Part shown: positions 1 through 64,000 of the stretch, one piece after another
Position numbering within the stretch: position 1 is the stretch's first letter
How the letters are laid out: the number at the start of each line of letters is the position of its first letter
Assembly: GCA_016932415.1 (NCBI GenBank)
Contig: JAFGCX010000010.1
Span: 186,001-250,000 of the forward strand
Direction: 5' to 3'
Source: Candidatus Krumholzibacteriota bacterium
GTDB taxonomy: Bacteria; Krumholzibacteriota; Krumholzibacteriia; Krumholzibacteriales; Krumholzibacteriaceae
DNA: 64,000 nt
Position numbers and translations under genes: made by a program
Notes under the pieces: generated by a model
Database searches by the model: none
What the model saw: only the letters and a program-made list of their open reading frames with translations
Told to the model about the DNA's origin: nothing

Positions 1-786
1 CGCCTCGATCGGCTCGCTGGTTTTTTCGTCTTTCCTGGAAAGGAGTGTAAGTTCTTTCAGTTTTTCGGCCGCCCAGCTGTTACCGGGGTCTTTTTCAAGA
101 AGGTCACGTAATGCATTTTCCGCTTTTTCCCTGTTCTCGGGAGTGTAGTTTGCAAGGATCGTTCTTGCGCGCGCGAGCGCTGTCTCAGCCGAGGAAAGCG
201 ATATACGCTGATCTACCTCATCGAGTAGATTCGCTGTACTTCGGCTTGTCGGATCGCGCTGGATAGCCTGGACGAGATATTCTCTCGCTGTTTTGAGGTT
301 GCCGAGGGCAAGATGGCATCGTCCAAGGAGAATAAGGGGGTCCGGGTCATGGGGCCTGATTCCGACATAAAGGGACAGCTTCGGCAGCGCCTTGTCGTAG
401 TGCCCCGAATCCATGAACGCTTCAGACTCGATTTTCAGCCTGTTGACGAGAAGTTTTTCGACCTGGCTGAGTTTATCCCTTGCCCAGGCGGCATTCGGGT
501 CCTGTTGAAGTCCGCGCAGGATCAATTCCCTGGCATATTCAAGCTGTCCCCTTTTCTCATATATCTGCGAGAGTTGCCATATCGCTGAAGTGAAACTCGG
601 GTCATGCTGAAGAGATTGCATCAACTGCTGTTCGGCAGTCGCGTCATCTCCCCGGGCGAGGGCTTTCTGTGCTTCGACGAAGATCTTCTCCGCTTCGATC
701 CGGCCGGGATTCTGACCATACGCGCCGGGATAATAGAATATTATCAGCAAGAGCATCAGAGCGAATATTTTCCTCGATCGATTCAT
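1..786 (-). CDS. Exported tetratricopeptide-repeat protein (3' end outside window)
   Basis: Translated from the ATG at 786 on the minus strand, the frame stays open to the window edge (262 codons), so the C-terminus is missing. Residues 1-24 form a signal peptide (MNRSRK, then a leucine-rich core ending in GAYG). The rest is alpha-helical with repeated tetratricopeptide signatures such as AKIFVEAQKALARGD-like and ALGNLKTAREYLVQAI, typical of TPR solenoids that mediate protein contacts in the periplasm or at the outer membrane. A GGGAGG Shine-Dalgarno lies about 8 nt upstream of the ATG. It is divergent from the acyl-CoA dehydrogenase at 978. Specific partner and function cannot be told from the sequence. 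Confidence 0.85.
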   Translation of the reverse strand, partial: MNRSRKIFALMLLLIIFYYPGAYGQNPGRIEAEKIFVEAQKALARGDDATAEQQLMQSLQHDPSFTSAIWQLSQIYEKRGQLEYARELILRGLQQDPNAAWARDKLSQVEKLLVNRLKIESEAFMDSGHYDKALPKLSLYVGIRPHDPDPLILLGRCHLALGNLKTAREYLVQAIQRDPTSRSTANLLDEVDQRISLSSAETALARARTILANYTPENREKAENALRDLLEKDPGNSWAAEKLKELTLLSRKDEKTSEPIEA

Positions 787-851
787 CTGTTAGCCTCCCG
801 CCGGATTATCCGCAATAAACGTTCCAAATAAGGACAAAAACCAAGTATCTA

Positions 852-881
852 TTGATTTTATAGTGACTGTTCTGATAGAAT
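852..881 (+). promoter_or_regulatory. Possible sigma70 promoter for the acyl-CoA dehydrogenase operon
   Basis: TTGATT (852-857) and TAGAAT (876-881) are separated by 18 nt and lie about 95 bp upstream of the gene at 978. The -10 matches consensus 5/6, the -35 4/6. Inferred from sequence only. Confidence 0.45.
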
Positions 882-977
882 CGGCGAAAATCGCCAGGTG
901 GTGTTCCTGGTGCGATATGGTAAATATTTTACAAAGCAGAGTTAATAGCCTGATTTAAAAGGGCTTGGGAGGTAGTA

Positions 978-2129
978 ATGGATTTCGAACTGACAACGCA
1001 GCAGAAAGATATGCAGGAAGCTGCGAGAAAATTCGCCAAGGGGGAATTCACAAGGGAAATAGCCCTTAAACATGAAGAGGAACATTCGTTTCCGAGGGAG
1101 CTCTGGAAGAAGGCTGCTGAACTCGGTTTCATCGGGTTGCATTTTCCGGAGGAATGCGGAGGTCTCGGGCTTGGAGTGATCGAGAACGTCATCGTCGTCG
1201 AAGAGTTCTGCAGGAGAGATTCCGGGATCGGGACGGCAATCGCCCTTTCTGACTTTGCGTCAGAGATAATAATGCGGCATGGCTCGGAGAAACAGAAAGA
1301 GCAATATCTGCCGGCTGTGGCAGCCGGAGAGATGATATCGGCCGGAGCATTTACCGAGCCGAACCATGGAAGCGATATCACCCGCATGGATACGACGGCA
1401 GTAAAGGATGGGGACAGCTGGGTGATCAATGGCACCAAGACATTCATTACCAACGGACAGATAGCAGATTTCTATCTGACTCTCTGCCAGATAGACCAGG
1501 ATATCACTCCCTCATACAAGGGGATGGCGATCATTCTTGTCCCTAAAGACACTGGCGGACTCACGACCGAGGATGTCGGTTCAAAAATGGGTATAAAGAT
1601 GACTTCTACGGCCGAAGTCTCGTATGACGATGTGAAGGTTCCCCTGGAGAACATCATCGGTGTCGAAGGAAAAGGTTTTTATCAGGTCCTGGAATTCTTC
1701 GACGAGAGCCGCGTCGAGATCGCGGCGACCGCTCTCGGTATAGCCGCCGGGGCTTTCGACAGGGCCCTTGCTTATACTATGGAAAGGGAACAGTTCGGAA
1801 AGCCGATCGCCAGATTTCAGGTAAATCAGCATAAACTGGCTGATATGGCCACAGCCGTGGAATATGCCAGGCTGTTGACTTACAAAGCGGCATGGAACTT
1901 CGATCAGGGTAGAATTGATCCGAAACTGACTTCAATGGCCAAATATGTCGCGGCAAAGACGGCCGTATATGTCTCTGACGAGGCGATACAGCTTCTCGGA
2001 GGATACGGTTTCATGACGGAATACGAGGTGGAACGCTATTACAGGGACGCCAAGATCGCGGAGATCTATGAAGGGACCAAGGAGATCCAGAAGAATACGA
2101 TAGCAAGCCAGATCTTCAAGGAGTTTTGA
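978..2129 (+). CDS. Acyl-CoA dehydrogenase
   Basis: 383 residues, the normal length of the family. It would introduce an alpha,beta double bond into an acyl-CoA using FAD and pass electrons to electron-transfer flavoprotein (fatty-acid or amino-acid catabolism). Visible signatures: AGAFTEPNHGSD (122-133), the acyl-CoA dehydrogenase flavin/substrate signature; REQFGKPIARFQ (270-281); and QLLGGYGF...IYEGT near the C-terminus, where Glu365 is at the position of the catalytic base of short/medium-chain enzymes. Start ATG follows GGGAGG. The lipoprotein at 2168 follows after about 40 nt, so it probably heads an operon. Substrate chain length cannot be assigned. Confidence 0.93.
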   Translation: MDFELTTQQKDMQEAARKFAKGEFTREIALKHEEEHSFPRELWKKAAELGFIGLHFPEECGGLGLGVIENVIVVEEFCRRDSGIGTAIALSDFASEIIMRHGSEKQKEQYLPAVAAGEMISAGAFTEPNHGSDITRMDTTAVKDGDSWVINGTKTFITNGQIADFYLTLCQIDQDITPSYKGMAIILVPKDTGGLTTEDVGSKMGIKMTSTAEVSYDDVKVPLENIIGVEGKGFYQVLEFFDESRVEIAATALGIAAGAFDRALAYTMEREQFGKPIARFQVNQHKLADMATAVEYARLLTYKAAWNFDQGRIDPKLTSMAKYVAAKTAVYVSDEAIQLLGGYGFMTEYEVERYYRDAKIAEIYEGTKEIQKNTIASQIFKEF

Positions 2130-2167
2130 TCCCCGTCCCTCAAGCGGAGAAAAGGAGATGCCTTTCA

Positions 2168-2737
2168 ATGACTGTGAGACTAATAAATCGCGTCCCGTTA
2201 CAGGTCGCGGTGCTGATCGTCCTGGTCATGGCAACGGTATTGGCCGGGTGTTCCAGGGATGACAATGGCGGAAAAGAAAGCAGCGGGGAAGCGCAGACCC
2301 CGATGGTCAAAAGGGATCCGAATAACAAATCGGACGTCATACTGAGAAGGATTGACGGTAGTACGACACGGGTAAGCGATTACGGTGGAAAATTTCTTTT
2401 TGTGACGTTTTTTGCCACATGGAATATCGATTCCCAGAAAATGATCCCGATCATGAATAACATCCAGAAGAAATATTACAAGAATGTCGACGTTATCGGA
2501 GTATCCCTGGATTCGAAAAACCCCGGGGTGTTGAAGACCTTTCTCATCCGCAATCCGGCGACTTTCGAGATCATGGTCGATGGGGAAAGAACGGCGAATG
2601 CCTTCGGTGGAGCCAGGAATCTGCCTGTGACATATATCCTGCTTCGAGATGGCACTGTAGCCACGAAACTGGAAGGATTGTACAAGGGTAAAAAATACGA
2701 GGAAGCGATTCTGGCCCTCTACAGGCAGCATCTGTGA
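2168..2737 (+). CDS. TlpA/redoxin-like lipoprotein lacking the redox cysteines
   Basis: 189 residues from the ATG at 2168, chosen because AAGGAG lies 10 nt upstream; an upstream in-frame start at 2126 would overlap the previous gene. Residues 1-28 are a lipoprotein signal peptide ending VLAGC (Cys28). The remainder has a thioredoxin fold of the TlpA/AhpC type: VTFFATWNIDSQKM (79-92) aligns with the usual WCxxC active site, and NLPVTYILLRDG carries the cis-proline strand. Where the family has Cys-x-x-Cys there is Asn86-Ile-Asp-Ser89, so thiol-disulfide chemistry is unlikely; a structural, chaperone or sensory role is more plausible. It lies directly before a LytS-type sensor kinase, which may be meaningful. 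Confidence 0.85.
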   Translation: MTVRLINRVPLQVAVLIVLVMATVLAGCSRDDNGGKESSGEAQTPMVKRDPNNKSDVILRRIDGSTTRVSDYGGKFLFVTFFATWNIDSQKMIPIMNNIQKKYYKNVDVIGVSLDSKNPGVLKTFLIRNPATFEIMVDGERTANAFGGARNLPVTYILLRDGTVATKLEGLYKGKKYEEAILALYRQHL

Positions 2738-2763
2738 TATTTGTCTACGCGGGGATATGAGAT

Positions 2764-4080
2764 ATGCCGTTAAGTTTTTCACAAGATCAGCTCGCGATCA
2801 TAAACCTTCTATTGAGAATAGCGGTAATGGCTGGCATCACCAGCCTTCTTCTGCAATTCAGGTCTGTCGTCGAGTACCTGGCCAGAGTGAAAGTCTCCCG
2901 GGGCATAGAAGTGAAACTGGTTATATTTTTCGCTGTCATTTTCTCGATGGGAATCGTGGTCCGAAAGGTATCCAGTCAGGCGGCGATGGATCTGGCTCTT
3001 GAAGGAGCGATATTTGCCGGATTGATAGGAGGAATGCGCGTAGGTTCCGCGACCGGATTCGTTATAGGCCTGACATGTTATTTTCTTGGAGAGCCGGTAG
3101 CGCTTCCTCTATATACCCTTTCGGGTTTTTTTGCTGGAATACTCTATTCCAGACTGGGCCAGATGGGGGAGATATGGAATTATTCACTCAATCCATTCCT
3201 GATAATCTACAATTTTATGGAAAAACTGTTTAGACGCAGACTTGACAGGAATTTTCTTCCTTTTATCCTCATTATTGTACTGGCCCTCCTCAGATACAGG
3301 CTGCTCGACACCTACTATGGAAGGGGGATGCTGTACGGTTATCCGGTGAGAGACTGGTTCTTCATCACGATCGACCTGACAGTCATAGTATACACTCTCG
3401 GGATATCTTTGAAGATGGCGAACAACGCGAGGATGGAAGTGATTATCAGAGAAGAGGAGAACCAGCTCGTACACGCGAAACTCTCTACTCTGAAGAGCCA
3501 GATCAACCCGCATTTTCTTTTCAATACTCTTAATTCGATTTCCGCCCTGATCAGGACTGATGCCGGGAAGGCCAGGGAGATGACGAGGAAACTCGCGTCA
3601 ATATTCAGAAAATCGCTTGAAGACACTTCTGATACGCATTCCCTTAGCGAAGAGATAATGTTCATTGACGATTATCTCTCTATAGAGAAGATCCGGTTTG
3701 GCGAGGAAAAATTGAAGATAATCAAGGACCTCGAACCGGAAAGCATGAACTGCCATCTGCCTTCGATGCTTCTTCAGCCTGTTGTTGAGAATGCCATAAA
3801 ACACGGCATTTCCTGCGTTACCTGCGGAGGAAGACTTCAGATCTCCTCAAGATGCGTAGAGAGTGGTATCGTCGTCGAGATCACAAATGATGGTCCTGAA
3901 GTAGACCGGTTCGATCTGTCGGTACTTATGGATCAGGGAGTGGGAATGAAGAATGTCGTAGAGAGGCTTAAGATATATTCACGTGGCGAAGGAAGCCTTT
4001 CGATAACCCCCACACCCGGAGGCGGCGCTGTAGTAAGATTGTATATACCTGATACTGCAAGGAGGAGGCAGGAGGGATGA
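2764..4080 (+). CDS. LytS-type membrane sensor histidine kinase
   Basis: 438 residues. The N-terminal ~200 residues contain several hydrophobic helices resembling the 5TM-LYT sensing module (GGMRVGSATGFVIGL and similar glycine-rich segments). The kinase part belongs to the His_kinase (PF06580) class: INPHFLFNTLNSIS with His250 as phospho-acceptor, LQPVVENAIKHGI as the N box, and GVGMKNVVERL as the G box of a GHKL ATPase. It shares a 4-nt overlap (ATGA) with the LytTR regulator at 4077, so the two are translationally coupled and form one two-component system. The ligand is not evident. Confidence 0.93.
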   Translation: MPLSFSQDQLAIINLLLRIAVMAGITSLLLQFRSVVEYLARVKVSRGIEVKLVIFFAVIFSMGIVVRKVSSQAAMDLALEGAIFAGLIGGMRVGSATGFVIGLTCYFLGEPVALPLYTLSGFFAGILYSRLGQMGEIWNYSLNPFLIIYNFMEKLFRRRLDRNFLPFILIIVLALLRYRLLDTYYGRGMLYGYPVRDWFFITIDLTVIVYTLGISLKMANNARMEVIIREEENQLVHAKLSTLKSQINPHFLFNTLNSISALIRTDAGKAREMTRKLASIFRKSLEDTSDTHSLSEEIMFIDDYLSIEKIRFGEEKLKIIKDLEPESMNCHLPSMLLQPVVENAIKHGISCVTCGGRLQISSRCVESGIVVEITNDGPEVDRFDLSVLMDQGVGMKNVVERLKIYSRGEGSLSITPTPGGGAVVRLYIPDTARRRQEG

Positions 4081-4853
4081 AGATCAAAGCGCTTATAGTC
4101 GATGACGAGAAACTTGCCCGGAGCGAGATGAGGTTCCTGCTCGGCGATTATGGTGAGATCGAGGTGATCGGGGAGGCTTCCGGAGGCGGGGATGCGATAT
4201 CGATCATCAGGAAGAATCAGCCGGATATCGTCTTTCTCGACATTCAGATGCCTGAGGTGGACGGATTCCAGGTGGTCAGGACTCTAATGGAAGAAAAAAA
4301 GCTCCCCCTGGTCATCTTTACGACAGCATATGATCAGTACGCGATAAAAGCTTTCGAGATTAACGCGATCGATTACCTCCTCAAACCGATCGAGAAGGAG
4401 AGGCTCTCCGGAGCTATAGAGAGGGCAAAGGCGATATTGCCCCGCAGGGAGGAATATCTCGACAGGATAAGGAAACTGACGGAGAATATCAAGGGTGGCA
4501 CCCGTTTCCTGCCTCGCCTGGTAATAAAAAAAGATGATGGTATGATGGGGCTCGTGGAAGTGGAAAAAATCGCCATGCTGCACAATGAGGGGGGAAAAGT
4601 GACTGCATATACTGATGATGGGCGATATGAATCGAACTACAGCGATATAGACGAGATCGAAGTCCAGATAGACCCGAAGGTATTTACCAGACTTGGAGCG
4701 GAATATCTTGTGAATCCCGGGAAGATCGTCCAGATAATCCCATGGTCGGGCGGTAACTATATAATGACTATAGATGATTCAGAAAAGACAGAGGTCCGTC
4801 TTCAGAGGTCCCAGGCTCAACTTCTCAAGAATAAAATCGAAGGTATCTTTTAG
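4077..4853 (+). CDS. LytTR-family response regulator
   Basis: 258 residues. Residues 1-120 are a CheY-like receiver: acidic pair VDDE near the start, phospho-acceptor Asp55 in IVFLDIQMP, Thr-Thr in FTTAYD and Lys in YLLKP. The last ~110 residues fit a LytTR DNA-binding domain (FLPRLVIKKDDG, then the IAMLHNEGGKVTAYT strand and VRLQRSQAQLLKN). The start overlaps the end of the histidine kinase by ATGA. As in LytSR/BtsSR/YpdAB pairs it should bind direct-repeat promoter sites when phosphorylated; its targets are unknown. The dihydrolipoamide dehydrogenase gene begins 13 nt after its stop. Confidence 0.93.
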   Translation: MKIKALIVDDEKLARSEMRFLLGDYGEIEVIGEASGGGDAISIIRKNQPDIVFLDIQMPEVDGFQVVRTLMEEKKLPLVIFTTAYDQYAIKAFEINAIDYLLKPIEKERLSGAIERAKAILPRREEYLDRIRKLTENIKGGTRFLPRLVIKKDDGMMGLVEVEKIAMLHNEGGKVTAYTDDGRYESNYSDIDEIEVQIDPKVFTRLGAEYLVNPGKIVQIIPWSGGNYIMTIDDSEKTEVRLQRSQAQLLKNKIEGIF

Positions 4854-4866
4854 GAGGTCAGGCGGT

Positions 4867-6240
4867 TTGGATCAGATTTTCGATCTTCTCGTGCTCGGGG
4901 GTGGACCAGCGGGATACCCTGCCGCTATCAGGGCTTCTCAGCTGGGAGCTTCAGTATGTCTTATCGAAAAAGAGTCGATCGGCGGAGTCTGCCTCAACCG
5001 GGGATGTATACCGACGAAAACGATGCATGCTCTGGCACACCTTATAGAATCTTCCTCGGGAGGAGATGGAAAAGGCGTGGCGGGTTCAATAAAAGCCGAC
5101 GCCACGGGGCTTTTTTTACATAAGGATGATGTAGTAGAGAGCCTGGTCTCAGGAGTCGAGAAGCTTCTGTCCGGCAGAAAGATAGATGTAGTGAAAGGAT
5201 CGGGAAGGATCACCTCTCCGGGCGAGATAGAGGTGGAAGGAACCGGTACGGTAAAGGGCAGAAAGATCCTGATAGCAACTGGATCGACCGAGATAGAAAT
5301 CCCCGGCCTGGAGTTCAACGGTAAAAATATTCTCAGCAGCACCGATCTGCTCGATCTGGGAAGGATCCCGGAGAGTATGCTGGTAATCGGAGGAGGCGTC
5401 ATCGGATGCGAGTTCGCGTCGATCTTCTCCGCTTTTGGAACAAGGGTCACGGTTGTAGAGATGCTCCCTTCCCTAATTGCGACTGAAGATATCCATATAA
5501 TCAGATTCTTTCAGTCTATAATGAAGAAGAAGGGTATAACTCTGAGGCTTGGCTCGATGGTCAGGGAACTCGTATCGGATGGTGGAAAAGTGACTGCCCG
5601 GCTTGTAAGCGATGAAGAACTTTCCGCCGAGGTCGCCCTGGTCTCTGTCGGAAGATCTCCGAATATTTCCGGGATAGGGTTGGGAGCTCTGGGGATAAAG
5701 ACGGATAAAAAAGGAATTAAGGTTAATAACAGGATGGAATGCACGGCAGAGGGTTTTTACGCCGCGGGGGACGTGGCGGGAGGCTGGCTTCTCGCGCATG
5801 TCGCGACAAGAGAGGGGATAGTGGCCGCGGAAAACGCTCTTGGATCTTCCCGCGAGATCAATTTTGACTCTGTTCCATTCACCATCTATACCCTTCCGGA
5901 GATATCGCGCGTGGGCCTTACCGAAGCGGAAGCAAAAGCGCATGGTTTCGAGATAGCGGCGGGAAGATTTCCTTTTGCCGCAAACGGGAAAGCAAGGGGA
6001 TTGAGGGAAGAGGATGGTTTTGTCAAGTGGGTTGCCTCAAGGGAGGATGGCAGGTTGCTGGGGCTTCATATTATAGGTCCTCAGGCGACTGAGCTGATAT
6101 CTTTCGGGACCCTCGCGATTGAAAAAAAGATGAAAGTAGAAGATATTGCTTCGGTTATTTTCCCCCATCCGACATTGTGCGAGGCGATCGGGGAGGCGGC
6201 CGAAGCAGTCGAGGGAAAAGCAATACATCTCTTGCGGTAA
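4867..6240 (+). CDS. lpdA: Dihydrolipoamide dehydrogenase
   Basis: 457 residues from a TTG at 4867, preceded by a strong AGGAGG (4852-4857) 9 nt upstream; an upstream in-frame ATG at 4774 lies inside the regulator gene and is rejected. FAD-binding GGGPAG near residue 11, the redox-active disulfide Cys42-LNRG-Cys47, an NAD-binding GGGVIGCEFASIF segment, the second FAD motif YAAGDV and the C-terminal catalytic HPTLCEAIGEA (His434) all match dihydrolipoamide dehydrogenase, the E3 subunit that reoxidises lipoyl groups of 2-oxoacid dehydrogenases or the glycine cleavage system. No E1/E2 or lipoyl protein gene is adjacent, so it probably serves complexes encoded elsewhere. Confidence 0.93.
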   Translation: MDQIFDLLVLGGGPAGYPAAIRASQLGASVCLIEKESIGGVCLNRGCIPTKTMHALAHLIESSSGGDGKGVAGSIKADATGLFLHKDDVVESLVSGVEKLLSGRKIDVVKGSGRITSPGEIEVEGTGTVKGRKILIATGSTEIEIPGLEFNGKNILSSTDLLDLGRIPESMLVIGGGVIGCEFASIFSAFGTRVTVVEMLPSLIATEDIHIIRFFQSIMKKKGITLRLGSMVRELVSDGGKVTARLVSDEELSAEVALVSVGRSPNISGIGLGALGIKTDKKGIKVNNRMECTAEGFYAAGDVAGGWLLAHVATREGIVAAENALGSSREINFDSVPFTIYTLPEISRVGLTEAEAKAHGFEIAAGRFPFAANGKARGLREEDGFVKWVASREDGRLLGLHIIGPQATELISFGTLAIEKKMKVEDIASVIFPHPTLCEAIGEAAEAVEGKAIHLLR

Positions 6241-6339
6241 TCATTCCGTTTTATCAACAGTTCCCTGAGAATCAGATGATACGATTGATCTTGATAGTGA
6301 TATAGCTTGAAAGAAATAGGTCAGCCGGGAGGATATTTC

Positions 6340-9006
6340 ATGTTCAGGGGAAATTCAGGATATTCCATTTGCGTGATAGTACTTATTCTGTTTGTCATTG
6401 CCCCATTTTCGCCAGCCCGAAGCGGCAGATATGTGGAAAATATCCCGGGTGGGCCGGAGGTGATTTATCAACAACACGCAGAATCAGGAGTAGTATGCGT
6501 AACAGTCTCGGTTTCCGCCGGTGCCGTATTCGAGGCCCCTGACACGAGGGGAGTCACGCATCTTCTCGAGCATCTCTGTTTTGACGGGACAGAGCGGTTT
6601 ACCCGTCAGGAGATAAGCGATTGGATCGACGATGTCGGAGGTTTTCTCAACGCCTTCACGAGAAAAGAAACAACAGTATATTTTCTTCTTGTCGACCGCT
6701 CGCATCTTGAAGAAGCGTTCGAGATACTTTCACAGATGCTGCTTCATTCGGTATTTCCGTCAGATGAATTTGAAAAAGAGAAAAAAGTCGTTCTTGAGGA
6801 ATTGCGGCAGGCTAAAGACAGGCCGGGAGAACGCAGAAGCTCCATCGTAGAGAGATATCTTTACAGAGGAAGTGATCTTGCTGAACCTGTCCTTGGGTAT
6901 CCTTCGACGATAGCAGAGATCAGCCGGGATCAGGTGATAGACTATTACAGAAAATATTACAATCCTTTGAGGATGCGAATCATCGTCACCGGCGGATTCG
7001 ACAGGGTGAGCGCGCGAGGATGGATCAACGATTATTTTACGACGGGGAAGAGGGATCAAGCCTTCGTTAAGGCCGAAGCGGGAGGATCGAGGCAGCATGA
7101 AAAAGAGAAGGCAAAGGGAGAGGCCGGTCATTCAAACAACGGATATATCTCCAGTCCCAGGTGGAGTAACGAAGTCACGGTGAGACACGAAAACGGCCTG
7201 GAACCGGTGTTGGAAATCCTCGTGCCTGTTCCGGGAGTGGGCGAAAAGGGATTTGCAGCCGCGATACTTCTCGAAAAGATCCTTTCCGGCGATGATTCTC
7301 CACTTGTAAAATCACTGGAAAGATATTCCTTGCCCGAAGCGGAGGTCTATCTTGAGGTCCATAGTGATTTTTCAGCCCTCAGGTTTCAGTTCGATGCTTT
7401 GTCCACGACACGATCGCAGGTTGACGACCTGATCAGCGCGATATCTTACCTCTCTTCATGGAGGCCATCGAAGGGGATGGTCGAAGCGACAAAAGTCTCA
7501 TTTCTTGCCGCAGATGCCGCAAACAGGGAAAAATACCATTTTTATATAATGCTCGAAGGGGAAAGAATCGCTCTTTTCGGCGACACCTATCTCTCTGCCG
7601 TGTCGGAAGGAGTGAAAATTACCGATGAGGAAGATATCGTAAGGGTCCTCAAGACATATTTCGATCCGATCTGTTTCAATGCCGTATATATCGATCAGGG
7701 TCACACCACAGTTCTATCGGGAGATAGCGGCCCGAAGCCTTTGACGAGGGTCTTTGGCAACGGAGCGGTGGCAGCCTCGGAGAGAAGGACAGATTCAGAG
7801 ATCGCCGCCCTGCATATTATGGTCAGGGGAAGAAATTGCAATGAAGAAGGTTTTTACCCCGGTATTACGGTCGTCCTCAACGCCGCTCTTGAGAACTCTG
7901 TCGAGGGGAAACAGCTTTCTTCGAAGTTGAGATCGTTGGGAGGCTCCCTGAAGTGGACCGATAATCCATACGTGCCAATGGATGATTATTATCTGAACCC
8001 TTCCTGGTCATTTCTCAGGCTCGAAGCCCCTTCTGGAAATATGAATGAAGCGGCCGCACTCGTATCAGCGCACCTGCCTGGTTCGATTCTGACCGAAGAT
8101 GACCTTGAAAGCGCGAAACATATTTTGCGAAAAGAACTTGCCGTGAGGTCGGGCTCAGCTTACGCGGCATTGAGCGCCGCTGTCAAAAGATCACTTTTTG
8201 GTGATCATCCATATTCCCGGTCTGTATTTCCAGACCCTGCGGACCTCGAGCGGACATCTCTTGAACAGCTCAACAGATTCAGAGAAAAGAGTATCTGCGG
8301 ATCGAACCTGATAGTGACCCTGGTCTCTCCTTCAGAACCTGCTGAGGTCCTGGATAGCCTTGAATACCTTTTTTCCAGCATGCCAGCGGGCAAAGTATCT
8401 CCCTGCCCCGCAGTCGAATGGCCGGTAGTGGCGGGGACGCGGGATGAAAAGAGCGAGAAATCAGGATTGTATATCGGGGCGGGGTGGAGGCTGGACGACC
8501 CATCGATACGTGAAAAGGCCGCCGCAACGGTCGCCGCTGAGATCCTCAGCAGGAGGATGCAACTGCAGATACGCGAAACATTGGGCCTGGCTTATTCGAC
8601 CGGAGCATCGGTAAAATATCTCGAGAACGCCATCCAGGTAACCGCCTCTGTCGCGACGGGGATAGAAAACCTTGAAAAGGCTACTGACGCGTTGAAGAAA
8701 GAAATAACAGGTCTTTTTGAAGACAAGGCTTCGTCTGAGGAGATAGCGATAGCGAGAAACAGGATCATATCGCGGCTTGCCAGGCGCACGCTCTCTAGCA
8801 TCGATCAGGCTTTTTCAATGGCATCCGATATATTTTTATGGGATGGCACCAGTAAAAGCCTCCTTTTAGAGGAGGTCACGGACGAGGATGTCCATTCCAC
8901 GGTGGGCACTCATTTTTCCATTGACAGAATGGTGATCGTGAGAATGATCCCCTCCGCGGAGGGCGATGTAAAAAAATCGCCTCCCGCGGGAATGATGAGA
9001 CGATAA
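6340..9006 (+). CDS. Exported M16-family zinc peptidase (two-domain)
   Basis: 888 residues from ATG 6340, preferred over the in-frame TTG at 6307 because GGGAGG lies at 6328-6333. An N-terminal signal peptide (CVIVLILFVIAPFSPARS) implies export. The first half carries the inverted zinc motif HLLEH (His74, Glu77, His78) and the distal glutamate in VVLEELRQ (Glu153/154), as in pitrilysin/insulinase and processing peptidases. The second half is a degenerate M16 repeat without HxxEH, containing LGLAYSTGAS, the Arg/Tyr-type substrate region of the C-domain. Such proteins act as periplasmic clamshell peptidases. It may be transcribed with lpdA (100-nt gap) or alone. Confidence 0.9.
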   Translation: MFRGNSGYSICVIVLILFVIAPFSPARSGRYVENIPGGPEVIYQQHAESGVVCVTVSVSAGAVFEAPDTRGVTHLLEHLCFDGTERFTRQEISDWIDDVGGFLNAFTRKETTVYFLLVDRSHLEEAFEILSQMLLHSVFPSDEFEKEKKVVLEELRQAKDRPGERRSSIVERYLYRGSDLAEPVLGYPSTIAEISRDQVIDYYRKYYNPLRMRIIVTGGFDRVSARGWINDYFTTGKRDQAFVKAEAGGSRQHEKEKAKGEAGHSNNGYISSPRWSNEVTVRHENGLEPVLEILVPVPGVGEKGFAAAILLEKILSGDDSPLVKSLERYSLPEAEVYLEVHSDFSALRFQFDALSTTRSQVDDLISAISYLSSWRPSKGMVEATKVSFLAADAANREKYHFYIMLEGERIALFGDTYLSAVSEGVKITDEEDIVRVLKTYFDPICFNAVYIDQGHTTVLSGDSGPKPLTRVFGNGAVAASERRTDSEIAALHIMVRGRNCNEEGFYPGITVVLNAALENSVEGKQLSSKLRSLGGSLKWTDNPYVPMDDYYLNPSWSFLRLEAPSGNMNEAAALVSAHLPGSILTEDDLESAKHILRKELAVRSGSAYAALSAAVKRSLFGDHPYSRSVFPDPADLERTSLEQLNRFREKSICGSNLIVTLVSPSEPAEVLDSLEYLFSSMPAGKVSPCPAVEWPVVAGTRDEKSEKSGLYIGAGWRLDDPSIREKAAATVAAEILSRRMQLQIRETLGLAYSTGASVKYLENAIQVTASVATGIENLEKATDALKKEITGLFEDKASSEEIAIARNRIISRLARRTLSSIDQAFSMASDIFLWDGTSKSLLLEEVTDEDVHSTVGTHFSIDRMVIVRMIPSAEGDVKKSPPAGMMRR

Positions 9007-9009
9007 TTA

Positions 9010-9038
9010 TTGACCAAAATCCCCATTTTATTTATATA
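9010..9038 (+). promoter_or_regulatory. Sigma70 promoter for the ferredoxin gene
   Basis: TTGACC (9010-9015), a 17-nt spacer and TATATA (9033-9038), immediately after the M16 stop codon and about 40 bp upstream of the ferredoxin start. Good match to consensus. Confidence 0.6.
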
Positions 9039-9065
9039 GGGATATGAATCGTTTTTTACAGGTAA

Positions 9066-9248
<183 letters not shown>

Positions 9249-9328
9249 GCCGGTCCATCAGGATCGATAGCTTTTTCTATTATTCAACGGCCATGGCCCG
9301 GATCCCGAACCAGTTGTTTCGTGGATGG

Positions 9329-9946
9329 TCATGGCCGATTTTTATAGCCCTTCCGGGCATTATCATCTCTTCTCTTTGCGGCCTCTTCCCTGCTGAAAAG
9401 GCAACCGCAATAATCCTGCCTGGTCAGACCCAGCGACCTGCTTTTTTCAACGCTTATTTTGAAACCGTCTTTTTTCTTGAAATCCTCGCCCAGGAAAGAG
9501 ATATGGTATTTCGCGGCGGCTTTTTCCCCTTCTTCGATGATCCTTTCCTGTATCTTGTGGGGACTTACCGAGAGAGTAGAAGTAAAAAGGTCGCAACCAA
9601 GCTGAGATCCTTTTTTAGCCGTGGCATCAAGACGGATCGCGTAACATCTCCAGCAGCGCTCACTCTTTTCCCCGAGGTGCCTGAATCTCTCTATCCCGCG
9701 TTGCCACGATCCGGGATCATATTCTCCCTCAAAAAGGTGGATCCGCATCTCTGAACAGACCTTCTTCATATCATCGAGACGTTGCAGGTACTCCCCGGCC
9801 GGCTGGATATTCGGATTGTAGAAGAATGCCGATACATCATACCTGTCGGAAAGAAGAGCGAGGACATGGCTTGAGCATGAAGCGCAGCAGGCGTGAACAA
9901 GTATTTTTTTTCGGGGGTCCATCTTATGCCCGGGCGAAAGGATCAA
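9329..9946 (-). CDS. queH: Epoxyqueuosine reductase QueH
   Basis: 205 residues from a TTG at 9946 that overlaps the upstream stop as TTGA; ATG at 9922 (MDPRKK) is an alternative start. Catalyses the last step of tRNA queuosine synthesis, reducing epoxyqueuosine in the anticodon to queuosine. Family cysteines are all present: HACCASCSSHVL near the N-terminus, ERCWRCYAIRL in the middle and QDYCGCLFS near the C-terminus, which bind an iron-sulfur cluster and an extra iron. FFYNPNIQPAGEYLQRL is also characteristic. QueH is the non-homologous replacement of cobalamin-dependent QueG. Probably co-transcribed with the M23 peptidase upstream. Confidence 0.92.
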   Translation of the reverse strand: MILSPGHKMDPRKKILVHACCASCSSHVLALLSDRYDVSAFFYNPNIQPAGEYLQRLDDMKKVCSEMRIHLFEGEYDPGSWQRGIERFRHLGEKSERCWRCYAIRLDATAKKGSQLGCDLFTSTLSVSPHKIQERIIEEGEKAAAKYHISFLGEDFKKKDGFKISVEKSRSLGLTRQDYCGCLFSREEAAKRRDDNARKGYKNRP

Positions 9947-11313
9947 TTGGATAGATTCGATCCGCCGCTTTCTGATGTTTTCCCATCGATTACCGGATTC
10001 TCTTCGCTGGTTTTCTCAGCGAAATAATCGCCGCGCGGATCTTTGACGGGGATCCGGTTAAGCTTTGCGATCTGATATTCGACAAAGAGGAGATAATCCA
10101 TCATCTTATCTTCTCTCACGGGATTAGCCGGAGGAAGTTTCAGATTGCGTGGATTGACGAACTTGCCGTTCTTTTTCACTCTGTAGTCCAGATGCGGCCC
10201 TGTAGCATAGCCAGTCGCTCCCACATAACCGATCGTCTGGCCCTGTTTTACATTTACGCCATTCTTTATTCCCCTGGCGAACCTGCTCAGGTGGAGGTAA
10301 TAACTGATAAAATCACTGTTGTGACGGACCTTGATATAATTGCCGTTTGCCTTTGTCCGCGATGCCGTCATGATCGTCCCGTCCCCTGTTGACTGGACTG
10401 GTGTTCCGGCCGGAGCCGCATAATCGATCCCGAGATGGGGACGGTAAGTGTGCAGTACGGGATGAAGCCTTCGTTTGCTGTAATTGCTGCTTATCCTCGT
10501 ATAGTTCAGTGGAGCTCTCAGTAGTTGTTTGCGGAGCGATTTGCCCTGGTCATCGAAGTAGTCGGCAAGCCCATCTTCATTCTCAAAAAGAAATGCGTAG
10601 TGGTTGTCTCCGCTTGTATTGAATTCGGCAGCCAGGATATTGCCGATCCTTGGTCCTTCATCGCTTCCGGGCCCTTCAAGCATCGTTTTTTCCTCGTAAA
10701 TGACCCTGAAGTAATCGTTTTTCCTGATCTGACTGAAAAAATCGATATCCCACGCGTATATGTTGGCTATTGTAGCTCCAAGTTCGTTCGACAGGCCCTG
10801 TTCCATCAATGATGCGAAAAAAGAACTGGTGATTATACCGGATGCTTCCCTTATTACCACTTTGAACGGGTAATCCTTTCTGGTGGTGACGAAATCTCCA
10901 TCGACCGTCACTATCTCTATATATGACTCTGTCCCCTTGAGGGAAAAAGTCAGCCTTTGAAGTTCTCCACCGTCGCCGGTGAATATTTCGTAATACTGCC
11001 CCGGTTGTATCCTGGCGAAATCATATACAGGTTTTGATGCGCGGATTATGGCGTCGATCTGGTTAGGAATGATACCGGCATCACGTAATATATTGAAGAA
11101 AAAGGAGTTTTTCGTGACCATCCCGGAAAGAGCCGGAGCCTCGGGTTCATGAAGAACAGGTTCCCGCGCGGGAAGCTCGCTGGAGGAGATCAAGGCAGCC
11201 TCGACGATCACAGGCTGATCATCGACCTGCCGCCCACTTCTGACTGTCAGATAGAATATGGCGGCAATAGTCCCAGTTATTATTAAAGCTGATATTATCC
11301 TGTTGTTTTTCAT
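9943..11313 (-). CDS. Membrane-anchored M23 murein endopeptidase, HxD variant
   Basis: 456 residues. An N-terminal membrane anchor (residues 7-22) is followed by an OapA/LysM-like segment (FFFNILRDAGIIPNQIDAII, about 71-90) and a C-terminal LytM/peptidase M23 domain (about 285-392). Zinc-site residues: His293 and Asp297 in RPHLGIDYAAP, then GPHLDYRV, where His374 is kept but the second metal His of the usual HxH is Asp376. It would cleave peptidoglycan cross-links (MepM-like) or, if inactive, act as an amidase activator. ATG 11313 follows AAGGAT. It ends in a TTGA overlap with queH. Confidence 0.9.
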   Translation of the reverse strand: MKNNRIISALIITGTIAAIFYLTVRSGRQVDDQPVIVEAALISSSELPAREPVLHEPEAPALSGMVTKNSFFFNILRDAGIIPNQIDAIIRASKPVYDFARIQPGQYYEIFTGDGGELQRLTFSLKGTESYIEIVTVDGDFVTTRKDYPFKVVIREASGIITSSFFASLMEQGLSNELGATIANIYAWDIDFFSQIRKNDYFRVIYEEKTMLEGPGSDEGPRIGNILAAEFNTSGDNHYAFLFENEDGLADYFDDQGKSLRKQLLRAPLNYTRISSNYSKRRLHPVLHTYRPHLGIDYAAPAGTPVQSTGDGTIMTASRTKANGNYIKVRHNSDFISYYLHLSRFARGIKNGVNVKQGQTIGYVGATGYATGPHLDYRVKKNGKFVNPRNLKLPPANPVREDKMMDYLLFVEYQIAKLNRIPVKDPRGDYFAEKTSEENPVIDGKTSESGGSNLSN

Positions 11314-11615
11314 TCTCGCGATCCTTTTAATTGGCTGAAAGATATCGAAAAGACTCCTTTTTAGTCAAGGAAAAGATACAGCCCCGCATCGGGAGCGCTC
11401 GGCGCGGAAGGTCTGTAAAAGAGATTTCCGCTCATTGATCCTCCCTCTTGATATATAAGCGCATATGGAGTACCTTTTGCGCATAAGTATATTTCGGTAT
11501 TATTCCTGATCGTCTTTAGGGTTTACCGGATCTGTCATCCGCCGGTGGATCACCGGTCCGAAATGGCTGCCTGTGAATCGGGATCCCCGGTACTTCTTGC
11601 GAACGGGACCTGTTT
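11314..11615. other. Divergent intergenic region
   Basis: About 300 bp separate the M23 gene (-) and the mrfB-like gene (+). The only clear element is the minus-strand promoter at 11339-11368. I see AT-rich stretches around 11440-11510 that could hold a plus-strand promoter, but no convincing -35/-10 pair and no recognisable operator. Confidence 0.5.
11339..11368 (-). promoter_or_regulatory. Possible promoter for the M23 peptidase-queH operon
   Basis: On the minus strand TTGACT (11368-11363), an 18-nt spacer and TATCTT (11344-11339), 25 bp upstream of the M23 start codon. Confidence 0.45.
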
Positions 11616-12569
11616 ATGGATGAAAAAAAGGGTGACCTGAGGGAGAGACTCGAAGCTCTGAAAATAAAAGCTGAAAATGTCTACAACAGGTCAGGATCCA
11701 GTGGGCCGCGAATCAACGATGCTCAGAATGTTGCTTATACTCCTCCGGCAGGCGAGGAGCTATTCAATACCGTCGATCCCTCGGGACGAAGGGAGCTTGC
11801 CGCGAGGATGAGCGAAGGACTCTCCTCAGGGGGAAGGATCGAAGATCTGGTCCATGGACAGGATTGTCATGTCGAAGGGGCGGCATTTTACAGGATTATC
11901 TCTGATGCCGGTGATATCTGGAGGAACGCTCCGGCGATACACGACGAATATCTCGGAGTGCTCGCCACCGGGTCGGCTTTCCGGATAAAGGGGCTTGAGA
12001 CTCTCAGCGCCATTCAGGATGTCGATCCGGGAGAGATATGCTATCTTGATATAGAGACGACCGGACTTGGTAATTCTCCTCTCTTTTTAATCGGTCTGAT
12101 GTATTCTGAAGGTGAAAGATTGATCCAGGACCTGCTTTTCGCCAGGGACTATACCGAGGAAAAAACTGTCCTGATCTTTCTATCGAGGATATTGCAGAAG
12201 TTTTCAGTCCTTGTCACTTTCAACGGGATAAGATTCGATATGCCCTTTATCGCGGAAAGGATGGCATCAGAATCGATTGAGTTCGTTCCGCCAGGTGTCC
12301 ATATAGATCTGTTACCTCTTTCACGACGCTTACTCGGGAAAAGGACGCCGAATCATAAATTGCAGACGCTGGAAAGATATCTTCTCGGTAAAAAGAGGAC
12401 AGGAGATATTCCAGGAAGCGAGATACCGGGAGCGTATCACGATTTTGTCAGGACAGGAGAGGCCGGTCCCATAGCCGGAGTGATCCATCATAACCGCCTT
12501 GATCTGCTGTCGATGCTCGAAATTGTAACGGTTTTTCTGTCAGCGGGTGAAAAGGCGGGGATTGATTGA
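11616..12569 (+). CDS. mrfB: DEDDh exonuclease of the YprB/MrfB family
   Basis: 317 residues. An N-terminal region without clear features is followed by an RNase H-like exonuclease domain (about 140-305). Catalytic acids are visible: Asp145 and Glu147 in YLDIETTGL, Asp208 in NGIRFDMP and His291/292 with Asp296 in HHNRLDLLSM, i.e. a DEDDh arrangement. This is the layout of Bacillus YprB (MrfB). The next gene encodes the partner YprA-type helicase, the same neighbourhood as in Bacillus, where the pair repairs mitomycin C damage independently of UvrABC. The symbol rests on family plus synteny; function in this organism is inferred. Confidence 0.85.
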   Translation: MDEKKGDLRERLEALKIKAENVYNRSGSSGPRINDAQNVAYTPPAGEELFNTVDPSGRRELAARMSEGLSSGGRIEDLVHGQDCHVEGAAFYRIISDAGDIWRNAPAIHDEYLGVLATGSAFRIKGLETLSAIQDVDPGEICYLDIETTGLGNSPLFLIGLMYSEGERLIQDLLFARDYTEEKTVLIFLSRILQKFSVLVTFNGIRFDMPFIAERMASESIEFVPPGVHIDLLPLSRRLLGKRTPNHKLQTLERYLLGKKRTGDIPGSEIPGAYHDFVRTGEAGPIAGVIHHNRLDLLSMLEIVTVFLSAGEKAGID

Positions 12570-12623
12570 TGGTGCCCCGCGTACGGATGGGGAGGCCGGT
12601 ATCTCAAAGGGAAAGGGAAGAAA

Positions 12624-15059
12624 TTGGATTCGGGAAAATTCTTAAAAAAGATCACGGCGGAAGACTTCTACAAAGACCAGATCGTGCACAGGCATACGAT
12701 CGCGGAGCGCAAGGCGAAGTTCGGCAGACTTGAAAAGCCCCTTCCCGAACAGCTCATCTCTTTGCTCGCCAGATCAGGGATCGAGAATCTCTACACTCAC
12801 CAGGTCGAAGCGGTCGAGGCGCTTCGAAGAGGTGAACACATCGTCGTCGTTACTTCGACGGCAAGCGGCAAGACCCTTTGTTATAATGTCCCTGTCATGG
12901 AAAGCATGATCGCCGACGATCAGGCCAGGGCGTTATATCTTTTTCCGACCAAAGCACTCGCCCAGGATCAGCTGAGAGTGATAAGAAGGTATGGAGGCGA
13001 GGGAGGGATAGATTTTCAGTCAGGAACGTACGATGGAGACACTCCAGGTCCTCTGAGAAGGAAGCTGCGTGACGAGGCGAGAGTACTCCTGACCAATCCG
13101 GATATGCTTCATTCCGGGATCCTGCCGAACCACGCGAAGTGGGCGCCTTTCTTTACCAGGTTGAAATATGTGGTAGTCGATGAGATCCACACCTACAGGG
13201 GGGTCTTCGGTTCTCATGTGGCCAATGTCATCGGCCGTCTTCTGAGGATATGCCAGCATTACGGAGCGGATCCCGTTTTCGCCGCTTCTTCGGCCACGAT
13301 CGCCAATCCTGCCGAACACGCTGAAAAACTTCTCGGCCTGAAGGTAAAGGTCATCAGCAGGGATGGTTCTCCCCGCGGCCGAAAACAGTTCCTGATGTGG
13401 AATCCGCCGGCGATCGATGATGCGGCGATGGAACGAAGGAGTGCCAATTCGGAGGCTGCCGAGATCGTTACGAGACTTGTCCTTGATGACGTCAAGACGA
13501 TAGCTTTTGTCCGGGCGAGAGTTGTCAGTGAGGTAATAACAAGGTACACGCGTGAAAAACTCGCCGGGCACAGGGCGTCGATGAAGGACCTCGTGCATCC
13601 ATACCGGGGGGGATACCTGCCGGAGGAAAGGCGGGAGATAGAGAGGAGACTATTCAACGGCGAGCTGCGGGCGGTCATAAGCACAAACGCTCTTGAACTC
13701 GGAATCGATGTCGGCGAACTGCATGCTTCGGTAATAACCGGTTATCCTGGCAGCATTGCTTCGACATGGCAGCAGGCCGGAAGAGCTGGAAGAGGGGAAG
13801 AAGAATCGTTGATATTCTTTCTGCCTTACAACATGCCTCTTGATCAGTACCTCGTGCGTCATCCTGACTATTTTTTCGGCCGTTCTCCCGAAAACGCGAT
13901 CATCGACCGGTCCAATCCGCATATTCTTCTCGGACAGATCAGAGCGGCGGCGTTCGAATTACCCCTTTCCGGGAAAGAAGTCGAGAAGATGGGAGAATAT
14001 GCTCCCTCGATAGCCCGGCTTCTTGAAGAGGAGAAAGACCTCAACTTTGTAAAGGGAAGGTGGTACTGGCGGGGTCGGGGATATCCGAGCGCGGATGTCA
14101 ACCTGAGAAATATCTCTGATAATATATATACGATAATCGATGAATCGGAAGGTAACGTCATTATAGGCACGATAGACGAAGCAAGCGCGTTCCAGCAGGT
14201 ACACCCCCAGGCGATATATCTCCATGAAGCGGAGACCTATTTCGTCCGCGATCTCGATGTGGAAAAGAAAATAGCCTTCATCGAGAAGACCAATGTCGAC
14301 TATTACACGCAGTCGATAACGGAGACGCAGGTCAAAGTCGATCATGAAGAGAAAAACAGTCCCTGGCGGGTCAGCAGGAAAGCGTTCGGCGATGTCTCGG
14401 TGACAGACCTGACATTCATGTTCCGCAAGATCAAATTCGGAAGCAGGGATTCGATCGGGTATGGAAAATGCGATCTCCCGCCCCAGGTGCTCGAAACGGT
14501 CGGGATGTGGATAGAACCCCCGCACGAAGTCATGGAACTTGTCAGAAAATGGGGCAGGGTGCCTTCGGAGGGCCTTCTCGGCCTGTCCAACGTTCTCCGC
14601 GAAGTGGCCCCGCTCTTCATAATGTGTGATCCGCTTGATATCGGGACTACCGTCAATTCCAGGTCGACACCGTTTCCGGCGGTCTATCTCTACGACAAAT
14701 ATCCGGGAGGGCTCGGATTCGCCCTGAAAGCGTACGATCTTATAGAGGAGATCATGCAGGCATCGCGCGAACTGATCGAGACCTGCGATTGCAGGAGGGG
14801 GTGTCCTTCATGCGTAGGTTCACCGATTCCTCCCTTCACTCAGCTCGATCCGGACACCGGTGGACGCGGGATGATACCAGACAGGGAATCAGCTCTGGTC
14901 ATACTGCACTGTCTTCTTGAGGAGAAGCCTTACGAACCTTTGCCGCTGGAGGAAAAAGGTGGGGCGGGAGAAGTGGAACGGCCGGAGGGGAAAGCCCTTC
15001 CGGCGGAACTTGAAGCGAAGCTTCGCAAGTCGCTTTCAGGGAAAAGGCGATCGAGGTGA
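12624..15059 (+). CDS. mrfA: DEAD/DEAH-box helicase of the YprA/MrfA family with Zn-binding C-terminus
   Basis: 811 residues, TTG start at 12624 after GGGAAG. Superfamily 2 helicase: Walker A STASGKT (78-84), DEIH box (186-189), SAT motif (ASSATIANP), and motifs V/VI in STNALELGIDVG and QQAGRAGRGEE. The C-terminal third is DUF1998 with a four-cysteine cluster, Cys721, Cys723, Cys727 and Cys730 (CDCRRGCPSC), as in Bacillus MrfA. It should translocate 3'-5' on DNA and, with the nuclease encoded 54 nt upstream, excise crosslink or bulky adducts. The last ~45 residues are charged and low complexity. Confidence 0.9.
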   Translation: MDSGKFLKKITAEDFYKDQIVHRHTIAERKAKFGRLEKPLPEQLISLLARSGIENLYTHQVEAVEALRRGEHIVVVTSTASGKTLCYNVPVMESMIADDQARALYLFPTKALAQDQLRVIRRYGGEGGIDFQSGTYDGDTPGPLRRKLRDEARVLLTNPDMLHSGILPNHAKWAPFFTRLKYVVVDEIHTYRGVFGSHVANVIGRLLRICQHYGADPVFAASSATIANPAEHAEKLLGLKVKVISRDGSPRGRKQFLMWNPPAIDDAAMERRSANSEAAEIVTRLVLDDVKTIAFVRARVVSEVITRYTREKLAGHRASMKDLVHPYRGGYLPEERREIERRLFNGELRAVISTNALELGIDVGELHASVITGYPGSIASTWQQAGRAGRGEEESLIFFLPYNMPLDQYLVRHPDYFFGRSPENAIIDRSNPHILLGQIRAAAFELPLSGKEVEKMGEYAPSIARLLEEEKDLNFVKGRWYWRGRGYPSADVNLRNISDNIYTIIDESEGNVIIGTIDEASAFQQVHPQAIYLHEAETYFVRDLDVEKKIAFIEKTNVDYYTQSITETQVKVDHEEKNSPWRVSRKAFGDVSVTDLTFMFRKIKFGSRDSIGYGKCDLPPQVLETVGMWIEPPHEVMELVRKWGRVPSEGLLGLSNVLREVAPLFIMCDPLDIGTTVNSRSTPFPAVYLYDKYPGGLGFALKAYDLIEEIMQASRELIETCDCRRGCPSCVGSPIPPFTQLDPDTGGRGMIPDRESALVILHCLLEEKPYEPLPLEEKGGAGEVERPEGKALPAELEAKLRKSLSGKRRSR

Positions 15060-15096
15060 CTGCCGCGCCTGGTTTTCAAAAAAATTTCACAATGGT

Positions 15097-15125
15097 TTGA
15101 CTGTCCGCTTTCCGTATGTTATTGT
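15097..15125 (+). promoter_or_regulatory. Sigma70 promoter of the sdh operon
   Basis: TTGACT (15097-15102), 17-nt spacer, TATTGT (15120-15125), about 85 bp upstream of sdhC. The leader that follows contains two short hairpins (CTACC-AGA-GGTAG and a GGGC/GCCC pair), which may influence expression. Confidence 0.6.
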
Positions 15126-15211
15126 GCCTAATATTGTGCTACCAGAGGTAGTAATCGTGAAGGGCCGCCCCGTTGGCTGCCCGGTGAAATCCTTTAACTT
15201 GGGAGGCCCCG

Positions 15212-15586
15212 ATGAGGGTGATCAAGCGGTACCGGATACATGCGGGTACATTTGCATGGATACTCCATCGCTTGTCCGGACTTGGATTGATCTTTTACCT
15301 TCTCCTGCACATATGGGTGATCAGTCACCTTTCAGGGGGAGAGAAATCGTTCGACGGTATCATGCACGCTTTTGGAAATCCGCTCTTCAAATTGCTTGAA
15401 GTGGGACTGGTCGGTGTGATCCTGTACCATCTTTTTAACGGATTGCGGATAACGTTGGTCGATATGGGTATATTGATCGAAAGACAAAAGATGTTGTATC
15501 TGATAGCGGTTATCATCTGGCTCGTATCATGGGCTGCTATCGGTGCGGTAATGGTGACACGGATGGTACTTCCGGCACTTGGATAG
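15212..15586 (+). CDS. sdhC: Succinate dehydrogenase cytochrome b subunit SdhC
   Basis: 124 residues with three hydrophobic helices. The N-terminal TFAWILHRLSGLGL segment is the Sdh_cyt signature (HR-SG), and YLLLHIWVISHLSGG plus VILYHLFNGLRI supply the heme-ligating and quinone-site histidines. Start ATG follows GGGAGG. First gene of an sdhCDAB operon: sdhD follows after 15 nt. It anchors the flavoprotein and iron-sulfur subunits in the inner membrane and passes electrons to quinone. Confidence 0.92.
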   Translation: MRVIKRYRIHAGTFAWILHRLSGLGLIFYLLLHIWVISHLSGGEKSFDGIMHAFGNPLFKLLEVGLVGVILYHLFNGLRITLVDMGILIERQKMLYLIAVIIWLVSWAAIGAVMVTRMVLPALG

Positions 15587-15601
15587 AAAGGAGGAGCGTA
15601 A

Positions 15602-15964
15602 ATGAATTATAGAGAGACGATGACTTCGGGCGGCGCTCTTCTGTGGTTTTTTCAGAGGATCACCGGTGTCTATCTCGCGGCGATATTGTTGATCCACGTG
15701 ATCAATCTCCACGTTCTGATCGGCGGAGAAGTCACCTTTGCCGCGATAGCCGAGAGGGTCGCGACACCGATGTGGAAGACGTTGAACATATCATTCCTGA
15801 TTATTGCCCTTTTTCATGGCCTCTACGGCATGTGGGTCGTATTCGAGGATTATATTCATAAAGGCTGGATGAGGGTCCTGGTCTACAGTGTGATAGCGGC
15901 GATCGCTGTCGTCTTTACGATCTTCGGGACTCTTACCATGATAACTTTCCAGCATGGAGGTTGA
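15602..15964 (+). CDS. sdhD: Succinate dehydrogenase membrane anchor SdhD
   Basis: 120 residues, three transmembrane helices. LLWFFQRITGVYLAAIL at the N-terminus carries the R-x-TG quinone-site motif, LLIHVINLHVLIG the first helix histidines, and ALFHGLYGMWVVFEDYI the second-helix heme/quinone region with the Asp-Tyr pair. RBS AGGAGCG precedes the ATG. Paired with SdhC, it forms a type-A/B-like two-subunit heme anchor. sdhA starts 6 nt after its stop. Confidence 0.9.
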   Translation: MNYRETMTSGGALLWFFQRITGVYLAAILLIHVINLHVLIGGEVTFAAIAERVATPMWKTLNISFLIIALFHGLYGMWVVFEDYIHKGWMRVLVYSVIAAIAVVFTIFGTLTMITFQHGG

Positions 15965-15970
15965 TAGATT

Positions 15971-17755
15971 ATGACAATCAAAGATCCCGAGACCATTCAC
16001 GACGTCGAGGGGGTGCCAGTTCACAGTGTGCACCGTCATGACGTGGTTATTGTCGGGGCCGGCCTTGCTGGAATGAGAGCGGCAGTGGAAGCGTCCGGAG
16101 AATTCGACGTAGCTGTAATATCAAAAGTATTTCCCACAAGGTCGCACAGTGGAGCGGCCCAGGGGGGTGTGGCCGCATCGCTGGCGAATGAAGAAGAGGA
16201 TCACTGGGAATGGCACATGTTCGATACGGTAAAAGGGAGCGATTATCTCGGCGATCAGGACGTGATCGAGACTCTGGTCAAGGAAGCCCCGGTAGTAGTC
16301 AGAGAGTATGAACATTTTGGAGCGGCGTTTTCCCGTACCTCCGAAGGCAGGATTGCGCAGAGGCTTTTCGGCGGTCATACCAGGGATTTCGGCCGAGGAG
16401 GCCCTGTTCAGAGAGCCTGTTACGCGGTAGACCGCACGGGGCACGTGCTTCTCCATACCCTGTACGAGATATGCGTGAGAAACCAGGTCAGGTTCTATTC
16501 GGAATTTCATGCCCTCTCCCTGATCATCGATGAAGGAATCTGCCGCGGAGTGGTCGCGTGGGATATCGTCAATGGAGGGGTACACGTCTTTCACGCTAAG
16601 ACAGTCATGTTCGGTACTGGAGGATATGGCAAGGTCTTCAAGATCACCTCCAACGCTCTGGCCAATACGGGAGACGGTCTCGGCATGGTACTCAGGGCCG
16701 GCCTGCCTCTGGAGGATATGGAATTCGTACAGTTCCATCCGACCGGACTTTATCTGCAGGGTATCCTTGTCAGTGAAGCGGCGAGGGGCGAGGGTGGATA
16801 CCTGATCAACGACAAGGGCGAGAGGTTCATGGAAAAATATGCTCCGGAAAAGATGGAGCTAGCGCCGAGAGACCTCGTATCACGTTCGATCCAGACAGAG
16901 ATCAACGAAGGAAGGGGTATAGGCGGCGAGGCCTACGTCTACATAGATCTTCGCCACCTTGGACGCGAAAAAATAATGCGCCAGTTGCCGCAGATCCATG
17001 AGCTGGCGTGGAAGTTCCTCCATGTGGATTGCATAACAGACCCGATCCCGATTCAGCCCACCGGACACTATTCAATGGGTGGGATCCCGACTGATATAGA
17101 AGGCAGGGTCCTTCTCGACGGGAAGGATAAGCCTGTAAAAGGGTTTTTCGCCGGTGGAGAATGCGCCTGCGTAAGTGTTCACGGGGCGAACAGACTCGGG
17201 ACCAATTCATTGCTCGAAGCTTCGCTCTTCGGAAGGAGATGCGGAAAGTCGATAACAAGGTTCCTGCGCGAGAACCGCGATTTTCCCGATCTGCCGGCCG
17301 GCGCGGCTGTTGAAGCGATAAAGATGGTCCAGAAGCTTCTTTCGGCAAGCGGAAGTGAAAAGACGGCTGAGATCAGAAACGACCTGCAGGTCCTGATGAC
17401 CAGCAAGTGCGGTATTTTCCGTGACGAAAAACAACTCGGTGAACTGAAGGTCGAACTGAAAAAACTTGAGAAAAGATACGAAAATGTCAGCCTCGACGAC
17501 AAGAGTGAAAGATTCAACACAGATCTCCTTGAAGCGCTTGAACTGGGCAATATGCTTGAATTTTCAGAGCTTATCGTAGAGGGCGCATATAATCGCAGGG
17601 AAAGCCGGGGAGCGCACAGCCGCATCGATTTTCCTGACCGCGATGACAAGGACTGGTTGAAGCACACGATCGGGTGGAAGAAAGAGGGTAAGGTCAGGTT
17701 TGATTTTAAACCGGTGACGATCACCCGTTTTCAACCGAAAGAGCGAAAATATTAA
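15971..17755 (+). CDS. sdhA: Succinate dehydrogenase flavoprotein subunit
   Basis: 594 residues, the usual size for SdhA. FAD-binding [14 protein letters not shown] near residue 25, the covalent FAD histidine motif [38 protein letters not shown] with [11 protein letters not shown] (succinate/fumarate carboxylate-binding His/Arg) and [14 protein letters not shown] are all present. It oxidises succinate to fumarate in the TCA cycle as the catalytic subunit of complex II. GGAGG precedes the start, and the iron-sulfur subunit follows 14 nt downstream. Confidence 0.95.
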
Positions 17756-17769
17756 AGGAGGCCCCCGAA

Positions 17770-18483
17770 ATGGCTATGCTTAAGTTCAAGATCAACCGGT
17801 TCAATCCGGACGATGAAAGACGGGGTCATTACGCGCAGGAATATGAGCTGGATGTCCCCAAAGGTTATACAGTCCTTGACTGTCTGAATGATATAAAGTG
17901 GAAGCAGGACGGGACGCTGAGTTTTCGACGCTCATGCAGGAGTGGTATATGCGGCTCGTGCGCGATGACGATCAACGGAGTGAACAACCTTGCCTGCGAG
18001 ACGCAGGCTCTCGCTCTCAAGAGCGCTGTGATAACGATAGAACCTCTCAGGGGATACCCGGTCGTGAAGGATCTCGTAGTATCACTCGATCCTATAGTGA
18101 GAGGACTTATGGCGGTAAAACCGTACATGATAAACAAGACGCCTCCCCCGACCGACCAGGAAAGGCTTCAGAGCCCTGAGGATCGTGAAAGACTCGAAGG
18201 ATTGTACGAATGCATTCTTTGCGGTTCCTGCACGTCGGCATGTCCTTCATTCTGGGCGGACAAGGAGTATATCGGCCCGCATGCCTTTCTGAAAGCTTAC
18301 AGGTTTGTCGCCGACAGCAGGGATGAAGATGCCAGAGCGCATCTTGAAGCGCTGGACGACAAACACGGATTGTGGCGTTGCCATACTATATTCAACTGCG
18401 TGGAAGCATGTCCCAAGGATCTCAATCCTACAAGGGCGATAGCGGAGCTGAAAAAGGAACTTGTCAAGGGGAAGATGGGATAG
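17770..18483 (+). CDS. sdhB: Succinate dehydrogenase iron-sulfur subunit
   Basis: 237 residues. The N-terminal plant-type ferredoxin domain has the [2Fe-2S] ligands in CRSGICGSCAM plus a later Cys in NNLAC. The C-terminal domain has CILCGSCTSACP and CHTIFNCVEACPKDLNP for the [4Fe-4S] and [3Fe-4S] clusters. Start ATG follows AGGAGG. It transfers electrons from the flavin of SdhA to quinone in SdhCD. Last gene of the sdhCDAB operon; 147 nt separate it from the next gene. Confidence 0.95.
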   Translation: MAMLKFKINRFNPDDERRGHYAQEYELDVPKGYTVLDCLNDIKWKQDGTLSFRRSCRSGICGSCAMTINGVNNLACETQALALKSAVITIEPLRGYPVVKDLVVSLDPIVRGLMAVKPYMINKTPPPTDQERLQSPEDRERLEGLYECILCGSCTSACPSFWADKEYIGPHAFLKAYRFVADSRDEDARAHLEALDDKHGLWRCHTIFNCVEACPKDLNPTRAIAELKKELVKGKMG

Positions 18484-18630
18484 CCTTCGGGTAGAATCGA
18501 TCATCAGAACGTCTGTCTCTCCGGTGCCGTTCGGGAGGACAGGTCGTCACGCCTGTCAAGTAAAGGTCGAGGAAGTCTGTCCCTGAGCGAAGTCGTCCTA
18601 TGTGCGTCTTTGTCTTTCAGGAGGAACGAT

Positions 18631-19626
18631 ATGGGCGGTTTTTCAAGAAGAAGTTTTATCAAGGCCTCTGCCACGCTTGGTGCGGCGGGAAGTTTTATGC
18701 CGATTAAATCATTTTTTACTGGGTTTTCCCAGGCAAGAGGAGCTGAAAAGGCGGAAGGGCCGGTAGTGATCTCCACATGGAAACATGGCGTAGCGGCGAA
18801 TGAGGCGGCCTGGAAGATCCTTTCTGAAGGCGGAACGGCTCTCGATGCCGTCGAGGCGGGGGTCCGCGTACCTGAGGGCGATCCTGAAGTGACAAGCGTG
18901 GGATTTGGCGGGTATCCGGACGAAGACTGCCACGTGACTCTTGATGCCTGCATAATGGGACCCGACGGGAACTGCGGGTCGGTCGCTTTCGTGGAAGGTT
19001 ACAAGCACCCGATATCGATAGCGAGAAAAGTCATGGAAGAGACTGATCATGAACTGATCGTGGGAGCCGGAGCGGAGGAGTTTGCAAGGAAACACGGATT
19101 TAAAAGTGAGGATCTTCTCACAGAAAAAGCCCGCCAGGGATGGTTGAAGTGGAAATCAGGACTGAGTGACGACGACGACTGGATCCCCCCTGTCGAAGAT
19201 CATGACACGATCGGGATGGTCGCGCTGGGAAGCAGGGGAGACCTCTCGGGCGCCTGCACGACGTCAGGTCTCGCCTTCAAGATACATGGCCGTGTGGGGG
19301 ACTCTCCTTTGATCGGATCGGGAATGTATGTCGACAACAAGGTCGGCGCCGCCGCCGCTACCGGCAGGGGTGAGGCTGTCATCAAGGTGTGCGGTTCTTT
19401 TCTGGTAGTGGAATTTATGAGGCAGGGCCTTTCGCCCAAAAAGGCATGTGTCAAGGCGCTCGAAAGGATCGTAGAACACCAGGGCGGCAAGACGGATTTC
19501 CAGGTCGGATTCATCGCTCTCAGCCGAAATGGAGAGTATGGTGCCGCTTCGCTGGAGGATGGTTTCGAATACGCCGTGGCGACGGCAAAAGGGAACGTTT
19601 TATACAAGGCAGAGTATATCATATAG
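18631..19626 (+). CDS. Tat-exported glycosylasparaginase/isoaspartyl peptidase (Ntn asparaginase_2)
   Basis: 331 residues from ATG 18631, chosen because AGGAGG sits 10 nt upstream. The N-terminus has a twin-arginine signal (SRRSFIKASA followed by a small-residue hydrophobic stretch), so it is exported folded. The mature part is an N-terminal-nucleophile asparaginase: HDTIGMVAL holds the autocleavage Thr193, with downstream GSRGDLSGACTTSG, GRVGDSPLIGSG and AAAATGRGE, typical of N4-(beta-N-acetylglucosaminyl)-L-asparaginase. It would release aspartate from glycosylated asparagine or isoaspartyl peptides. Self-cleavage before Thr193 is predicted from the family. Confidence 0.9.
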   Translation: MGGFSRRSFIKASATLGAAGSFMPIKSFFTGFSQARGAEKAEGPVVISTWKHGVAANEAAWKILSEGGTALDAVEAGVRVPEGDPEVTSVGFGGYPDEDCHVTLDACIMGPDGNCGSVAFVEGYKHPISIARKVMEETDHELIVGAGAEEFARKHGFKSEDLLTEKARQGWLKWKSGLSDDDDWIPPVEDHDTIGMVALGSRGDLSGACTTSGLAFKIHGRVGDSPLIGSGMYVDNKVGAAAATGRGEAVIKVCGSFLVVEFMRQGLSPKKACVKALERIVEHQGGKTDFQVGFIALSRNGEYGAASLEDGFEYAVATAKGNVLYKAEYII

Positions 19627-19685
19627 AGTTTCGATCCGAAGATAGATCGACCAAAAGATCCAGTTGGAAGGGAGTAGATGATAAT

Positions 19686-20483
19686 ATGGGAAAGATTCCC
19701 GCGGGGAAAAGGGATGTAGTGATCTATATCGCTCTTATGGCGATGGGCTTGCTTGTGATCTCCTGCTCCGGAGAGGTGCGAAACGCCGATTCAGCAGTAG
19801 AAAGAATGATGAAGGCGTATGGAGGGGAAGAAAAGGCCCTTCGTCTTATGTCTTATTCCGGAAAGGGATTCATAAAGAAGATTCCTCATGTTTATGTCGC
19901 CGAAAGTTATCCTTTCGATATCTATCAAAAAGGACCGTTGTTTAAAAACAAGGTGATGATCGTCGAACAGGGAGTCCTCACAGATGTGCGTATCCTTGTC
20001 GCGAATAAAGATGAACTCTTCAGCTGGACCGGGCTGACAGGAAAAGGTACTGTTCCCGCCTGGGAACTCGACCTTGTCAAATACAGGTTTCCGGGGATCT
20101 TCGGCTGGGTGGCAGAGACCGGTTCGAAAGCGGAACTGCTTGACAGCGCAGGTGAGGATGGAACCTGCAAGGTCCGCTATTCGAATGGAGATGATCTGAT
20201 AACTCTGGTCATCGACACCGATAGCTGGCTTCTGAAAGAATCTGTCGTCGAGAGTGTCAGCGATACATCTTTTGTCAGCAGGGATGTATACGGTGAGTAC
20301 CGGAATATTGACGGTGACTGGTTTCCTGGAAGGTTTACCGGATATATGAGGGGGAAGCTTTATTACGAATATCTGCTCGTAAAAGTGGAGATCGGGATCG
20401 ATATCCCCGATTCGATATTCACCATTATTCCCGAGGATACGGTCAAACTCTATAATTCGATCTCGAAATCGTACACAAAGTAG
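19686..20483 (+). CDS. Outer-membrane lipoprotein-like protein, LolA/LppX-type fold possible
   Basis: 265 residues from ATG 19686 behind GGGAG. The signal peptide ends VISC (lipobox), predicting a lipoprotein. The mature part begins with an AVERMMKAYGGEEKAL segment often found in DUF-type periplasmic proteins related to LolA/outer-membrane lipoprotein-sorting folds (helix, then beta-rich domain with SYSGKGFIKK, VRYSNGDDLITLVIDTDSWL). I do not recognise a specific family with confidence. It follows the asparaginase with a 59-nt gap and may be co-transcribed. Confidence 0.75.
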   Translation: MGKIPAGKRDVVIYIALMAMGLLVISCSGEVRNADSAVERMMKAYGGEEKALRLMSYSGKGFIKKIPHVYVAESYPFDIYQKGPLFKNKVMIVEQGVLTDVRILVANKDELFSWTGLTGKGTVPAWELDLVKYRFPGIFGWVAETGSKAELLDSAGEDGTCKVRYSNGDDLITLVIDTDSWLLKESVVESVSDTSFVSRDVYGEYRNIDGDWFPGRFTGYMRGKLYYEYLLVKVEIGIDIPDSIFTIIPEDTVKLYNSISKSYTK

Positions 20484-20608
20484 ATCGCCGCGACGAACGA
20501 AGCCTGCCAGGTTGGCACATTCTGTGCTTTACCGTTTCCTGGCGCGGATGAAAGGGATTGCTGATGATCCGCGGGTGAATATTCAGGAACTATTGACAAC
20601 TTGTGCGG

Positions 20609-21157
20609 ATGGCTGCTGTGTATAGAGAAAAGACTGATTCAGGTGACTGGTCCCTTTTCGGGGCTGAAAGAAATATCCGGATAAAACTTCAGAGCCTCGT
20701 CGTTGCGACGTCTTTCCTGATGCTCGTGGCGGGTTTGCGTCCCCTTGTCGAGAGAAATATTGCCCGGTCGGAGAGAAGCCGGCTGATCTTCGCTTCAGAG
20801 CTCGCTGAGCAGGTCTATTCGACAGTCGACAGCCACCCTGATCGGTCCAGGTCCGGTATCGGCCGCATATCAGGTTTCAATCATGACCGGGGAACCGGGC
20901 AAGCCGCCCACGGCGGAAAATCTCCCGCCGGTCGTCACGCGGGGAGATTGAGTCTTCTCAGAGCAGATGTAGCCGGAGAAGGCGGGCTTGTTTTTCACGC
21001 GGAAGCTTTTCTAGTGATGAAAAAAAGCGATGACAGCGCAGCGCGAGTAGTCGTATCGATCCGTTGGGATGGTCCCGGAGGAGAGAGGGATGTCACACTG
21101 TCGCGTCCCTGTGAGAACAGATCAGTCCTGGAGCAGCTCGCTTACCTTGAAGAGTGA
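20609..21157 (+). CDS. Hypothetical protein with one N-terminal membrane segment
   Basis: 182 residues from ATG 20609; a GTG two codons upstream (20603) is an alternative. A hydrophobic stretch (SLVVATSFLMLVAGLRPLV, about residues 30-48) would anchor a mostly extracytoplasmic, arginine- and glycine-rich domain. No known motif seen. The last 36 nt overlap tail-to-tail with pyrE on the other strand, which is unusual. Codon use resembles the neighbours, but a chance ORF cannot be excluded. Confidence 0.5.
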   Translation: MAAVYREKTDSGDWSLFGAERNIRIKLQSLVVATSFLMLVAGLRPLVERNIARSERSRLIFASELAEQVYSTVDSHPDRSRSGIGRISGFNHDRGTGQAAHGGKSPAGRHAGRLSLLRADVAGEGGLVFHAEAFLVMKKSDDSAARVVVSIRWDGPGGERDVTLSRPCENRSVLEQLAYLEE

Positions 21158-21664
21158 ACTGAACTCGTACCCTGCTTCTGCGATCCGTTCGGAAGCTCCT
21201 TCTTCCCTGTCGACCAGCACCCTGATCCCGGCGATGATCCCGCCTTCAGCCACTACCGCCTCAGCCGCCTTGAGAAGCGAACCACCTGTGGTCACGACAT
21301 CTTCGAGGATAAGGACCCTCATGCCTTCCCTTATATTTCCCTCGACTCTGCTTTTGGTCCCATGGCCCTTCGCTTCCTTGCGTACAAGAAGTCCTTCCTT
21401 CGCCTCGCCACGAATCGCCGAGAGGGCCAGAAGGGCTCCGATGATCGGGTCGGCCCCGATGACAGGCCCGGCAAAGGTGTCGTAGAGTTTCTGGTCAAGG
21501 GAATCGAGAAGCAGTTTCGCTGAAAGATACAGTCCTCTTGAATCGAGAGTCGTCATTTTTCCATTGATGTAATAACTGCTTTTCCTGCCTGATACAAGGG
21601 TGAAATCGCCTTTTTTTATCGAGCGGGTCATGATGATTTTCTTCAGCTCAGATCTTTCGTCCAA
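21122..21664 (-). CDS. pyrE: Orotate phosphoribosyltransferase
   Basis: 180 residues, TTG start at 21664 with GGAGG 8 nt upstream. The PRPP-binding signature VLILEDVVTTGGS and the conserved GRKSSYYINGKM and VRKEAKGHGTK segments identify the enzyme that joins orotate and PRPP to give OMP in pyrimidine synthesis. The length is typical. No other pyr gene is nearby. Its 3' end overlaps the plus-strand hypothetical gene by 36 nt. Confidence 0.93.
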   Translation of the reverse strand: MDERSELKKIIMTRSIKKGDFTLVSGRKSSYYINGKMTTLDSRGLYLSAKLLLDSLDQKLYDTFAGPVIGADPIIGALLALSAIRGEAKEGLLVRKEAKGHGTKSRVEGNIREGMRVLILEDVVTTGGSLLKAAEAVVAEGGIIAGIRVLVDREEGASERIAEAGYEFSSLFKVSELLQD

Positions 21665-21717
21665 ATCATTCCTCCATCTGAATGATACAGGGCCTGTCAG
21701 ACCGATGACAGGGGTAT

Positions 21718-22353
21718 CTATCTTGTAAAGAAGTTGAAGCCGATTGTCAACTGGAAGAAATCGGCTTCCGTTTCGCCAGTATAGGCGTAAATCACGTGAG
21801 ACCTGTCCGAGCCAGAATAGATATGATGGTATTTAAAGGCCATCTCGGCGCCAAGCCCGCCTTCAGTGATCCGGTAATAAAGTTTAAGGCCGGCATAAAG
21901 TCCCGGGTCGTTCCTGGTGATCCTTCCCTCGTAGAACCCCGAGACTATTACCGCGCTCGATGTGTAGAGTCCTGCTCCCGTCTCGGTCCCGAAAACGAGA
22001 CGCTGTCCCAGGTCGAAATATGACTCGAAGCACGTTGTGAGAGAATATATCTCAAGTTTAATACTTCTGTTAAGGCCTGTGTAATCAAGATCAAGTTCAC
22101 GGTCGAGCGACCTGCCAAAATAGTGGGTCGAAAGGGAAAAACCGAGTCCGAACCATGAACCCAGTCCTTCTACAAAATGGATCTCAAGCTCACTTCCTTT
22201 TCCAAAACTGTGGTCAAGTTTTCCGGGGCTGAAGACGCCGCCGATCCTGATTCCGAGGGTCTCCCTGCTTTTCATGTCAGCAGAATAAAGAGAAAAGGGG
22301 AAAAGAGAGACAATGACAAAGGTGATTATGAGCTTTAAAAATATGGCTTTCAT
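21718..22353 (-). CDS. Outer-membrane beta-barrel-like protein
   Basis: 211 residues with signal peptide (IITFVIVSLFPFSLYSA). The mature region is a succession of short amphipathic strands with alternating aromatic/glycine residues (LGIRIGGVFSPG, WFGLGFSLSTHYFG, GLGAEMAFKYHHIY, FFQLTIGFNFF), characteristic of 8-stranded barrels. It ends FFTR rather than a terminal Phe. Function unknown. Located 53 nt upstream of pyrE on the same strand. Confidence 0.7.
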   Translation of the reverse strand: MKAIFLKLIITFVIVSLFPFSLYSADMKSRETLGIRIGGVFSPGKLDHSFGKGSELEIHFVEGLGSWFGLGFSLSTHYFGRSLDRELDLDYTGLNRSIKLEIYSLTTCFESYFDLGQRLVFGTETGAGLYTSSAVIVSGFYEGRITRNDPGLYAGLKLYYRITEGGLGAEMAFKYHHIYSGSDRSHVIYAYTGETEADFFQLTIGFNFFTR

Positions 22354-22419
22354 GTGACGAAGATAATAAAATAGTTACTACGGTGCGAGAAAAAACGGCT
22401 TAATCGAAAGGGATGAAAC

Positions 22420-24354
22420 TTATCTGGTAAGGACGAGCTTGCACACGGCGAAGATCTCATCTTTGTCACAGAGAGCCCCGACGTATATCCCCGAGGCGAC
22501 AGCTTTTTCCCTGCTGTCAGTCCCGTTCCAATTGATATAACCCGTTCCTGAACTCCCCGTCCGGATAACGAATGAATCGACAGTCCTGCCGGAAATATCG
22601 AATATCCTGATCTGGTAAAGCCGGTCAGCTTCTCCTCTGAACTCGATTTTTGTCGAGGGGTTGAAAGGATTGGGATAGCAACTTACCGAATAGCGCGGGG
22701 AAGGGATATCAGCCGCAGATGTCGACCCTTCAAAGCATTCAGGGTCTCTCTTGTCGCCGTCCCTGTCGAGCTCACCCGGAGCGGGCGGGTGGGGAGTAAC
22801 TGGAAAGGGAGATTCCTTTATTGAGTCGATATTGATATGGCCCATCGGAGCGGATGAGTTGTCGACTATCTCGATGTAGACTTCTCTGCCCATATATCGT
22901 TCTATGTCCCATATCCTCTCATCCATCGATTCGACACCTTTGCCTGTCTCGCTGAAAAGGATAGCACCGTCATGAGATCTTTTAAGGGCGATGTAGCATT
23001 CCCCGGGGTAGCAGCCTCCTCCCACCAGCATCTTCATGGACCTTCCAGTTACAATGAAATCTTTCGACCTTATCGCCCCTGTCGGCAGGTCGCCCTGCGA
23101 GGCACCTGGAGCTGAGCCAAGGAGGGGGCCATCGAAAGATTCACTTGTTCCGATCCACCAGTTCCCCTCAAATCCGACTTCAGTCGAATCGTCACCCCGG
23201 TAGTGGTAGGCATCACCAAAAACAGGCTGTCTGTTGAAAGCAGTTCCCCAGAGTATCGTCCAGTCAGGTCCAAGGGGGTCCTCTATCGTCACTTCGGGGA
23301 GGGTTCCGGACCATGTAAGAGTATCTACGCGGATAGAATATACTATCTCATCCGATGGAAGGATATATGAGCTGTGTCTTGAGAAGAGGCTGGCTTCGTC
23401 GTTCAGCCTGAGTAGTTCGCAGGCGTGTCCGTTATCGATTATCGCCCTGAAGATGATATTCCAGCCACCGGTAAGCGTGGCCGATGACATATGCGATATT
23501 CCACCTATCTCTTCTTCGGTGAAGAAGAGGTGATAGATGCCGTTACGCTTCATAAGGAATGAAGATTCGAGTGAATGCCAATTGTTATGGAGATAGAGAG
23601 GACCGATGTCGGTGAAATCGAAATACCAGTCTGATACGGCAAGCGATATGGCGCCGAACCCCGTTTTCGTCCTGGCGGTGTTTATCAAGTAGTTGCTGCC
23701 GTCATCATCGGTGAAAAACCAGGGATCCCTGCAGTTTGACCAGGTGTCTTCACTCCACTCGGCCCATGTGGTATCAGGGTGGAAGGGTTCAAAACGCTCC
23801 GGGACGGCTTCTGTCCACTCAGTCAGGTCCAGGTTTGAAAAGGCGAGGTGTGTGGTCTGCGAGACGTTATGATTTATACCGGTATAATAGATAAGGTGAT
23901 ATCCCGGATAGTCCTCAAAAGGAACGACGCACGGAGCCCATATCTCGACCGTTTCCGGCCCTGCTTGAAGGACCCGGCCGAGGATCTCCCAGTGGCGGAG
24001 ATCGGTCGAGATCGCGTGCCCGAAACTTTTCTCCTCGTCAGTAATATAGAAAATATGGAATGTGTCGCCCGTTTTGATAAAAGCGTGATCTTTTATCATC
24101 TTTCCATTTTCGATGAAGACGGGACCCTCGAAATCAAAAAAGATCATTTGATCCGGGTCGCCCGGATGCGTCCCCTTGAGGACCGGTTCCTCCATCTTTT
24201 CAATCGGGGTGTTTTCTTCCGGAAAGGACGCGGAAGGCAATAACGCCAGCAGCAGGGCGAGCGACAGGAATACAGCGGCAAAAGAACCTGCCGGCATGAT
24301 CGAGGCCGGGACTGAAGAACTGTGAGGGAAGTATTTATAATCAGGTCTTTTCAA
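22420..24354 (-). CDS. Secreted GH43/32-like beta-propeller protein with T9SS sorting domain
   Basis: 644 residues, TTG start at 24354 (ATG at 24297 possible). N-terminal signal (FLSLALLLALLPSASF). Residues about 60-330 have the repeated short Asp- and Trp-rich strands of five-bladed propellers of glycoside hydrolase families 43/32/68 (DHAFIKTGDTFHIFYI, STDLRHWE, WAPCVVPFEDY, CRDPWFFTDDDGSNYL, GIYHLFFTEEE). A second beta domain follows, and the C-terminus carries a T9SS type A/FlgD-like sorting domain (CYPNPFNPSTKIEF ... SGIYVGALC). It is likely exported to the cell surface to act on glycans; substrate unassigned and catalytic residues not verified. Confidence 0.85.
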   Translation of the reverse strand: MKRPDYKYFPHSSSVPASIMPAGSFAAVFLSLALLLALLPSASFPEENTPIEKMEEPVLKGTHPGDPDQMIFFDFEGPVFIENGKMIKDHAFIKTGDTFHIFYITDEEKSFGHAISTDLRHWEILGRVLQAGPETVEIWAPCVVPFEDYPGYHLIYYTGINHNVSQTTHLAFSNLDLTEWTEAVPERFEPFHPDTTWAEWSEDTWSNCRDPWFFTDDDGSNYLINTARTKTGFGAISLAVSDWYFDFTDIGPLYLHNNWHSLESSFLMKRNGIYHLFFTEEEIGGISHMSSATLTGGWNIIFRAIIDNGHACELLRLNDEASLFSRHSSYILPSDEIVYSIRVDTLTWSGTLPEVTIEDPLGPDWTILWGTAFNRQPVFGDAYHYRGDDSTEVGFEGNWWIGTSESFDGPLLGSAPGASQGDLPTGAIRSKDFIVTGRSMKMLVGGGCYPGECYIALKRSHDGAILFSETGKGVESMDERIWDIERYMGREVYIEIVDNSSAPMGHINIDSIKESPFPVTPHPPAPGELDRDGDKRDPECFEGSTSAADIPSPRYSVSCYPNPFNPSTKIEFRGEADRLYQIRIFDISGRTVDSFVIRTGSSGTGYINWNGTDSREKAVASGIYVGALCDKDEIFAVCKLVLTR

Positions 24355-24391
24355 CCTGTCTCTCCCCGGTTACGAGATCGGCAGGGAAAGA

Positions 24392-25657
24392 TCATCTCAG
24401 CATGATCATTTTTCTGGTAAAAGCTTCCTTGCCGACTTCCAGCCTGCAGTAATAGACTCCGGAAGGGATATTCCTTCCGCTGGAGAGAGATGGATTCCAC
24501 TCGAAGGTATGGTCTCCCGCGGGTTGTATTCCAAGGTCATATCTTTCAACGACTTTTCCCGATACATCATAGAACGTTATACGGACCCTGCTCCCGGAAT
24601 TTACGCCCGCGATATGGAACGGAATTGAAGTCGCCGGATTGAAAGGATTTGGATAGTTCTGTCCGAGCGAGCTCGTCGATGAGGGAGTGATCGCCGATGC
24701 TTTTATCGGTCCATAACTTGCGGGGTTGTCGCTTCCGGCTTCCACTATAAAGTAATAATAGTCGATCTCCTTTTCCTCGCAGGAATCGAAATACCTGTAC
24801 TCCGAAGAGGAGAATACGGGAAAATCATTACGCATACGCATCTGATAAAGATCAGGAGTCGTACCCCTGAAGATATTAAAACCGGCCTGATCGGAGCAGG
24901 ATGATGTGAACCATGACAGTACGATCCCTCCTTCCACGCGTGATGCCGCGGCGGAGGAGAAATTTATACCTATCAGCGGCGTCAGGTGGACGGTTATCGA
25001 AGTGGACGATCCTGACACGGTATGGATATCAGTCACCGTCGTGTCCCTGTATCCGGGGGCTGATGCGAAGACCGAGAAGACACCTTCGGGAAGATGGGTG
25101 AAACAGAACGAATCGTCTGAAAAATCACATATCGTGCCGGATGGTGTGTTTTCCGAATCTAGAAGCGTAAGTACGAGATCGGCGGGCACTCCGAAATCGA
25201 TATCCGATTCGACTATTCCATCGATAGACGCGTCTGGACGGGTCATGGAATATTCACAGGTCGTGTCGTTGAAGTGAAAAAAGTAATAACCCGGTTCTTC
25301 GAGTATCGCGGGGATGCTCGGAGGCGACCATTGATAGACGGCGATCCCCCAGCCGGAATAGCCGTAATCTTCTTCAATATCATAACCCCAGTGCATCGGC
25401 ATATAAGTGTTGTCAGCGGTGAATTTGAAAAAGATCGTATCTGGCTGCCCCGGTTCGTCTATATACTTCAGTTTCCGCCAGAGATGGCTCCCGGCAGATT
25501 CCATATTATTTACCGGATCGTCAGGTTCGCACGTGATCCCGTTAAAATTCCCAACAAGCTGTATCGATTGAAAATCGGCCCCATCTGCATTGGCAAAGGG
25601 GAAGAGAAGGACGCAGAATACCAGGAAAAATTTTATGCATTGTCCAGCCACGATCAT
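24392..25657 (-). CDS. Secreted multidomain protein with T9SS sorting domain
   Basis: 421 residues with signal peptide (FFLVFCVLLFPFANA). After a beta-rich N-terminal domain (LVGNFNGITCEPDD, resembling starch-binding or glycoside-associated modules) comes a carboxypeptidase-regulatory-like segment (CFTHLPEGVFSVFASAPGYRD), a fibronectin III-like part and a C-terminal sorting domain (LGQNYPNPFNPATSIPF ... SGVYYCRLE). It lies 37 nt upstream of the GH43-like gene on the same strand, so the two are probably expressed together from the consensus promoter at 25723-25751. No catalytic domain recognised. Confidence 0.85.
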   Translation of the reverse strand: MIVAGQCIKFFLVFCVLLFPFANADGADFQSIQLVGNFNGITCEPDDPVNNMESAGSHLWRKLKYIDEPGQPDTIFFKFTADNTYMPMHWGYDIEEDYGYSGWGIAVYQWSPPSIPAILEEPGYYFFHFNDTTCEYSMTRPDASIDGIVESDIDFGVPADLVLTLLDSENTPSGTICDFSDDSFCFTHLPEGVFSVFASAPGYRDTTVTDIHTVSGSSTSITVHLTPLIGINFSSAAASRVEGGIVLSWFTSSCSDQAGFNIFRGTTPDLYQMRMRNDFPVFSSSEYRYFDSCEEKEIDYYYFIVEAGSDNPASYGPIKASAITPSSTSSLGQNYPNPFNPATSIPFHIAGVNSGSRVRITFYDVSGKVVERYDLGIQPAGDHTFEWNPSLSSGRNIPSGVYYCRLEVGKEAFTRKMIMLR

Positions 25658-26038
25658 ATCCTTATTCGGTGCGTATCTTAATCAAGTCAAACCCCAAAGG
25701 AATCTGATAAATTGTTACATAGATTATACCGAAAGCGGAAAAAATTGTCAATCTTAAAGATATACAAGCGATATCGGCTCTTTTCCTTTTCCTGGCAGAC
25801 CTGCCCACAGGGTTTTGATTGAGTATATACACCCAGATCGCTATCCTGCTCACCGGGGCCCGCGGAAGGGGCCGGAGCCTCATGATTGTCGATAAGCGGG
25901 AACGATACTTGCAAAAAATCATCCTGGAGATGATCCTGGGCTGAAAGAGGCGTCGGAGGCTCCGCATCATCAGTGGCATCTGTATGCAGCGTAAATAGAT
26001 AAGTACTTTTGGGGCCATTCGCAAGATGGAGGTCCTCG
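25658..26038. other. Divergent intergenic region
   Basis: About 380 bp between the T9SS protein (-) and the TPR gene (+). It contains the strong minus-strand promoter at 25723-25751. A minus-strand frame is open across most of it, but it runs through the TPR gene and looks like chance. No plus-strand promoter stands out. Confidence 0.5.
25723..25751 (-). promoter_or_regulatory. Consensus sigma70 promoter for the T9SS cargo genes
   Basis: On the minus strand TTGACA (25751-25746), exactly 17 nt, then TATAAT (25728-25723): both hexamers match consensus perfectly. It lies about 65 bp upstream of the start codon at 25657 and would drive both secreted-protein genes. Confidence 0.85.
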
Positions 26039-26530
26039 TTGCAGGATACGATTGAAAAGGAAACTTTCGAATCAAGAGAGCTGTATAAAAAAGCGCAATC
26101 GAGGATAATGAAGGGAGCTTTCGACGATGCTGAGAAGCTGATCGATGAAGCTCTGAGAATATACCCTGACAATCCCTTTTACCTGTCGGTCCGGGGGCTC
26201 TGCATAGGGATGAATGGGGATATCTTCACCGGTGAAAAACTCTGCCGGCAGGCTCTTGAGATGGCCAGTCGCAAAGATCCGATGCTCTACGTAAATATTG
26301 GAAGGCTTCTCCTGTCAGAAGGAAAACGCGCGGAAGCGCGCAAGAATTTCAAGAAAGCGTATGAGCTTGATAATACCAATTCTCCCGCCGCCCTGCAGCT
26401 TTCCAAGATGGGGGTAAGGAAGAAACCTGTCCTGAGGTTTCTCAGGAGAGACCACTTTCTGAATATACAGCTTGGAAGACTTCGACACGCTATAAACACG
26501 AGACGGGCCGGGCAACTGAAGAACATATAA
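26039..26530 (+). CDS. Small tetratricopeptide-repeat protein
   Basis: 163 residues from the TTG at 26039, which has GGAGG (26028-26032) 6 nt upstream; an in-frame TTG at 26009 has no such site. No signal peptide, so cytosolic. It contains about three TPR units (KGAFDDAEKLIDEALRIYPD, GDIFTGEKLCRQALEMA, GKRAEARKNFKKAYELD) and a basic C-terminal tail with VRKKPVLRFLRRDH, common in TPR proteins that also contain a J-like or PilZ partner. Function unknown. Followed by a second TPR gene. Confidence 0.75.
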   Translation: MQDTIEKETFESRELYKKAQSRIMKGAFDDAEKLIDEALRIYPDNPFYLSVRGLCIGMNGDIFTGEKLCRQALEMASRKDPMLYVNIGRLLLSEGKRAEARKNFKKAYELDNTNSPAALQLSKMGVRKKPVLRFLRRDHFLNIQLGRLRHAINTRRAGQLKNI

Positions 26531-26615
26531 TCATCCCTCCGGTATTATTCGATTCACAAAAGAGGATTGAAAGAGTAGAATCTGGCTGCGTACATCCGGT
26601 ACAGGCGGGAGGTCT

Positions 26616-27809
26616 ATGGTCTTTTTCAACAAAAAAGAGCGTCTTTCGATTCTCCGTGCGGTAGTCATCGCCGCGGTCTGTCTTTCCCTGCCAGGGTGTG
26701 TCAGCCGGAAGGTAGATGATGCGGGGCATGCCGGGGAGCGGATCGATCACGAAACGGTGATCATGACGATGATAGACGCGCGGGATTACCAGGGAGTTGT
26801 AGATCTTACAGGAGAGATGATCTCGGGAGGGATCGGCAATCCGTGGCTTCTCGGGCAGAGAGCGCTTTCTCTCGGCGAGATCGGCCGGGTCGACGAAGCG
26901 ATCACTCTCTTTGAAGAAATCATCGTCGAAGATTATATGAATTGTGAAAACCATCTGAATTTTGCCGTTCTTCTGATGAAAACGGGCAGGACCGGCCGTG
27001 CCATGACCGAGTTCTCCGAAGCTGGCAAGTTCTGTGGAGTAGAAAACCGCGCGGTGATAAAACGCAACCTAGCCGTCGCGAATATCAAGCTGGGAAGGGA
27101 AGAAGCAGCTCTGGCCAACGTGGAGGAAGGACTCGAAGGAGCGCCCGGGGACTCTTATCTGCTTGGACTTAAAGGAATGCTCATAGCTTCTTCGCGCCCC
27201 GCCGCCGCTGAAAGCCTTTTCTCCGTGGCGATTTCAGAGGGTGATATGAACGATGATTTCATCTATCAACTCGGGATTCTCTTCCTTACTACCGGAAGAG
27301 CGCGGGAAGCGATCCTGCCGCTTGAAAGATACTATTCCAGAAGACCTGATGACATTGAGGGAGGATTGAACTACGCCGAATCCCTTATCAGGTCCCGCAG
27401 TTTCGCTGACGCGGAGAAGGTCCTCCTCGAAATGGGCGGGGAGAACGGCGATTGGAAGATCGAAAGCAAGCTTGCCAGGATCTATTACGCGACGGAAAGG
27501 TTCAAGGAAGCGCTTGCCGTCTATGAAAATGGAGGTGATGATCCGAAGATACTCGACAGAGTCGCGATGTGTCTCCACTGGCTCGGCAGGACGGAAGAGG
27601 CGCTCGAAATAGAAGAAGGCGTCGTCAGGTCCCTTCCAGACTGGACGACGGGGATGATAAATCTCTCTGCCATGCTGGCGACTCTTGGCAGGCTGGACAG
27701 AGCCGGGCAGATACTTCAGAAAGTGCTTGAGATCGAACCGGACAATATGACCGCGGCCGTCAACCTTCGCAGGATAAAGGAATCAAGGGAAGACCCTTCC
27801 AGGGAATAA
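26616..27809 (+). CDS. TPR-repeat lipoprotein
   Basis: 397 residues. The N-terminal signal peptide ends LPGC (lipobox), so it is likely an outer-membrane lipoprotein. The rest is an array of tetratricopeptide repeats (for example GRVDEAITLFEEII, GREEAALANVEEGLEGAPGD, GRAREAILPLERYYSRRPDD, GRLDRAGQILQKVLEIEPDN). GGGAGG precedes the ATG closely. Probably a scaffold for envelope assembly; no specific family recognised. Gap of 85 nt from the preceding TPR gene. Confidence 0.8.
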   Translation: MVFFNKKERLSILRAVVIAAVCLSLPGCVSRKVDDAGHAGERIDHETVIMTMIDARDYQGVVDLTGEMISGGIGNPWLLGQRALSLGEIGRVDEAITLFEEIIVEDYMNCENHLNFAVLLMKTGRTGRAMTEFSEAGKFCGVENRAVIKRNLAVANIKLGREEAALANVEEGLEGAPGDSYLLGLKGMLIASSRPAAAESLFSVAISEGDMNDDFIYQLGILFLTTGRAREAILPLERYYSRRPDDIEGGLNYAESLIRSRSFADAEKVLLEMGGENGDWKIESKLARIYYATERFKEALAVYENGGDDPKILDRVAMCLHWLGRTEEALEIEEGVVRSLPDWTTGMINLSAMLATLGRLDRAGQILQKVLEIEPDNMTAAVNLRRIKESREDPSRE

Positions 27810-27826
27810 GATAAAATAAAAATTCC

Positions 27827-27856
27827 TTGTCTTTTTCGTAAAGATTTATATACAAT
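27827..27856 (+). promoter_or_regulatory. Possible promoter for the zinc-ribbon protein/glpX-like gene
   Basis: TTGTCT (27827-27832), 18-nt spacer, TACAAT (27851-27856), about 85 bp upstream of the gene at 27942. Confidence 0.45.
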
Positions 27857-27941
27857 ACAGATCCTGGCGATACAGGTCCGAAACATTTCATTGCCTGATA
27901 CCGTATTATAATTGAAGGTTTCAGGAATGGAGGTAAACAAG

Positions 27942-28373
27942 ATGTACTGTCAACATTGCGGAAAAGAACTCGAAGAAGGCGGTACTTTCTGTGTCTATTG
28001 CGGGAAGGGATCAAGAGAGGAATCAAGATCCCGTGGGATGTACGGACATGAATTGACCAAGCTCAAGATCCCCGAGGAAACGAGGAATCCCGGGGTCGCC
28101 GCCGCGATAGGTTTCTTCCTGGGCTGGATCATGCTTGGTCCGGTAGGATATGTTTATCTCGGTCAATGGAACTGGTTCTGGCTGACTTTCGTGATCCAGA
28201 TCTTCGCCGTACCCTTGACGGCAGGGGTGGCGTACGTCGTACTGCCTGTAGTATTCGCTATTCATCAATACCAGATGGCCAGGGAACTAAATGATAAATT
28301 GCTTGGGAAAAGAGTAGATGGAGCCGGAACCGGGGAGGCTGGCGGCGATCGATGGGACAAAGAGGATCAATGA
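27942..28373 (+). CDS. Zinc-ribbon membrane protein
   Basis: 143 residues from ATG 27942 with GGAGG upstream. Residues 1-22 form a zinc ribbon with two Cys-x2-Cys knuckles (YCQHCGKELEEGG then FCVYCGK). Hydrophobic segments follow (VAAAIGFFLGWIMLGPVGYVYLG and the next ~40 residues), giving two or three membrane helices with a TM2-like GxxxG character. A cytoplasmic zinc head and membrane tail are predicted; function unknown. The glpX-like gene starts 16 nt after its stop. Confidence 0.8.
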   Translation: MYCQHCGKELEEGGTFCVYCGKGSREESRSRGMYGHELTKLKIPEETRNPGVAAAIGFFLGWIMLGPVGYVYLGQWNWFWLTFVIQIFAVPLTAGVAYVVLPVVFAIHQYQMARELNDKLLGKRVDGAGTGEAGGDRWDKEDQ

Positions 28374-28389
28374 TCCGAAAGGGTAGATT

Positions 28390-29331
28390 GTGGATCGAAA
28401 CCTGGCCCTCGAACTTGTCCGCGTGACGGAAGCCGCGGCACTTGCCTCAGCAAGATTCATGGGCAAAGGGGATCCTGACGGGGCCGACAGAGCCGCCGCT
28501 TCAGCCATGGAGCTCGCTATCAGCGGGGTCAAGATCACTGGAAATATAGTAATAGGGGACGACAGGGTCTCTGACCAGTCGAAGCTTCACCAGGGAGCCG
28601 TTGTCGGCAGTGGAGGGGATATGGAAGTCGACCTGTTGATCGACCCCCTCGAAAGCAGGAATTCCCTCGCTGACGGGCAGGCTAACGCGATCTCTGCTGT
28701 GGCGCTCGGACCCAGGGGCGTATTCTGTGATCTGGAATCGAGATATATGCAAAAGATAGTAGTCTGCCCTGAAGCAGCTGATGCTGTCGATCTCAGTTCC
28801 TCTGTCTATGACAACCTGGTCAGGATAGCGGCGGCGAAAAGAGTCTATGTGGAGGATCTCACCGTCTCGGTCCTGAACAGGGAGAAGCACAGGGGACTTA
28901 TCGCCGAAATCAGAAAAACAGGTGCCAGAATCGAACTCTGCCGGGACGGAGACCTTGCTGCCGCCATTGCGGCGGCGATGCCTGGAACGGGAATAGATGT
29001 CTTTATGGGAATAGGGGATTCCAGACAGGGGATCATTGCCGCGGCGGCGCTTTCATGCCTTAGAGCGGGATTTCAGGTCCGCTTCGTTGACGAAGACGAA
29101 CCGTTCGTTGACGGAAACGGTTCCGGAAAGATCTACAATATCTCCGACCTGGTCGAAAACGATAATATCATGTTTGCCGTTACGGGAGTCTCGAACAGCG
29201 ATTTTCTCGAGGGCGTCATGTTTCGCCCGGGAGGAGCGCTTACGCACAGCCTTGTACTGAGAGGCAGATCGGGAACGATCAGATTTCTGAAGACCGAGCA
29301 TTTCTTCGACAGGGATCCTGATTATACATAA
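28390..29331 (+). CDS. GlpX-like (class II fructose-1,6-bisphosphatase family) protein with altered metal site
   Basis: 313 residues, GTG start. It aligns without gaps to the E. coli GlpX N-terminal two thirds as I recall that sequence: RVTEAAALASARFMGKGD, GQANAISAVALG, RYMQKIVVCPEA, AMPGTGIDVFMGIG and NIMFAVTGVSNSDFLEG. Metal ligands Asp33, Asp85 and Glu88 (IDPLE) are kept, but Glu57 is Asp, Glu59 is Arg and Glu213 is Gln (GDSRQG). Residues 89-90, usually Gly-Thr, are Ser-Arg. It may have a different substrate or be non-catalytic, so I do not give the glpX symbol. Co-oriented with the zinc-ribbon gene and rarA. Confidence 0.85.
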   Translation: MDRNLALELVRVTEAAALASARFMGKGDPDGADRAAASAMELAISGVKITGNIVIGDDRVSDQSKLHQGAVVGSGGDMEVDLLIDPLESRNSLADGQANAISAVALGPRGVFCDLESRYMQKIVVCPEAADAVDLSSSVYDNLVRIAAAKRVYVEDLTVSVLNREKHRGLIAEIRKTGARIELCRDGDLAAAIAAAMPGTGIDVFMGIGDSRQGIIAAAALSCLRAGFQVRFVDEDEPFVDGNGSGKIYNISDLVENDNIMFAVTGVSNSDFLEGVMFRPGGALTHSLVLRGRSGTIRFLKTEHFFDRDPDYT

Positions 29332-29348
29332 AAGGGCCGGATTCTCAT

Positions 29349-30686
29349 ATGGGACAGGATCTTTTTTCACGTGACATTCGTCCACCGCTTGCCGAGAGGA
29401 TGCGACCAAGGAACCTCGATGAATTTCTGGGACAGGATGAGATTATCGGTGAGGGGAAACTTCTCCGCCGCGTGATCGACAGGGGAAGACTGGAATCATC
29501 GATAATATTCTGGGGGCCGCCCGGGTGCGGAAAGACCACCCTTGCACATCTCATAGCCGGTTCGGTGGATTCCCATTTTGTTTTCTTTTCAGCCGTCACT
29601 TCGGGTATCGCCGATGTAAGAAGGATAGTGGCTGAAGCTGATCAACGGCTCAGGACGAGCGGTGTCAGGACGATTCTGTTCATCGATGAGATACACCGCT
29701 TCAACAAGGCTCAACAGGACGCTTTTCTCCCCCATATCGAAAACGGCACGATTGTCCTTATTGGGGCTACTACGGAAAATCCGAGTTTTGAAGTGATCGC
29801 TCCCCTGCTTTCAAGAAGCAGGGTATTTGTTCTCAGGCAGCTTGAAGAAAAGGATATAGTCGAGATAATGAAGCGCACGCTCACGGACAGTGAGAGGGGG
29901 TTCGGGAAAAAGAAGATCTCCGTTTCCGATCAGGATCTGTTTTATCTTTCTCATCTCGCCGCCGGAGATGCCCGTACAGCGCTCAATGCTTTCGAGATGG
30001 TGGTAGAATCGCTTGATGACGGAGGAGACCGGTTGATCCTGACGAGAGACTCGATAGAGGAGGCTGCCCAGACGAAAAGGATCTTTTATGACAAGAAGGG
30101 TGAGAGGCACTTCAATATAATATCGGCTCTTCACAAGTCTCTGAGAGGTTCGGACCCGGATGCTGGCCTTTACTGGCTTGCCAGGATGCTGGAAGCGGGA
30201 GAGGACCCTCTTTACGTCGCCAGGCGCCTTGTAAGGTTCGCTTCTGAGGATATCGGAAATGCAGATCCCCAGGCGCTGTCGATAGCGATGGCGGCGGCAG
30301 GAGCGGTCAGGTTTACCGGTATGCCTGAATGCAAGCTTGCCCTCGCCCAGGCGGTCACATATATGGCGCTGGCACCAAAAAGCAACTCTCTTTACCGGGC
30401 CTACGGCGAAGCGGCAAGCGATGTTTCTGAATATGGGGATCTTCCCGTACCGATGGCTATCAGGAATGCTCCGACATCCCTGATGAAGGAGACCGGTTAT
30501 GGGGAAGGTTATAAATATCCCCATGATGATCCCGACAGTGTAGTCGATCAGGAATATTTCCCGGAAGAACTGGCGGGAAAACGCTACTACCACCCCGCTG
30601 ACAGGGGATTTGAAAGGGATATGATCAAGAGGTTAGAATACTGGCAGAAGGTAAGGATGAAAAAGCGCGAGCTCGAGCGCAGCTGA
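29349..30686 (+). CDS. rarA: Replication-associated recombination protein RarA (MgsA)
   Basis: 445 residues. AAA+ ATPase of the clamp-loader group: Walker [14 protein letters not shown] (about 54-66), Walker [16 protein letters not shown], sensor 1 [13 protein letters not shown], then the RarA C-terminal domain ([33 protein letters not shown] and the end motif YHPADRGFE). RarA acts at stalled replication forks with SSB. Length and architecture are standard. It begins 17 nt after the glpX-like gene. Confidence 0.94.
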
Positions 30687-30767
30687 ACCTGATCGGCTTC
30701 GCCCGAACCGTTAAAAATTTTAACCCACCTCAATAAGTATAAACACTCATTTATCATAAACCTCCTG

Positions 30768-30796
30768 TTGACTTTTAAATGCAAGTATGTCATAAT
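30768..30796 (+). promoter_or_regulatory. Sigma70 promoter for the secreted protein at 30889
   Basis: TTGACT (30768-30773), 17-nt spacer, CATAAT (30791-30796); the transcript leader would be about 85 nt. Confidence 0.65.
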
Positions 30797-30888
30797 TCTC
30801 TATGTAAATGTATGTTCAAGCAGATTGAATATAATTCTGTACCGACTAAATATATAGGGAATTACGGGGCGCTACAGAGGAGAGCAAC

Positions 30889-31917
30889 ATGAGAAGAATA
30901 CAGCCCCTGCATTTCTTCAATGCGATCGCGATAATATCGATAATCATGCTGTCTATCAGTCCCGGGGAGGCGTCCGCCCAGTGCTATGGGTCACTTGCGC
31001 TTTATCCCGGATTTTTCGAATATGACTACCTGGTAAGATATTGTGTGCATTTTGGCGATATTTCCCAGATCCCGGAAGATATAGAATGCAGTATTTCGAG
31101 AAACCGGCAGGAGGATATAGTCGAGGTCCCCATATATTGCTACAACGCTCATGAAGGCGTAAGTTATATGGAGTTCGCCCTTCAGTCCAACGATTCTATC
31201 CTCAGTTTTTCACCGCAGAACGGAATAACAGTGAACTATTCCACATATGATATCTATGAAAGCTCGTATCAGATGAACCTCACGCTCGCGGCGCCATCAC
31301 TGTGTGGACCTTTCCTTGTCGGATACCTTTATATCGCCCCGGGCGCGGAAAGCGACCTCACATGGATCAATATAGTCGCCAACCGCCACACGCAAAGGAT
31401 GTATACATGGGATGCCTTCAGCAGGGGCCACTATGCATTCACTCCTCATCATGGTGGCTATATCGGAGATTCCTGCCTTTTTACTTGCCAGCAGCCTCTC
31501 TGCGAAGAACCGAATATGCCGGTGACTGAACTGGTCGCGCAGGCTGGATATGCAAGTTCGGTCAAATTGACGTGGACTGCCGGTAGCGGTAACTACACGA
31601 TCATCAGAGCAAGGACAGACAGGTTCCCTTCAGGGTACCTGTCCGGTCGTCTTGTCGTCGAGATGGAAACAGTCCCGGGACAGGAATATTATTTCTTCGA
31701 TACAGATATACCCGACCTTGCTATTATTTACTATGTAGCGTGGTCTCTGACAATCGAAGAGGTCAGTAAGACATACCCCGCGTCACCTGCCTGCGAGGGG
31801 GAAATAGTCGAGACTTCATTTGTCGAGTGTGGGGCTACCGATACTACTTTCGTCCACCATGAGATCGCTGCAGAGAAGATGTCATGGGGCAGGATCAAGA
31901 GTCTCGGAAAAGAATAG
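30889..31917 (+). CDS. Secreted hypothetical protein with fibronectin III-like part
   Basis: 342 residues with signal peptide (AIAIISIIMLSISPGEASA). The mature protein is beta-rich with scattered cysteines. An N-terminal domain resembling a cohesin/carbohydrate-binding type fold (VEVPIYCYNAHEGVSYMEFAL ... DSILSFSPQNG) is followed by a fibronectin III-like domain (VKLTWTAGSGNYTIIRAR ... YYFFDTDIPD). Unlike the genes at 22-25 kb it has no T9SS motif at the C-terminus. RBS GAGGAGAG precedes the ATG, and it has its own promoter. Function unknown. Confidence 0.75.
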   Translation: MRRIQPLHFFNAIAIISIIMLSISPGEASAQCYGSLALYPGFFEYDYLVRYCVHFGDISQIPEDIECSISRNRQEDIVEVPIYCYNAHEGVSYMEFALQSNDSILSFSPQNGITVNYSTYDIYESSYQMNLTLAAPSLCGPFLVGYLYIAPGAESDLTWINIVANRHTQRMYTWDAFSRGHYAFTPHHGGYIGDSCLFTCQQPLCEEPNMPVTELVAQAGYASSVKLTWTAGSGNYTIIRARTDRFPSGYLSGRLVVEMETVPGQEYYFFDTDIPDLAIIYYVAWSLTIEEVSKTYPASPACEGEIVETSFVECGATDTTFVHHEIAAEKMSWGRIKSLGKE

Positions 31918-32022
31918 ACCGACTCTCGGATCGTAAAAATCGATAAAAAAATATAAAGTTATTGTGCCGGTTTGTCGATTCCCTGTGTGTGAACGGATAT
32001 AATGTACAGGAGGTATACCGGT

Positions 32023-32688
32023 TTGGACAATTATTCAAATATACTGGAAAAGGAAGATATCCTGGTTGCCGAAGATGACAAGGATCTTCGGAGATTGCTG
32101 CAGTTCGATCTGGAATCGGGAGATTTCAAGGTGAGGCTTGCCGAGAATGGCCAGATCGCTCTGGATATGGTGAGGGAAAAGATACCTGATTGCATTCTGC
32201 TTGATGTCATGATGCCGGTGATGGACGGGTTCGAGGTCTGCAAGAGGCTCAAGTCGATGGACAGGACGAAAGATATACCGATTATATTCCTGACTGCCAG
32301 GGGAGCGACTGAGGACAAGGTGAAGGCGATGGGATTCAATGCGGATGATTATGTCCTCAAACCGTTCGATTTCAAGGAACTGATAGCAAGGATAAAACTG
32401 CAGATATCCAAGAATAATTCGAGAAAATACGAAGTCGGACTGATAAAGGAAAAAACCGTTCTGGCGGTCGTTGAAGAGTTGGCTGAACGCATATCGATGC
32501 CGGTCGAAAAATTAAGATCTGAATTCCTCAGGCTTGAAGAGATCATCGGAAATAATCAGAATGGGATCGATTCGCTCAGGGAATGCGAGATGGCCAGGCG
32601 GCAGATGAGGGAAGTATTCAACCAGATGCTGTCGGAAATCGACAGTTTTTATGAACCGGTAGAGGAAGGGGAGACTGTAGGGATATAA
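32023..32688 (+). CDS. Response regulator with helical, non-DNA-binding C-terminus
   Basis: 221 residues from TTG 32023, chosen since AGGAGG (32008-32013) is 9 nt upstream; an in-frame ATG at 32002 would put the ribosome-binding site inside the gene. Residues about 10-125 form a receiver domain: ILVAEDDKDL (acid pair), CILLDVMMPVMDGFEV (phospho-acceptor Asp), FLTARG and DYVLKPFD. The C-terminal ~95 residues are charged helices (VVEELAERISMPVEKLRSEF) without helix-turn-helix or output enzyme motifs, so it may act through protein contacts. No partner kinase is adjacent. Confidence 0.88.
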   Translation: MDNYSNILEKEDILVAEDDKDLRRLLQFDLESGDFKVRLAENGQIALDMVREKIPDCILLDVMMPVMDGFEVCKRLKSMDRTKDIPIIFLTARGATEDKVKAMGFNADDYVLKPFDFKELIARIKLQISKNNSRKYEVGLIKEKTVLAVVEELAERISMPVEKLRSEFLRLEEIIGNNQNGIDSLRECEMARRQMREVFNQMLSEIDSFYEPVEEGETVGI

Positions 32689-32707
32689 ATTCTTACCCTC
32701 TCTCCGT

Positions 32708-33400
32708 TCACTTTTCCAATCCCGCCATGATCATCAGAGAGTATAATTCTTCAAGGCCTGAAAGGGCCAGGTCCGGTTTGCCGGGATAAATACCTTTCGT
32801 AACGGCCGTTTCGACAGTAATGACTTTTATTCCTGCAGCATGGGCGCTTATCACTCCTTTTTCAGCATCTTCGATCGCGAAGCATTCCCGTGGAGAGAGG
32901 CCGAGCGCTTCAATCGCCTTGACGTAGACTTCCGGATCAGGTTTTGTCCTTGCCACATTGTCTTTTCCAGTCACTGATGAAAAAAGATGGTCGATGCCGT
33001 TCAACGAAAGGATCGTATTGATATTGCTCTCATAAGAACCTGAAGCTATGGCGAGGATATATCCCGACCGGGCAAAGGAGCCGATTATTTTCAACGCTTC
33101 GGGGAATACGGGGATCATGCCGGACTCGCAATATTCCGAAAAGACAGGGTCCTTTTCGCGGCGGATCTCGTCAGGATCAAGATCGAGATCGTAACGGCTG
33201 ATCTCACCTTCAGCTCCGCCACCGCGCGAAGTCCATTCTGTCCAGTATTCATCGATATCTATGAAATGGCCATTCGACTCAAAAACGGCGGAATATGCCC
33301 GGTAGTGCGCGGGCTCGGAATCTGCGATCACATTATCAAAATCAAATATGACAGCTTTGCTTTCTTCGAGGATCGATTTGAGGGTCTTGGCTTTGTCCAA
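32708..33400 (-). CDS. HAD-superfamily hydrolase (beta-phosphoglucomutase-like)
   Basis: 230 residues, TTG start at 33400 with AAGGAG upstream. HAD motifs: I VIFDFDNVIADSE (nucleophile and acid Asp), II IASGSYESN, III Lys in KTKPDPEVY-like RTKPDPEVYVKA and IV ECFAIEDAEKGVISA. The helical cap between motifs I and II makes it subclass I, as in phosphoglycolate phosphatase and beta-phosphoglucomutase; motif I has Asn-Val where phosphatases usually have Gly-Thr/Val. Substrate not determinable. Convergent with the response regulator, divergent from the GNAT gene. Confidence 0.88.
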   Translation of the reverse strand: MDKAKTLKSILEESKAVIFDFDNVIADSEPAHYRAYSAVFESNGHFIDIDEYWTEWTSRGGGAEGEISRYDLDLDPDEIRREKDPVFSEYCESGMIPVFPEALKIIGSFARSGYILAIASGSYESNINTILSLNGIDHLFSSVTGKDNVARTKPDPEVYVKAIEALGLSPRECFAIEDAEKGVISAHAAGIKVITVETAVTKGIYPGKPDLALSGLEELYSLMIMAGLEK

Positions 33401-33456
33401 ATTCAGGCTCCTTTCAATCTGGATGATGCTGAATAAGAATTAATATCAGTGTGAAA

Positions 33457-33473
33457 GTCAATATTTAATTGAC
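33457..33473. promoter_or_regulatory. Inverted repeat formed by two back-to-back -35 elements
   Basis: GTCAAT and ATTGAC arms around ATTTA. Each arm reads TTGAC outward, so the repeat could be the facing -35 elements of divergent promoters for the HAD gene (-10 candidate TCTTAT at 17 nt) and the GNAT gene (TAATTT at 18 nt), or an operator covering both. Confidence 0.4.
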
Positions 33474-33553
33474 GTTTAGGATGTATTGTGATTAATTTCT
33501 CCGACAATATTATATTTCAGGAACCGGTCTGTTCTTTCCAGCGGGGGAATATT

Positions 33554-34015
33554 ATGGAGGCGGAGATCTATAAAATAACTGATCTGCACTCCGAACTGCG
33601 TAAAGAGATAGAAAGACTCCCCGGACTGGAAGGATCTACCGCTCGAAAATCCAGGACGGAAGATATATTCGGGGCTTTCTCAAGTGACGGGAGTCTTCTC
33701 GGAGTAGTTACCGGGAAGAGGTTTGACGGAGATTGTCTTTTGAAGCATCTTGCCGTTAGGAGCGATTATCAGAACAAAGGTACGGGGAGTGGGTTGACCG
33801 GGAGATTTCTTTCATCCTACTCCGGGATCTGTGAAAGATGTTACGCTCTTTCTCTTCCGGAGATGAAAGGTTTTTTCGAACGTTTTGGATTTGAACAGGC
33901 CAGATCGGGTGCTCTACCCGATCATATAAGAGAGACTGAATATCTGCAGGATATCGAGATTGCCGGTATCGTTGTGATGATTCTGAAAATGCCGAAAAAA
34001 TGGCCGATAGTTTAG
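33554..34015 (+). CDS. GNAT-family N-acetyltransferase
   Basis: 153 residues from ATG 33554 (GGGGGA upstream); a GTG at 33488 would add 22 residues. The acetyl-CoA site is seen in LKHLAVRSDYQNKGTGSGLTGRF (motif A: hydrophobic strand, then Q-x-x-G-x-G), followed by FFERFGFEQA, the usual motif B end. This resembles the N-terminal GNAT domain of citrate lyase ligase or of small-molecule acetyltransferases. Substrate unknown. Precedes the PP2C gene by 60 nt. Confidence 0.85.
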   Translation: MEAEIYKITDLHSELRKEIERLPGLEGSTARKSRTEDIFGAFSSDGSLLGVVTGKRFDGDCLLKHLAVRSDYQNKGTGSGLTGRFLSSYSGICERCYALSLPEMKGFFERFGFEQARSGALPDHIRETEYLQDIEIAGIVVMILKMPKKWPIV

Positions 34016-34025
34016 TCGGATTATG

Positions 34026-34046
34026 TTATATTGACTTTCAATATAA
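34026..34046. repeat. Perfect 21-bp inverted repeat between GNAT and PP2C genes
   Basis: Two 9-nt arms, TTATATTGA and TCAATATAA, flank CTT. The arms are exactly complementary. There is no following T-run, so a terminator is unlikely; it may be a dimeric regulator's operator or an mRNA hairpin just upstream of the PP2C ribosome-binding site. Confidence 0.6.
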
Positions 34047-34075
34047 AGACATCTCATGGTCGCGGGAAAGATTTT

Positions 34076-34843
34076 ATGAAGACAGAAAATATTAACCGGC
34101 AATTCTCCATTTTTGCGATGAGTGACAAAGGGAAGGTGAGGGTGAGAAACGAGGATTACTTCGGGATCTTCGAGCCGGAAAGAGAGGAACTTCTTGTCGA
34201 TCTTGGAGTACTCGCGGTAGTCGCTGACGGGATGGGCGGCCATTTTTCAGGTGAGCAGGCAAGTCGTCTTGCCGTGAAGGTGATGGGAGACGCGTATTTC
34301 AGAGGGGAAGGAGTACCCTCCATGGAGGCGCTTGGTCTCGCGTTCCGGGAGGCAAACAGAAAGGTCTTTGAAGAGATAGGAGAGGGAAGAAGCGGACTTG
34401 CCGGTACGACATGCACTGCTCTGGCCCTCTTTCCAGATCATTTTCATATTGCTCATGCCGGTGATTCTCGCGCGTACCTCGTGCACGGGGGGCGGATCAC
34501 CCAGCTGACCGAGGACCACAGTGTCGTCGGCGAGATGTTCCGAAAGGGGTTGCTTGATGCCGAAGAAGCGAGGACGCACCCGCAGAGAAATGTTATCACA
34601 AGAGCGATAGGCCTCAGAGAGGATGTGACGCCTGACCTTTACGAATCGGTTGGATTTGTCAGAGGTGATGTCGTTCTTATCTGTTCTGACGGTTTGTTCT
34701 CAATGGTCTCTGATGAAGAGATAGAAAAAGCCGTTCTGGAAAATGATCCATCCGCCGCGTGTCAGAAGCTCGTAAACAGGGCGAACAAGGCTGGTGGAGC
34801 CGATAATATAACTCTCATCGTCGCCAGCAGTTCGAAGGGATAA
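34076..34843 (+). CDS. PP2C-type protein serine/threonine phosphatase
   Basis: 255 residues from ATG 34076 (GGGAAAG upstream). PPM/PP2C metal-site motifs in order: RNEDYFGIF, VVADGMGGHFSGE, AGTTCTAL, IAHAGDSRAYL, TEDHSVVGEM, LLICSDGLF-type VVLICSDGLFSM and ADNITLIV. It is a cytosolic, Mn/Mg-dependent phosphatase of the Stp/PrpC type that reverses Hanks-type kinase phosphorylation. No partner kinase gene lies in the window. Confidence 0.93.
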   Translation: MKTENINRQFSIFAMSDKGKVRVRNEDYFGIFEPEREELLVDLGVLAVVADGMGGHFSGEQASRLAVKVMGDAYFRGEGVPSMEALGLAFREANRKVFEEIGEGRSGLAGTTCTALALFPDHFHIAHAGDSRAYLVHGGRITQLTEDHSVVGEMFRKGLLDAEEARTHPQRNVITRAIGLREDVTPDLYESVGFVRGDVVLICSDGLFSMVSDEEIEKAVLENDPSAACQKLVNRANKAGGADNITLIVASSSKG

Positions 34844-34966
34844 AAAAGAGGGTATCTCCGATCTGTCGGGGCTATAAGGAACCGGTCGATCCCTCAAAGA
34901 TCAGGTGATCTGGTCCCGGTGCTCCAGAGACCTGCCTTTGGTCGGGCAGGCCCCGCAGGGGGTCGT

Positions 34967-35644
34967 TCAGAAGACGACGTTTATCGCCACACCGAAAGAT
35001 GTCCTGCCATCGATCCTGACCTCGAGAAGCAACTGGTATTCATCAGAGAATCTTATTTTCGCTCCGGCGTGGATCATCGTTTCGGTATCGGTGTCGTCAT
35101 CGTCGCATTCGGGGCCGAGACCTTCGCATTGATCGCCATTGTGCAGGAATGAGGTATAGAGACCGATCGATCCGTAAGGCTCCACAGGAACCTGCGTCTC
35201 GGCTATAAGAGTCCCGCTGATCAGAAAGGCGAACCCGACCAGGCTGTAACCATTACTTTCCGCACGGAAGTGACCGAGCGAGAGATCGAGCGCCATATCG
35301 ATCGGTACCGACGAATCATCGCCAGTAACGATGTATTTGAGATCGGCGCCGAACCCGGCGGAATTCCTTCCGCCCGACCGGTCGAATCCAAGCTGGAATC
35401 CCAGATCACTTCTGCCGCTTATCATAAACCGGGCGATTGCTCCAGTCCTGAACTGTTCGTCGGCGACTGACGCGAAGAGTCCTCCCTCTCCCTCTGAAGC
35501 GACAGTCGCGGTCGTGTACTGACCGAAAGTCTGTGCTTCCACCCTGGCAGAGGGGATCATTGAAGATAAAACGGCAAAAAATAAAAGAGAATTTCTTACA
35601 AGCTGACCAGGGGGCTTTCCGGGTAGTCTATTTATTTTCTTCAA
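34967..35644 (-). CDS. Outer-membrane beta-barrel-like protein
   Basis: 225 residues, TTG start at 35644 with GAGGAAA upstream. A signal peptide is followed by alternating strands (DLGFQLGFDRSGG, AGFGADLKYIVTG, PIDMALDLSLGHF, YQLLLEVRIDG) and the chain ends VAINVVF, with the C-terminal Phe used by the BAM machinery. An acidic loop (CEGLGPECDDDDTDTE) could bind metal. Function unknown. It is divergent from nrdJ. Confidence 0.7.
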   Translation of the reverse strand: MKKINRLPGKPPGQLVRNSLLFFAVLSSMIPSARVEAQTFGQYTTATVASEGEGGLFASVADEQFRTGAIARFMISGRSDLGFQLGFDRSGGRNSAGFGADLKYIVTGDDSSVPIDMALDLSLGHFRAESNGYSLVGFAFLISGTLIAETQVPVEPYGSIGLYTSFLHNGDQCEGLGPECDDDDTDTETMIHAGAKIRFSDEYQLLLEVRIDGRTSFGVAINVVF

Positions 35645-35926
35645 GATAAATTTCCTCTTTCCTGTCTCGCATGATCGATCAACGAGTTTTCTTCCAGGAC
35701 CGGGGAGAAAGGACTAACGAGAACCTCCCCGCTATCTGCGCCCGTGACCGATAATATATCACAGAAAAGCTGATTTACGGTACCCAAAAAAAGGTAGACC
35801 GGGGTACTGGAAAATGAAGGTCCACGGATATGAACTTATAGCATAATATGTTATAATATAATCAATTAAATAAAGAAGGGTATTTTTTTCGAGAAAATCA
35901 ATAATTTGCTATTTTTTTGTTTGACG

Positions 35927-35942
35927 CCACAATATATTGTGT
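35927..35942 (+). promoter_or_regulatory. NrdR box 1
   Basis: CCACAATATATTGTGT matches the NrdR consensus acaCwAtATaTwGtgt at nearly every position, with a perfect 14-bp palindrome at its core (35928-35941). It lies between a TTGACG -35 (35921-35926) and a weak CAGTAT -10 (35945-35950), so bound NrdR would block polymerase. Confidence 0.85.
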
Positions 35943-35958
35943 GGCAGTATGCCCTTGG

Positions 35959-35974
35959 CCCCAACATATTGAGA
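35959..35974 (+). promoter_or_regulatory. NrdR box 2
   Basis: CCCCAACATATTGAGA keeps the core C-w-A-n-A-T-a-T-w-G. It begins exactly 32 bp after box 1, the three-turn spacing typical of tandem NrdR sites; less conserved in its flanks than box 1. Confidence 0.75.
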
Positions 35975-36038
35975 TAATGTACAGGGTACCGGCAAGAAAT
36001 CTAAATAATTATAAGCGATTGTAAAAACGGAGGTTAAC

Positions 36039-38321
36039 ATGTCTTCTGGTCGTCTCGCACCTCAAATATCGAACAATGCTCTCAGGGTCCTTGAAAAGAG
36101 ATATCTACGAAAAAACGTGAAAGGGATAATCACTGAGACACCGGAAGAACTCTTTTCCAGGGTAGCTTCCGATATTGCGAGGGCAGAGAGACGCTACGGC
36201 GACAACGATAACAGGAAAAAATGGGAGGATGAATTTTATAATCGGATGGCGCAACTTGAGTTCCTTCCCAATTCACCGACGTTGATGAATGCCGGAGCCG
36301 AATTGCAACAGCTTTCAGCCTGTTTCGTTCTTCCGATTAACGATTCGATGGAAAGTATCTTTGAGACGATCAAGAACACGGCATTGATCCATAAAAGCGG
36401 GGGTGGAACGGGATTTTCGTTTTCGAGGATCAGGCCCAAGAATGACAGGGTGAAGACTACGAAAGGGATATCAAGCGGTCCTATCTCCTTCATGACGGTC
36501 TTTGATGCCGCGACAGAGACGGTAAAACAGGGGGGAACGAGGCGTGGAGCGAATATGGCTATCCTGCGGGTCGATCATCCCGATATCCTCGAATTTATAA
36601 CCTCCAAGGAGGATAATAAGAAGCTCAACAATTTCAATATCTCTGTCGGAGTCACCGAGGAGTTCATGGAAGCGGTCAAGGCCGATAAGGATTACGAACT
36701 TCTTAATCCACATGGAGGGGATGTGATCGATTCGATACCGGCCCGCAACGTATTCAACATGATCGTTGAACTGGCCTGGAAGAACGGAGAGCCGGGAATA
36801 GTCTTTCTTGACAGGATGAACAGGAATAATCCGACTCCCCATGTCGGAGAGATAGAGAGCACCAATCCATGCGGAGAGCAGCCGCTTCTTCCCTACGAAT
36901 CATGTAATCTCGGATCGATCAACCTTTCCCGGATGGTGAAAGATACCGGGGGGAGGAAAACGATCGATTTCGCGAAGCTTGGATCGACCGTAAGGGTCGC
37001 TACCAGATTTCTTGATGACGTGATCGACAGGAACAGATATCCGCTTGAAAAGATCAAGGAGATGACTCTTTCCAACAGGAAGATCGGTCTGGGAGTGATG
37101 GGATTTGCCGACATGCTGGTTCAACTCGGTATCCCTTATGATTCTGATGAGGCTCTCGAAGTTGCCGAAGAGGTCATGGGCTTCATCCAGAAGGAATCTC
37201 GCGATGTAAGTATCGAGCTGGCAGAAGAAAGAGGGGCTTTCCCGAATTTCAAGGGGAGCGTATACGATACAAAGGGAGCACCCAAGGTACGTAATTCAAC
37301 GACCACGACGATAGCGCCGACTGGTACCTTAAGCATAATCGCCGGGTGTTCAAGCGGAGTCGAACCTCTCTTTGCCATTGCTTTCATAAGAAATGTGATG
37401 GACAACGATGAGCTGGTGGAAGTAAATCCGATGTTCAGGAAAATAGCTGTCGAAGAAGGATTCGATGGTGAGGAACTTATGAAAAAGATCGCCAGGGAAG
37501 GGACGGTGCAGGGGATCGAAGAGGTGCCTGAAAAATGGAGACGTATCTTTGTCACGGCGCATGACATAAAACCCGAATGGCATATCAAGATGCAGGCAGC
37601 TTTCCAGAAATATACCGATAATGCCGTATCCAAGACTGTCAACTTTCCAAAATCGGCGACGAGGAAGGATGTCGAGGAGGTCTATCTCAAGGCTTATGAG
37701 CTCGATTGCAAGGGGGTCACCATATACCGGGACGGTAGCAGGGAAGAACAGGTGCTCAATATCGGCAAGGTCAACCGGGCAGATGAATCGGGTGTCGGTG
37801 AAGCGTCGGTTGCAGAACCGTCTGCTGGCCACCTTTTGACCCCCAGGGCAAGGCCGTCTGTGACAGTCGGAAAGACGTGGAAGATGACGACCGGGTGCGG
37901 GAACCTTTATGTCACGATTAATGAAGATGAACATGGTCCCTTTGAGGTATTCACGCAAATGGGAAAAGCCGGCGGCTGCAGCGCTTCCCAGTCGGAAGCG
38001 ATAAGCAGGCTTATCTCACTTTCTCTGAGGGCCGGGATCGATCCAAAATCGATCCTCAAACAACTGCATGGTATCCGCTGTCCAAATCCCGGTTGGGAGA
38101 AAGGTGGCATGATACTATCCTGCAGCGACGCGATAGCGAAGGCGCTTGAAAGGCATTTCATTGAAGAAAAACAGCAGACCGGAGAGAAAGTCAACAAGAA
38201 GACTGTGCACGCGGTCTCGCAGAAGGGCGTCGCGGGACTTTGCCCTGATTGCGGTGGAATGATGGAACATGAGGGTGGGTGCGCGGTATGCCGGGGATGC
38301 GGTTTTTCGAAATGCGGATAG
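36039..38321 (+). CDS. nrdJ: Adenosylcobalamin-dependent (class II) ribonucleotide reductase
   Basis: 760 residues. Reduces ribonucleotides to deoxyribonucleotides without oxygen dependence, using adenosylcobalamin to make a thiyl radical. Catalytic residues match the Thermotoga enzyme spacing: Cys95 (QQLSACFVLP) and Cys289 as the redox pair, Cys278 as radical site within Asn276-x-Cys278-x-Glu280 (NPCGEQPLLP). FSRIRPKNDRVKTTKGISSGP and FPKSATRKDVEEVYLKAYE are family segments. The C-terminus has a TSCPD-like region and a cysteine-rich zinc-ribbon (CPDCGGM, CAVCRGCGFSKC) that delivers electrons. Regulated by NrdR boxes upstream. No class I or III reductase in the window. Confidence 0.95.
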   Translation: MSSGRLAPQISNNALRVLEKRYLRKNVKGIITETPEELFSRVASDIARAERRYGDNDNRKKWEDEFYNRMAQLEFLPNSPTLMNAGAELQQLSACFVLPINDSMESIFETIKNTALIHKSGGGTGFSFSRIRPKNDRVKTTKGISSGPISFMTVFDAATETVKQGGTRRGANMAILRVDHPDILEFITSKEDNKKLNNFNISVGVTEEFMEAVKADKDYELLNPHGGDVIDSIPARNVFNMIVELAWKNGEPGIVFLDRMNRNNPTPHVGEIESTNPCGEQPLLPYESCNLGSINLSRMVKDTGGRKTIDFAKLGSTVRVATRFLDDVIDRNRYPLEKIKEMTLSNRKIGLGVMGFADMLVQLGIPYDSDEALEVAEEVMGFIQKESRDVSIELAEERGAFPNFKGSVYDTKGAPKVRNSTTTTIAPTGTLSIIAGCSSGVEPLFAIAFIRNVMDNDELVEVNPMFRKIAVEEGFDGEELMKKIAREGTVQGIEEVPEKWRRIFVTAHDIKPEWHIKMQAAFQKYTDNAVSKTVNFPKSATRKDVEEVYLKAYELDCKGVTIYRDGSREEQVLNIGKVNRADESGVGEASVAEPSAGHLLTPRARPSVTVGKTWKMTTGCGNLYVTINEDEHGPFEVFTQMGKAGGCSASQSEAISRLISLSLRAGIDPKSILKQLHGIRCPNPGWEKGGMILSCSDAIAKALERHFIEEKQQTGEKVNKKTVHAVSQKGVAGLCPDCGGMMEHEGGCAVCRGCGFSKCG

Positions 38322-38649
38322 TATAAGAGACCTTTAATACGGGGGGAGACCTGGCAGTTATACCCGGATGCTCGCAGCGGCAGGATTACTTGTGACGCGG
38401 GATCGGACAGGAAATCTCTCATTGTCTGTTTATTGACAGTTTTGTTTAAAGAAGAAAAGATTTTCAACCTGCATATCTTCGAAAAGATATTCGATCCCCT
38501 CGACGTATTGATCTGTTTCTCATCCGTGTCGATCGCCACGGCAGTCGACAGGTCGATCTTTGCAGGAGAGATTCAATCTCTGGCTGTTTAATAATCAAGA
38601 TGGAAATAAATGTCCGATTAAGGGATATAAGACCAGCGGAGGTCATCAG
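38322..38649. other. Intergenic region downstream of nrdJ
   Basis: 328 bp without a supported gene. It holds a 7-bp perfect hairpin (ATATCTT/AAGATAT with CGAA loop, 38473-38490) and a TTGACA at 38434-38439 with only a weak -10 (AAAGAT 17 nt later), a possible promoter for the small membrane protein at 38650. No clear terminator after nrdJ. Confidence 0.4.
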
Positions 38650-38850
38650 ATGAATCACAAAAAGAGGCTGGCGCTCGGATCGGTGATGTCGATCATAGGA
38701 GCTGCCGGCATGATACTAGGGCCGGTTTTCGGAGCGACAGATCTGACAGGTCCATGGAGTTTCATCACCGGTTTCCTGACAGGGTTGACAGGAGGTATCG
38801 GAGTCGCCCTTGCTTTATCAGGATTGATCGATTCGAGAAAATCGCGGTAG
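38650..38850 (+). CDS. Small two-helix membrane protein
   Basis: 66 residues from ATG 38650, with GGAGG 7-8 nt upstream. A basic start (MNHKKR) is followed by two glycine-rich hydrophobic segments (ALGSVMSIIGAAGMILGPVFG and ITGFLTGLTGGIGVALALSGLI) and a basic tail. No family recognised. The GNAT gene starts 41 nt downstream. Confidence 0.7.
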   Translation: MNHKKRLALGSVMSIIGAAGMILGPVFGATDLTGPWSFITGFLTGLTGGIGVALALSGLIDSRKSR

Positions 38851-38891
38851 GCGCGATCTTGTTCTCGGATCGATGTAAAAGGAATTTGCCT

Positions 38892-39476
38892 ATGGAATTG
38901 TCATTCAATCCACTGACCCCGGAGAGATGGAATGATTTTACCGCTCTCTTTGGCGAGCGCGGCGCCTGTGGCGGATGCTGGTGCATGTTGTGGCGTCTTC
39001 CACCAAAGCAGTTCCGGGCCGGCAAGGGAGAAGGTAACAGGCTCGCTATGAAGGCGCTTGTCGATGCTGGAGAAGTACCCGGTATCCTTGCTTTTGATGG
39101 CGACCGGCCGGTAGGCTGGTGCGCGATAAGTCCGAGAGAGAGTTATTGCGCTTTGGAAAGATCACGGATCCTCAGTCCTGTCGACGACCGGCCATGCTGG
39201 TCGGTGACATGCTTCTTTATTGAAAAATCGTACAGGAAAAAAGGGGTATCGACAGAGTTGCTGAAAGCGGCGATTGAATATGCCAGGTCCCGGGGCGCGA
39301 AAATCGTCGAAGGGTATCCCGTGGAACCCTCTTCCGGTAAGGAAATACCTCCGGCGTTCGCGTGGACCGGGATCCCCGCCGCTTTCATACGGGCTGGTTT
39401 CACAGAGGTCGCAAGACGCTCGCCCGCAAGACCTGTCATGAGGGTAGAGATAGACCGGAAGGATCGATCGACCTGA
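38892..39476 (+). CDS. GNAT-family N-acetyltransferase, cysteine-rich N-terminus
   Basis: 194 residues from ATG 38892 (AAGGAA upstream). The N-terminal half contains GACGGCWCMLWRL, a cysteine motif seen in a GNAT subgroup, and GWCAISPRESY. The acetyl-CoA region is CFFIEKSYRKKGVSTELLKAA (R-x-x-G-V-S in place of the classical Q-x-x-G-x-G), ending in AFIRAGFTEVAR. Substrate unknown. The selenoprotein gene follows 47 nt later. Confidence 0.85.
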   Translation: MELSFNPLTPERWNDFTALFGERGACGGCWCMLWRLPPKQFRAGKGEGNRLAMKALVDAGEVPGILAFDGDRPVGWCAISPRESYCALERSRILSPVDDRPCWSVTCFFIEKSYRKKGVSTELLKAAIEYARSRGAKIVEGYPVEPSSGKEIPPAFAWTGIPAAFIRAGFTEVARRSPARPVMRVEIDRKDRST

Positions 39477-39523
39477 TACCGGTACAGGACCGGTGGAAAT
39501 TGTCTGAAGAAAAGAGGAATAGA

Positions 39524-39967
39524 ATGTCTGACAAGGTGAGGCAAAGAGGAAGGGATCTGTTCGATTCAGGGTACTGCTGAGCTGAAAGCGTTCTGCTTTC
39601 CGTGACTGAAAGCAAGGGACTCGTCTCGGAGTTGATCCCGAAGATAGCTACCGGATTCTGCGCTGGTATCTCCAGGACTGGATATCTCTGTGGAGCTCTC
39701 AGCGGGGCGATAATGGCTGTGAGTATCTTTATGGGAAGAAACTCGCCTGCGCAGTCCGCCGAGCAGTGCTATGAAGCGGTTCAGAGATTGAAAGAGATAT
39801 TCAATAACAGATTCGGTTCTGTCAACTGTCTCGATCTGACCGGATGCGATCTGGCGACAGAGAGGGGCCAGCGAGCCTTCGAGGATGATGACCTGCATGA
39901 GAAGTGCAGTGACTACGTTTCTGAGGCAGCCGGGTTCGCGCTCGACCTGATAGGCGGTAACGATTGA
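39524..39967 (+). CDS. C_GCAxxG_C_C family selenoprotein (in-frame UGA = Sec19)
   Basis: Reading from ATG 39524 (AGAGGA upstream) gives MSDKVRQRGRDLFDSGYC, then TGA at 39578-39580, then AESVLLSVTESKGL and on to the stop at 39965-39967: 147 residues with selenocysteine at 19. Both halves belong to one family, a putative redox protein with four conserved Cys: the usual GYxCAESVL start has its Cys replaced by the TGA; CGALSGAIMA is the C-GAxxG motif; VNCLDLTGCDL and HEKCSDYVSEAA give the last cysteines. A hairpin 13 nt after the TGA fits a bacterial SECIS. Standard callers would give only a truncated piece from GTG 39602. Cys18-Sec19 could form a redox pair. Overlaps the next start as TTGA. Confidence 0.87.
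39594..39614 (+). promoter_or_regulatory. Predicted bacterial SECIS hairpin of the C_GCAxxG_C_C selenoprotein
   Basis: Perfect 7-bp stem TGCTTTC/GAAAGCA with a 7-nt loop CGTGACT that has G at its second position; the stem begins 13 nt after the TGA. An overlapping alternative stem GAAAGC/GCTTTC (39584-39600) is closer to the TGA than usual for SelB binding. Confidence 0.7.
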
Positions 39968-41064
39968 GATGGTACGCAGGCCTGGGGAAATGGACGTTAA
40001 TTCTGTCGGAGGCAGTCGTCGCAGTTCTCGTTGTTCTTTCGATATGGTCATCGGTATCAGCCTGTACGGCTTTTGTGCTGAAACGCGATGACAGTATCAT
40101 TCTGGCGAAGAATCTTGACTGGCCGGTGGGGGAAGGATTTATCTGCGTCAACCGCAGGAGTGTGGACAAATCGTCATTTCCTGCAGGTAGTACGAAGCCC
40201 CTTAAGTGGAGATCGCTTTATGGAAGCGTGACCTTTAACCAGTTTGGAAAAGAATTCCCGCTCGGCGGGATGAATGAAAAAGGCCTTGTAATCGAGGAAC
40301 TGAGCTATAACCTGTCAGACTATCCCGGATCAGGCAACTTTTTCCTCAACGAATTCCAGTGGATCCAGTACCATCTGGACAATTCAGGATCGGTCTCGCA
40401 GGTGCTTGAAAGCCTTGACAGGATAATTGTCTCTCCATTGCTTGTCAGGCTGCATTATTTTTTATGTGATCGAACCGGTCAGGCGGCGATCATTGAATTC
40501 ATCTCTGGAGAGGTAAGGTCGTATACCGGTACCGATGCGGCGGTAGAGGTCCTTACCAATAACAGTTATGAGAATTCCCTGCGATACCTCCGGCGCCACC
40601 GCGGTTTTGGAGGAGATATCGCCATTCCCGGGGGGGCGACTTCGCCCGAGAGGTTTGTAAGGACTGTCGCTCTTTTGCGCGATGAAGAAAGATCAAAAAG
40701 CAAGGCGGCTTTATCAGCGGCTTTTTTTGTACTCGATTCGGTTCGGCAGGATGACACGAAATGGAGTATCGCATATGATATTATGGGGGGTGGGATCCAT
40801 TTAAGAACCGGATGCTCACCGGCGATCCATTCTTTAAGCGTCGGCGATTTCGATTTTGAACAGGAGCCGATGATCCGATTTATAACTACTGACTGTGGGA
40901 AAAAGACTTCAAACAGGTTTAAACCTTTCACAGATCCTGAAAACAGAAGACTGCTGGAGTTTGTCTTCGAGAGATCGACAGAGGAAGGTCTTCTCGAAAA
41001 AAAAGTGGCCGAGGAGCTTCTGGGCAGGTTTCTCAGATATTGTGGAGGCAGTGGAGATCGCTGA
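39964..41064 (+). CDS. Exported Ntn hydrolase of the choloylglycine hydrolase/penicillin V acylase family
   Basis: 366 residues from TTG 39964, whose TTGA overlaps the stop of the selenoprotein gene. The signal sequence (SEAVVAVLVVLSIWSSVSA) ends just before Cys34 in CTAFVLKRDDS, the N-terminal nucleophile expected after processing. Further family features are AKNLDWPVGEGF, LGGMNEKGLVIEEL, and Asn in TNNSYENSL. These enzymes hydrolyse linear amides such as bile-salt conjugates, penicillin V or acyl-homoserine lactones; the substrate here is unknown. Coupling to a redox selenoprotein is unexpected. Confidence 0.85.
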   Translation: MRWYAGLGKWTLILSEAVVAVLVVLSIWSSVSACTAFVLKRDDSIILAKNLDWPVGEGFICVNRRSVDKSSFPAGSTKPLKWRSLYGSVTFNQFGKEFPLGGMNEKGLVIEELSYNLSDYPGSGNFFLNEFQWIQYHLDNSGSVSQVLESLDRIIVSPLLVRLHYFLCDRTGQAAIIEFISGEVRSYTGTDAAVEVLTNNSYENSLRYLRRHRGFGGDIAIPGGATSPERFVRTVALLRDEERSKSKAALSAAFFVLDSVRQDDTKWSIAYDIMGGGIHLRTGCSPAIHSLSVGDFDFEQEPMIRFITTDCGKKTSNRFKPFTDPENRRLLEFVFERSTEEGLLEKKVAEELLGRFLRYCGGSGDR

Positions 41065-41179
41065 ATACACGATCACCTGTCTATCTTAAAACGAGGGACT
41101 GAAATCCGCTGCTCTCGCGCAGATTCCCTGAATGCCCCGATCGGGAAATATGATCAGGCAGATGAATGAATGATAGTAA

Positions 41180-41208
41180 TTGAACGAACGGATATAAGCG
41201 GGTATAGT
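41180..41208 (+). promoter_or_regulatory. Sigma70 promoter for the lipoprotein at 41321
   Basis: TTGAAC (41180-41185), 17-nt spacer, TATAGT (41203-41208), about 110 bp upstream of the start. Confidence 0.6.
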
Positions 41209-41320
41209 CAGTCTGATTCCTGTTCAGGCTCGTTCAAAGAGGGTTTGGCTGGTGCGCCGTCTTGTCCATAGTCGAGACGGGAGTTACTCCAGATCATTCT
41301 CCTGAAAGGAGAGCGATTTT

Positions 41321-41866
41321 ATGAATAAAGGCAGAAGATGCTTTCTTGCCGCTGCCATAGTCTCGATATCTCTTTTTAATCTTCTCTGCTCGGGGAAGAA
41401 GCCTCAGGACCCGGGACGGTATTACAGTCCGGACAAAGAGTTCTCAATAGTTTTTCCCGATGGCTGGCAGGTCAAGGTCGAAGACTCGTTCGGCGGCTCT
41501 TTTACCGAAGCAGTGAGTCCATGGGAAAGCGATGAGGACATCTTTTCAGAATATATCGGAATAGATATAGAGGAGATGCCGCAGAAGACGGGCCTTTCAG
41601 ATTTATTTGACAGCATGGTCGAGGAACAGGCAGGGGAATTCGACTATTTCGCGGAGATCGAGAGGGGGGATATCAGGATCAATGGTGAAGAGGCGAAATT
41701 TCTGATATTCGATATCGCGATGGCCGAGGGAAAGAACAGGGTGATAAGTTATACCATGGTCAGGGGCAGAAAAAGTTGCCTGATAAGTTGCGTCGCCGAG
41801 GATTTGAAGTATGACGAGTATAAAAACATGTTCGAGAGATCTGCCGCGACATTCCGTTTTGAATAG
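41321..41866 (+). CDS. PsbP-like lipoprotein of unknown function
   Basis: 181 residues, start ATG 41321 after GGAGAG. Signal peptide ending FNLLCSG (lipobox NLLC). The mature part YYSPDKEFSIVFPDGWQVKVED, an acidic middle and the YKNMFERSAATFRFE end resemble the PsbP/MOG1-like alpha-beta fold common in bacterial lipoproteins. Likely an outer-membrane-tethered periplasmic protein. The next gene starts 42 nt downstream in the same direction. Confidence 0.75.
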   Translation: MNKGRRCFLAAAIVSISLFNLLCSGKKPQDPGRYYSPDKEFSIVFPDGWQVKVEDSFGGSFTEAVSPWESDEDIFSEYIGIDIEEMPQKTGLSDLFDSMVEEQAGEFDYFAEIERGDIRINGEEAKFLIFDIAMAEGKNRVISYTMVRGRKSCLISCVAEDLKYDEYKNMFERSAATFRFE

Positions 41867-41908
41867 GCGTCTATCGAACAGTCCTGATCACGGGAGGGGG
41901 AACCAATC

Positions 41909-42529
41909 ATGAACGCTGGAAGAAAAACCCTTATAACGGGAGTCCTCATCTTTCTTCTGTTCATTGCTTCAGCAAATACCTGCTACGGGGAGACTCTAAC
42001 CGAAGATGAATATGAAGTGATCTCGGCACTGGTGGAATCGTATTACGGGAGCGATATCGATCTGATCCTGATAGCCGAGATGACTGAACCGTGGTGTATC
42101 GTCGTCCACCTCGGGGAGATTAAGAAAAAATGGAAGGAACTCAGCGATGAGACATTTGATTCGATTATCAGGCGTAACGCCAGCGCCGTGGTTCTTGAAA
42201 GGAAGCTGAAGATCGATGCCGATTACAGGTTGATATCGATGGAAGAATATTTCAGTATTCTCGGTGACAGTCTTTCTCAGGACTGGGATAATTTCGACAG
42301 GATCTATCCTGACACTCCGGGAGTACTTGTCCTGTCCAGGGCAGGATTCAATTCTGACCGGTCGCAGGCGCTTGTCTACTTCTGCAATGCCTACAGGTGC
42401 AGCGATGAACGTATCCTTCCGAAGACCAGGAATATAGCATTCTTTCTGAAAAAGGACGGAAAGTGGAGACTGAAAGAGACAGTAAAGGGCTTCAGGACAT
42501 TTTCCGGTTTCGAAACAGGCAGGCCGTAA
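41909..42529 (+). CDS. Secreted hypothetical protein
   Basis: 206 residues with GGGAGGGGG upstream of ATG 41909. A signal peptide (LITGVLIFLLFIASANTCYG) precedes an alpha/beta domain with tryptophans and the segment VLVLSRAGFNSDRSQALVYFCNAYRC, resembling the nuclear-transport-factor/lumazine-like domains of uncharacterised periplasmic proteins that end KDGKWRLKETV. Function unknown. Probably co-transcribed with the lipoprotein upstream. Confidence 0.75.
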   Translation: MNAGRKTLITGVLIFLLFIASANTCYGETLTEDEYEVISALVESYYGSDIDLILIAEMTEPWCIVVHLGEIKKKWKELSDETFDSIIRRNASAVVLERKLKIDADYRLISMEEYFSILGDSLSQDWDNFDRIYPDTPGVLVLSRAGFNSDRSQALVYFCNAYRCSDERILPKTRNIAFFLKKDGKWRLKETVKGFRTFSGFETGRP

Positions 42530-42542
42530 ACTGAATAAAGCC

Positions 42543-42572
42543 GGTGACAGGGTATCCATTATGGAAGTCACC
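42543..42572. repeat. Inverted repeat downstream of 42529
   Basis: GGTGAC and GTCACC arms separated by 18 nt, extended by GCC/GGC with one bulge. No T-run follows, so it is not a standard terminator. Confidence 0.35.
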
Positions 42573-42677
42573 AGGCCGGTGTGAACTGTGCGGCGCTCTT
42601 GAGCGAAACATTCCCGGAAATCAGGCGTATAATCAGTACGAGATGATAGTTATATTCGAACTTGCTGGAGGTCTGTC

Positions 42678-43325
42678 ATGAAAATAGAGACAAGAAAGGG
42701 CCTGATACGGAATATTCTGTTCTATTCCTCTTTCATACTGATATTCTTTTGCGTCAGGTCGTCTGTCTTTGCCAGTTATGTGGTTCCTACCGGTTCGATG
42801 CGGCCCACGATCCTTGAAGGGGATTTCTTCTATTCAAACAAGCTTGCTTACCGTTTGAAAGTGCCTTTTACCAAGACAAGCATTGTGGAATGGTCTTCGC
42901 CGGAAAGGGGAGACGTTGTCGTCTTCAAGTTCCCCGGTAGGGAAAGGTCCCTGTTCACGAAGAGGGTGATCGGCGTAGAGGGAGATATCGTCGAGTTCAG
43001 GAACGGGAGGCTCCATATAAATGGAGAGAAAATAGATCAGAGGGCCATCGGCAAAACCGGTGAGGCCGATCTGTATGAAGAGGATCTTTTTGGCAGGGTG
43101 CACAAGATCCAGCATATCCGTTCCGCGAGGCACGCGGATAATATGAAGATGAGTATTCCCGAAGGGTACGTATTCGTGATGGGCGATAACAGGGAAAACA
43201 GTTATGACAGCAGGTACTGGGGCTTGCTTCCCCTGGGGAATATTGAAGGCAAGCTCTCGGTCTGCTGGTTCTCGTTCGACAGTAAAAGGCTGATGCCACG
43301 GTTCGACAGGATCAGAGTCATGTGA
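42678..43325 (+). CDS. lepB: Signal peptidase I
   Basis: 215 residues. One N-terminal membrane helix (NILFYSSFILIFFCV) is followed by the S26 catalytic domain: Ser40 in VPTGSMRPT, Lys95 in FTKRVIGVEGD, then RLHINGEKI and MGDNRENSYDSRYWG. This is the membrane protease that removes Sec signal peptides from the many exported proteins of this window. GGAGG precedes the ATG; a TATAAT at 42628 may be its -10. A rho-independent terminator follows. Confidence 0.94.
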   Translation: MKIETRKGLIRNILFYSSFILIFFCVRSSVFASYVVPTGSMRPTILEGDFFYSNKLAYRLKVPFTKTSIVEWSSPERGDVVVFKFPGRERSLFTKRVIGVEGDIVEFRNGRLHINGEKIDQRAIGKTGEADLYEEDLFGRVHKIQHIRSARHADNMKMSIPEGYVFVMGDNRENSYDSRYWGLLPLGNIEGKLSVCWFSFDSKRLMPRFDRIRVM

Positions 43326-43350
43326 AAAGACCTGTTTGTCTCCGGGAAAG

Positions 43351-43380
43351 ACGGCCGCGAATTTTTATCCGGCCGTTTTT
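43351..43380 (+). terminator. Rho-independent terminator after lepB
   Basis: Perfect 7-bp stem ACGGCCG (43351-43357)/CGGCCGT (43370-43376), 12-nt loop, followed by a run of five T. Confidence 0.85.
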
Positions 43381-43468
43381 ACGTCACTCGAGCAAGCTTA
43401 TTCCATTCGAAAAAACCTTCCTTAGGCGCGGTAGCGAAGCGCGTCTGGCTGGAAAAAGACTATCGATG

Positions 43469-43497
43469 TTGACGGACAGTCGTTAAACGGTTAATCT
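43469..43497 (+). promoter_or_regulatory. Possible promoter for the DUF4203-like protein
   Basis: TTGACG (43469-43474), 17-nt spacer, TAATCT (43492-43497), 40 bp upstream of the start; the -10 is weak. Confidence 0.4.
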
Positions 43498-43536
43498 TTC
43501 TTGCGTCAATCACAGGATCGGGAAGGAAATACGATA

Positions 43537-44148
43537 ATGAATACCGGTGCGCTTAACGGTTACGCCGTCATCTCTGTCCTCTTCGGCGCCGTCTCATGTT
43601 TCTGGGGGTATCGCGCTTTCAGGGCAGTCCTGGGGATCATCGGTTTCATCACGGGGGCCTGGCTTGCCGGAGGTGTCACGGCTACCTTTACCGGGGGGAT
43701 CGGGATCGTCGCCCTGATCGCCGGTGTTGCCGGAGGTCTTATCGTCGGATCGATCTTTGTCACACTGTACTATATGGGAATCTTCATAGTCGGTGCTGCC
43801 GCCGGATGGCTTTCATGTGTAATGATGGCCAGTATGGCTGGAAACGGGATGAATATAATCCTGTTTATAATCCTTGCGGCAGCAGGTGGAATACTCGCTG
43901 TCTCATTCCAGCGATTCGTCCTGACAGTCTCGACGGCTGTGATCGGAGCCTGGTACATTGTTACGGGAATATTGCTTTTCTTCAGAAGCGCGCTGGCATC
44001 AGTGGTGGTATTCAGAGTGCCTGGACAGGTAGTCCTCCCCGATATTGGATCCCGTCTCATCGTGCTTTTAAGCTGGTTTTTTCTTGCCTTATCGGGAGTC
44101 GTATTCCAGTATAGATTTTCCGGGCAAAAGAGATCCGGGAAAAAGTGA
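43537..44148 (+). CDS. Glycine-rich multi-pass membrane protein (DUF4203/TM7S3-like)
   Basis: 203 residues from ATG 43537 (GGAAGG upstream). Six or seven consecutive glycine-rich hydrophobic segments, e.g. FRAVLGIIGFITGAWLAGGV, GIGIVALIAGVAGGLIVGSIF and FIIVGAAAGWLSCVMM-type stretches, with the FWGYRAFRAVLG motif typical of the DUF4203/TMEM198 family. Transport or structural role unknown. Followed by the CMD-like gene after 55 nt. Confidence 0.78.
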   Translation: MNTGALNGYAVISVLFGAVSCFWGYRAFRAVLGIIGFITGAWLAGGVTATFTGGIGIVALIAGVAGGLIVGSIFVTLYYMGIFIVGAAAGWLSCVMMASMAGNGMNIILFIILAAAGGILAVSFQRFVLTVSTAVIGAWYIVTGILLFFRSALASVVVFRVPGQVVLPDIGSRLIVLLSWFFLALSGVVFQYRFSGQKRSGKK

Positions 44149-44203
44149 TCTGCGTTACCGGTCACTCGTATCGATCAAACCGGACAAGACCGACAGGAGT
44201 AAG

Positions 44204-44599
44204 ATGAAAAGGGAAGAAAGCGGCGATATAAGGGGAATCGAGAGATTCAGGGAAGTCGACGGCAAGGGAGGAGAGAAAGCGGTAAAGGATCTCGAAGAAC
44301 TGGTTCCGGAGATCGGCCGCTATATAATAGAGTTTCCATTCGGGGATATATATTCGCGTCCAGGGCTGGATCTGAGGACGAGGGAACTGGCGGCTATAGC
44401 TTCCCTTGTCACTTCGGGTAATTGCGAACCGCAGCTTCGCCTTCATATCCATGCCGCTCTCAATGTGGGAGCTACGCGCCAGGAGGTAATAGAAGTAATA
44501 CTGCAGATGGCGGTCTATACGGGATTTCCCAGGGCTTTGAACGCCCTCTATACGGCCCGTGATCTGTTTGGAAAAAGGGACCTGAAAAAAAAGAAATGA
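44204..44599 (+). CDS. Carboxymuconolactone decarboxylase family protein
   Basis: 131 residues from ATG 44204 with AGGAG upstream. The all-helical CMD domain is clear: GLDLRTRELAAIASLV, LRLHIHAALNVGATRQEVIEVI and AVYTGFPRALNALYTARD. The CxxC of AhpD peroxidases is absent (NCEPQLRLHIH), so it is closer to the gamma-carboxymuconolactone decarboxylase type. Metabolic role unclear. The SDR gene starts 39 nt downstream. Confidence 0.88.
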   Translation: MKREESGDIRGIERFREVDGKGGEKAVKDLEELVPEIGRYIIEFPFGDIYSRPGLDLRTRELAAIASLVTSGNCEPQLRLHIHAALNVGATRQEVIEVILQMAVYTGFPRALNALYTARDLFGKRDLKKKK

Positions 44600-44638
44600 T
44601 AGCGGATCGGGGATCAGGCGATCTGAAGGGAGAAATCT

Positions 44639-45391
44639 ATGTATATGGACCTCAGCGGGATGACGGTACTCGTAACAGGAGGCAGCGGTGGGATAGGAGA
44701 AGAAATATCCGGAATGCTTGTGGATTGCGGCGCCAGGGTAGCACTGCATTATAACAGCAGCAGGAAACGGGCGGAAGAATTGATAGAAAAATTCGACAAC
44801 GGGTCGATGGCGTTCCAGGCGGACCTTTCGATAAGAGGTAATGCCGAAGGGTTGTTCGGGGATGTCGTAAAAAAGATGGGAAAAGTCGAGGTCCTGGTCA
44901 ATAATGCCGGTGTCATAGAGAACGCGCCGGTCTCTCTTGATACTGGAGAGTGGATCGACATATGGGAACGTACCATGGCCACGAATCTTACTTCAGCGGG
45001 AGCCTTATGTCACTGTGCTATTAACCATTTTATGAAAGGTTCAGGAGGGCGGATAATCAATATCGCTTCGAGAGCGGCTTTCCGCGGCGAAAAAGAGGAT
45101 TTTCTCGCCTATGCGGCTTCAAAAGGCGGGATGGTGTCGCTGAGCAGGTCTATAGCGAGGTCTTTTGGAATGCACAATATCAAATCTTTCGTCATCGCCC
45201 CGGGGTATGTCTGGACGCCGATGACCGAAAGAATCGCCGATAAACAGGAGATAATCGATAACGAACTCGCTCTGGGCGAAATGACCGAGCCCAAAGATAT
45301 CGCCCCTCTGGTAGCATTTATCTCGGCAGGCTTACTCGATCATGGTACAGGTTCGACTATCGATATAAATGCGGGCAGCTATATCAGGTGA
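44639..45391 (+). CDS. Short-chain dehydrogenase/reductase (FabG-like)
   Basis: 250 residues. Rossmann cofactor motif VLVTGGSGGIGEEIS near residue 10, VNNAGV (catalytic Asn region), IINIASRAAF with the catalytic Ser, YAASKGG with Tyr and Lys, and the end ISAGLLDHGTGSTIDINAG. NAD(P)-dependent ketone/alcohol oxidoreductase of the classical SDR type; resembles 3-oxoacyl-ACP reductase, but the substrate is unproven. Likely co-transcribed with the CMD gene. Confidence 0.9.
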   Translation: MYMDLSGMTVLVTGGSGGIGEEISGMLVDCGARVALHYNSSRKRAEELIEKFDNGSMAFQADLSIRGNAEGLFGDVVKKMGKVEVLVNNAGVIENAPVSLDTGEWIDIWERTMATNLTSAGALCHCAINHFMKGSGGRIINIASRAAFRGEKEDFLAYAASKGGMVSLSRSIARSFGMHNIKSFVIAPGYVWTPMTERIADKQEIIDNELALGEMTEPKDIAPLVAFISAGLLDHGTGSTIDINAGSYIR

Positions 45392-45483
45392 AAGTGGTCT
45401 GTGCGGAGGAGTTCCTTGATTATTCAACAGGATCCGTCTAAGGATGGTATTCGCCGGCAGGTCCAGCGAGAGAGGAGAATATC

Positions 45484-46173
45484 TTGAGCGAGCAGGAATA
45501 TTTTGAAGCTAAAAAAGCAGACGCTATCCTCAGGCCGACTGTCGATTCGGCTTTTTCTAACGGGTGGAACCAGACCTGGAAAAATTTTCTCGAACTTCTT
45601 CTCGTCGTCGTGATCGTCATCGCCGTGACCGGGCCGCCGATCGCGATTTTCACATCTGCCGGCAGAGGCTTTCATCCATACTGGAATCCGGTCGCGGGGT
45701 TTTACGTCTATCTTTACTCATTCCTCGTGATCGCTCCACTTAAGTACGGGGCATTTTTCGTATATCTGCAGGCGGCGAGAAGGGAAAAGTGCGACGTAGG
45801 AAGGCTTTCAGAAGGGTTCAAGAATTATCTCAATGCCATCCTGTCCCATCTGCTCGTTCAGTTCATGATCGGCGTCGGGTTAATGTTCCTGGTGATACCG
45901 GGCATATTTCTGGCGTGTAAACTGGCTTTTGTACCTTTTCTCGTAGTAGACAGGAAACTTGACGCTATCGAGGCGATCAGGCAGAGCTGGAATCTTACGA
46001 ACGGTCACGGGATGGATATCTTCGTCATTTATCTCCTTTCGATCCCGATCGTGATAGCGGGGCTGCTCTGCCTTGGTGTTGGGATCATTCCCGCCGTGAT
46101 CTGGACGAGGGTGACGCTGGCATCGATCTACGAGGCTGTGCTGGTCAGGGAACGGGTCTCCGAGACGGCCTGA
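45484..46173 (+). CDS. Multi-pass membrane protein, first of a paralogous pair
   Basis: 229 residues, TTG start at 45484 (AGGAG upstream). Five or six hydrophobic helices. Contains FLVIPGIFLACKLAFVPFLV followed by VDRKLDAIEAIRQSWNLTNGH, a signature of DUF975/YciC-like and glycerophosphodiesterase-associated membrane domains. The protein encoded by the next gene repeats the same pattern. Function unknown. Confidence 0.78.
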   Translation: MSEQEYFEAKKADAILRPTVDSAFSNGWNQTWKNFLELLLVVVIVIAVTGPPIAIFTSAGRGFHPYWNPVAGFYVYLYSFLVIAPLKYGAFFVYLQAARREKCDVGRLSEGFKNYLNAILSHLLVQFMIGVGLMFLVIPGIFLACKLAFVPFLVVDRKLDAIEAIRQSWNLTNGHGMDIFVIYLLSIPIVIAGLLCLGVGIIPAVIWTRVTLASIYEAVLVRERVSETA

Positions 46174-46284
46174 AAAGCGCGTCCACAGGCGTAGTATAAG
46201 CGGCTCCTGAACGCTGGAAGCGTAGGTCGGCCATTTTGATCCGGCTGGAACGGGACCGGAATATTTTCCGGGGAAGAGAGAGGT

Positions 46285-46971
46285 ATGGAAGAGGAAAATA
46301 AAGGATCGCAGCCGTTTCCCGTTTCGGTGGATGGCTGGTTCAGCAGCGGGATGAATATATTAAAGACCAGGACCGGTACCCTGCTTTCCGGTATGGCCGT
46401 GATCATATTATATTCGCTTTTCCTGCTCATGCTTGGCCGGATCCCCTCTGGAGAGACGATCGGGATAATCATTCAACTTTCCTTTGGACTGATATTGACG
46501 GCTGGATGGTTGAATTTCTGTTTGAGACTGGTCAGGGGGGAAGAGGATATCCGCACAGCTGACATATTCCGCGTCTTTTCCGATTTTCAGCCTGTCTGGC
46601 TTCTTTCGATCTCACTTTCACTGTTGATCGCTCTCGGGACTTTCCTTTTTGTCATCCCGGGCATATTTGCGATCCTGAGGCTGGGAATGAGTATATTCAT
46701 AGTCGTCGACAAGAAGCTTCCGATGGCAGATTCTTTCCGATTCAGTATCGCGATGACACGCGGACATGAGGGCAAGCTTCTGATCTATTATGGCATCCTT
46801 CTGGGCCTGTACGGACTGGCAGTCTTCCCGTATCTTATAAATATGCCTTCTCTGGGGCTGTTTACATCCTCGATCTTTAACTTTCTCATAACTCCCGTGC
46901 TCGGGGTGACATACGCCTCAGCCTATGACAGTCTTCTTTATATCTACGAGGAGGAAAGGTCGACGCGATGA
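46285..46971 (+). CDS. Multi-pass membrane protein, second of a paralogous pair
   Basis: 228 residues. Same architecture as the gene upstream: FVIPGIFAILRLGMSIFIV then VDKKLPMADSFRFSIAMTRGH, and similar helices before and after. A local duplication is the simplest explanation. It overlaps the start of the next gene by 4 nt (ATGA), suggesting coupling with the DUF2891 protein. Confidence 0.78.
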   Translation: MEEENKGSQPFPVSVDGWFSSGMNILKTRTGTLLSGMAVIILYSLFLLMLGRIPSGETIGIIIQLSFGLILTAGWLNFCLRLVRGEEDIRTADIFRVFSDFQPVWLLSISLSLLIALGTFLFVIPGIFAILRLGMSIFIVVDKKLPMADSFRFSIAMTRGHEGKLLIYYGILLGLYGLAVFPYLINMPSLGLFTSSIFNFLITPVLGVTYASAYDSLLYIYEEERSTR

Positions 46972-48095
46972 GATCAGCAAGAGAATCGGGATCATTGATC
47001 ATGACGGTATCGGTCATCCTTCTGTTTCTTTCAGCCGCCGCAGATGCGGGGGACCCTCAAATTGACCGCTGCGTCATTGAAAAGAGTCTTTCGTCGGTAA
47101 CGGCAAGCGCCTTTGCTGAAATAGCTCTTGCCTGTATTCAAAGGGAATTTCCAAATAAACCGGGCCATGTAATGAGCAATGCCGCGCAGGTGCTGGGCCC
47201 CGGCGAGCTGCACCCGGCATTCTACGGGTGTTTTGACTGGCACTCTTCCGTTCATGGACACTGGATGCTGGCCAGGATCATCAATCTTTTTCCGGAAATA
47301 GAAGAGGGCGCGAGGATCAGGGAGGCGCTTTCAGACAATCTCTCAGTCGAAAATATAGCTGCTGAAACTGAATATTTTAAAGATATAGAAAGAAAATCGT
47401 TTGAACGTACATACGGCTGGGCGTGGCTTCTCAAGCTGGCAGGAGAACTGGATCGATCAGACGACCAGGTCCTGAAGGGTCTTTCCGTCAACCTGCGGCC
47501 TCTCGCTGACCTGATAGTCGAGAGGTATACAGGGTTTCTTCCCACTCAGACATACCCGATTAGAAGAGGCGTCCATCCGAATACGGCGTTCGGGATCGCC
47601 TTTGCCATTGATTACGCGAGGATGGCAGGCAAAAAGGAATTTGAGGATCTTTTGATCGAACGGAGCAGGAGCTATTTTCTCGGGGATAGAGGATGTCCGG
47701 GCGGTTGGGAACCTGACGGAGACGATTTTTTCTCTCCCTGCCTCATCGAAGCCGATCTCATGAGAAGAGTCCTTGGCAGGGAAGAGTTCAGCGACTGGCT
47801 TGAAAGTTTTCTCCCTGGATTGAGGGACTCCGAGCCGGAGAGTCTTCTCATTCCAGCGATAGTCTCGGACAGAAGCGATCCAAAGATAGTACACCTCGAC
47901 GGCCTCAATCTCAGCAGAGCCTGGTGTATGTGGGCGATAGCTTCGGCGTTGCCCGATGGCGATATCCGGGCGGAGGTACTGGAAAAATCAGCATGCCGTC
48001 ACGCCGAAGCGGCTCTCGCGAATATCGCCAGCGGGAATTACGAAGGAGAACACTGGCTCGCTTCTTTCGCCGTCTACCTTCTTACGCCGGACTGA
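46968..48095 (+). CDS. DUF2891 family exported protein
   Basis: 375 residues with signal peptide (LIMTVSVILLFLSAAADA). Family features: HPAFYGCFDWHSSVHGHWML (Asp, Trp and paired His in a likely active site), RTYGWAWLLKLAGEL, YPIRRGVHPNTAFGIAFA, GGWEPDGDDFFSPCL and LDGLNLSRAWCMW, an alpha/alpha-barrel layout like glycan-active enzymes. Function of DUF2891 is not established. It overlaps the preceding membrane-protein gene by ATGA and is convergent with the saccharopine dehydrogenase-like gene 21 nt away. Confidence 0.85.
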   Translation: MRSARESGSLIMTVSVILLFLSAAADAGDPQIDRCVIEKSLSSVTASAFAEIALACIQREFPNKPGHVMSNAAQVLGPGELHPAFYGCFDWHSSVHGHWMLARIINLFPEIEEGARIREALSDNLSVENIAAETEYFKDIERKSFERTYGWAWLLKLAGELDRSDDQVLKGLSVNLRPLADLIVERYTGFLPTQTYPIRRGVHPNTAFGIAFAIDYARMAGKKEFEDLLIERSRSYFLGDRGCPGGWEPDGDDFFSPCLIEADLMRRVLGREEFSDWLESFLPGLRDSEPESLLIPAIVSDRSDPKIVHLDGLNLSRAWCMWAIASALPDGDIRAEVLEKSACRHAEAALANIASGNYEGEHWLASFAVYLLTPD

Positions 48096-48116
48096 TCGCG
48101 CGCGGAATGGTTTTTG

Positions 48117-49265
48117 TCAACCTTGTTCTTTAGATACTTCTATCCTCTCCCCGTACTCTATTCCCCGTTCTTTCAGCCCCGCGAGAATGTATCTGACGCA
48201 TTCATGCGATCGCCCGATATATTCCGGAGGAGATACTCCCTTGTCCAGGTAGAGTCCCTCGGCGAGCATCCTCAGAACTACGGTGGCCGTGTAGCCGGTC
48301 GCTCTGGCCATCGAATGTATCCCTGTCTCTTCGTCACGCCTGTCGTAGAGATCGTATCTGTATCTTAACGGTTTTCCATCCTTCTTCCCGTCGATGATGA
48401 CCCTCATGACGGTTATGTCGACGTCGTTCTCACCGAGTCTCCAGCTTTGGAAAAGGAGTTCTGAAGTAAGGTCAAGGGGACGGATCCGGGCTCCGGAGAT
48501 CTCGATCTCATCCTTGCTGAAAAATCCTGTCTCGCGAAGAAGAAGCATTTTTTCGACATGGCCGGGATACCTCAAGGTCTTTTCCTTCATGTTTATCCCC
48601 TTGATCGTCGATGCCAGCGTTCTGAGCCCGTCGCTGTTGAACGCTTCAAGAGTACCGATACGGGGAAAATCGATCAATTCGGTCTCCGTCAGGGCTGGCC
48701 TTGAAATATGTCTGCCGTTTTCGACGATCCTTGCCGGCCTGGTATATTCCTCGATGACATCGGCGGGAGAAAAAACGGCTTTATATTCATATGGCCATTC
48801 CCTCTTTTCAGGAAGTCCTCCAACATAGATCACTACGTTTGAAGTCTCATCGAGTATGGAGTCGACGTATCCGGTCAGAATATTGCTCATTCCCGGGGCC
48901 ACCCCGCAATCCATAATGGCAATGACACCCTGTTTCAGGGCCAGATCGGAAAGGAGGAAGGGATCTTCAGGAAAGAAAGCTATATCGACTATATTTCTGC
49001 CCGCTTCGATAACGGCTTTGAATGTACGGAAACCGATCTCTCCCGGGACCGCGCTGACGACAAAATCGAAAGGCGTGGCGAGGTCCTTTACCCTGATTGG
49101 ATCAGAGAGGTCGCTCTCCACCGTCTCTACGGGGACTTCCGATCTGAGCCGCGCGAGGTTACCGGGATCTATATCAGCGGCGGTCACTTCGAATCGGTCG
49201 TCTTTTGCGATATCTGCTGCTATGGGACCTCCCACGAGGCCCGCGCCAAGTACCAGGACTTTCAT
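48117..49265 (-). CDS. Saccharopine dehydrogenase/lysine dehydrogenase-like oxidoreductase
   Basis: 382 residues, ATG 49265 after GGGAGG. N-terminal Rossmann motif VLVLGAGLVGGPIAADIA, DxD-like TAADIDPGN after the second strand, FDFVVSAVPGEIGFRT and IMDCGVAPGMSNIL are the family signatures of saccharopine reductase and of the related L-lysine or carboxynorspermidine dehydrogenases. The C-terminal domain LTSELLFQSWRLG...TVMRVII fits. Exact substrate unresolved. Divergent from the MarR regulator. Confidence 0.88.
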   Translation of the reverse strand: MKVLVLGAGLVGGPIAADIAKDDRFEVTAADIDPGNLARLRSEVPVETVESDLSDPIRVKDLATPFDFVVSAVPGEIGFRTFKAVIEAGRNIVDIAFFPEDPFLLSDLALKQGVIAIMDCGVAPGMSNILTGYVDSILDETSNVVIYVGGLPEKREWPYEYKAVFSPADVIEEYTRPARIVENGRHISRPALTETELIDFPRIGTLEAFNSDGLRTLASTIKGINMKEKTLRYPGHVEKMLLLRETGFFSKDEIEISGARIRPLDLTSELLFQSWRLGENDVDITVMRVIIDGKKDGKPLRYRYDLYDRRDEETGIHSMARATGYTATVVLRMLAEGLYLDKGVSPPEYIGRSHECVRYILAGLKERGIEYGERIEVSKEQG

Positions 49266-49444
49266 TATATCCTCCCGTGGCCGGTTTATTACCGGTCTCT
49301 GTTGTGCCAGGATCCATGCGGGTTATATGTCAGCGGAAAGGCTTTATCTCAGAGGCCGTTGGAACGGTTCAGACAGATCACCAGGGAGTCGCGATATTTG
49401 CAGAATACGTAGTTCATGTCATAAATTAAATCATCCATGATCTT

Positions 49445-49472
49445 AATATACCGATGATCGCGATAAAGTCAA
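49445..49472 (-). promoter_or_regulatory. Possible promoter for the saccharopine dehydrogenase-like gene
   Basis: Minus strand TTGACT (49472-49467), 16-nt spacer, TATATT (49450-49445); 180 bp upstream of the start codon. Confidence 0.5.
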
Positions 49473-49646
49473 TGAAAGAGCTTTCCTGCCTCCGGCATCA
49501 TCCCCGGGAAAGCCGGTCGGGACGGGCTGATTGAGAGGTAATATTCCGATGCGCGCAATCGATACCACGGCCCCGTACTGAAAAAAACGAATCATAAAAA
49601 TACTTGAAAAAGAGGCTGGAATATTGTAACAGTTGTAAATATTTAA

Positions 49647-49669
49647 CAAGTCGAATATTTAATCACTTG
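49647..49669. promoter_or_regulatory. Candidate MarR operator
   Basis: Inverted repeat CAAGT-N13-ACTTG over an AT-rich core, overlapping two direct copies of AATATTTAA that start 16 bp apart. It lies 20 bp upstream of the marR start, a usual place for autoregulation. Confidence 0.35.
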
Positions 49670-49688
49670 GTAAAAAGGTGAGATAAAG

Positions 49689-50147
49689 ATGTCTCCAAAA
49701 GAGGAACAAATCGAAAAGATGGCTGATCTGATCTGTCTTTTACGGCAGAAATGCGCTTTGAAGGATCTCTATTTCGTCAAGCAGGTAGGGATATCTACCG
49801 CTGAATACAACTGCCTTATGCAGTTTTTCAACCTGAAATCCATCGGCATGAAGGAGATAGGTCAGAGGCTTGGCATTACTCCCGGCGGAGTGACCCGGAT
49901 CATCTCCGGCCTGGAGAAACAGGGGATCGTAATCAGGAAGATCTCATCCGAAGACAGAAGGAATATCGATGTCGACCTTACTCAGAAGGGGATGAAGATA
50001 GTCGAGGATATCAGGCAGGTCTCGCTCGATCTGCACTCCGAGATCATGGCGCAGATCAATCCGGAGCATCAGCAGTCGGTATTTTTCGCCATCGAACAAT
50101 TGATCAGCGCGATAGACGTCTGGGTCAAGGGGCATAGGGAGCGATAA
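49689..50147 (+). CDS. MarR-family transcriptional regulator
   Basis: 152 residues. Winged helix-turn-helix of MarR type: STAEYNCLMQFFNLKSIGMKEIGQRLG (helices 2-3), ITPGGVTRIISGLEKQGIVI as recognition helix and wing approach, and the wing KISSEDRRNIDVDLTQKG with the conserved D-R. Such dimers usually repress their own and a neighbouring operon until a small ligand binds. The divergent dehydrogenase and the downstream convergent EamA transporter are possible targets. Confidence 0.92.
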   Translation: MSPKEEQIEKMADLICLLRQKCALKDLYFVKQVGISTAEYNCLMQFFNLKSIGMKEIGQRLGITPGGVTRIISGLEKQGIVIRKISSEDRRNIDVDLTQKGMKIVEDIRQVSLDLHSEIMAQINPEHQQSVFFAIEQLISAIDVWVKGHRER

Positions 50148-50184
50148 GGAGAGGCGTCGACTCTTACCGCCAGAGAGGCCCTTT

Positions 50185-51246
50185 TCAATCGCGCGCCGGT
50201 CTTCCGATTCCCGCCTGCGAGACGAGTATGCCTGACAGCATGAGCGCGCAACCGATCAGACCACGAATCGGTATCGTCTCACCGAGTACGATCCACCCAC
50301 CGATAGCGGCGAATACTGTCTCAAGACTGAGGATTATCGCCGTGTGTGAAGCGGAAGTCCGCCTCTGGGCGATCACCTGGAGGGTATAAGCGATCCCGAC
50401 GGAGAGGAGTCCTCCGTACAGGATGGGGATAGATGCCCGGATCAGTCCGGTCGGTTCGATCGTCTCGATCAGTGCCGCTGCCGTAAAGCTGAGAAACGAG
50501 CAGACAATGAATTGTACAAGGGCTAGAAGAAGCGAGTTGACGCGCCTCGTGGCAGATCCAATCAAAAGAACATGGACTGCCCAGAAAAAAGTACCGGCGA
50601 GCACAAGGAGATCGCCTTTGCCGATATTGAAATTACCCCTGAAGCTCAGCAGATATAGCCCTGTTGCCGCCAGCGCGATCCCTGTCCAGGTCTTCGAACC
50701 GGTCCTTTGTCCGATGAATATCCCAAGGACCGGAACGAGGACTACGTACAGTCCCGTAATAAAACCGGCTTTTCCCGCCGTGGTGCTTACCAGGCCGGTC
50801 TGCTGAAGGGAAGCCCCGCAGAAAAGGACGATACCGGCGGCGATCCCGTTTTTTAATACAGGGGATAGAGCTTTTTCCCGGTCGCCCCTTCTTGAAGATA
50901 TTACGAACGGGATAAGTACGATCGAGCCCAGGGCAAAACGGACGGCGTTGAAAATATAAGGCCCTACATGATCCATCCCGGCTCTCTGGGCGACAAAAGC
51001 AAAACCCCATATGACCGACGCAAGCAGGAGAAGGACCTCAGCTCCGCGCGATTGAGTTTTCGCGATGCTTTTCCCCCTGTTGGGACCGGGTGATTCTTTT
51101 TTATCCCGTACGATACCTTGTTCCTCTTTCCCGCTTACGAATATCGGGGCTTGTCTATTTCGCGAACCTGTAGATAGATTCCTTGATCTTTCCCAGGTAA
51201 TATGAGGATGGTCGCTGCCCGTAGTCCATATACCTGTAACCGTCAA
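50185..51246 (-). CDS. EamA/DMT-family transporter, start uncertain
   Basis: 353 residues if the TTG at 51246 is used. Ten hydrophobic helices as two EamA repeats (LLLLASVIWGFAFVAQRAG, LFCGASLQQTGLVSTTAGKAGFITG, then VLAGTFFWAVHVLLIGSATRR and SASHTAIILSLETVFAAIGGW). Drug/metabolite exporter of the RhaT/YdcZ type; substrate unknown. The frame contains no ATG, GTG or TTG between the stop of the upstream gene (51155) and the first transmembrane helix, so the start must either overlap the GH99-like gene by about 90 nt or be a rare codon (an ATC follows GAGG there). Confidence 0.82.
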   Translation of the reverse strand: MTVTGIWTTGSDHPHITWERSRNLSTGSRNRQAPIFVSGKEEQGIVRDKKESPGPNRGKSIAKTQSRGAEVLLLLASVIWGFAFVAQRAGMDHVGPYIFNAVRFALGSIVLIPFVISSRRGDREKALSPVLKNGIAAGIVLFCGASLQQTGLVSTTAGKAGFITGLYVVLVPVLGIFIGQRTGSKTWTGIALAATGLYLLSFRGNFNIGKGDLLVLAGTFFWAVHVLLIGSATRRVNSLLLALVQFIVCSFLSFTAAALIETIEPTGLIRASIPILYGGLLSVGIAYTLQVIAQRRTSASHTAIILSLETVFAAIGGWIVLGETIPIRGLIGCALMLSGILVSQAGIGRPARD

Positions 51247-52261
51247 TCTCGAATGGTATGGCGAGTTCGATCTGAGTCCCGTTATGCCAGTCATTGAATG
51301 AATCGACGCACATGAAAGACGGAGAGATCCTTATAGCGTTTCCCATTACCTCCGAGAGATATTCACCGTCTCGCCTTTCGACCGTATTCGCGCGGTTCAG
51401 CGGCCGTATCCTTGTATCGTCGTATCCCGGGGCTATGCAGGGGATGAAGATCATATCGTTATCCCATGACCACTGGGCCAGCATCGGCCAGTTGTCCGGA
51501 TCAGACGCGAAAGTCGGACCATTCGATCCACGACGGTTGTAAAAACCGTCAAAATTGCCGTTGAGAAGTAATTCCCCGTCCCCTTCTTCTTCCCACAATC
51601 CTATCACGAGGGCGTCCAATTGACTGTTTCTTATTGTCCGGCTGCCTTCGGGGGAAAGTATCTCGGCCCACTCAGATACCGGTATCAGGGAGGAAGAGGC
51701 TATATAGAACATCGGTATCTCGCCGAACCTGTCAGTCCGGTAGAAAGCTTCATGCTGGCCGTATCGTTGGAGGATATACTCGATCGCCTCTCGCGTAGCC
51801 AGAGCTGTCCTGCCTTTAAAAGGTTCTATATGGAAGCAGGCTTTTATTCCGGATTTTTCCGCCGCTCGAAGTATTCCCTCGACCGCCGCGTCCGAGAAAG
51901 AGTCTTTCCCCCACCATGAAATGCAAATCACTCCTGTCTGAGTCGCCGCTATCTGGGCCATATGATAATCTACGATCTCCGGATCGTTTGAACTGTAGCA
52001 CCCGTAAGCAGGGTAGAAGGAAGAAGCAATATCGTCACCGCCCCTGTACGATACCTCTTTGCCGGTAGGAAGATACCGGGGCGAATCCCATCCGTACCAA
52101 TCCGAGTCGATCTCGGGCGTACCGTACCAGCAGTAGTAGAAAATATGGATATCGCGAGACCTTCTAAGCATCGGAGGCTTGTCGACGACAGTATCTTTTC
52201 TGCCTCCGCATGAGGGGAGAATAAGGGTCAACAGGATCATAAAGAATATTATTCTGCGCAT
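51155..52261 (-). CDS. GH99-like (endo-alpha-mannosidase family) lipoprotein
   Basis: 368 residues from ATG 52261, with GGAG 6 nt upstream; further in-frame starts extend to 52333. Signal peptide with lipobox LPSC. The body matches glycoside hydrolase family 99: IFYYCWYGTPEIDSDWYGWD, AATQTGVICISWWGKDSFSD, IKACFHIEPFKGR (the acid-base region HIEPF), and SFNDWHNGTQIELAIP with the conserved Trp-His and Glu. Family enzymes cleave alpha-1,2-mannose-capped glycans by an endo mechanism. A surface or periplasmic role in glycan use is inferred. Its 3' end meets the EamA gene. Confidence 0.85.
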   Translation of the reverse strand: MRRIIFFMILLTLILPSCGGRKDTVVDKPPMLRRSRDIHIFYYCWYGTPEIDSDWYGWDSPRYLPTGKEVSYRGGDDIASSFYPAYGCYSSNDPEIVDYHMAQIAATQTGVICISWWGKDSFSDAAVEGILRAAEKSGIKACFHIEPFKGRTALATREAIEYILQRYGQHEAFYRTDRFGEIPMFYIASSSLIPVSEWAEILSPEGSRTIRNSQLDALVIGLWEEEGDGELLLNGNFDGFYNRRGSNGPTFASDPDNWPMLAQWSWDNDMIFIPCIAPGYDDTRIRPLNRANTVERRDGEYLSEVMGNAIRISPSFMCVDSFNDWHNGTQIELAIPFEIDGYRYMDYGQRPSSYYLGKIKESIYRFAK

Positions 52262-52473
52262 GACATTCTCCATCTTGCCAGTGGTTTGTCTTTCATCGAA
52301 GAAGAGGATAGTCGAGACGCGTATCATTGTCAATCAGGTCATCACGGAAAGAGTGGCGCAAAAGTAAAAATATCATACCGGTTCTTGACATATCTGTTTT
52401 TTCCCGTCATCGTGTACGCAGCAGTACCGACAAGTGAGATTCCGGTACTGACCGGTCCGGGAAGCGTCCGCTG

Positions 52474-54741
52474 ATGAAAGATTGCAAGAGGAAAGGATCA
52501 AGCGTGAAGGCCCCTGTTTATCTTGATTTTAACGCAACCACTCCGATATCGTCCGAGGTGGCCGGGGCAATGCGCCCCTTTCTCGAGGAAAATTTCGGTA
52601 ACCCCTCATCTTCCCACTGGTACGGCCTGCAGGCAAAAAAAGCGGTATCGAAGGCAAGGAGACAGCTTTCTCTTCTTCTGGGATGCGATCCCGGGGAGTT
52701 GATATTCACCAGCGGAGGAAGTGAGTCAAATAACCTGGCTATAAAAGGAGCTGCATCGGTTGGGAAGGAAAAGGGGGACCATATAGTAACATCTTCGGTA
52801 GAACATCCAGCGGTTCTCGAGGTATGCCGGCATCTTGAAAAGGAAGGGTTCAGAGTGACCTATCTTCCCGTCGACGGGGACGGACTCGTCAGCGTCGATG
52901 ATTTCAGGGACGCCCTTATTCCCGGGACGATCCTGGCGACGATCATGCATGCCAACAACGAGGTGGGGACTGTCCAACCCATTTCCGCTCTGGCCGCCCT
53001 TGCGAGAGAGCGAGGTGTCCTTTTTCACACCGATGCTGCCCAGTCGGTTGGCAAGGTCGAGGTCGATGTGAACAGTCTCGGTGTCGACATGCTCTCGGTG
53101 GCGGGGCACAAGTTCTACGCTCCCAAGGGAGTCGGAGCGTTGTACATAAGAACGGGAGTAGAAATATCAAAATTGATTCACGGCGCCGATCATGAACGCA
53201 ACCTGAGAGCGGGGACGGAAAATGTACTTGAGATCGTGGGTATAGGTCAGGCTGCTGAATCGGCAAAGGAGAATCTGAAAGAAAATCACCGTCATATGGA
53301 AAGGATGCGCGACAGGCTGCAGTCCGGTCTGAAAGAAGCTTTCGATGACATGAAGATCAACGGAAGCCTTCAATACAGGTTGCCCAATACGCTCAGCGTC
53401 TCATTTCCACTTGTCGAAGCGAATACGCTTCTTGACGAAATATCTGGTGAGGTAGCGGCGTCAGCCGGCGCCGCCTGCCACACAGGTTCTGTCGATCTCT
53501 CGACCGTCCTAGAGGCGATGAAGGTGCCACTTGAGATAGCTATGGGGACAGTGAGGTTCTCCACTGGAAGGACGACCACCCCGGCAGATATAGACATGGC
53601 TCTTGGCGTGATCATTCCCGCGGTAAAGCGGCTGAAACCGGACCGGAGCGGGGAACCTGCCAAAGCTTCCCGGGATGACGCGATCAGACTGACGAAATAC
53701 ACACATGGACTTGGATGCGCCTGCAAACTGAGGCCACAGGACCTGGAAAAAGTGCTTGAGCATATGCCCGCTCCAGTGGATGAAAATGTCATTGTGGGGA
53801 AAGAGCGCTCTGATGATGCCGCCGTATACAGGATCGGGAGTGATCTCGCGATCGTGCAGAGCGTTGATTTCTTTACGCCGGTGGTCGATGATCCTTTTGA
53901 TTTCGGGGCTATCGCCGCGGCAAATTCGCTCAGCGATATCTACGCGATGGGAGCAAGGCCCCTGTTCGGACTCAATATCGTGGCTTTTCCCTCTAAAAGG
54001 CTCTCACTGGATATTCTTCGTCGGATCCTTGAAGGTGCCCTCGCGAAGGCGGATGAAGCGGGTATCTCGATAATCGGGGGACATACCATAGAAGACAATG
54101 AACCCAAATTTGGCCTTGCAGTCACCGGTGTGATAGACCCGAAGAATATTCTCAGCAATTCGACCGCCCGGCCCGGTGACCTGATGATCATTACAAAGCC
54201 TGTCGGGACAGGAGTGATAGCTACGGCGATGAAACGGGGAATAGCCAGGCCCGGTACAGCGGCCAAAGCGATAGAAGTGATGAGCTCGCTCAACCGCGTA
54301 GCCTCGGAAACATTATCCGGATTCAACCCGAGCGCCTGTACAGATATAACAGGGTTCGGGCTTGTCGGGCATCTCAGGGAGATGACCGTCGGAAGCGGTC
54401 TGGATGCCGTGTTGTGGAGGGACAGCGTTCCGGTCATAGAGGGGACGAGGGAACTGATACTGGACGGGATCATCCCCGGCGGGACTATGAATAATTATGC
54501 ATATGCGGAAGGTCATGTCGACTGGGATGAATCGATTATTGAAGGAGACCGGCTTCTACTATGCGACGCTCAGACGTCAGGAGGGCTTCTTGTCGCGCTC
54601 GACCCTGGCCAGGCCGTCAGGGCCCTGGATCTTCTTGCCTCGAGGGGGATAGAGGCTTCAATTACGGGCCGCTTTGAAGGCGAAGGTGAAGGAAGGATAC
54701 GTGTTGTTGACCGGGGTCCGGAGATCGGAAGTGAGATCTGA
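52474..54741 (+). CDS. selD: Fusion of NifS/selenocysteine lyase-like enzyme and selenide, water dikinase (SelD)
   Basis: 755 residues from ATG 52474; GTG 52504 is an equally plausible start. Residues 14-390 are a class V PLP aminotransferase: YLDFNATTP, the PLP lysine Lys213 in AGHKFYAPKG, AGTEN, and catalytic Cys335 in SAGAACHTGSVD, whose surroundings with RFSTGRTT resemble animal selenocysteine lyase more than IscS. Residues 404-755 are a full SelD: THGLGCACKL with Cys415, Cys417 and Lys418, RSDDAAVYRIG, SVDFFTPVVDDPFDFGAI, IIGGHTIEDNEPKFGL and CDAQTSGGLL. One chain could thus release selenium from selenocysteine and convert it to selenophosphate with ATP. The SelD here uses Cys, unlike the stand-alone one at 60662. 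YitT starts with no gap. Confidence 0.93.
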   Translation: MKDCKRKGSSVKAPVYLDFNATTPISSEVAGAMRPFLEENFGNPSSSHWYGLQAKKAVSKARRQLSLLLGCDPGELIFTSGGSESNNLAIKGAASVGKEKGDHIVTSSVEHPAVLEVCRHLEKEGFRVTYLPVDGDGLVSVDDFRDALIPGTILATIMHANNEVGTVQPISALAALARERGVLFHTDAAQSVGKVEVDVNSLGVDMLSVAGHKFYAPKGVGALYIRTGVEISKLIHGADHERNLRAGTENVLEIVGIGQAAESAKENLKENHRHMERMRDRLQSGLKEAFDDMKINGSLQYRLPNTLSVSFPLVEANTLLDEISGEVAASAGAACHTGSVDLSTVLEAMKVPLEIAMGTVRFSTGRTTTPADIDMALGVIIPAVKRLKPDRSGEPAKASRDDAIRLTKYTHGLGCACKLRPQDLEKVLEHMPAPVDENVIVGKERSDDAAVYRIGSDLAIVQSVDFFTPVVDDPFDFGAIAAANSLSDIYAMGARPLFGLNIVAFPSKRLSLDILRRILEGALAKADEAGISIIGGHTIEDNEPKFGLAVTGVIDPKNILSNSTARPGDLMIITKPVGTGVIATAMKRGIARPGTAAKAIEVMSSLNRVASETLSGFNPSACTDITGFGLVGHLREMTVGSGLDAVLWRDSVPVIEGTRELILDGIIPGGTMNNYAYAEGHVDWDESIIEGDRLLLCDAQTSGGLLVALDPGQAVRALDLLASRGIEASITGRFEGEGEGRIRVVDRGPEIGSEI

Positions 54742-55713
54742 ATGAGATTCAATACTGGTATTTTAGCCGAATATTTTTTCATAACGGTCGGCGCGGCGAT
54801 AATGTCGCTGGGCGTTGCGGTCTTTCTCGTTGATGCCAAGGTAGTCCCGGGGGGAGTTACGGGGCTTTCGATGGCTGTTCATTATCTGACCGCGGGAAAG
54901 ATCTCCATCGGCATCCTGATGTGGGTCATGAACCTGCCTCTCTTTATCTGGGGAGTCGCTGAACTGGGAAAGACCTTTGGATTAAGGACATTCTGGGGAT
55001 TTACAGTCAACTCGTTCTGCATAGACCTCTTCAGGGGAGACATCTTTGAATCGATCAGGTTGCAGGACACCGCTACCATCAAGTACCTTATCGATAACGA
55101 CTTTTTTTTCCTGATATTGATCGGAGCGGTCTTTCTCGGTGTCGGTCTGGGAATAATATTCAAATTCAAGGGTACTACTGCCGGAAGCGATATCGTGGCC
55201 GCGGTAGCGAAGAAAAAATGGAGGGCAAAACCTGGCATCGTCATAATCATCACCGATTTTTTCGTGATCTGTATCGCCGGTGCCGTACTTCAATATAAAG
55301 GCCTTTCTCCCGAAAAACCGGTCATGCTGTTGATGCTTTATTCATTCCTTCTCCTTATAATCTCTTCACAGCTTATTGATATAATCATCTTTGGGTTCGA
55401 CTACGCGAAATCGGCTTTTATCATCTCCGACAAGCATGAGAAGATCGCCGAATCTATCCTGAAGAGGATGGGAAGGGGAGCGACCGCTTTTCATGGCAAG
55501 GGATTGTACAGGAATGTCGAGAGGGATATTCTCTTTACCGTCGTCAACCGGAGGGAGATATACCGCCTGGTCGGACTGGTCAAGGAAATCGATCCAGAGG
55601 CTTTTGTCATTATCAACCGGGTTCACGAAGTCCTTGGAGAGGGATTCATGGGCAGGGGAGAGATCGATACCGAGAGTCTCAAATTCCCCGTAAAGAAGCT
55701 GGATGAAGAATAG
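54742..55713 (+). CDS. YitT-family membrane protein (DUF2179 C-terminus)
   Basis: 323 residues. ATG 54742 follows directly on the stop of the NifS-SelD fusion (TGAATG), so translation is coupled. Five or six transmembrane helices (FFITVGAAIMSLGVAVFLV, GGVTGLSMAVHYLT, GTTAGSDIVAAVA) form the YitT membrane part, and residues about 230-310 are a PII-like DUF2179 domain (FIISDKHEKIAESILKRMGRG, GLYRNVERDILFTVVNRREI). Transported substrate unknown. Coupling with selenium metabolism makes a role in selenium or thiol supply conceivable but unproven. Confidence 0.9.
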   Translation: MRFNTGILAEYFFITVGAAIMSLGVAVFLVDAKVVPGGVTGLSMAVHYLTAGKISIGILMWVMNLPLFIWGVAELGKTFGLRTFWGFTVNSFCIDLFRGDIFESIRLQDTATIKYLIDNDFFFLILIGAVFLGVGLGIIFKFKGTTAGSDIVAAVAKKKWRAKPGIVIIITDFFVICIAGAVLQYKGLSPEKPVMLLMLYSFLLLIISSQLIDIIIFGFDYAKSAFIISDKHEKIAESILKRMGRGATAFHGKGLYRNVERDILFTVVNRREIYRLVGLVKEIDPEAFVIINRVHEVLGEGFMGRGEIDTESLKFPVKKLDEE

Positions 55714-55794
55714 GAATCTACTCAGCCCCGGTCCTTTAGGAAAGGCGGCCTGCCTGTCCGTCTTAACGGAAGAGGATCGGGTGAAAGGAAGAGC

Positions 55795-56280
55795 TTGAAG
55801 AATAAATACCATCTTAAAAGGACTGACAGAGAGATAAAGGACAAGGATACTATCGAACAGCTTCTTGCCGGATGCAGGCTCGCGTTTATCTCGGTCTGCA
55901 AAGTGGGAGAGCCTTATATAGTCACGATGAATTACGGATACGACAGTGATCGGCGCGCCCTCTATTTTCACTGCGCGCTCAAAGGGCACAAGCTCGATAT
56001 AATACGGGAAAACAGTTCAGCCTGCGCTTTCATCTTTCGCGATCACGGATATGTTGACGGAAAATGCGAACATAAATACCAGTCCCTCATCGTACGAGGC
56101 GATATAAGTATCGTCGAGTCTTTCGATGAAAAGAAGCATGGCATCGATATCCTTATGGACCATCAGGAATCTGATCCGGAACCGGTCAGAAAGAGAAATT
56201 TTAAAAAAGAGACTGACTATGATATCTTCAATATGCTAAGGCTTGATATAGAGGATATTACAGCAAAGGAAAGCCTTTGA
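55795..56280 (+). CDS. Pyridoxamine 5'-phosphate oxidase-related flavin-binding protein (NimA-like)
   Basis: 161 residues, TTG start at 55795 with AAGGAA upstream. The split-barrel FMN-binding fold is indicated by CRLAFISVCKVGEPYIVTMNYGY, LYFHCALKGHKLDIIRENSSACAF and YQSLIVRGDISIVE. Proteins of this NimA/pyridoxamine oxidase-like group bind flavin or heme and reduce small molecules. No selective substrate clue. Same strand as yitT, 81 nt downstream, and it overlaps the upstream in-frame extension of the next gene. Confidence 0.82.
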   Translation: MKNKYHLKRTDREIKDKDTIEQLLAGCRLAFISVCKVGEPYIVTMNYGYDSDRRALYFHCALKGHKLDIIRENSSACAFIFRDHGYVDGKCEHKYQSLIVRGDISIVESFDEKKHGIDILMDHQESDPEPVRKRNFKKETDYDIFNMLRLDIEDITAKESL

Positions 56281-56357
56281 CCAGGCAGGGCCTGTCAGAC
56301 CGTGAGACGTCTTCTCGCGTTGCCGGAACCTGTTTGCGACATCGATGGAGGTTGATC

Positions 56358-57551
56358 ATGATATCGGAATTATTCCGCAGAAGTCGGAAATTGAAACGAA
56401 GGAAAAGCACCCTGTTTTTCTTCATCGCCCTGGCCGCCACAGCTGCTGTCCTGGCGGGATGCAGTAACGAAAAGCCGCAGGAGAGGAATAATAGGGTTTC
56501 TGACGAAGAATTTCCCTGCCCGTCGATAGAATATTCTCCGAAACGTTATATCTGCCGGTTCTCTGATGCCCCTCTTGTCATCGATGGAAAGATCGATGAC
56601 CCCGCGTGGCTTCAACCATGGACCGAATGGACCCATGACTTCGCCGATATCGAGGGAGAAGAGAAAACTTTTAATGGATCAAGGACAAGAGCAAAGATGA
56701 TGTGGGACGATCATTATTTTTATATCGCCATCGAGATAGTCGAGCCGGCTGTATGGGCGACAGTCACCCGGCGCGATGGTGACGTCTATATGGATAATGA
56801 TGTTGAGATCTATATAGATCCCGATGGAGATACCCATGAATATTATGAACTGGGGATAAATGCTTTCGGGACTGTGCGTGATATCTTTATGGTGAAACCG
56901 TATCGGGATGGGGGGCCGGCTCTCCTTTCATGGGATATCGAAGGGCTTGAAAGCGCCGTTCACGTGGACGGGACAATAAATGATCCGGGTAACAGGGACA
57001 GGGGATGGACCGTCGAGGTAGCGATACCGTGGGCTGTCCTCGGCGAATCTGCTCATAAAAAAGTTCCTCCGGACGATGGAGATATCTGGGCAGTCAATTT
57101 ATCCCGGGCGAATTATGACCTGGTCACTGAGGATGGAAAGTACGTCAAATCCACCGACGCCGAGACTGCGATGGCGGTCCCGGAGCGTCTTACCTCGTGG
57201 TCGGCGCAGGGGATATCCAATATGCACTATCCAGAGATGTGGGGACTGGTGAAGTTCAGCGTGATGACAGGGTTTCACGGATCGCAATCATTCAGACCCG
57301 GTTCTGACGAACAGGCGCGATGGCTTCTGAGAAAGATCTATTACAGTGAACGCAGCTCTTACATTCAATACGGGTCTTATACCAGCGATCTGTCAGCGCT
57401 GAAAATCGATCCGGCAGAGATATTCGGGTATATCTGGCCTCCCGCGGTCTTCGTCACTCCGCACGATTTTGAGGCTGTTTTAGTATCAGTCGATGAAGAT
57501 CGAGCGATCTCCATCAGCGCCGATGGCCGGGTGAGCGAATTTGTCAAATAA
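56358..57551 (+). CDS. CBM9-like lipoprotein
   Basis: 397 residues from ATG 56358 with GGAGG upstream; starts before it overlap the previous gene. A basic N-terminus and membrane segment end in VLAGC (lipobox). The main domain (about 65-330) is a family 9 carbohydrate-binding-like module: LVIDGKIDDPAWLQPWTEW, AKMMWDDHYFYIAIEI, VYMDNDVEIYIDPDGD, YYELGINAFGTVRD, RGWTVEVAIPWAVLG and WAVNLSRANYD. It likely binds surface or extracellular sugars. No catalytic domain recognised. Confidence 0.85.
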   Translation: MISELFRRSRKLKRRKSTLFFFIALAATAAVLAGCSNEKPQERNNRVSDEEFPCPSIEYSPKRYICRFSDAPLVIDGKIDDPAWLQPWTEWTHDFADIEGEEKTFNGSRTRAKMMWDDHYFYIAIEIVEPAVWATVTRRDGDVYMDNDVEIYIDPDGDTHEYYELGINAFGTVRDIFMVKPYRDGGPALLSWDIEGLESAVHVDGTINDPGNRDRGWTVEVAIPWAVLGESAHKKVPPDDGDIWAVNLSRANYDLVTEDGKYVKSTDAETAMAVPERLTSWSAQGISNMHYPEMWGLVKFSVMTGFHGSQSFRPGSDEQARWLLRKIYYSERSSYIQYGSYTSDLSALKIDPAEIFGYIWPPAVFVTPHDFEAVLVSVDEDRAISISADGRVSEFVK

Positions 57552-57621
57552 TGATGACAGCCTTGAGTTCCCCTCTGAAGAGGGAGATACTCGCTGTTAC
57601 ACGTTCTTTTTTCTTCCGGGC

Positions 57622-57651
57622 TTGACAACTGCTTTCTCTCTGCGGTAGAAT
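57622..57651 (+). promoter_or_regulatory. Sigma70 promoter for the trypsin-like lipoprotein
   Basis: Perfect TTGACA (57622-57627), 18-nt spacer, TAGAAT (57646-57651), 45 bp upstream of the start codon at 57697. Confidence 0.75.
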
Positions 57652-57696
57652 CACTCATCAATTCTATTCTTTTTTCTTTTTCCACAGGAGGGTTAG

Positions 57697-58809
57697 ATGT
57701 TCTACAACCCACGCAATCCTGTAAGGTGGTTGGTCGGGGGTATCATGCTCCTGGCTCTCTCGCTTATGATCGGTTGTTCCGATCAGGGCGAGAATATCAG
57801 CACACCCGTTGCTGGCACCGAACAGGGATCCATAACTCTAAGTATGGATAACCCCGCCATTCATACTGTCATGGCTATTCAGAACCGCCATACTATGGAT
57901 ATCATGACCGATCCCCTGGTAGTTGGAACCGCCACAGGCCTTGACAAGAATGGCGTTCCCGCTATCATGGTCTACCTTGAAAATGAAAAAGGTGGAAAAA
58001 ATGTTCCTGCGTCGATCGAAGGCGTCCCCGTCGTCAAGGTCGTATCAGGCAAGATAAAGATGGTCAAAGGTGGAAGTTCTTCCACGGGCCACACAGCTCG
58101 TTATCCCCGTCCCATCCCGCTCGGAGTCTCCGGTGGGAACAGCAAGGATTTCGCCTATCCGTATTGCTGCTCAGGGACACTCGGCGCGTTGCTGCAGGAC
58201 GGATCCGGAACCAAGTTCATCCTCAGCAACAAGCATGTATTCGCTGGTGATCAGGCCGCGAGCGCGAACGATCCCGATGTCGCCGAAGTAGGCCAGGAGA
58301 TCAATCAGCCCGGTCTGATCGATGTCAACTGCCAGGATATCCCTGCTGATTACGTAGCGTACCTTACGACATGGTGCGAAGATAATCTCAATATCGATTG
58401 CGCGATCGCTGAGATAATCCCAGGCATGGTCGATCCGGAAGGTTCAATCTACGAGATCGGCGAGATATCGGCCACGACGATGGATGCCTACGTAGGATTG
58501 CTCGTCAAGAAGAGCGGTCGTACTTCAGGATTGACCCGCGGGACTGTCAGCGCGATCAATGGCGCATTCAACGTCGGTGGTTCGGATGAATGCGGCGGAG
58601 AATCGACAACGGAGTATTTCACCGGACAGATCGTTGTTTCCGGCAGGAAATTCCTCCTCGGCGGAGATTCCGGATCGCTACTGGTAGAAGATGTCGCTAC
58701 CAATCCTCGCGCTATCGGCCTGCTTTTTGCCGGCAGCACCTCGACAGGTATAGCAAACCCGATTGATAATGTTCTCACATACTTCGGTCTCTATATGGTG
58801 GGAAACTAG
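57697..58809 (+). CDS. Trypsin-like serine protease lipoprotein
   Basis: 370 residues, ATG after GGAGG. Signal peptide with lipobox MIGC (Cys27). The C-terminal two thirds have a chymotrypsin-fold triad: His180 in ILSNKHVFAG, Asp234 in LNIDCAIAEI and Ser325 in LLGGDSGSLLV, plus KSGRTSGLTRGTVSAI. The order and spacing fit S1-type (nucleocapsid/Lys-Arg unrelated) bacterial proteases, though the middle is unusually cysteine-rich (CC at 157-158, Cys212, Cys227, Cys235). It has its own strong promoter and terminator and so is monocistronic. Substrate unknown. Confidence 0.85.
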   Translation: MFYNPRNPVRWLVGGIMLLALSLMIGCSDQGENISTPVAGTEQGSITLSMDNPAIHTVMAIQNRHTMDIMTDPLVVGTATGLDKNGVPAIMVYLENEKGGKNVPASIEGVPVVKVVSGKIKMVKGGSSSTGHTARYPRPIPLGVSGGNSKDFAYPYCCSGTLGALLQDGSGTKFILSNKHVFAGDQAASANDPDVAEVGQEINQPGLIDVNCQDIPADYVAYLTTWCEDNLNIDCAIAEIIPGMVDPEGSIYEIGEISATTMDAYVGLLVKKSGRTSGLTRGTVSAINGAFNVGGSDECGGESTTEYFTGQIVVSGRKFLLGGDSGSLLVEDVATNPRAIGLLFAGSTSTGIANPIDNVLTYFGLYMVGN

Positions 58810-58852
58810 TCGGTAAGCTGTAAGAAAAGATCCTTAAAGGGTCTAAAAGGCA

Positions 58853-58904
58853 GAGATGCCTGTTCCATTCTTCCTTCCCGGGAGGATGGGCATCTCGCTT
58901 TTTT
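58853..58904 (+). terminator. Rho-independent terminator after the serine protease gene
   Basis: 8-bp perfect stem GAGATGCC (58853-58860)/GGCATCTC (58889-58896) with a partly paired interior, then GC and a T6 run. Confidence 0.85.
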
Positions 58905-58909
58905 AAAGG

Positions 58910-60466
58910 TCACCACCTGAATCCAGCATCCTTGAAATATTTAATGAGATCTTTCCGGTCATTGAGATTGACCTGTTCGCTCCAGAGGTCTATCGGGTTT
59001 CTGTCATCAGTCAGAACGACATGTCCATCAGTGGGGGGCATGAATCTGTTTTCCCACGCGTGAGTCATGTCGTATTCCGGGCTGAAACGCGAATCCGGTT
59101 CGGGGATCGGGTAGGAAAGCGCGAGAAGCGAATCGGAAGCGAGAAGAATGAGATTACCGAGTTTGTCAGGAGGCTCGACTATCGGCAGAGCGATGATATT
59201 GTCGAATCTTTCCGACAGGGTCGCCGCGAGAGACGATACCATTCTGCTCTTCCATCCTACGGTGAGTACGTTCATCGCTATGATGCCGCCGGGAGCAAGC
59301 CTTGAAGCAGCGAGCTCGACCGCTTCCTCTGTTACAAGATGAAAAGGGACTGTGCCGCTTCCGAAAGCGTCGAAGATGATCAGATCGTAGAGCCGGTCAG
59401 TCTCTTTCAGGAATCGCCTCCCATCGGTCTGGAAGACCTCAGCGTCGCTGGAGGAAAGTTCGAAATACTTTTCAGCGAAATCAATCACTACAGGATCTAT
59501 CTCCACAGCGTCTACTTTCCATCTCCACGAGGATAGATTCTTAGCGACCGAACCGCCTCCGAGGCCGATAAGCAGGGCATCTCCTCTTTTACCGTATATA
59601 TTGCGCGCTATATCAATCACATTGACATAAGGAAAAAGATTTTCTCCCGATTCGATATCGACGAAAGTATGGATGGAGCCGTCTATCAGCAGGAATCTCG
59701 CCTCTCTGTAATCGACGACGTCGATCTGCGCGTATTGGGAGTGGCCGCTTTCAACGAAAGACGCGTTGCCTGTCGCTTCCGGGGAAGAAGGGACTATGAC
59801 GATAGCAACAATCGAAAGGACAAGGAGAATCGACGATATCAGGGCACTCCCCCTGTCTTTCACGCTTCCGGACATAGTTAAAATACCGGAAGTGACAAAA
59901 AGGATGGCTCCCGTTCCGAAAAGAATGTGAGTCACGGCAAAGCCCGGGATCAGTATGAATCCGGTAAGAAGGGCGGCAACGACGCTCGCCAGGGTCGACA
60001 CAGAATATAGGTTCCCTGCCGACCGGCCTACCCGGTCGAGGTCCGAAGCTTTGATCTTTACGGCCGATGGTGTGATCATTCCAAGGATCATAAGTGGCGG
60101 GAAAAAAAGAATCGTTGCCGCTATAAGTACTGATAATCTTAATTCGAAAGGTTCAAGTATTGACAGGACTGGACGTTTCAGGAACGGGATCAGGAAGAGA
60201 GACAACCCGCCCAGGAAAAGCATTATTCCCAGTCCCTTCATAGTTATGGAACGGTCTGCTATCCGCCCACCGATTGAATAACCGGCCGCGAGCGCTGCCA
60301 GTGTGACAGTTATTATTGCCGACCATAGATACAGGCTGACTCCATAGTATGGGCCGAGGATCCTCGTCCCGAGAAGTTCGAGGGCCAGTATCGAGGCTCC
60401 GCTGACCGATACTGTCAAATAAAGAAGAAGATTGTCTTTTTTGCTTTCCCGGATTGAACCTTCCAT
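58910..60466 (-). CDS. Membrane-anchored spermidine synthase-like protein
   Basis: 518 residues from ATG 60466, with AAGGAG upstream; further starts extend to 60535. The N-terminal ~230 residues contain seven or more hydrophobic helices (LALELLGTRILGPYYGVSLYLW, LGIMLFLGGLSLFLIPFL and others), as in MFS-like fused spermidine synthases. The C-terminal part is a class I methyltransferase/polyamine synthase fold: GDALLIGLGGGSVAKNL (cofactor loop), VDAVEIDPVVIDFA, DLIIFDAFGSG and PPTDGHVVLTDDRNPID. The usual aminopropyl-acceptor Asp motif is not obvious, so real activity is uncertain. Confidence 0.87.
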   Translation of the reverse strand: MEGSIRESKKDNLLLYLTVSVSGASILALELLGTRILGPYYGVSLYLWSAIITVTLAALAAGYSIGGRIADRSITMKGLGIMLFLGGLSLFLIPFLKRPVLSILEPFELRLSVLIAATILFFPPLMILGMITPSAVKIKASDLDRVGRSAGNLYSVSTLASVVAALLTGFILIPGFAVTHILFGTGAILFVTSGILTMSGSVKDRGSALISSILLVLSIVAIVIVPSSPEATGNASFVESGHSQYAQIDVVDYREARFLLIDGSIHTFVDIESGENLFPYVNVIDIARNIYGKRGDALLIGLGGGSVAKNLSSWRWKVDAVEIDPVVIDFAEKYFELSSSDAEVFQTDGRRFLKETDRLYDLIIFDAFGSGTVPFHLVTEEAVELAASRLAPGGIIAMNVLTVGWKSRMVSSLAATLSERFDNIIALPIVEPPDKLGNLILLASDSLLALSYPIPEPDSRFSPEYDMTHAWENRFMPPTDGHVVLTDDRNPIDLWSEQVNLNDRKDLIKYFKDAGFRW

Positions 60467-60661
60467 GTCGCTCCTTTCCCGATCTGGTCTCATCGATAAT
60501 TGTTCGTGCCGGTCTGGTGGACATACAGGGAGCAATATAAAGGAGAGATTGCGGGGATCGATCCAGTATTCTGCCCTGTTGATTGTGTTGGATCGATAGT
60601 ATAACGTATCATTATGCGGTTCAAGGCCATTTTGATCTGTTACTTTTACGGGGGCTGATGG

Positions 60662-61717
60662 TTATTTCAGCATTATTCTTCTCGGAGCCGCCGCGATGAG
60701 AGATCCTATGACCCATGATCCACCACCCGCTTCGCGTAGTTCTGTTTCGAATATTCCCAGGCCAGCCGGAGGTATTGCAAGAAGAAGCCCGCCGGAAGTC
60801 TGGGGATCGCTTGCTATTCTCAACATACCGGCGGGAAGGTCTTCCTTATACTTGAGAAGATCGCCGGCAAAGACGAGATTCCGTCGCTCACCTCCCGAGA
60901 AGAATGACGCTCCCGACGCTATTTCCATTGCTCCCGGGAGAACGGGAAGAGCGTGAGTGTCGATCTCGGCTGACAGGCCTGAGGCGAGGATCATTTCTTT
61001 CAGATGTCCGACGAGTCCGAACCCCGAGATATCAGTCGCGCAGAGGCAACCGGCGTTTACAGCTGCCTCGGATGCCGCGCGGTTAAGACCTGCCATTACC
61101 TCGATCGCGTAATCTATATCTTTTTTCACGGCGGCGTTGTTCATCAGCGCGTTGGAGAGAAGCCCCGATCCAAGAGGCTTCGTCAGAACGAGGATATCAC
61201 CAGAGTTCCCCCGGTCTTTTCTCATGAGTTTTTCGGGATCGGCTATCCCGGTGACGGAGAGGCCGAACTTTATCTCCCTGTCCGAGATTGAATGTCCGCC
61301 CAGGACGGCGACTCTGGCGGCGGCGCATATATCAGACGCTCCCTGGAGGATCGCCGTGAGGACAGATTCGGGAAGGGCAGTGTCGGGAAAAGCGACTATA
61401 TTCATCGCGGTGACAGGTTTCGCGCCCATCGCGTAGATGTCGGAGAGGGAATTCGCCGCTGATATCCTTCCGAAATCATACGGGTCGTCTACTATCGGAG
61501 TAAAAAAATCGAGAGTCTGGACGAGAGCGGGCCCGCCGGGAAGTTGATAGACCCCGGCATCATCAAAGGAGTCGGCTCCGATTATGATGTTCGGATCGCT
61601 GCTTCGATCGAGATTCTTGACAATCCTGTCCAGCACCGCCGGATCGAGTTTAGACGCTCAACCCAGGCAGCTGGAAAACCCGGTCAGCTTTACTGCCGTC
61701 TTATCCATGTCAGTCAT
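60662..61717 (-). CDS. selD: Selenide, water dikinase with in-frame UGA (Sec20)
   Basis: On the minus strand, ATG at 61717 (AAGGA 9 nt upstream) reads MTDMDKTAVKLTGFSSCLG, then TGA at 61660-61658, then ASKLDPAVLDRIVKNL, and continues to TAA at 60664: 351 residues with selenocysteine at 20. Aligned to E. coli SelD (GCGCK) the Sec is at the catalytic Cys17 and the next Lys is kept (G-U-A-S-K-L); Cys19 is Ser. Later SelD features: DSFDDAGVYQLPGG, TLDFFTPIVDDPYDFGRI, VLGGHSISDREIKFGL, TDISGFGLVGHL and SDPQTSGGLLLAI. Without readthrough a caller would start at GTG 61636 and lose the active site. It makes selenophosphate from selenide and ATP. pepT lies 14 nt upstream in the same operon. Confidence 0.92.
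61629..61643 (-). promoter_or_regulatory. Predicted bacterial SECIS hairpin of selD
   Basis: Minus-strand stem TCCGGC/GCTGGA (6 bp including one G-U pair) with loop GGT beginning with G; the stem starts 14 nt after the TGA, the spacing expected for SelB recruitment. Confidence 0.6.
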
Positions 61718-61731
61718 AGATTCACGTCCTT

Positions 61732-62967
61732 CTACATCTTATGTTTTTCCGCGTAAAGATCTATGATCCTCAATATTACTTGTACCGCTTTTTCCATTGA
61801 TTCAACCGGTATATATTCAAATCTTCCGTGGTAATTATGGCCTCCCGTAAACAGGTTGGGTGTCGGAAGCCCCATATATGAGAGCTTCGATCCGTCTGTC
61901 CCTCCGCGGATGGGAGTCTTCTTCGGCTCGACGCCGACATCGATCATCGCCTGTTCGGCTGTTTCGACGATATACATTACAGGTTCTATCATTTCACGCA
62001 TATTGAGATACTGTTCGGTCAATTCCGCGCTGACCGTCTCCTCGCCATATTTATGATTGAGAAATGCGGCGATCTTGAGCCCGAGATCCTGTTTTTCCCT
62101 GAATCTGGCCATATCGTGATCCCTGACGATATAGGTCATGACGGTTTTTTCGACAGTTCCCTTTATACCGGTCATGTGGAAGAACCCCTCGTATTTTTCA
62201 GTGTAGAATGGAGTCTGGTTGACGGGAAGCATCGAATTATATTCCATCGCTATCAACATCGAATTGATCATCTTGTTTTTCGCGTATCCAGGATGGACAT
62301 TGCGGCCGTGAACGATCACAGTAAGCTTTGCCGCGTTGAAGTTCTCGAACTCGAGTTCGCCTATCTGTCCTCCATCGAGCGTATATGCCAGTTCAGCGCC
62401 GAATTTTTTTACGTCAAAATGGTCTGTTCCCTTTCCTACTTCCTCGTCTGGTGTAAAGGCGATCTTGATCGTGCCGTGACTAATATCGGGATTTGCCGCG
62501 AGATGTTCCAGTGCCGTCATGATTTCCGCGATCCCCGCCTTGTCGTCAGCTCCGAGGAGGGTCGTTCCATCCGTTGTGATCAGAGTCTTTCCCTTATAGT
62601 TGAGGAGTTCAGGAAAATCAGAGGGAGAAAGGATTATATTCTCCTTTTTATTCAGTATGATATCGGTACCGTCGTAATTATCGATAATTCGCGCCTTGAC
62701 GCCGCTTCCCGACATGTCGGGGCTGGTATCCATATGGGCGATGAAGCCTATTACCGGGACTTTAACGTCGATATTGGCTGGAAGGGTGGCCATGACATAA
62801 CAGTTCTCATCGACAGAGGCGTCTTCAAGACCCAGTTCCTTGAGCTCCTCGACAAGTTTTCTGGCCAGGTCGAACTGGACGGCAGTTGTTGGGTTTGTCT
62901 CGGAATCCTCACTGGATTTAGTGTCAATTTTTACATACTCGAGGAATCTGTCTGTTAGACCTGACAT
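61732..62967 (-). CDS. pepT: Peptidase T (tripeptide aminopeptidase)
   Basis: 411 residues, standard length. M20 metallopeptidase features: GFIAHMDTSPDMSG (first metal His and catalytic Asp), TTLLGADDKAGIAEIM (bridging Asp), IAFTPDEEVGKGTDHFD (catalytic and metal Glu), TLDGGQIGELEFENFNA, and PIRGGTDGSKLSYMGLPTPNLFTGGHN (final metal His). Cytosolic; removes the N-terminal residue of tripeptides. Start ATG with GGAAGGA upstream. selD follows after 14 nt. Confidence 0.94.
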   Translation of the reverse strand: MSGLTDRFLEYVKIDTKSSEDSETNPTTAVQFDLARKLVEELKELGLEDASVDENCYVMATLPANIDVKVPVIGFIAHMDTSPDMSGSGVKARIIDNYDGTDIILNKKENIILSPSDFPELLNYKGKTLITTDGTTLLGADDKAGIAEIMTALEHLAANPDISHGTIKIAFTPDEEVGKGTDHFDVKKFGAELAYTLDGGQIGELEFENFNAAKLTVIVHGRNVHPGYAKNKMINSMLIAMEYNSMLPVNQTPFYTEKYEGFFHMTGIKGTVEKTVMTYIVRDHDMARFREKQDLGLKIAAFLNHKYGEETVSAELTEQYLNMREMIEPVMYIVETAEQAMIDVGVEPKKTPIRGGTDGSKLSYMGLPTPNLFTGGHNYHGRFEYIPVESMEKAVQVILRIIDLYAEKHKM

Positions 62968-63029
62968 TTTGGATCCTTCCTTCCGCGGTTACGATCTGCG
63001 TTAAGAGGCCTGCCCGGCCAAAACAATAC

Positions 63030-63058
63030 TTGATTGACCGTCCTGCAATAAATAGTAT
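63030..63058 (+). promoter_or_regulatory. Possible promoter for yigZ
   Basis: TTGATT (63030-63035), 17-nt spacer, TAGTAT (63053-63058), about 50 bp upstream of the gene at 63111. Confidence 0.4.
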
Positions 63059-63110
63059 GAAAGGGCCTGACGTTTCAACACATTTATTGGTGAAAGGACA
63101 CCGACGACTG

Positions 63111-63737
63111 ATGGACAAAGAACTTTATATTCCCGACGGCAGTGTTCAGTCGGAGAGGATCGTTAAAAATTCGAAGTTCATCGCGTGCGGCCTTAACGTA
63201 TCGACCCCGGAAGAAGCCAGGCGAATAATAAGGAAGACAAAGGATGATCATCCTGGATGCAACCATCTCGTCTATGCCTTCATAACGGGTGGGGGCAGGA
63301 GCGAGATAGCGGGAATGAGCGACGATGGAGAACCGAAAGGCACGGCGGGAAGACCTGTTATGGATGTCCTTAAGGGAAGCGGAATCGTAGATCTTCTTAT
63401 TATGGTCGTAAGATATTTCGGTGGGACGAAACTGGGTACTGGTGGGTTGGTCAAGGCGTACGGGGATTGTGCCCGGGATGTAATATCAAGACTTCCGGTC
63501 AGGAGGCTTGTCGAACTTGTCGCTTTTACGATCGATCTGCCGTATAATCTTTTCCGGGAAATAAAGGATGCTGTCCTCGAAGCGGAAGGGGAGATCGAGA
63601 GCGAGGATTTCGGTGATATGATAAGGATAAAGGGAAAGATACCTCTTTCGAGATTCGACGATTGCCGGAAAGCAGTCGAGGATCTTTCCAGAGGCGGCCT
63701 GTCACTTGTAAAAAAAGATAACGGCGATGAAGGATGA
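63111..63737 (+). CDS. yigZ: IMPACT/YigZ family protein
   Basis: 208 residues from ATG 63111; an upstream in-frame frame start at 63030 is possible but lacks a clear ribosome-binding site. The UPF0029 N-terminal domain is typical: SERIVKNSKFIACGLNVSTPEEA, HPGCNHLVYAFITG, MSDDGEPKGTAGRPVMDVL and VRYFGGTKLGTGGLVKAYGD. The C-terminal domain (FTIDLPYNLFREIKDAV) is the DUF1949 alpha/beta module. Members resemble the Gcn1-binding region of IMPACT and may bind ribosomes or nucleic acid; function in bacteria is unclear. It is divergent from pepT. Confidence 0.9.
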   Translation: MDKELYIPDGSVQSERIVKNSKFIACGLNVSTPEEARRIIRKTKDDHPGCNHLVYAFITGGGRSEIAGMSDDGEPKGTAGRPVMDVLKGSGIVDLLIMVVRYFGGTKLGTGGLVKAYGDCARDVISRLPVRRLVELVAFTIDLPYNLFREIKDAVLEAEGEIESEDFGDMIRIKGKIPLSRFDDCRKAVEDLSRGGLSLVKKDNGDEG

Positions 63738-63809
63738 TTATTCCATGGTGCCCGGACGCGCCCTGGCAGAAGATGGAGACCGGGAAGCAGGGAAAAGGAA
63801 AAGGATCTG

Positions 63810-64000
63810 ATGGAGAATGCGAACGAGACATTTACTATATTTCTGATCGTGGCCAACGTGATATTCTCTCTTAAGGGATTCAGCAGCCGGCGTTTTTTTG
63901 AGCAGTATCTTTTCAACGTGGAAAGGATACTTCGTGGCGGTGAATATATAAGGATTCTCACCTCCGGGTTTCTTCACGCCAATATCGGCCACCTGATGTT
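63810..64000 (+). CDS. Rhomboid-family intramembrane protease (5' part only)
   Basis: Starts at ATG 63810 behind AAGGA; 63 codons are visible before the window ends. It opens with a membrane helix (FTIFLIVANVIFSLKGF), then QYLFNVERILRGGEYIRILTSGFLHANIGHLM, where the His-Ala-Asn-x-Gly-His-Leu sequence is the L1 loop/TM2 signature of rhomboid proteases. The catalytic Ser and His lie beyond the window. Confidence 0.82.
   Translation, partial: MENANETFTIFLIVANVIFSLKGFSSRRFFEQYLFNVERILRGGEYIRILTSGFLHANIGHLM

Follow-up and report, generated by a model that had tools for sequence, protein, structure and literature searches.

A probable selenoprotein gene of the C-GCAxxG-C-C family with an in-frame TGA at the conserved first cysteine

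Based on alignments of homologues, profile searches and analysis of the genome's selenium genes, the gene at positions 39524-39967 (forward strand) of the 64,000-nucleotide stretch analysed here (the window) very probably encodes a functional selenoprotein of the C-GCAxxG-C-C family, with an in-frame TGA (39578-39580, forward strand) read as selenocysteine (Sec) at codon 19 of a 147-residue product. Sec insertion itself is what we infer; this reading is supported by the alignment column in which homologues carry either Cys or TGA, by the Sec machinery of the genome, by a hairpin following the UGA and the position of its loop, and by homology that extends across the TGA. In the proposed mechanism, SelA, together with selenophosphate made by both SelD enzymes of the genome, would charge tRNA-Sec, and SelB would bind the hairpin whose loop lies 20 nt past the UGA and deliver Sec at codon 19, giving a small all-helical protein with Sec19 heading helix 2. 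Ordinary gene callers would split or truncate such a gene, so that the finding amounts to a correction. It also enlarges the set of selenoproteins in a lineage well supplied with selenium genes, whose genomes carry Sec machinery and in some cases a second selD gene.

The reading frame and the Cys/TGA column

The start codon ATG at 39524 is preceded at a distance of 5 nt by the ribosome-binding site AGAGGA (39513-39518, forward strand), which agrees with the good initiation signal that the sequence-only reading had placed ahead of the TGA. Over the 147 codons there is a single internal TGA, and the gene's own terminator is also TGA (39965-39967). The read-through product, MSDKVRQRGRDLFDSGYCU-AESVLLSV...CGALSGA...NCLDLTGCDL...KCSDYV..., matches the PF09719 profile with 92.6 bits (cut-off 27, residues 17-139) and the TIGR01909 profile with 68.4 bits (cut-off 47.4, residues 18-138). 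Both matches span the TGA, and the earlier proposal that two same-frame segments of one family are joined by this codon holds with its coordinates exact. The 18 codons before the TGA are also part of the same protein, since the homology to two relatives (L051 and L053, 54-55% identity) starts at residue 1.

In the codon-19 column, 108 homologous loci carry Cys in 104 cases, TGA in four and nothing else; the TGA thus stands at the family's conserved first Cys, as had been claimed, and the homologues show no sense codon there other than Cys. Among the alignable homologues from whole-genome searches, Cys (TGC or TGT) is present in 26 and TGA in one (L035, genome G103). A scan of approximately 85,000 species genomes gave 80 loci, picked by similarity to the subfamily, of which 78 have Cys and two have TGA (L063 from Anaerolineales and L125 from Coatesbacteria). 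The remaining TGA belongs to L148, from a genome (G030) that shares its class with the window genome. A TGA in genome G133 was left out of these counts because the locus (L150) gave no alignment. Six columns are invariant in alignments of both 22 and 63 sequences, and four of them are Cys: 19 (TGA in this gene), 56 (within CGALSG), 102 and 128. The argument that a random stop would rarely hit this codon proved only moderately strong, as a single mutation would also produce TGA at 20 other codons of the gene, among them the three other invariant Cys codons; the strong evidence is that four other, unrelated genomes have TGA in this column. TGA at the same Cys in five genomes suggests that this residue is the reactive one in this putative redox family.

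The nearest Sec homologues come from other species and genera than the window genome, and the sole relative in the genus-mate G001 is a Cys form with 28% identity. On the tree, the Sec members are interspersed with Cys members and five changes are required, but well-supported branches force only one, leaving a single versus several origins of Sec in the family undecided from these sequences. Another family homologue (L032/L137, genome G008, C7:1666-2094, minus strand) carries an in-frame TAG a few codons past the first Cys (FAEA*GID). In the window, a ribonucleotide reductase with barrel, all-alpha and TSCPD domains, presumably of the B12-dependent class, is encoded at 36039-38321 (forward strand), and a choloylglycine-hydrolase-family protein (PF02275), below NCBI's bile salt hydrolase cut-off, is encoded directly downstream of the gene at 39979-41064 (forward strand). 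The gene neighbourhoods around the 80 homologues were inspected, and no partner recurs convincingly; the largest cluster resembles antisense or overlapping frames. A search for plasmid origin gave no match.

Selenium machinery and the hairpin after the UGA

The genome (3.11 Mb in 38 contigs, 95.5% complete) encodes selA (490 bits), selB (350 bits) and two selD genes (378 and 337 bits), all above curated cut-offs in a profile search, as well as a tRNA-Sec (selC; 53.8 bits) with a UCA anticodon in the anticodon loop CUUCAAA, the gene being cut at a contig end. A genome lacking selA, selB and selC had been named as an outcome that would speak against Sec, and the full set was found here. Both selD genes are located within the window, approximately 6 kb apart. 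One encodes a fusion of a NifS-type cysteine desulfurase with SelD in the Cys form (GCACK; 52498-54648, forward strand, with the true start possibly slightly upstream), and the other a stand-alone SelD that is itself a selenoprotein gene (CLGUASK; 60662-61717, reverse strand, TGA at 61658-61660). The same pair occurs approximately 6 kb apart in the genus-mate (C25:219031 and C25:225943), and SelD with one TGA recurs across the family, order and class; together with the Sec machinery of the genome, this makes Sec decoding an established trait of the lineage. A survey of prokaryotes listed only two NifS-SelD fusions, one of which is that of Geobacter sp. FRC-32 with Sec (PMC4561486); in relatives of the window genome, open frames of 739-831 aa surround SelD genes without TGA, which suggests that fused forms are common in the lineage. 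The other four genomes with TGA in the codon-19 column have selB above the cut-off, and two of them (G103 and G030) also have selA. Of 20 homologue-bearing genomes that were tested, 19 contain selA, and the homologue is in most of these a Cys form; the Sec machinery is therefore necessary but does not on its own predict whether the Sec or the Cys form is used.

Beyond the UGA, the 7-bp hairpin that had been noticed 13 nt past the stop codon is present and forms the upper part of a putative bSECIS (39590-39620, forward strand). After the 13-nt spacer, the stem UGCUUUC/GAAAGCA (39594-39600/39608-39614) carries the 7-nt apical loop CGUGACU (39601-39607), which starts 20 nt after the UGA. The bSECIS model published in PMC13188914 requires 3-9 nt in the loop, 4-16 bp in the upper stem, a distance of 16-37 nt from UGA to loop and a minimum free energy of at most -7.5 kcal/mol, with a G within the first two loop positions that is mostly followed by G or U. 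The hairpin of this gene, which reaches -9.7 kcal/mol with its lower helix and has GU in its 7-nt loop at 20 nt, falls within these limits. All five TGA-bearing family members pass the model, against 33 of 104 Cys homologues (Fisher p = 0.004). A further homologue (L147), whose TGA is that gene's terminator, was used as a negative case and has no SECIS-like hairpin. The model is weak when used alone, because it is passed by those 33 Cys homologues and by 302 of 2,486 codon positions in other genes of the window; it is also passed by the window's Sec-SelD gene.

The position of the loop is more discriminating. Hairpins at 19-20 nt from the UGA occur in four of the five TGA members (the fifth lies at 22 nt) against 5 of 104 Cys homologues (p = 1e-4), and at 33 of 2486 ordinary coding positions (1.3%). 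This comparison was made post hoc; selD, an independent gene, subsequently served to check the rule on loop position. The Sec-SelD gene of the window has a SECIS-like hairpin (61629-61643, reverse strand) whose loop, GGU, begins 20 nt past the gene's UGA. Among 14 Sec-SelD genes of relatives (L153-L166), in which the Sec site was located by alignment, 13 pass the model, and the best loop lies at exactly 20 nt in eleven and at 19 nt in one; in the six Cys-form SelD genes that were examined, no such hairpin is present at that place. The near-constant 20-nt spacing from UGA to loop provides a handy search rule for other selenoproteins of this lineage. A scan of the window with Rfam models gave no match at gathering scores.

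Because GAAAGC occurs twice (39584 and 39608), flanking GCUUUC at 39595-39600, a second, mutually exclusive hairpin competes with the putative bSECIS. This structure, GAAAGC-GUUCU-GCUUUC (39584-39600, forward strand), shares the GCUUUC arm with the bSECIS and places its loop 9 nt from the UGA, closer than the bSECIS model allows. The minimum-free-energy fold of a 69-nt region around the TGA favours the competing pairing (39584-39589/39595-39600), and the region folded in isolation is not better than shuffled sequence (z -0.55). With the UGA in the A site, the upstream GAAAGC copy would lie inside the mRNA channel of the ribosome, and the SECIS pairing would be left free. That the two hairpins constitute a ribosome-gated SECIS, in which the upstream one would block SelB until the ribosome melts it at the UGA and the SelB-binding hairpin then forms, appears improbable.

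Predicted structure and alternative readings

An AlphaFold2 model built with 63 homologues is all-helical and of very high confidence (pLDDT 96.1, pTM 0.91). Residue 19 is the first of helix 2, Cys56 lies just before a helix starting at residue 57, and Cys102 opens a short helix. Low-pKa thiols and selenols typically have the reactive residue at a helix start. The protein most probably carries out cytoplasmic selenol/thiol redox chemistry with Sec19 as the reactive residue, a redox role being assigned to the family by annotation. The expected partners of Sec19 would be the invariant Cys56, Cys102 and Cys128, together with Cys46 of an FCxG motif, an extra cysteine frequent in the subfamily of this member; both the redox reaction and the redox partner are parts of the explanation that we infer. 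A search of the literature on the PF09719 family found no reported substrate; a PF09719 protein of Desulfococcus biacutus is induced during growth on acetone and was called a protein of unknown function (PMC4103992).

If the gene encodes a selenoprotein, the Sec/Cys set could instead bind a metal or an Fe-S cluster, an assignment that is unlikely but of some weight. The four invariant Cys positions are possible ligands, and the CGALxGA segment shows weak, local likeness to split-Soret cytochrome c (NF047622, E 5e-5; PDB 1h21, E 0.003). The PDB match, obtained with a 63-row profile, has a best stretch of 37 residues, and a 22-row profile retrieved nothing from the PDB at E 0.01. Against ligand binding, comparison by fold turned up no PDB entry that matches the whole fold (best E 2.9), and Sec is described in PMC13188914 as uncommon as a structural metal ligand and as generally replacing a catalytic redox Cys.

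It is highly improbable that the TGA arose as an error of sequencing or assembly, or by a recent nonsense mutation that has turned an ordinary Cys protein into a pseudogene. The assembly is a draft of 38 contigs, TGC or TGT becomes TGA by one base, the majority of homologues have Cys, and no sister orthologue is available for comparison, the genus-mate G001 having only its 28% identical Cys relative. However, the frame is otherwise intact across 147 codons, TGA occupies the identical column in four other genomes, the genome has the full Sec machinery, and the SECIS-like hairpin lies at the lineage's own spacing, which would be expected at 1.3% of positions.

Still less credible is a shortened protein, produced either by termination at the TGA or by a restart after it, in which the first Cys would be absent and the codon might serve as a regulatory read-through site. 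A 121-codon open frame does extend from GTG 39602, the first open-frame start 3' of the TGA, but this GTG lies in the hairpin loop and lacks a ribosome-binding site, in line with the earlier statement that no convincing start follows the TGA. Moreover, helix 1, the greater part of helix 2 and the invariant first Cys would all be missing from the short product, and no homologue of such a shape was seen. Genome-wide reassignment of TGA was rejected, because this gene uses TGA as its own terminator and the large neighbours that were checked, selD excepted, have no in-frame TGA.

Relation to known families

Three known systems resemble the product in part. The DVU_1555 family C-GCAxxG-C-C protein (NF045669) belongs to the same superfamily, but the product scores 55.9 bits against a cut-off of 103 and is not a member. 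The HUGP/GUXX-star fusion selenoprotein (NF045501, model length 236) shows local similarity; in contrast to it, the window protein has no fusion, and with 46.6 bits against a cut-off of 325 it is not a member. Split-Soret cytochrome c (NF047622, PDB 1h21) is alike in the CGALxGA segment, but the score of 22.8 bits is far from the cut-off of 400 and the likeness does not extend to the whole fold.

PF09719 is already among the listed bacterial selenoprotein families, as "form 1" and "form 2" (PMC9312934 and PMC13188914), and the latter source gives MGD8741185.1 and WP_012158890.1 as sequences of the two forms. The NCBI name of TIGR01909, "C-GCAxxG-C-C family (seleno)protein", likewise allows for Sec. 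The gene is a new member of PF09719, a family of which Sec versions are already known. It resembles the TIGR01909/PF09719 family in scoring above the curated cut-offs, in its four invariant Cys positions and in having one Sec per protein, and it differs in that the window member belongs to a subfamily with the extra FCxG cysteine, Cys46.
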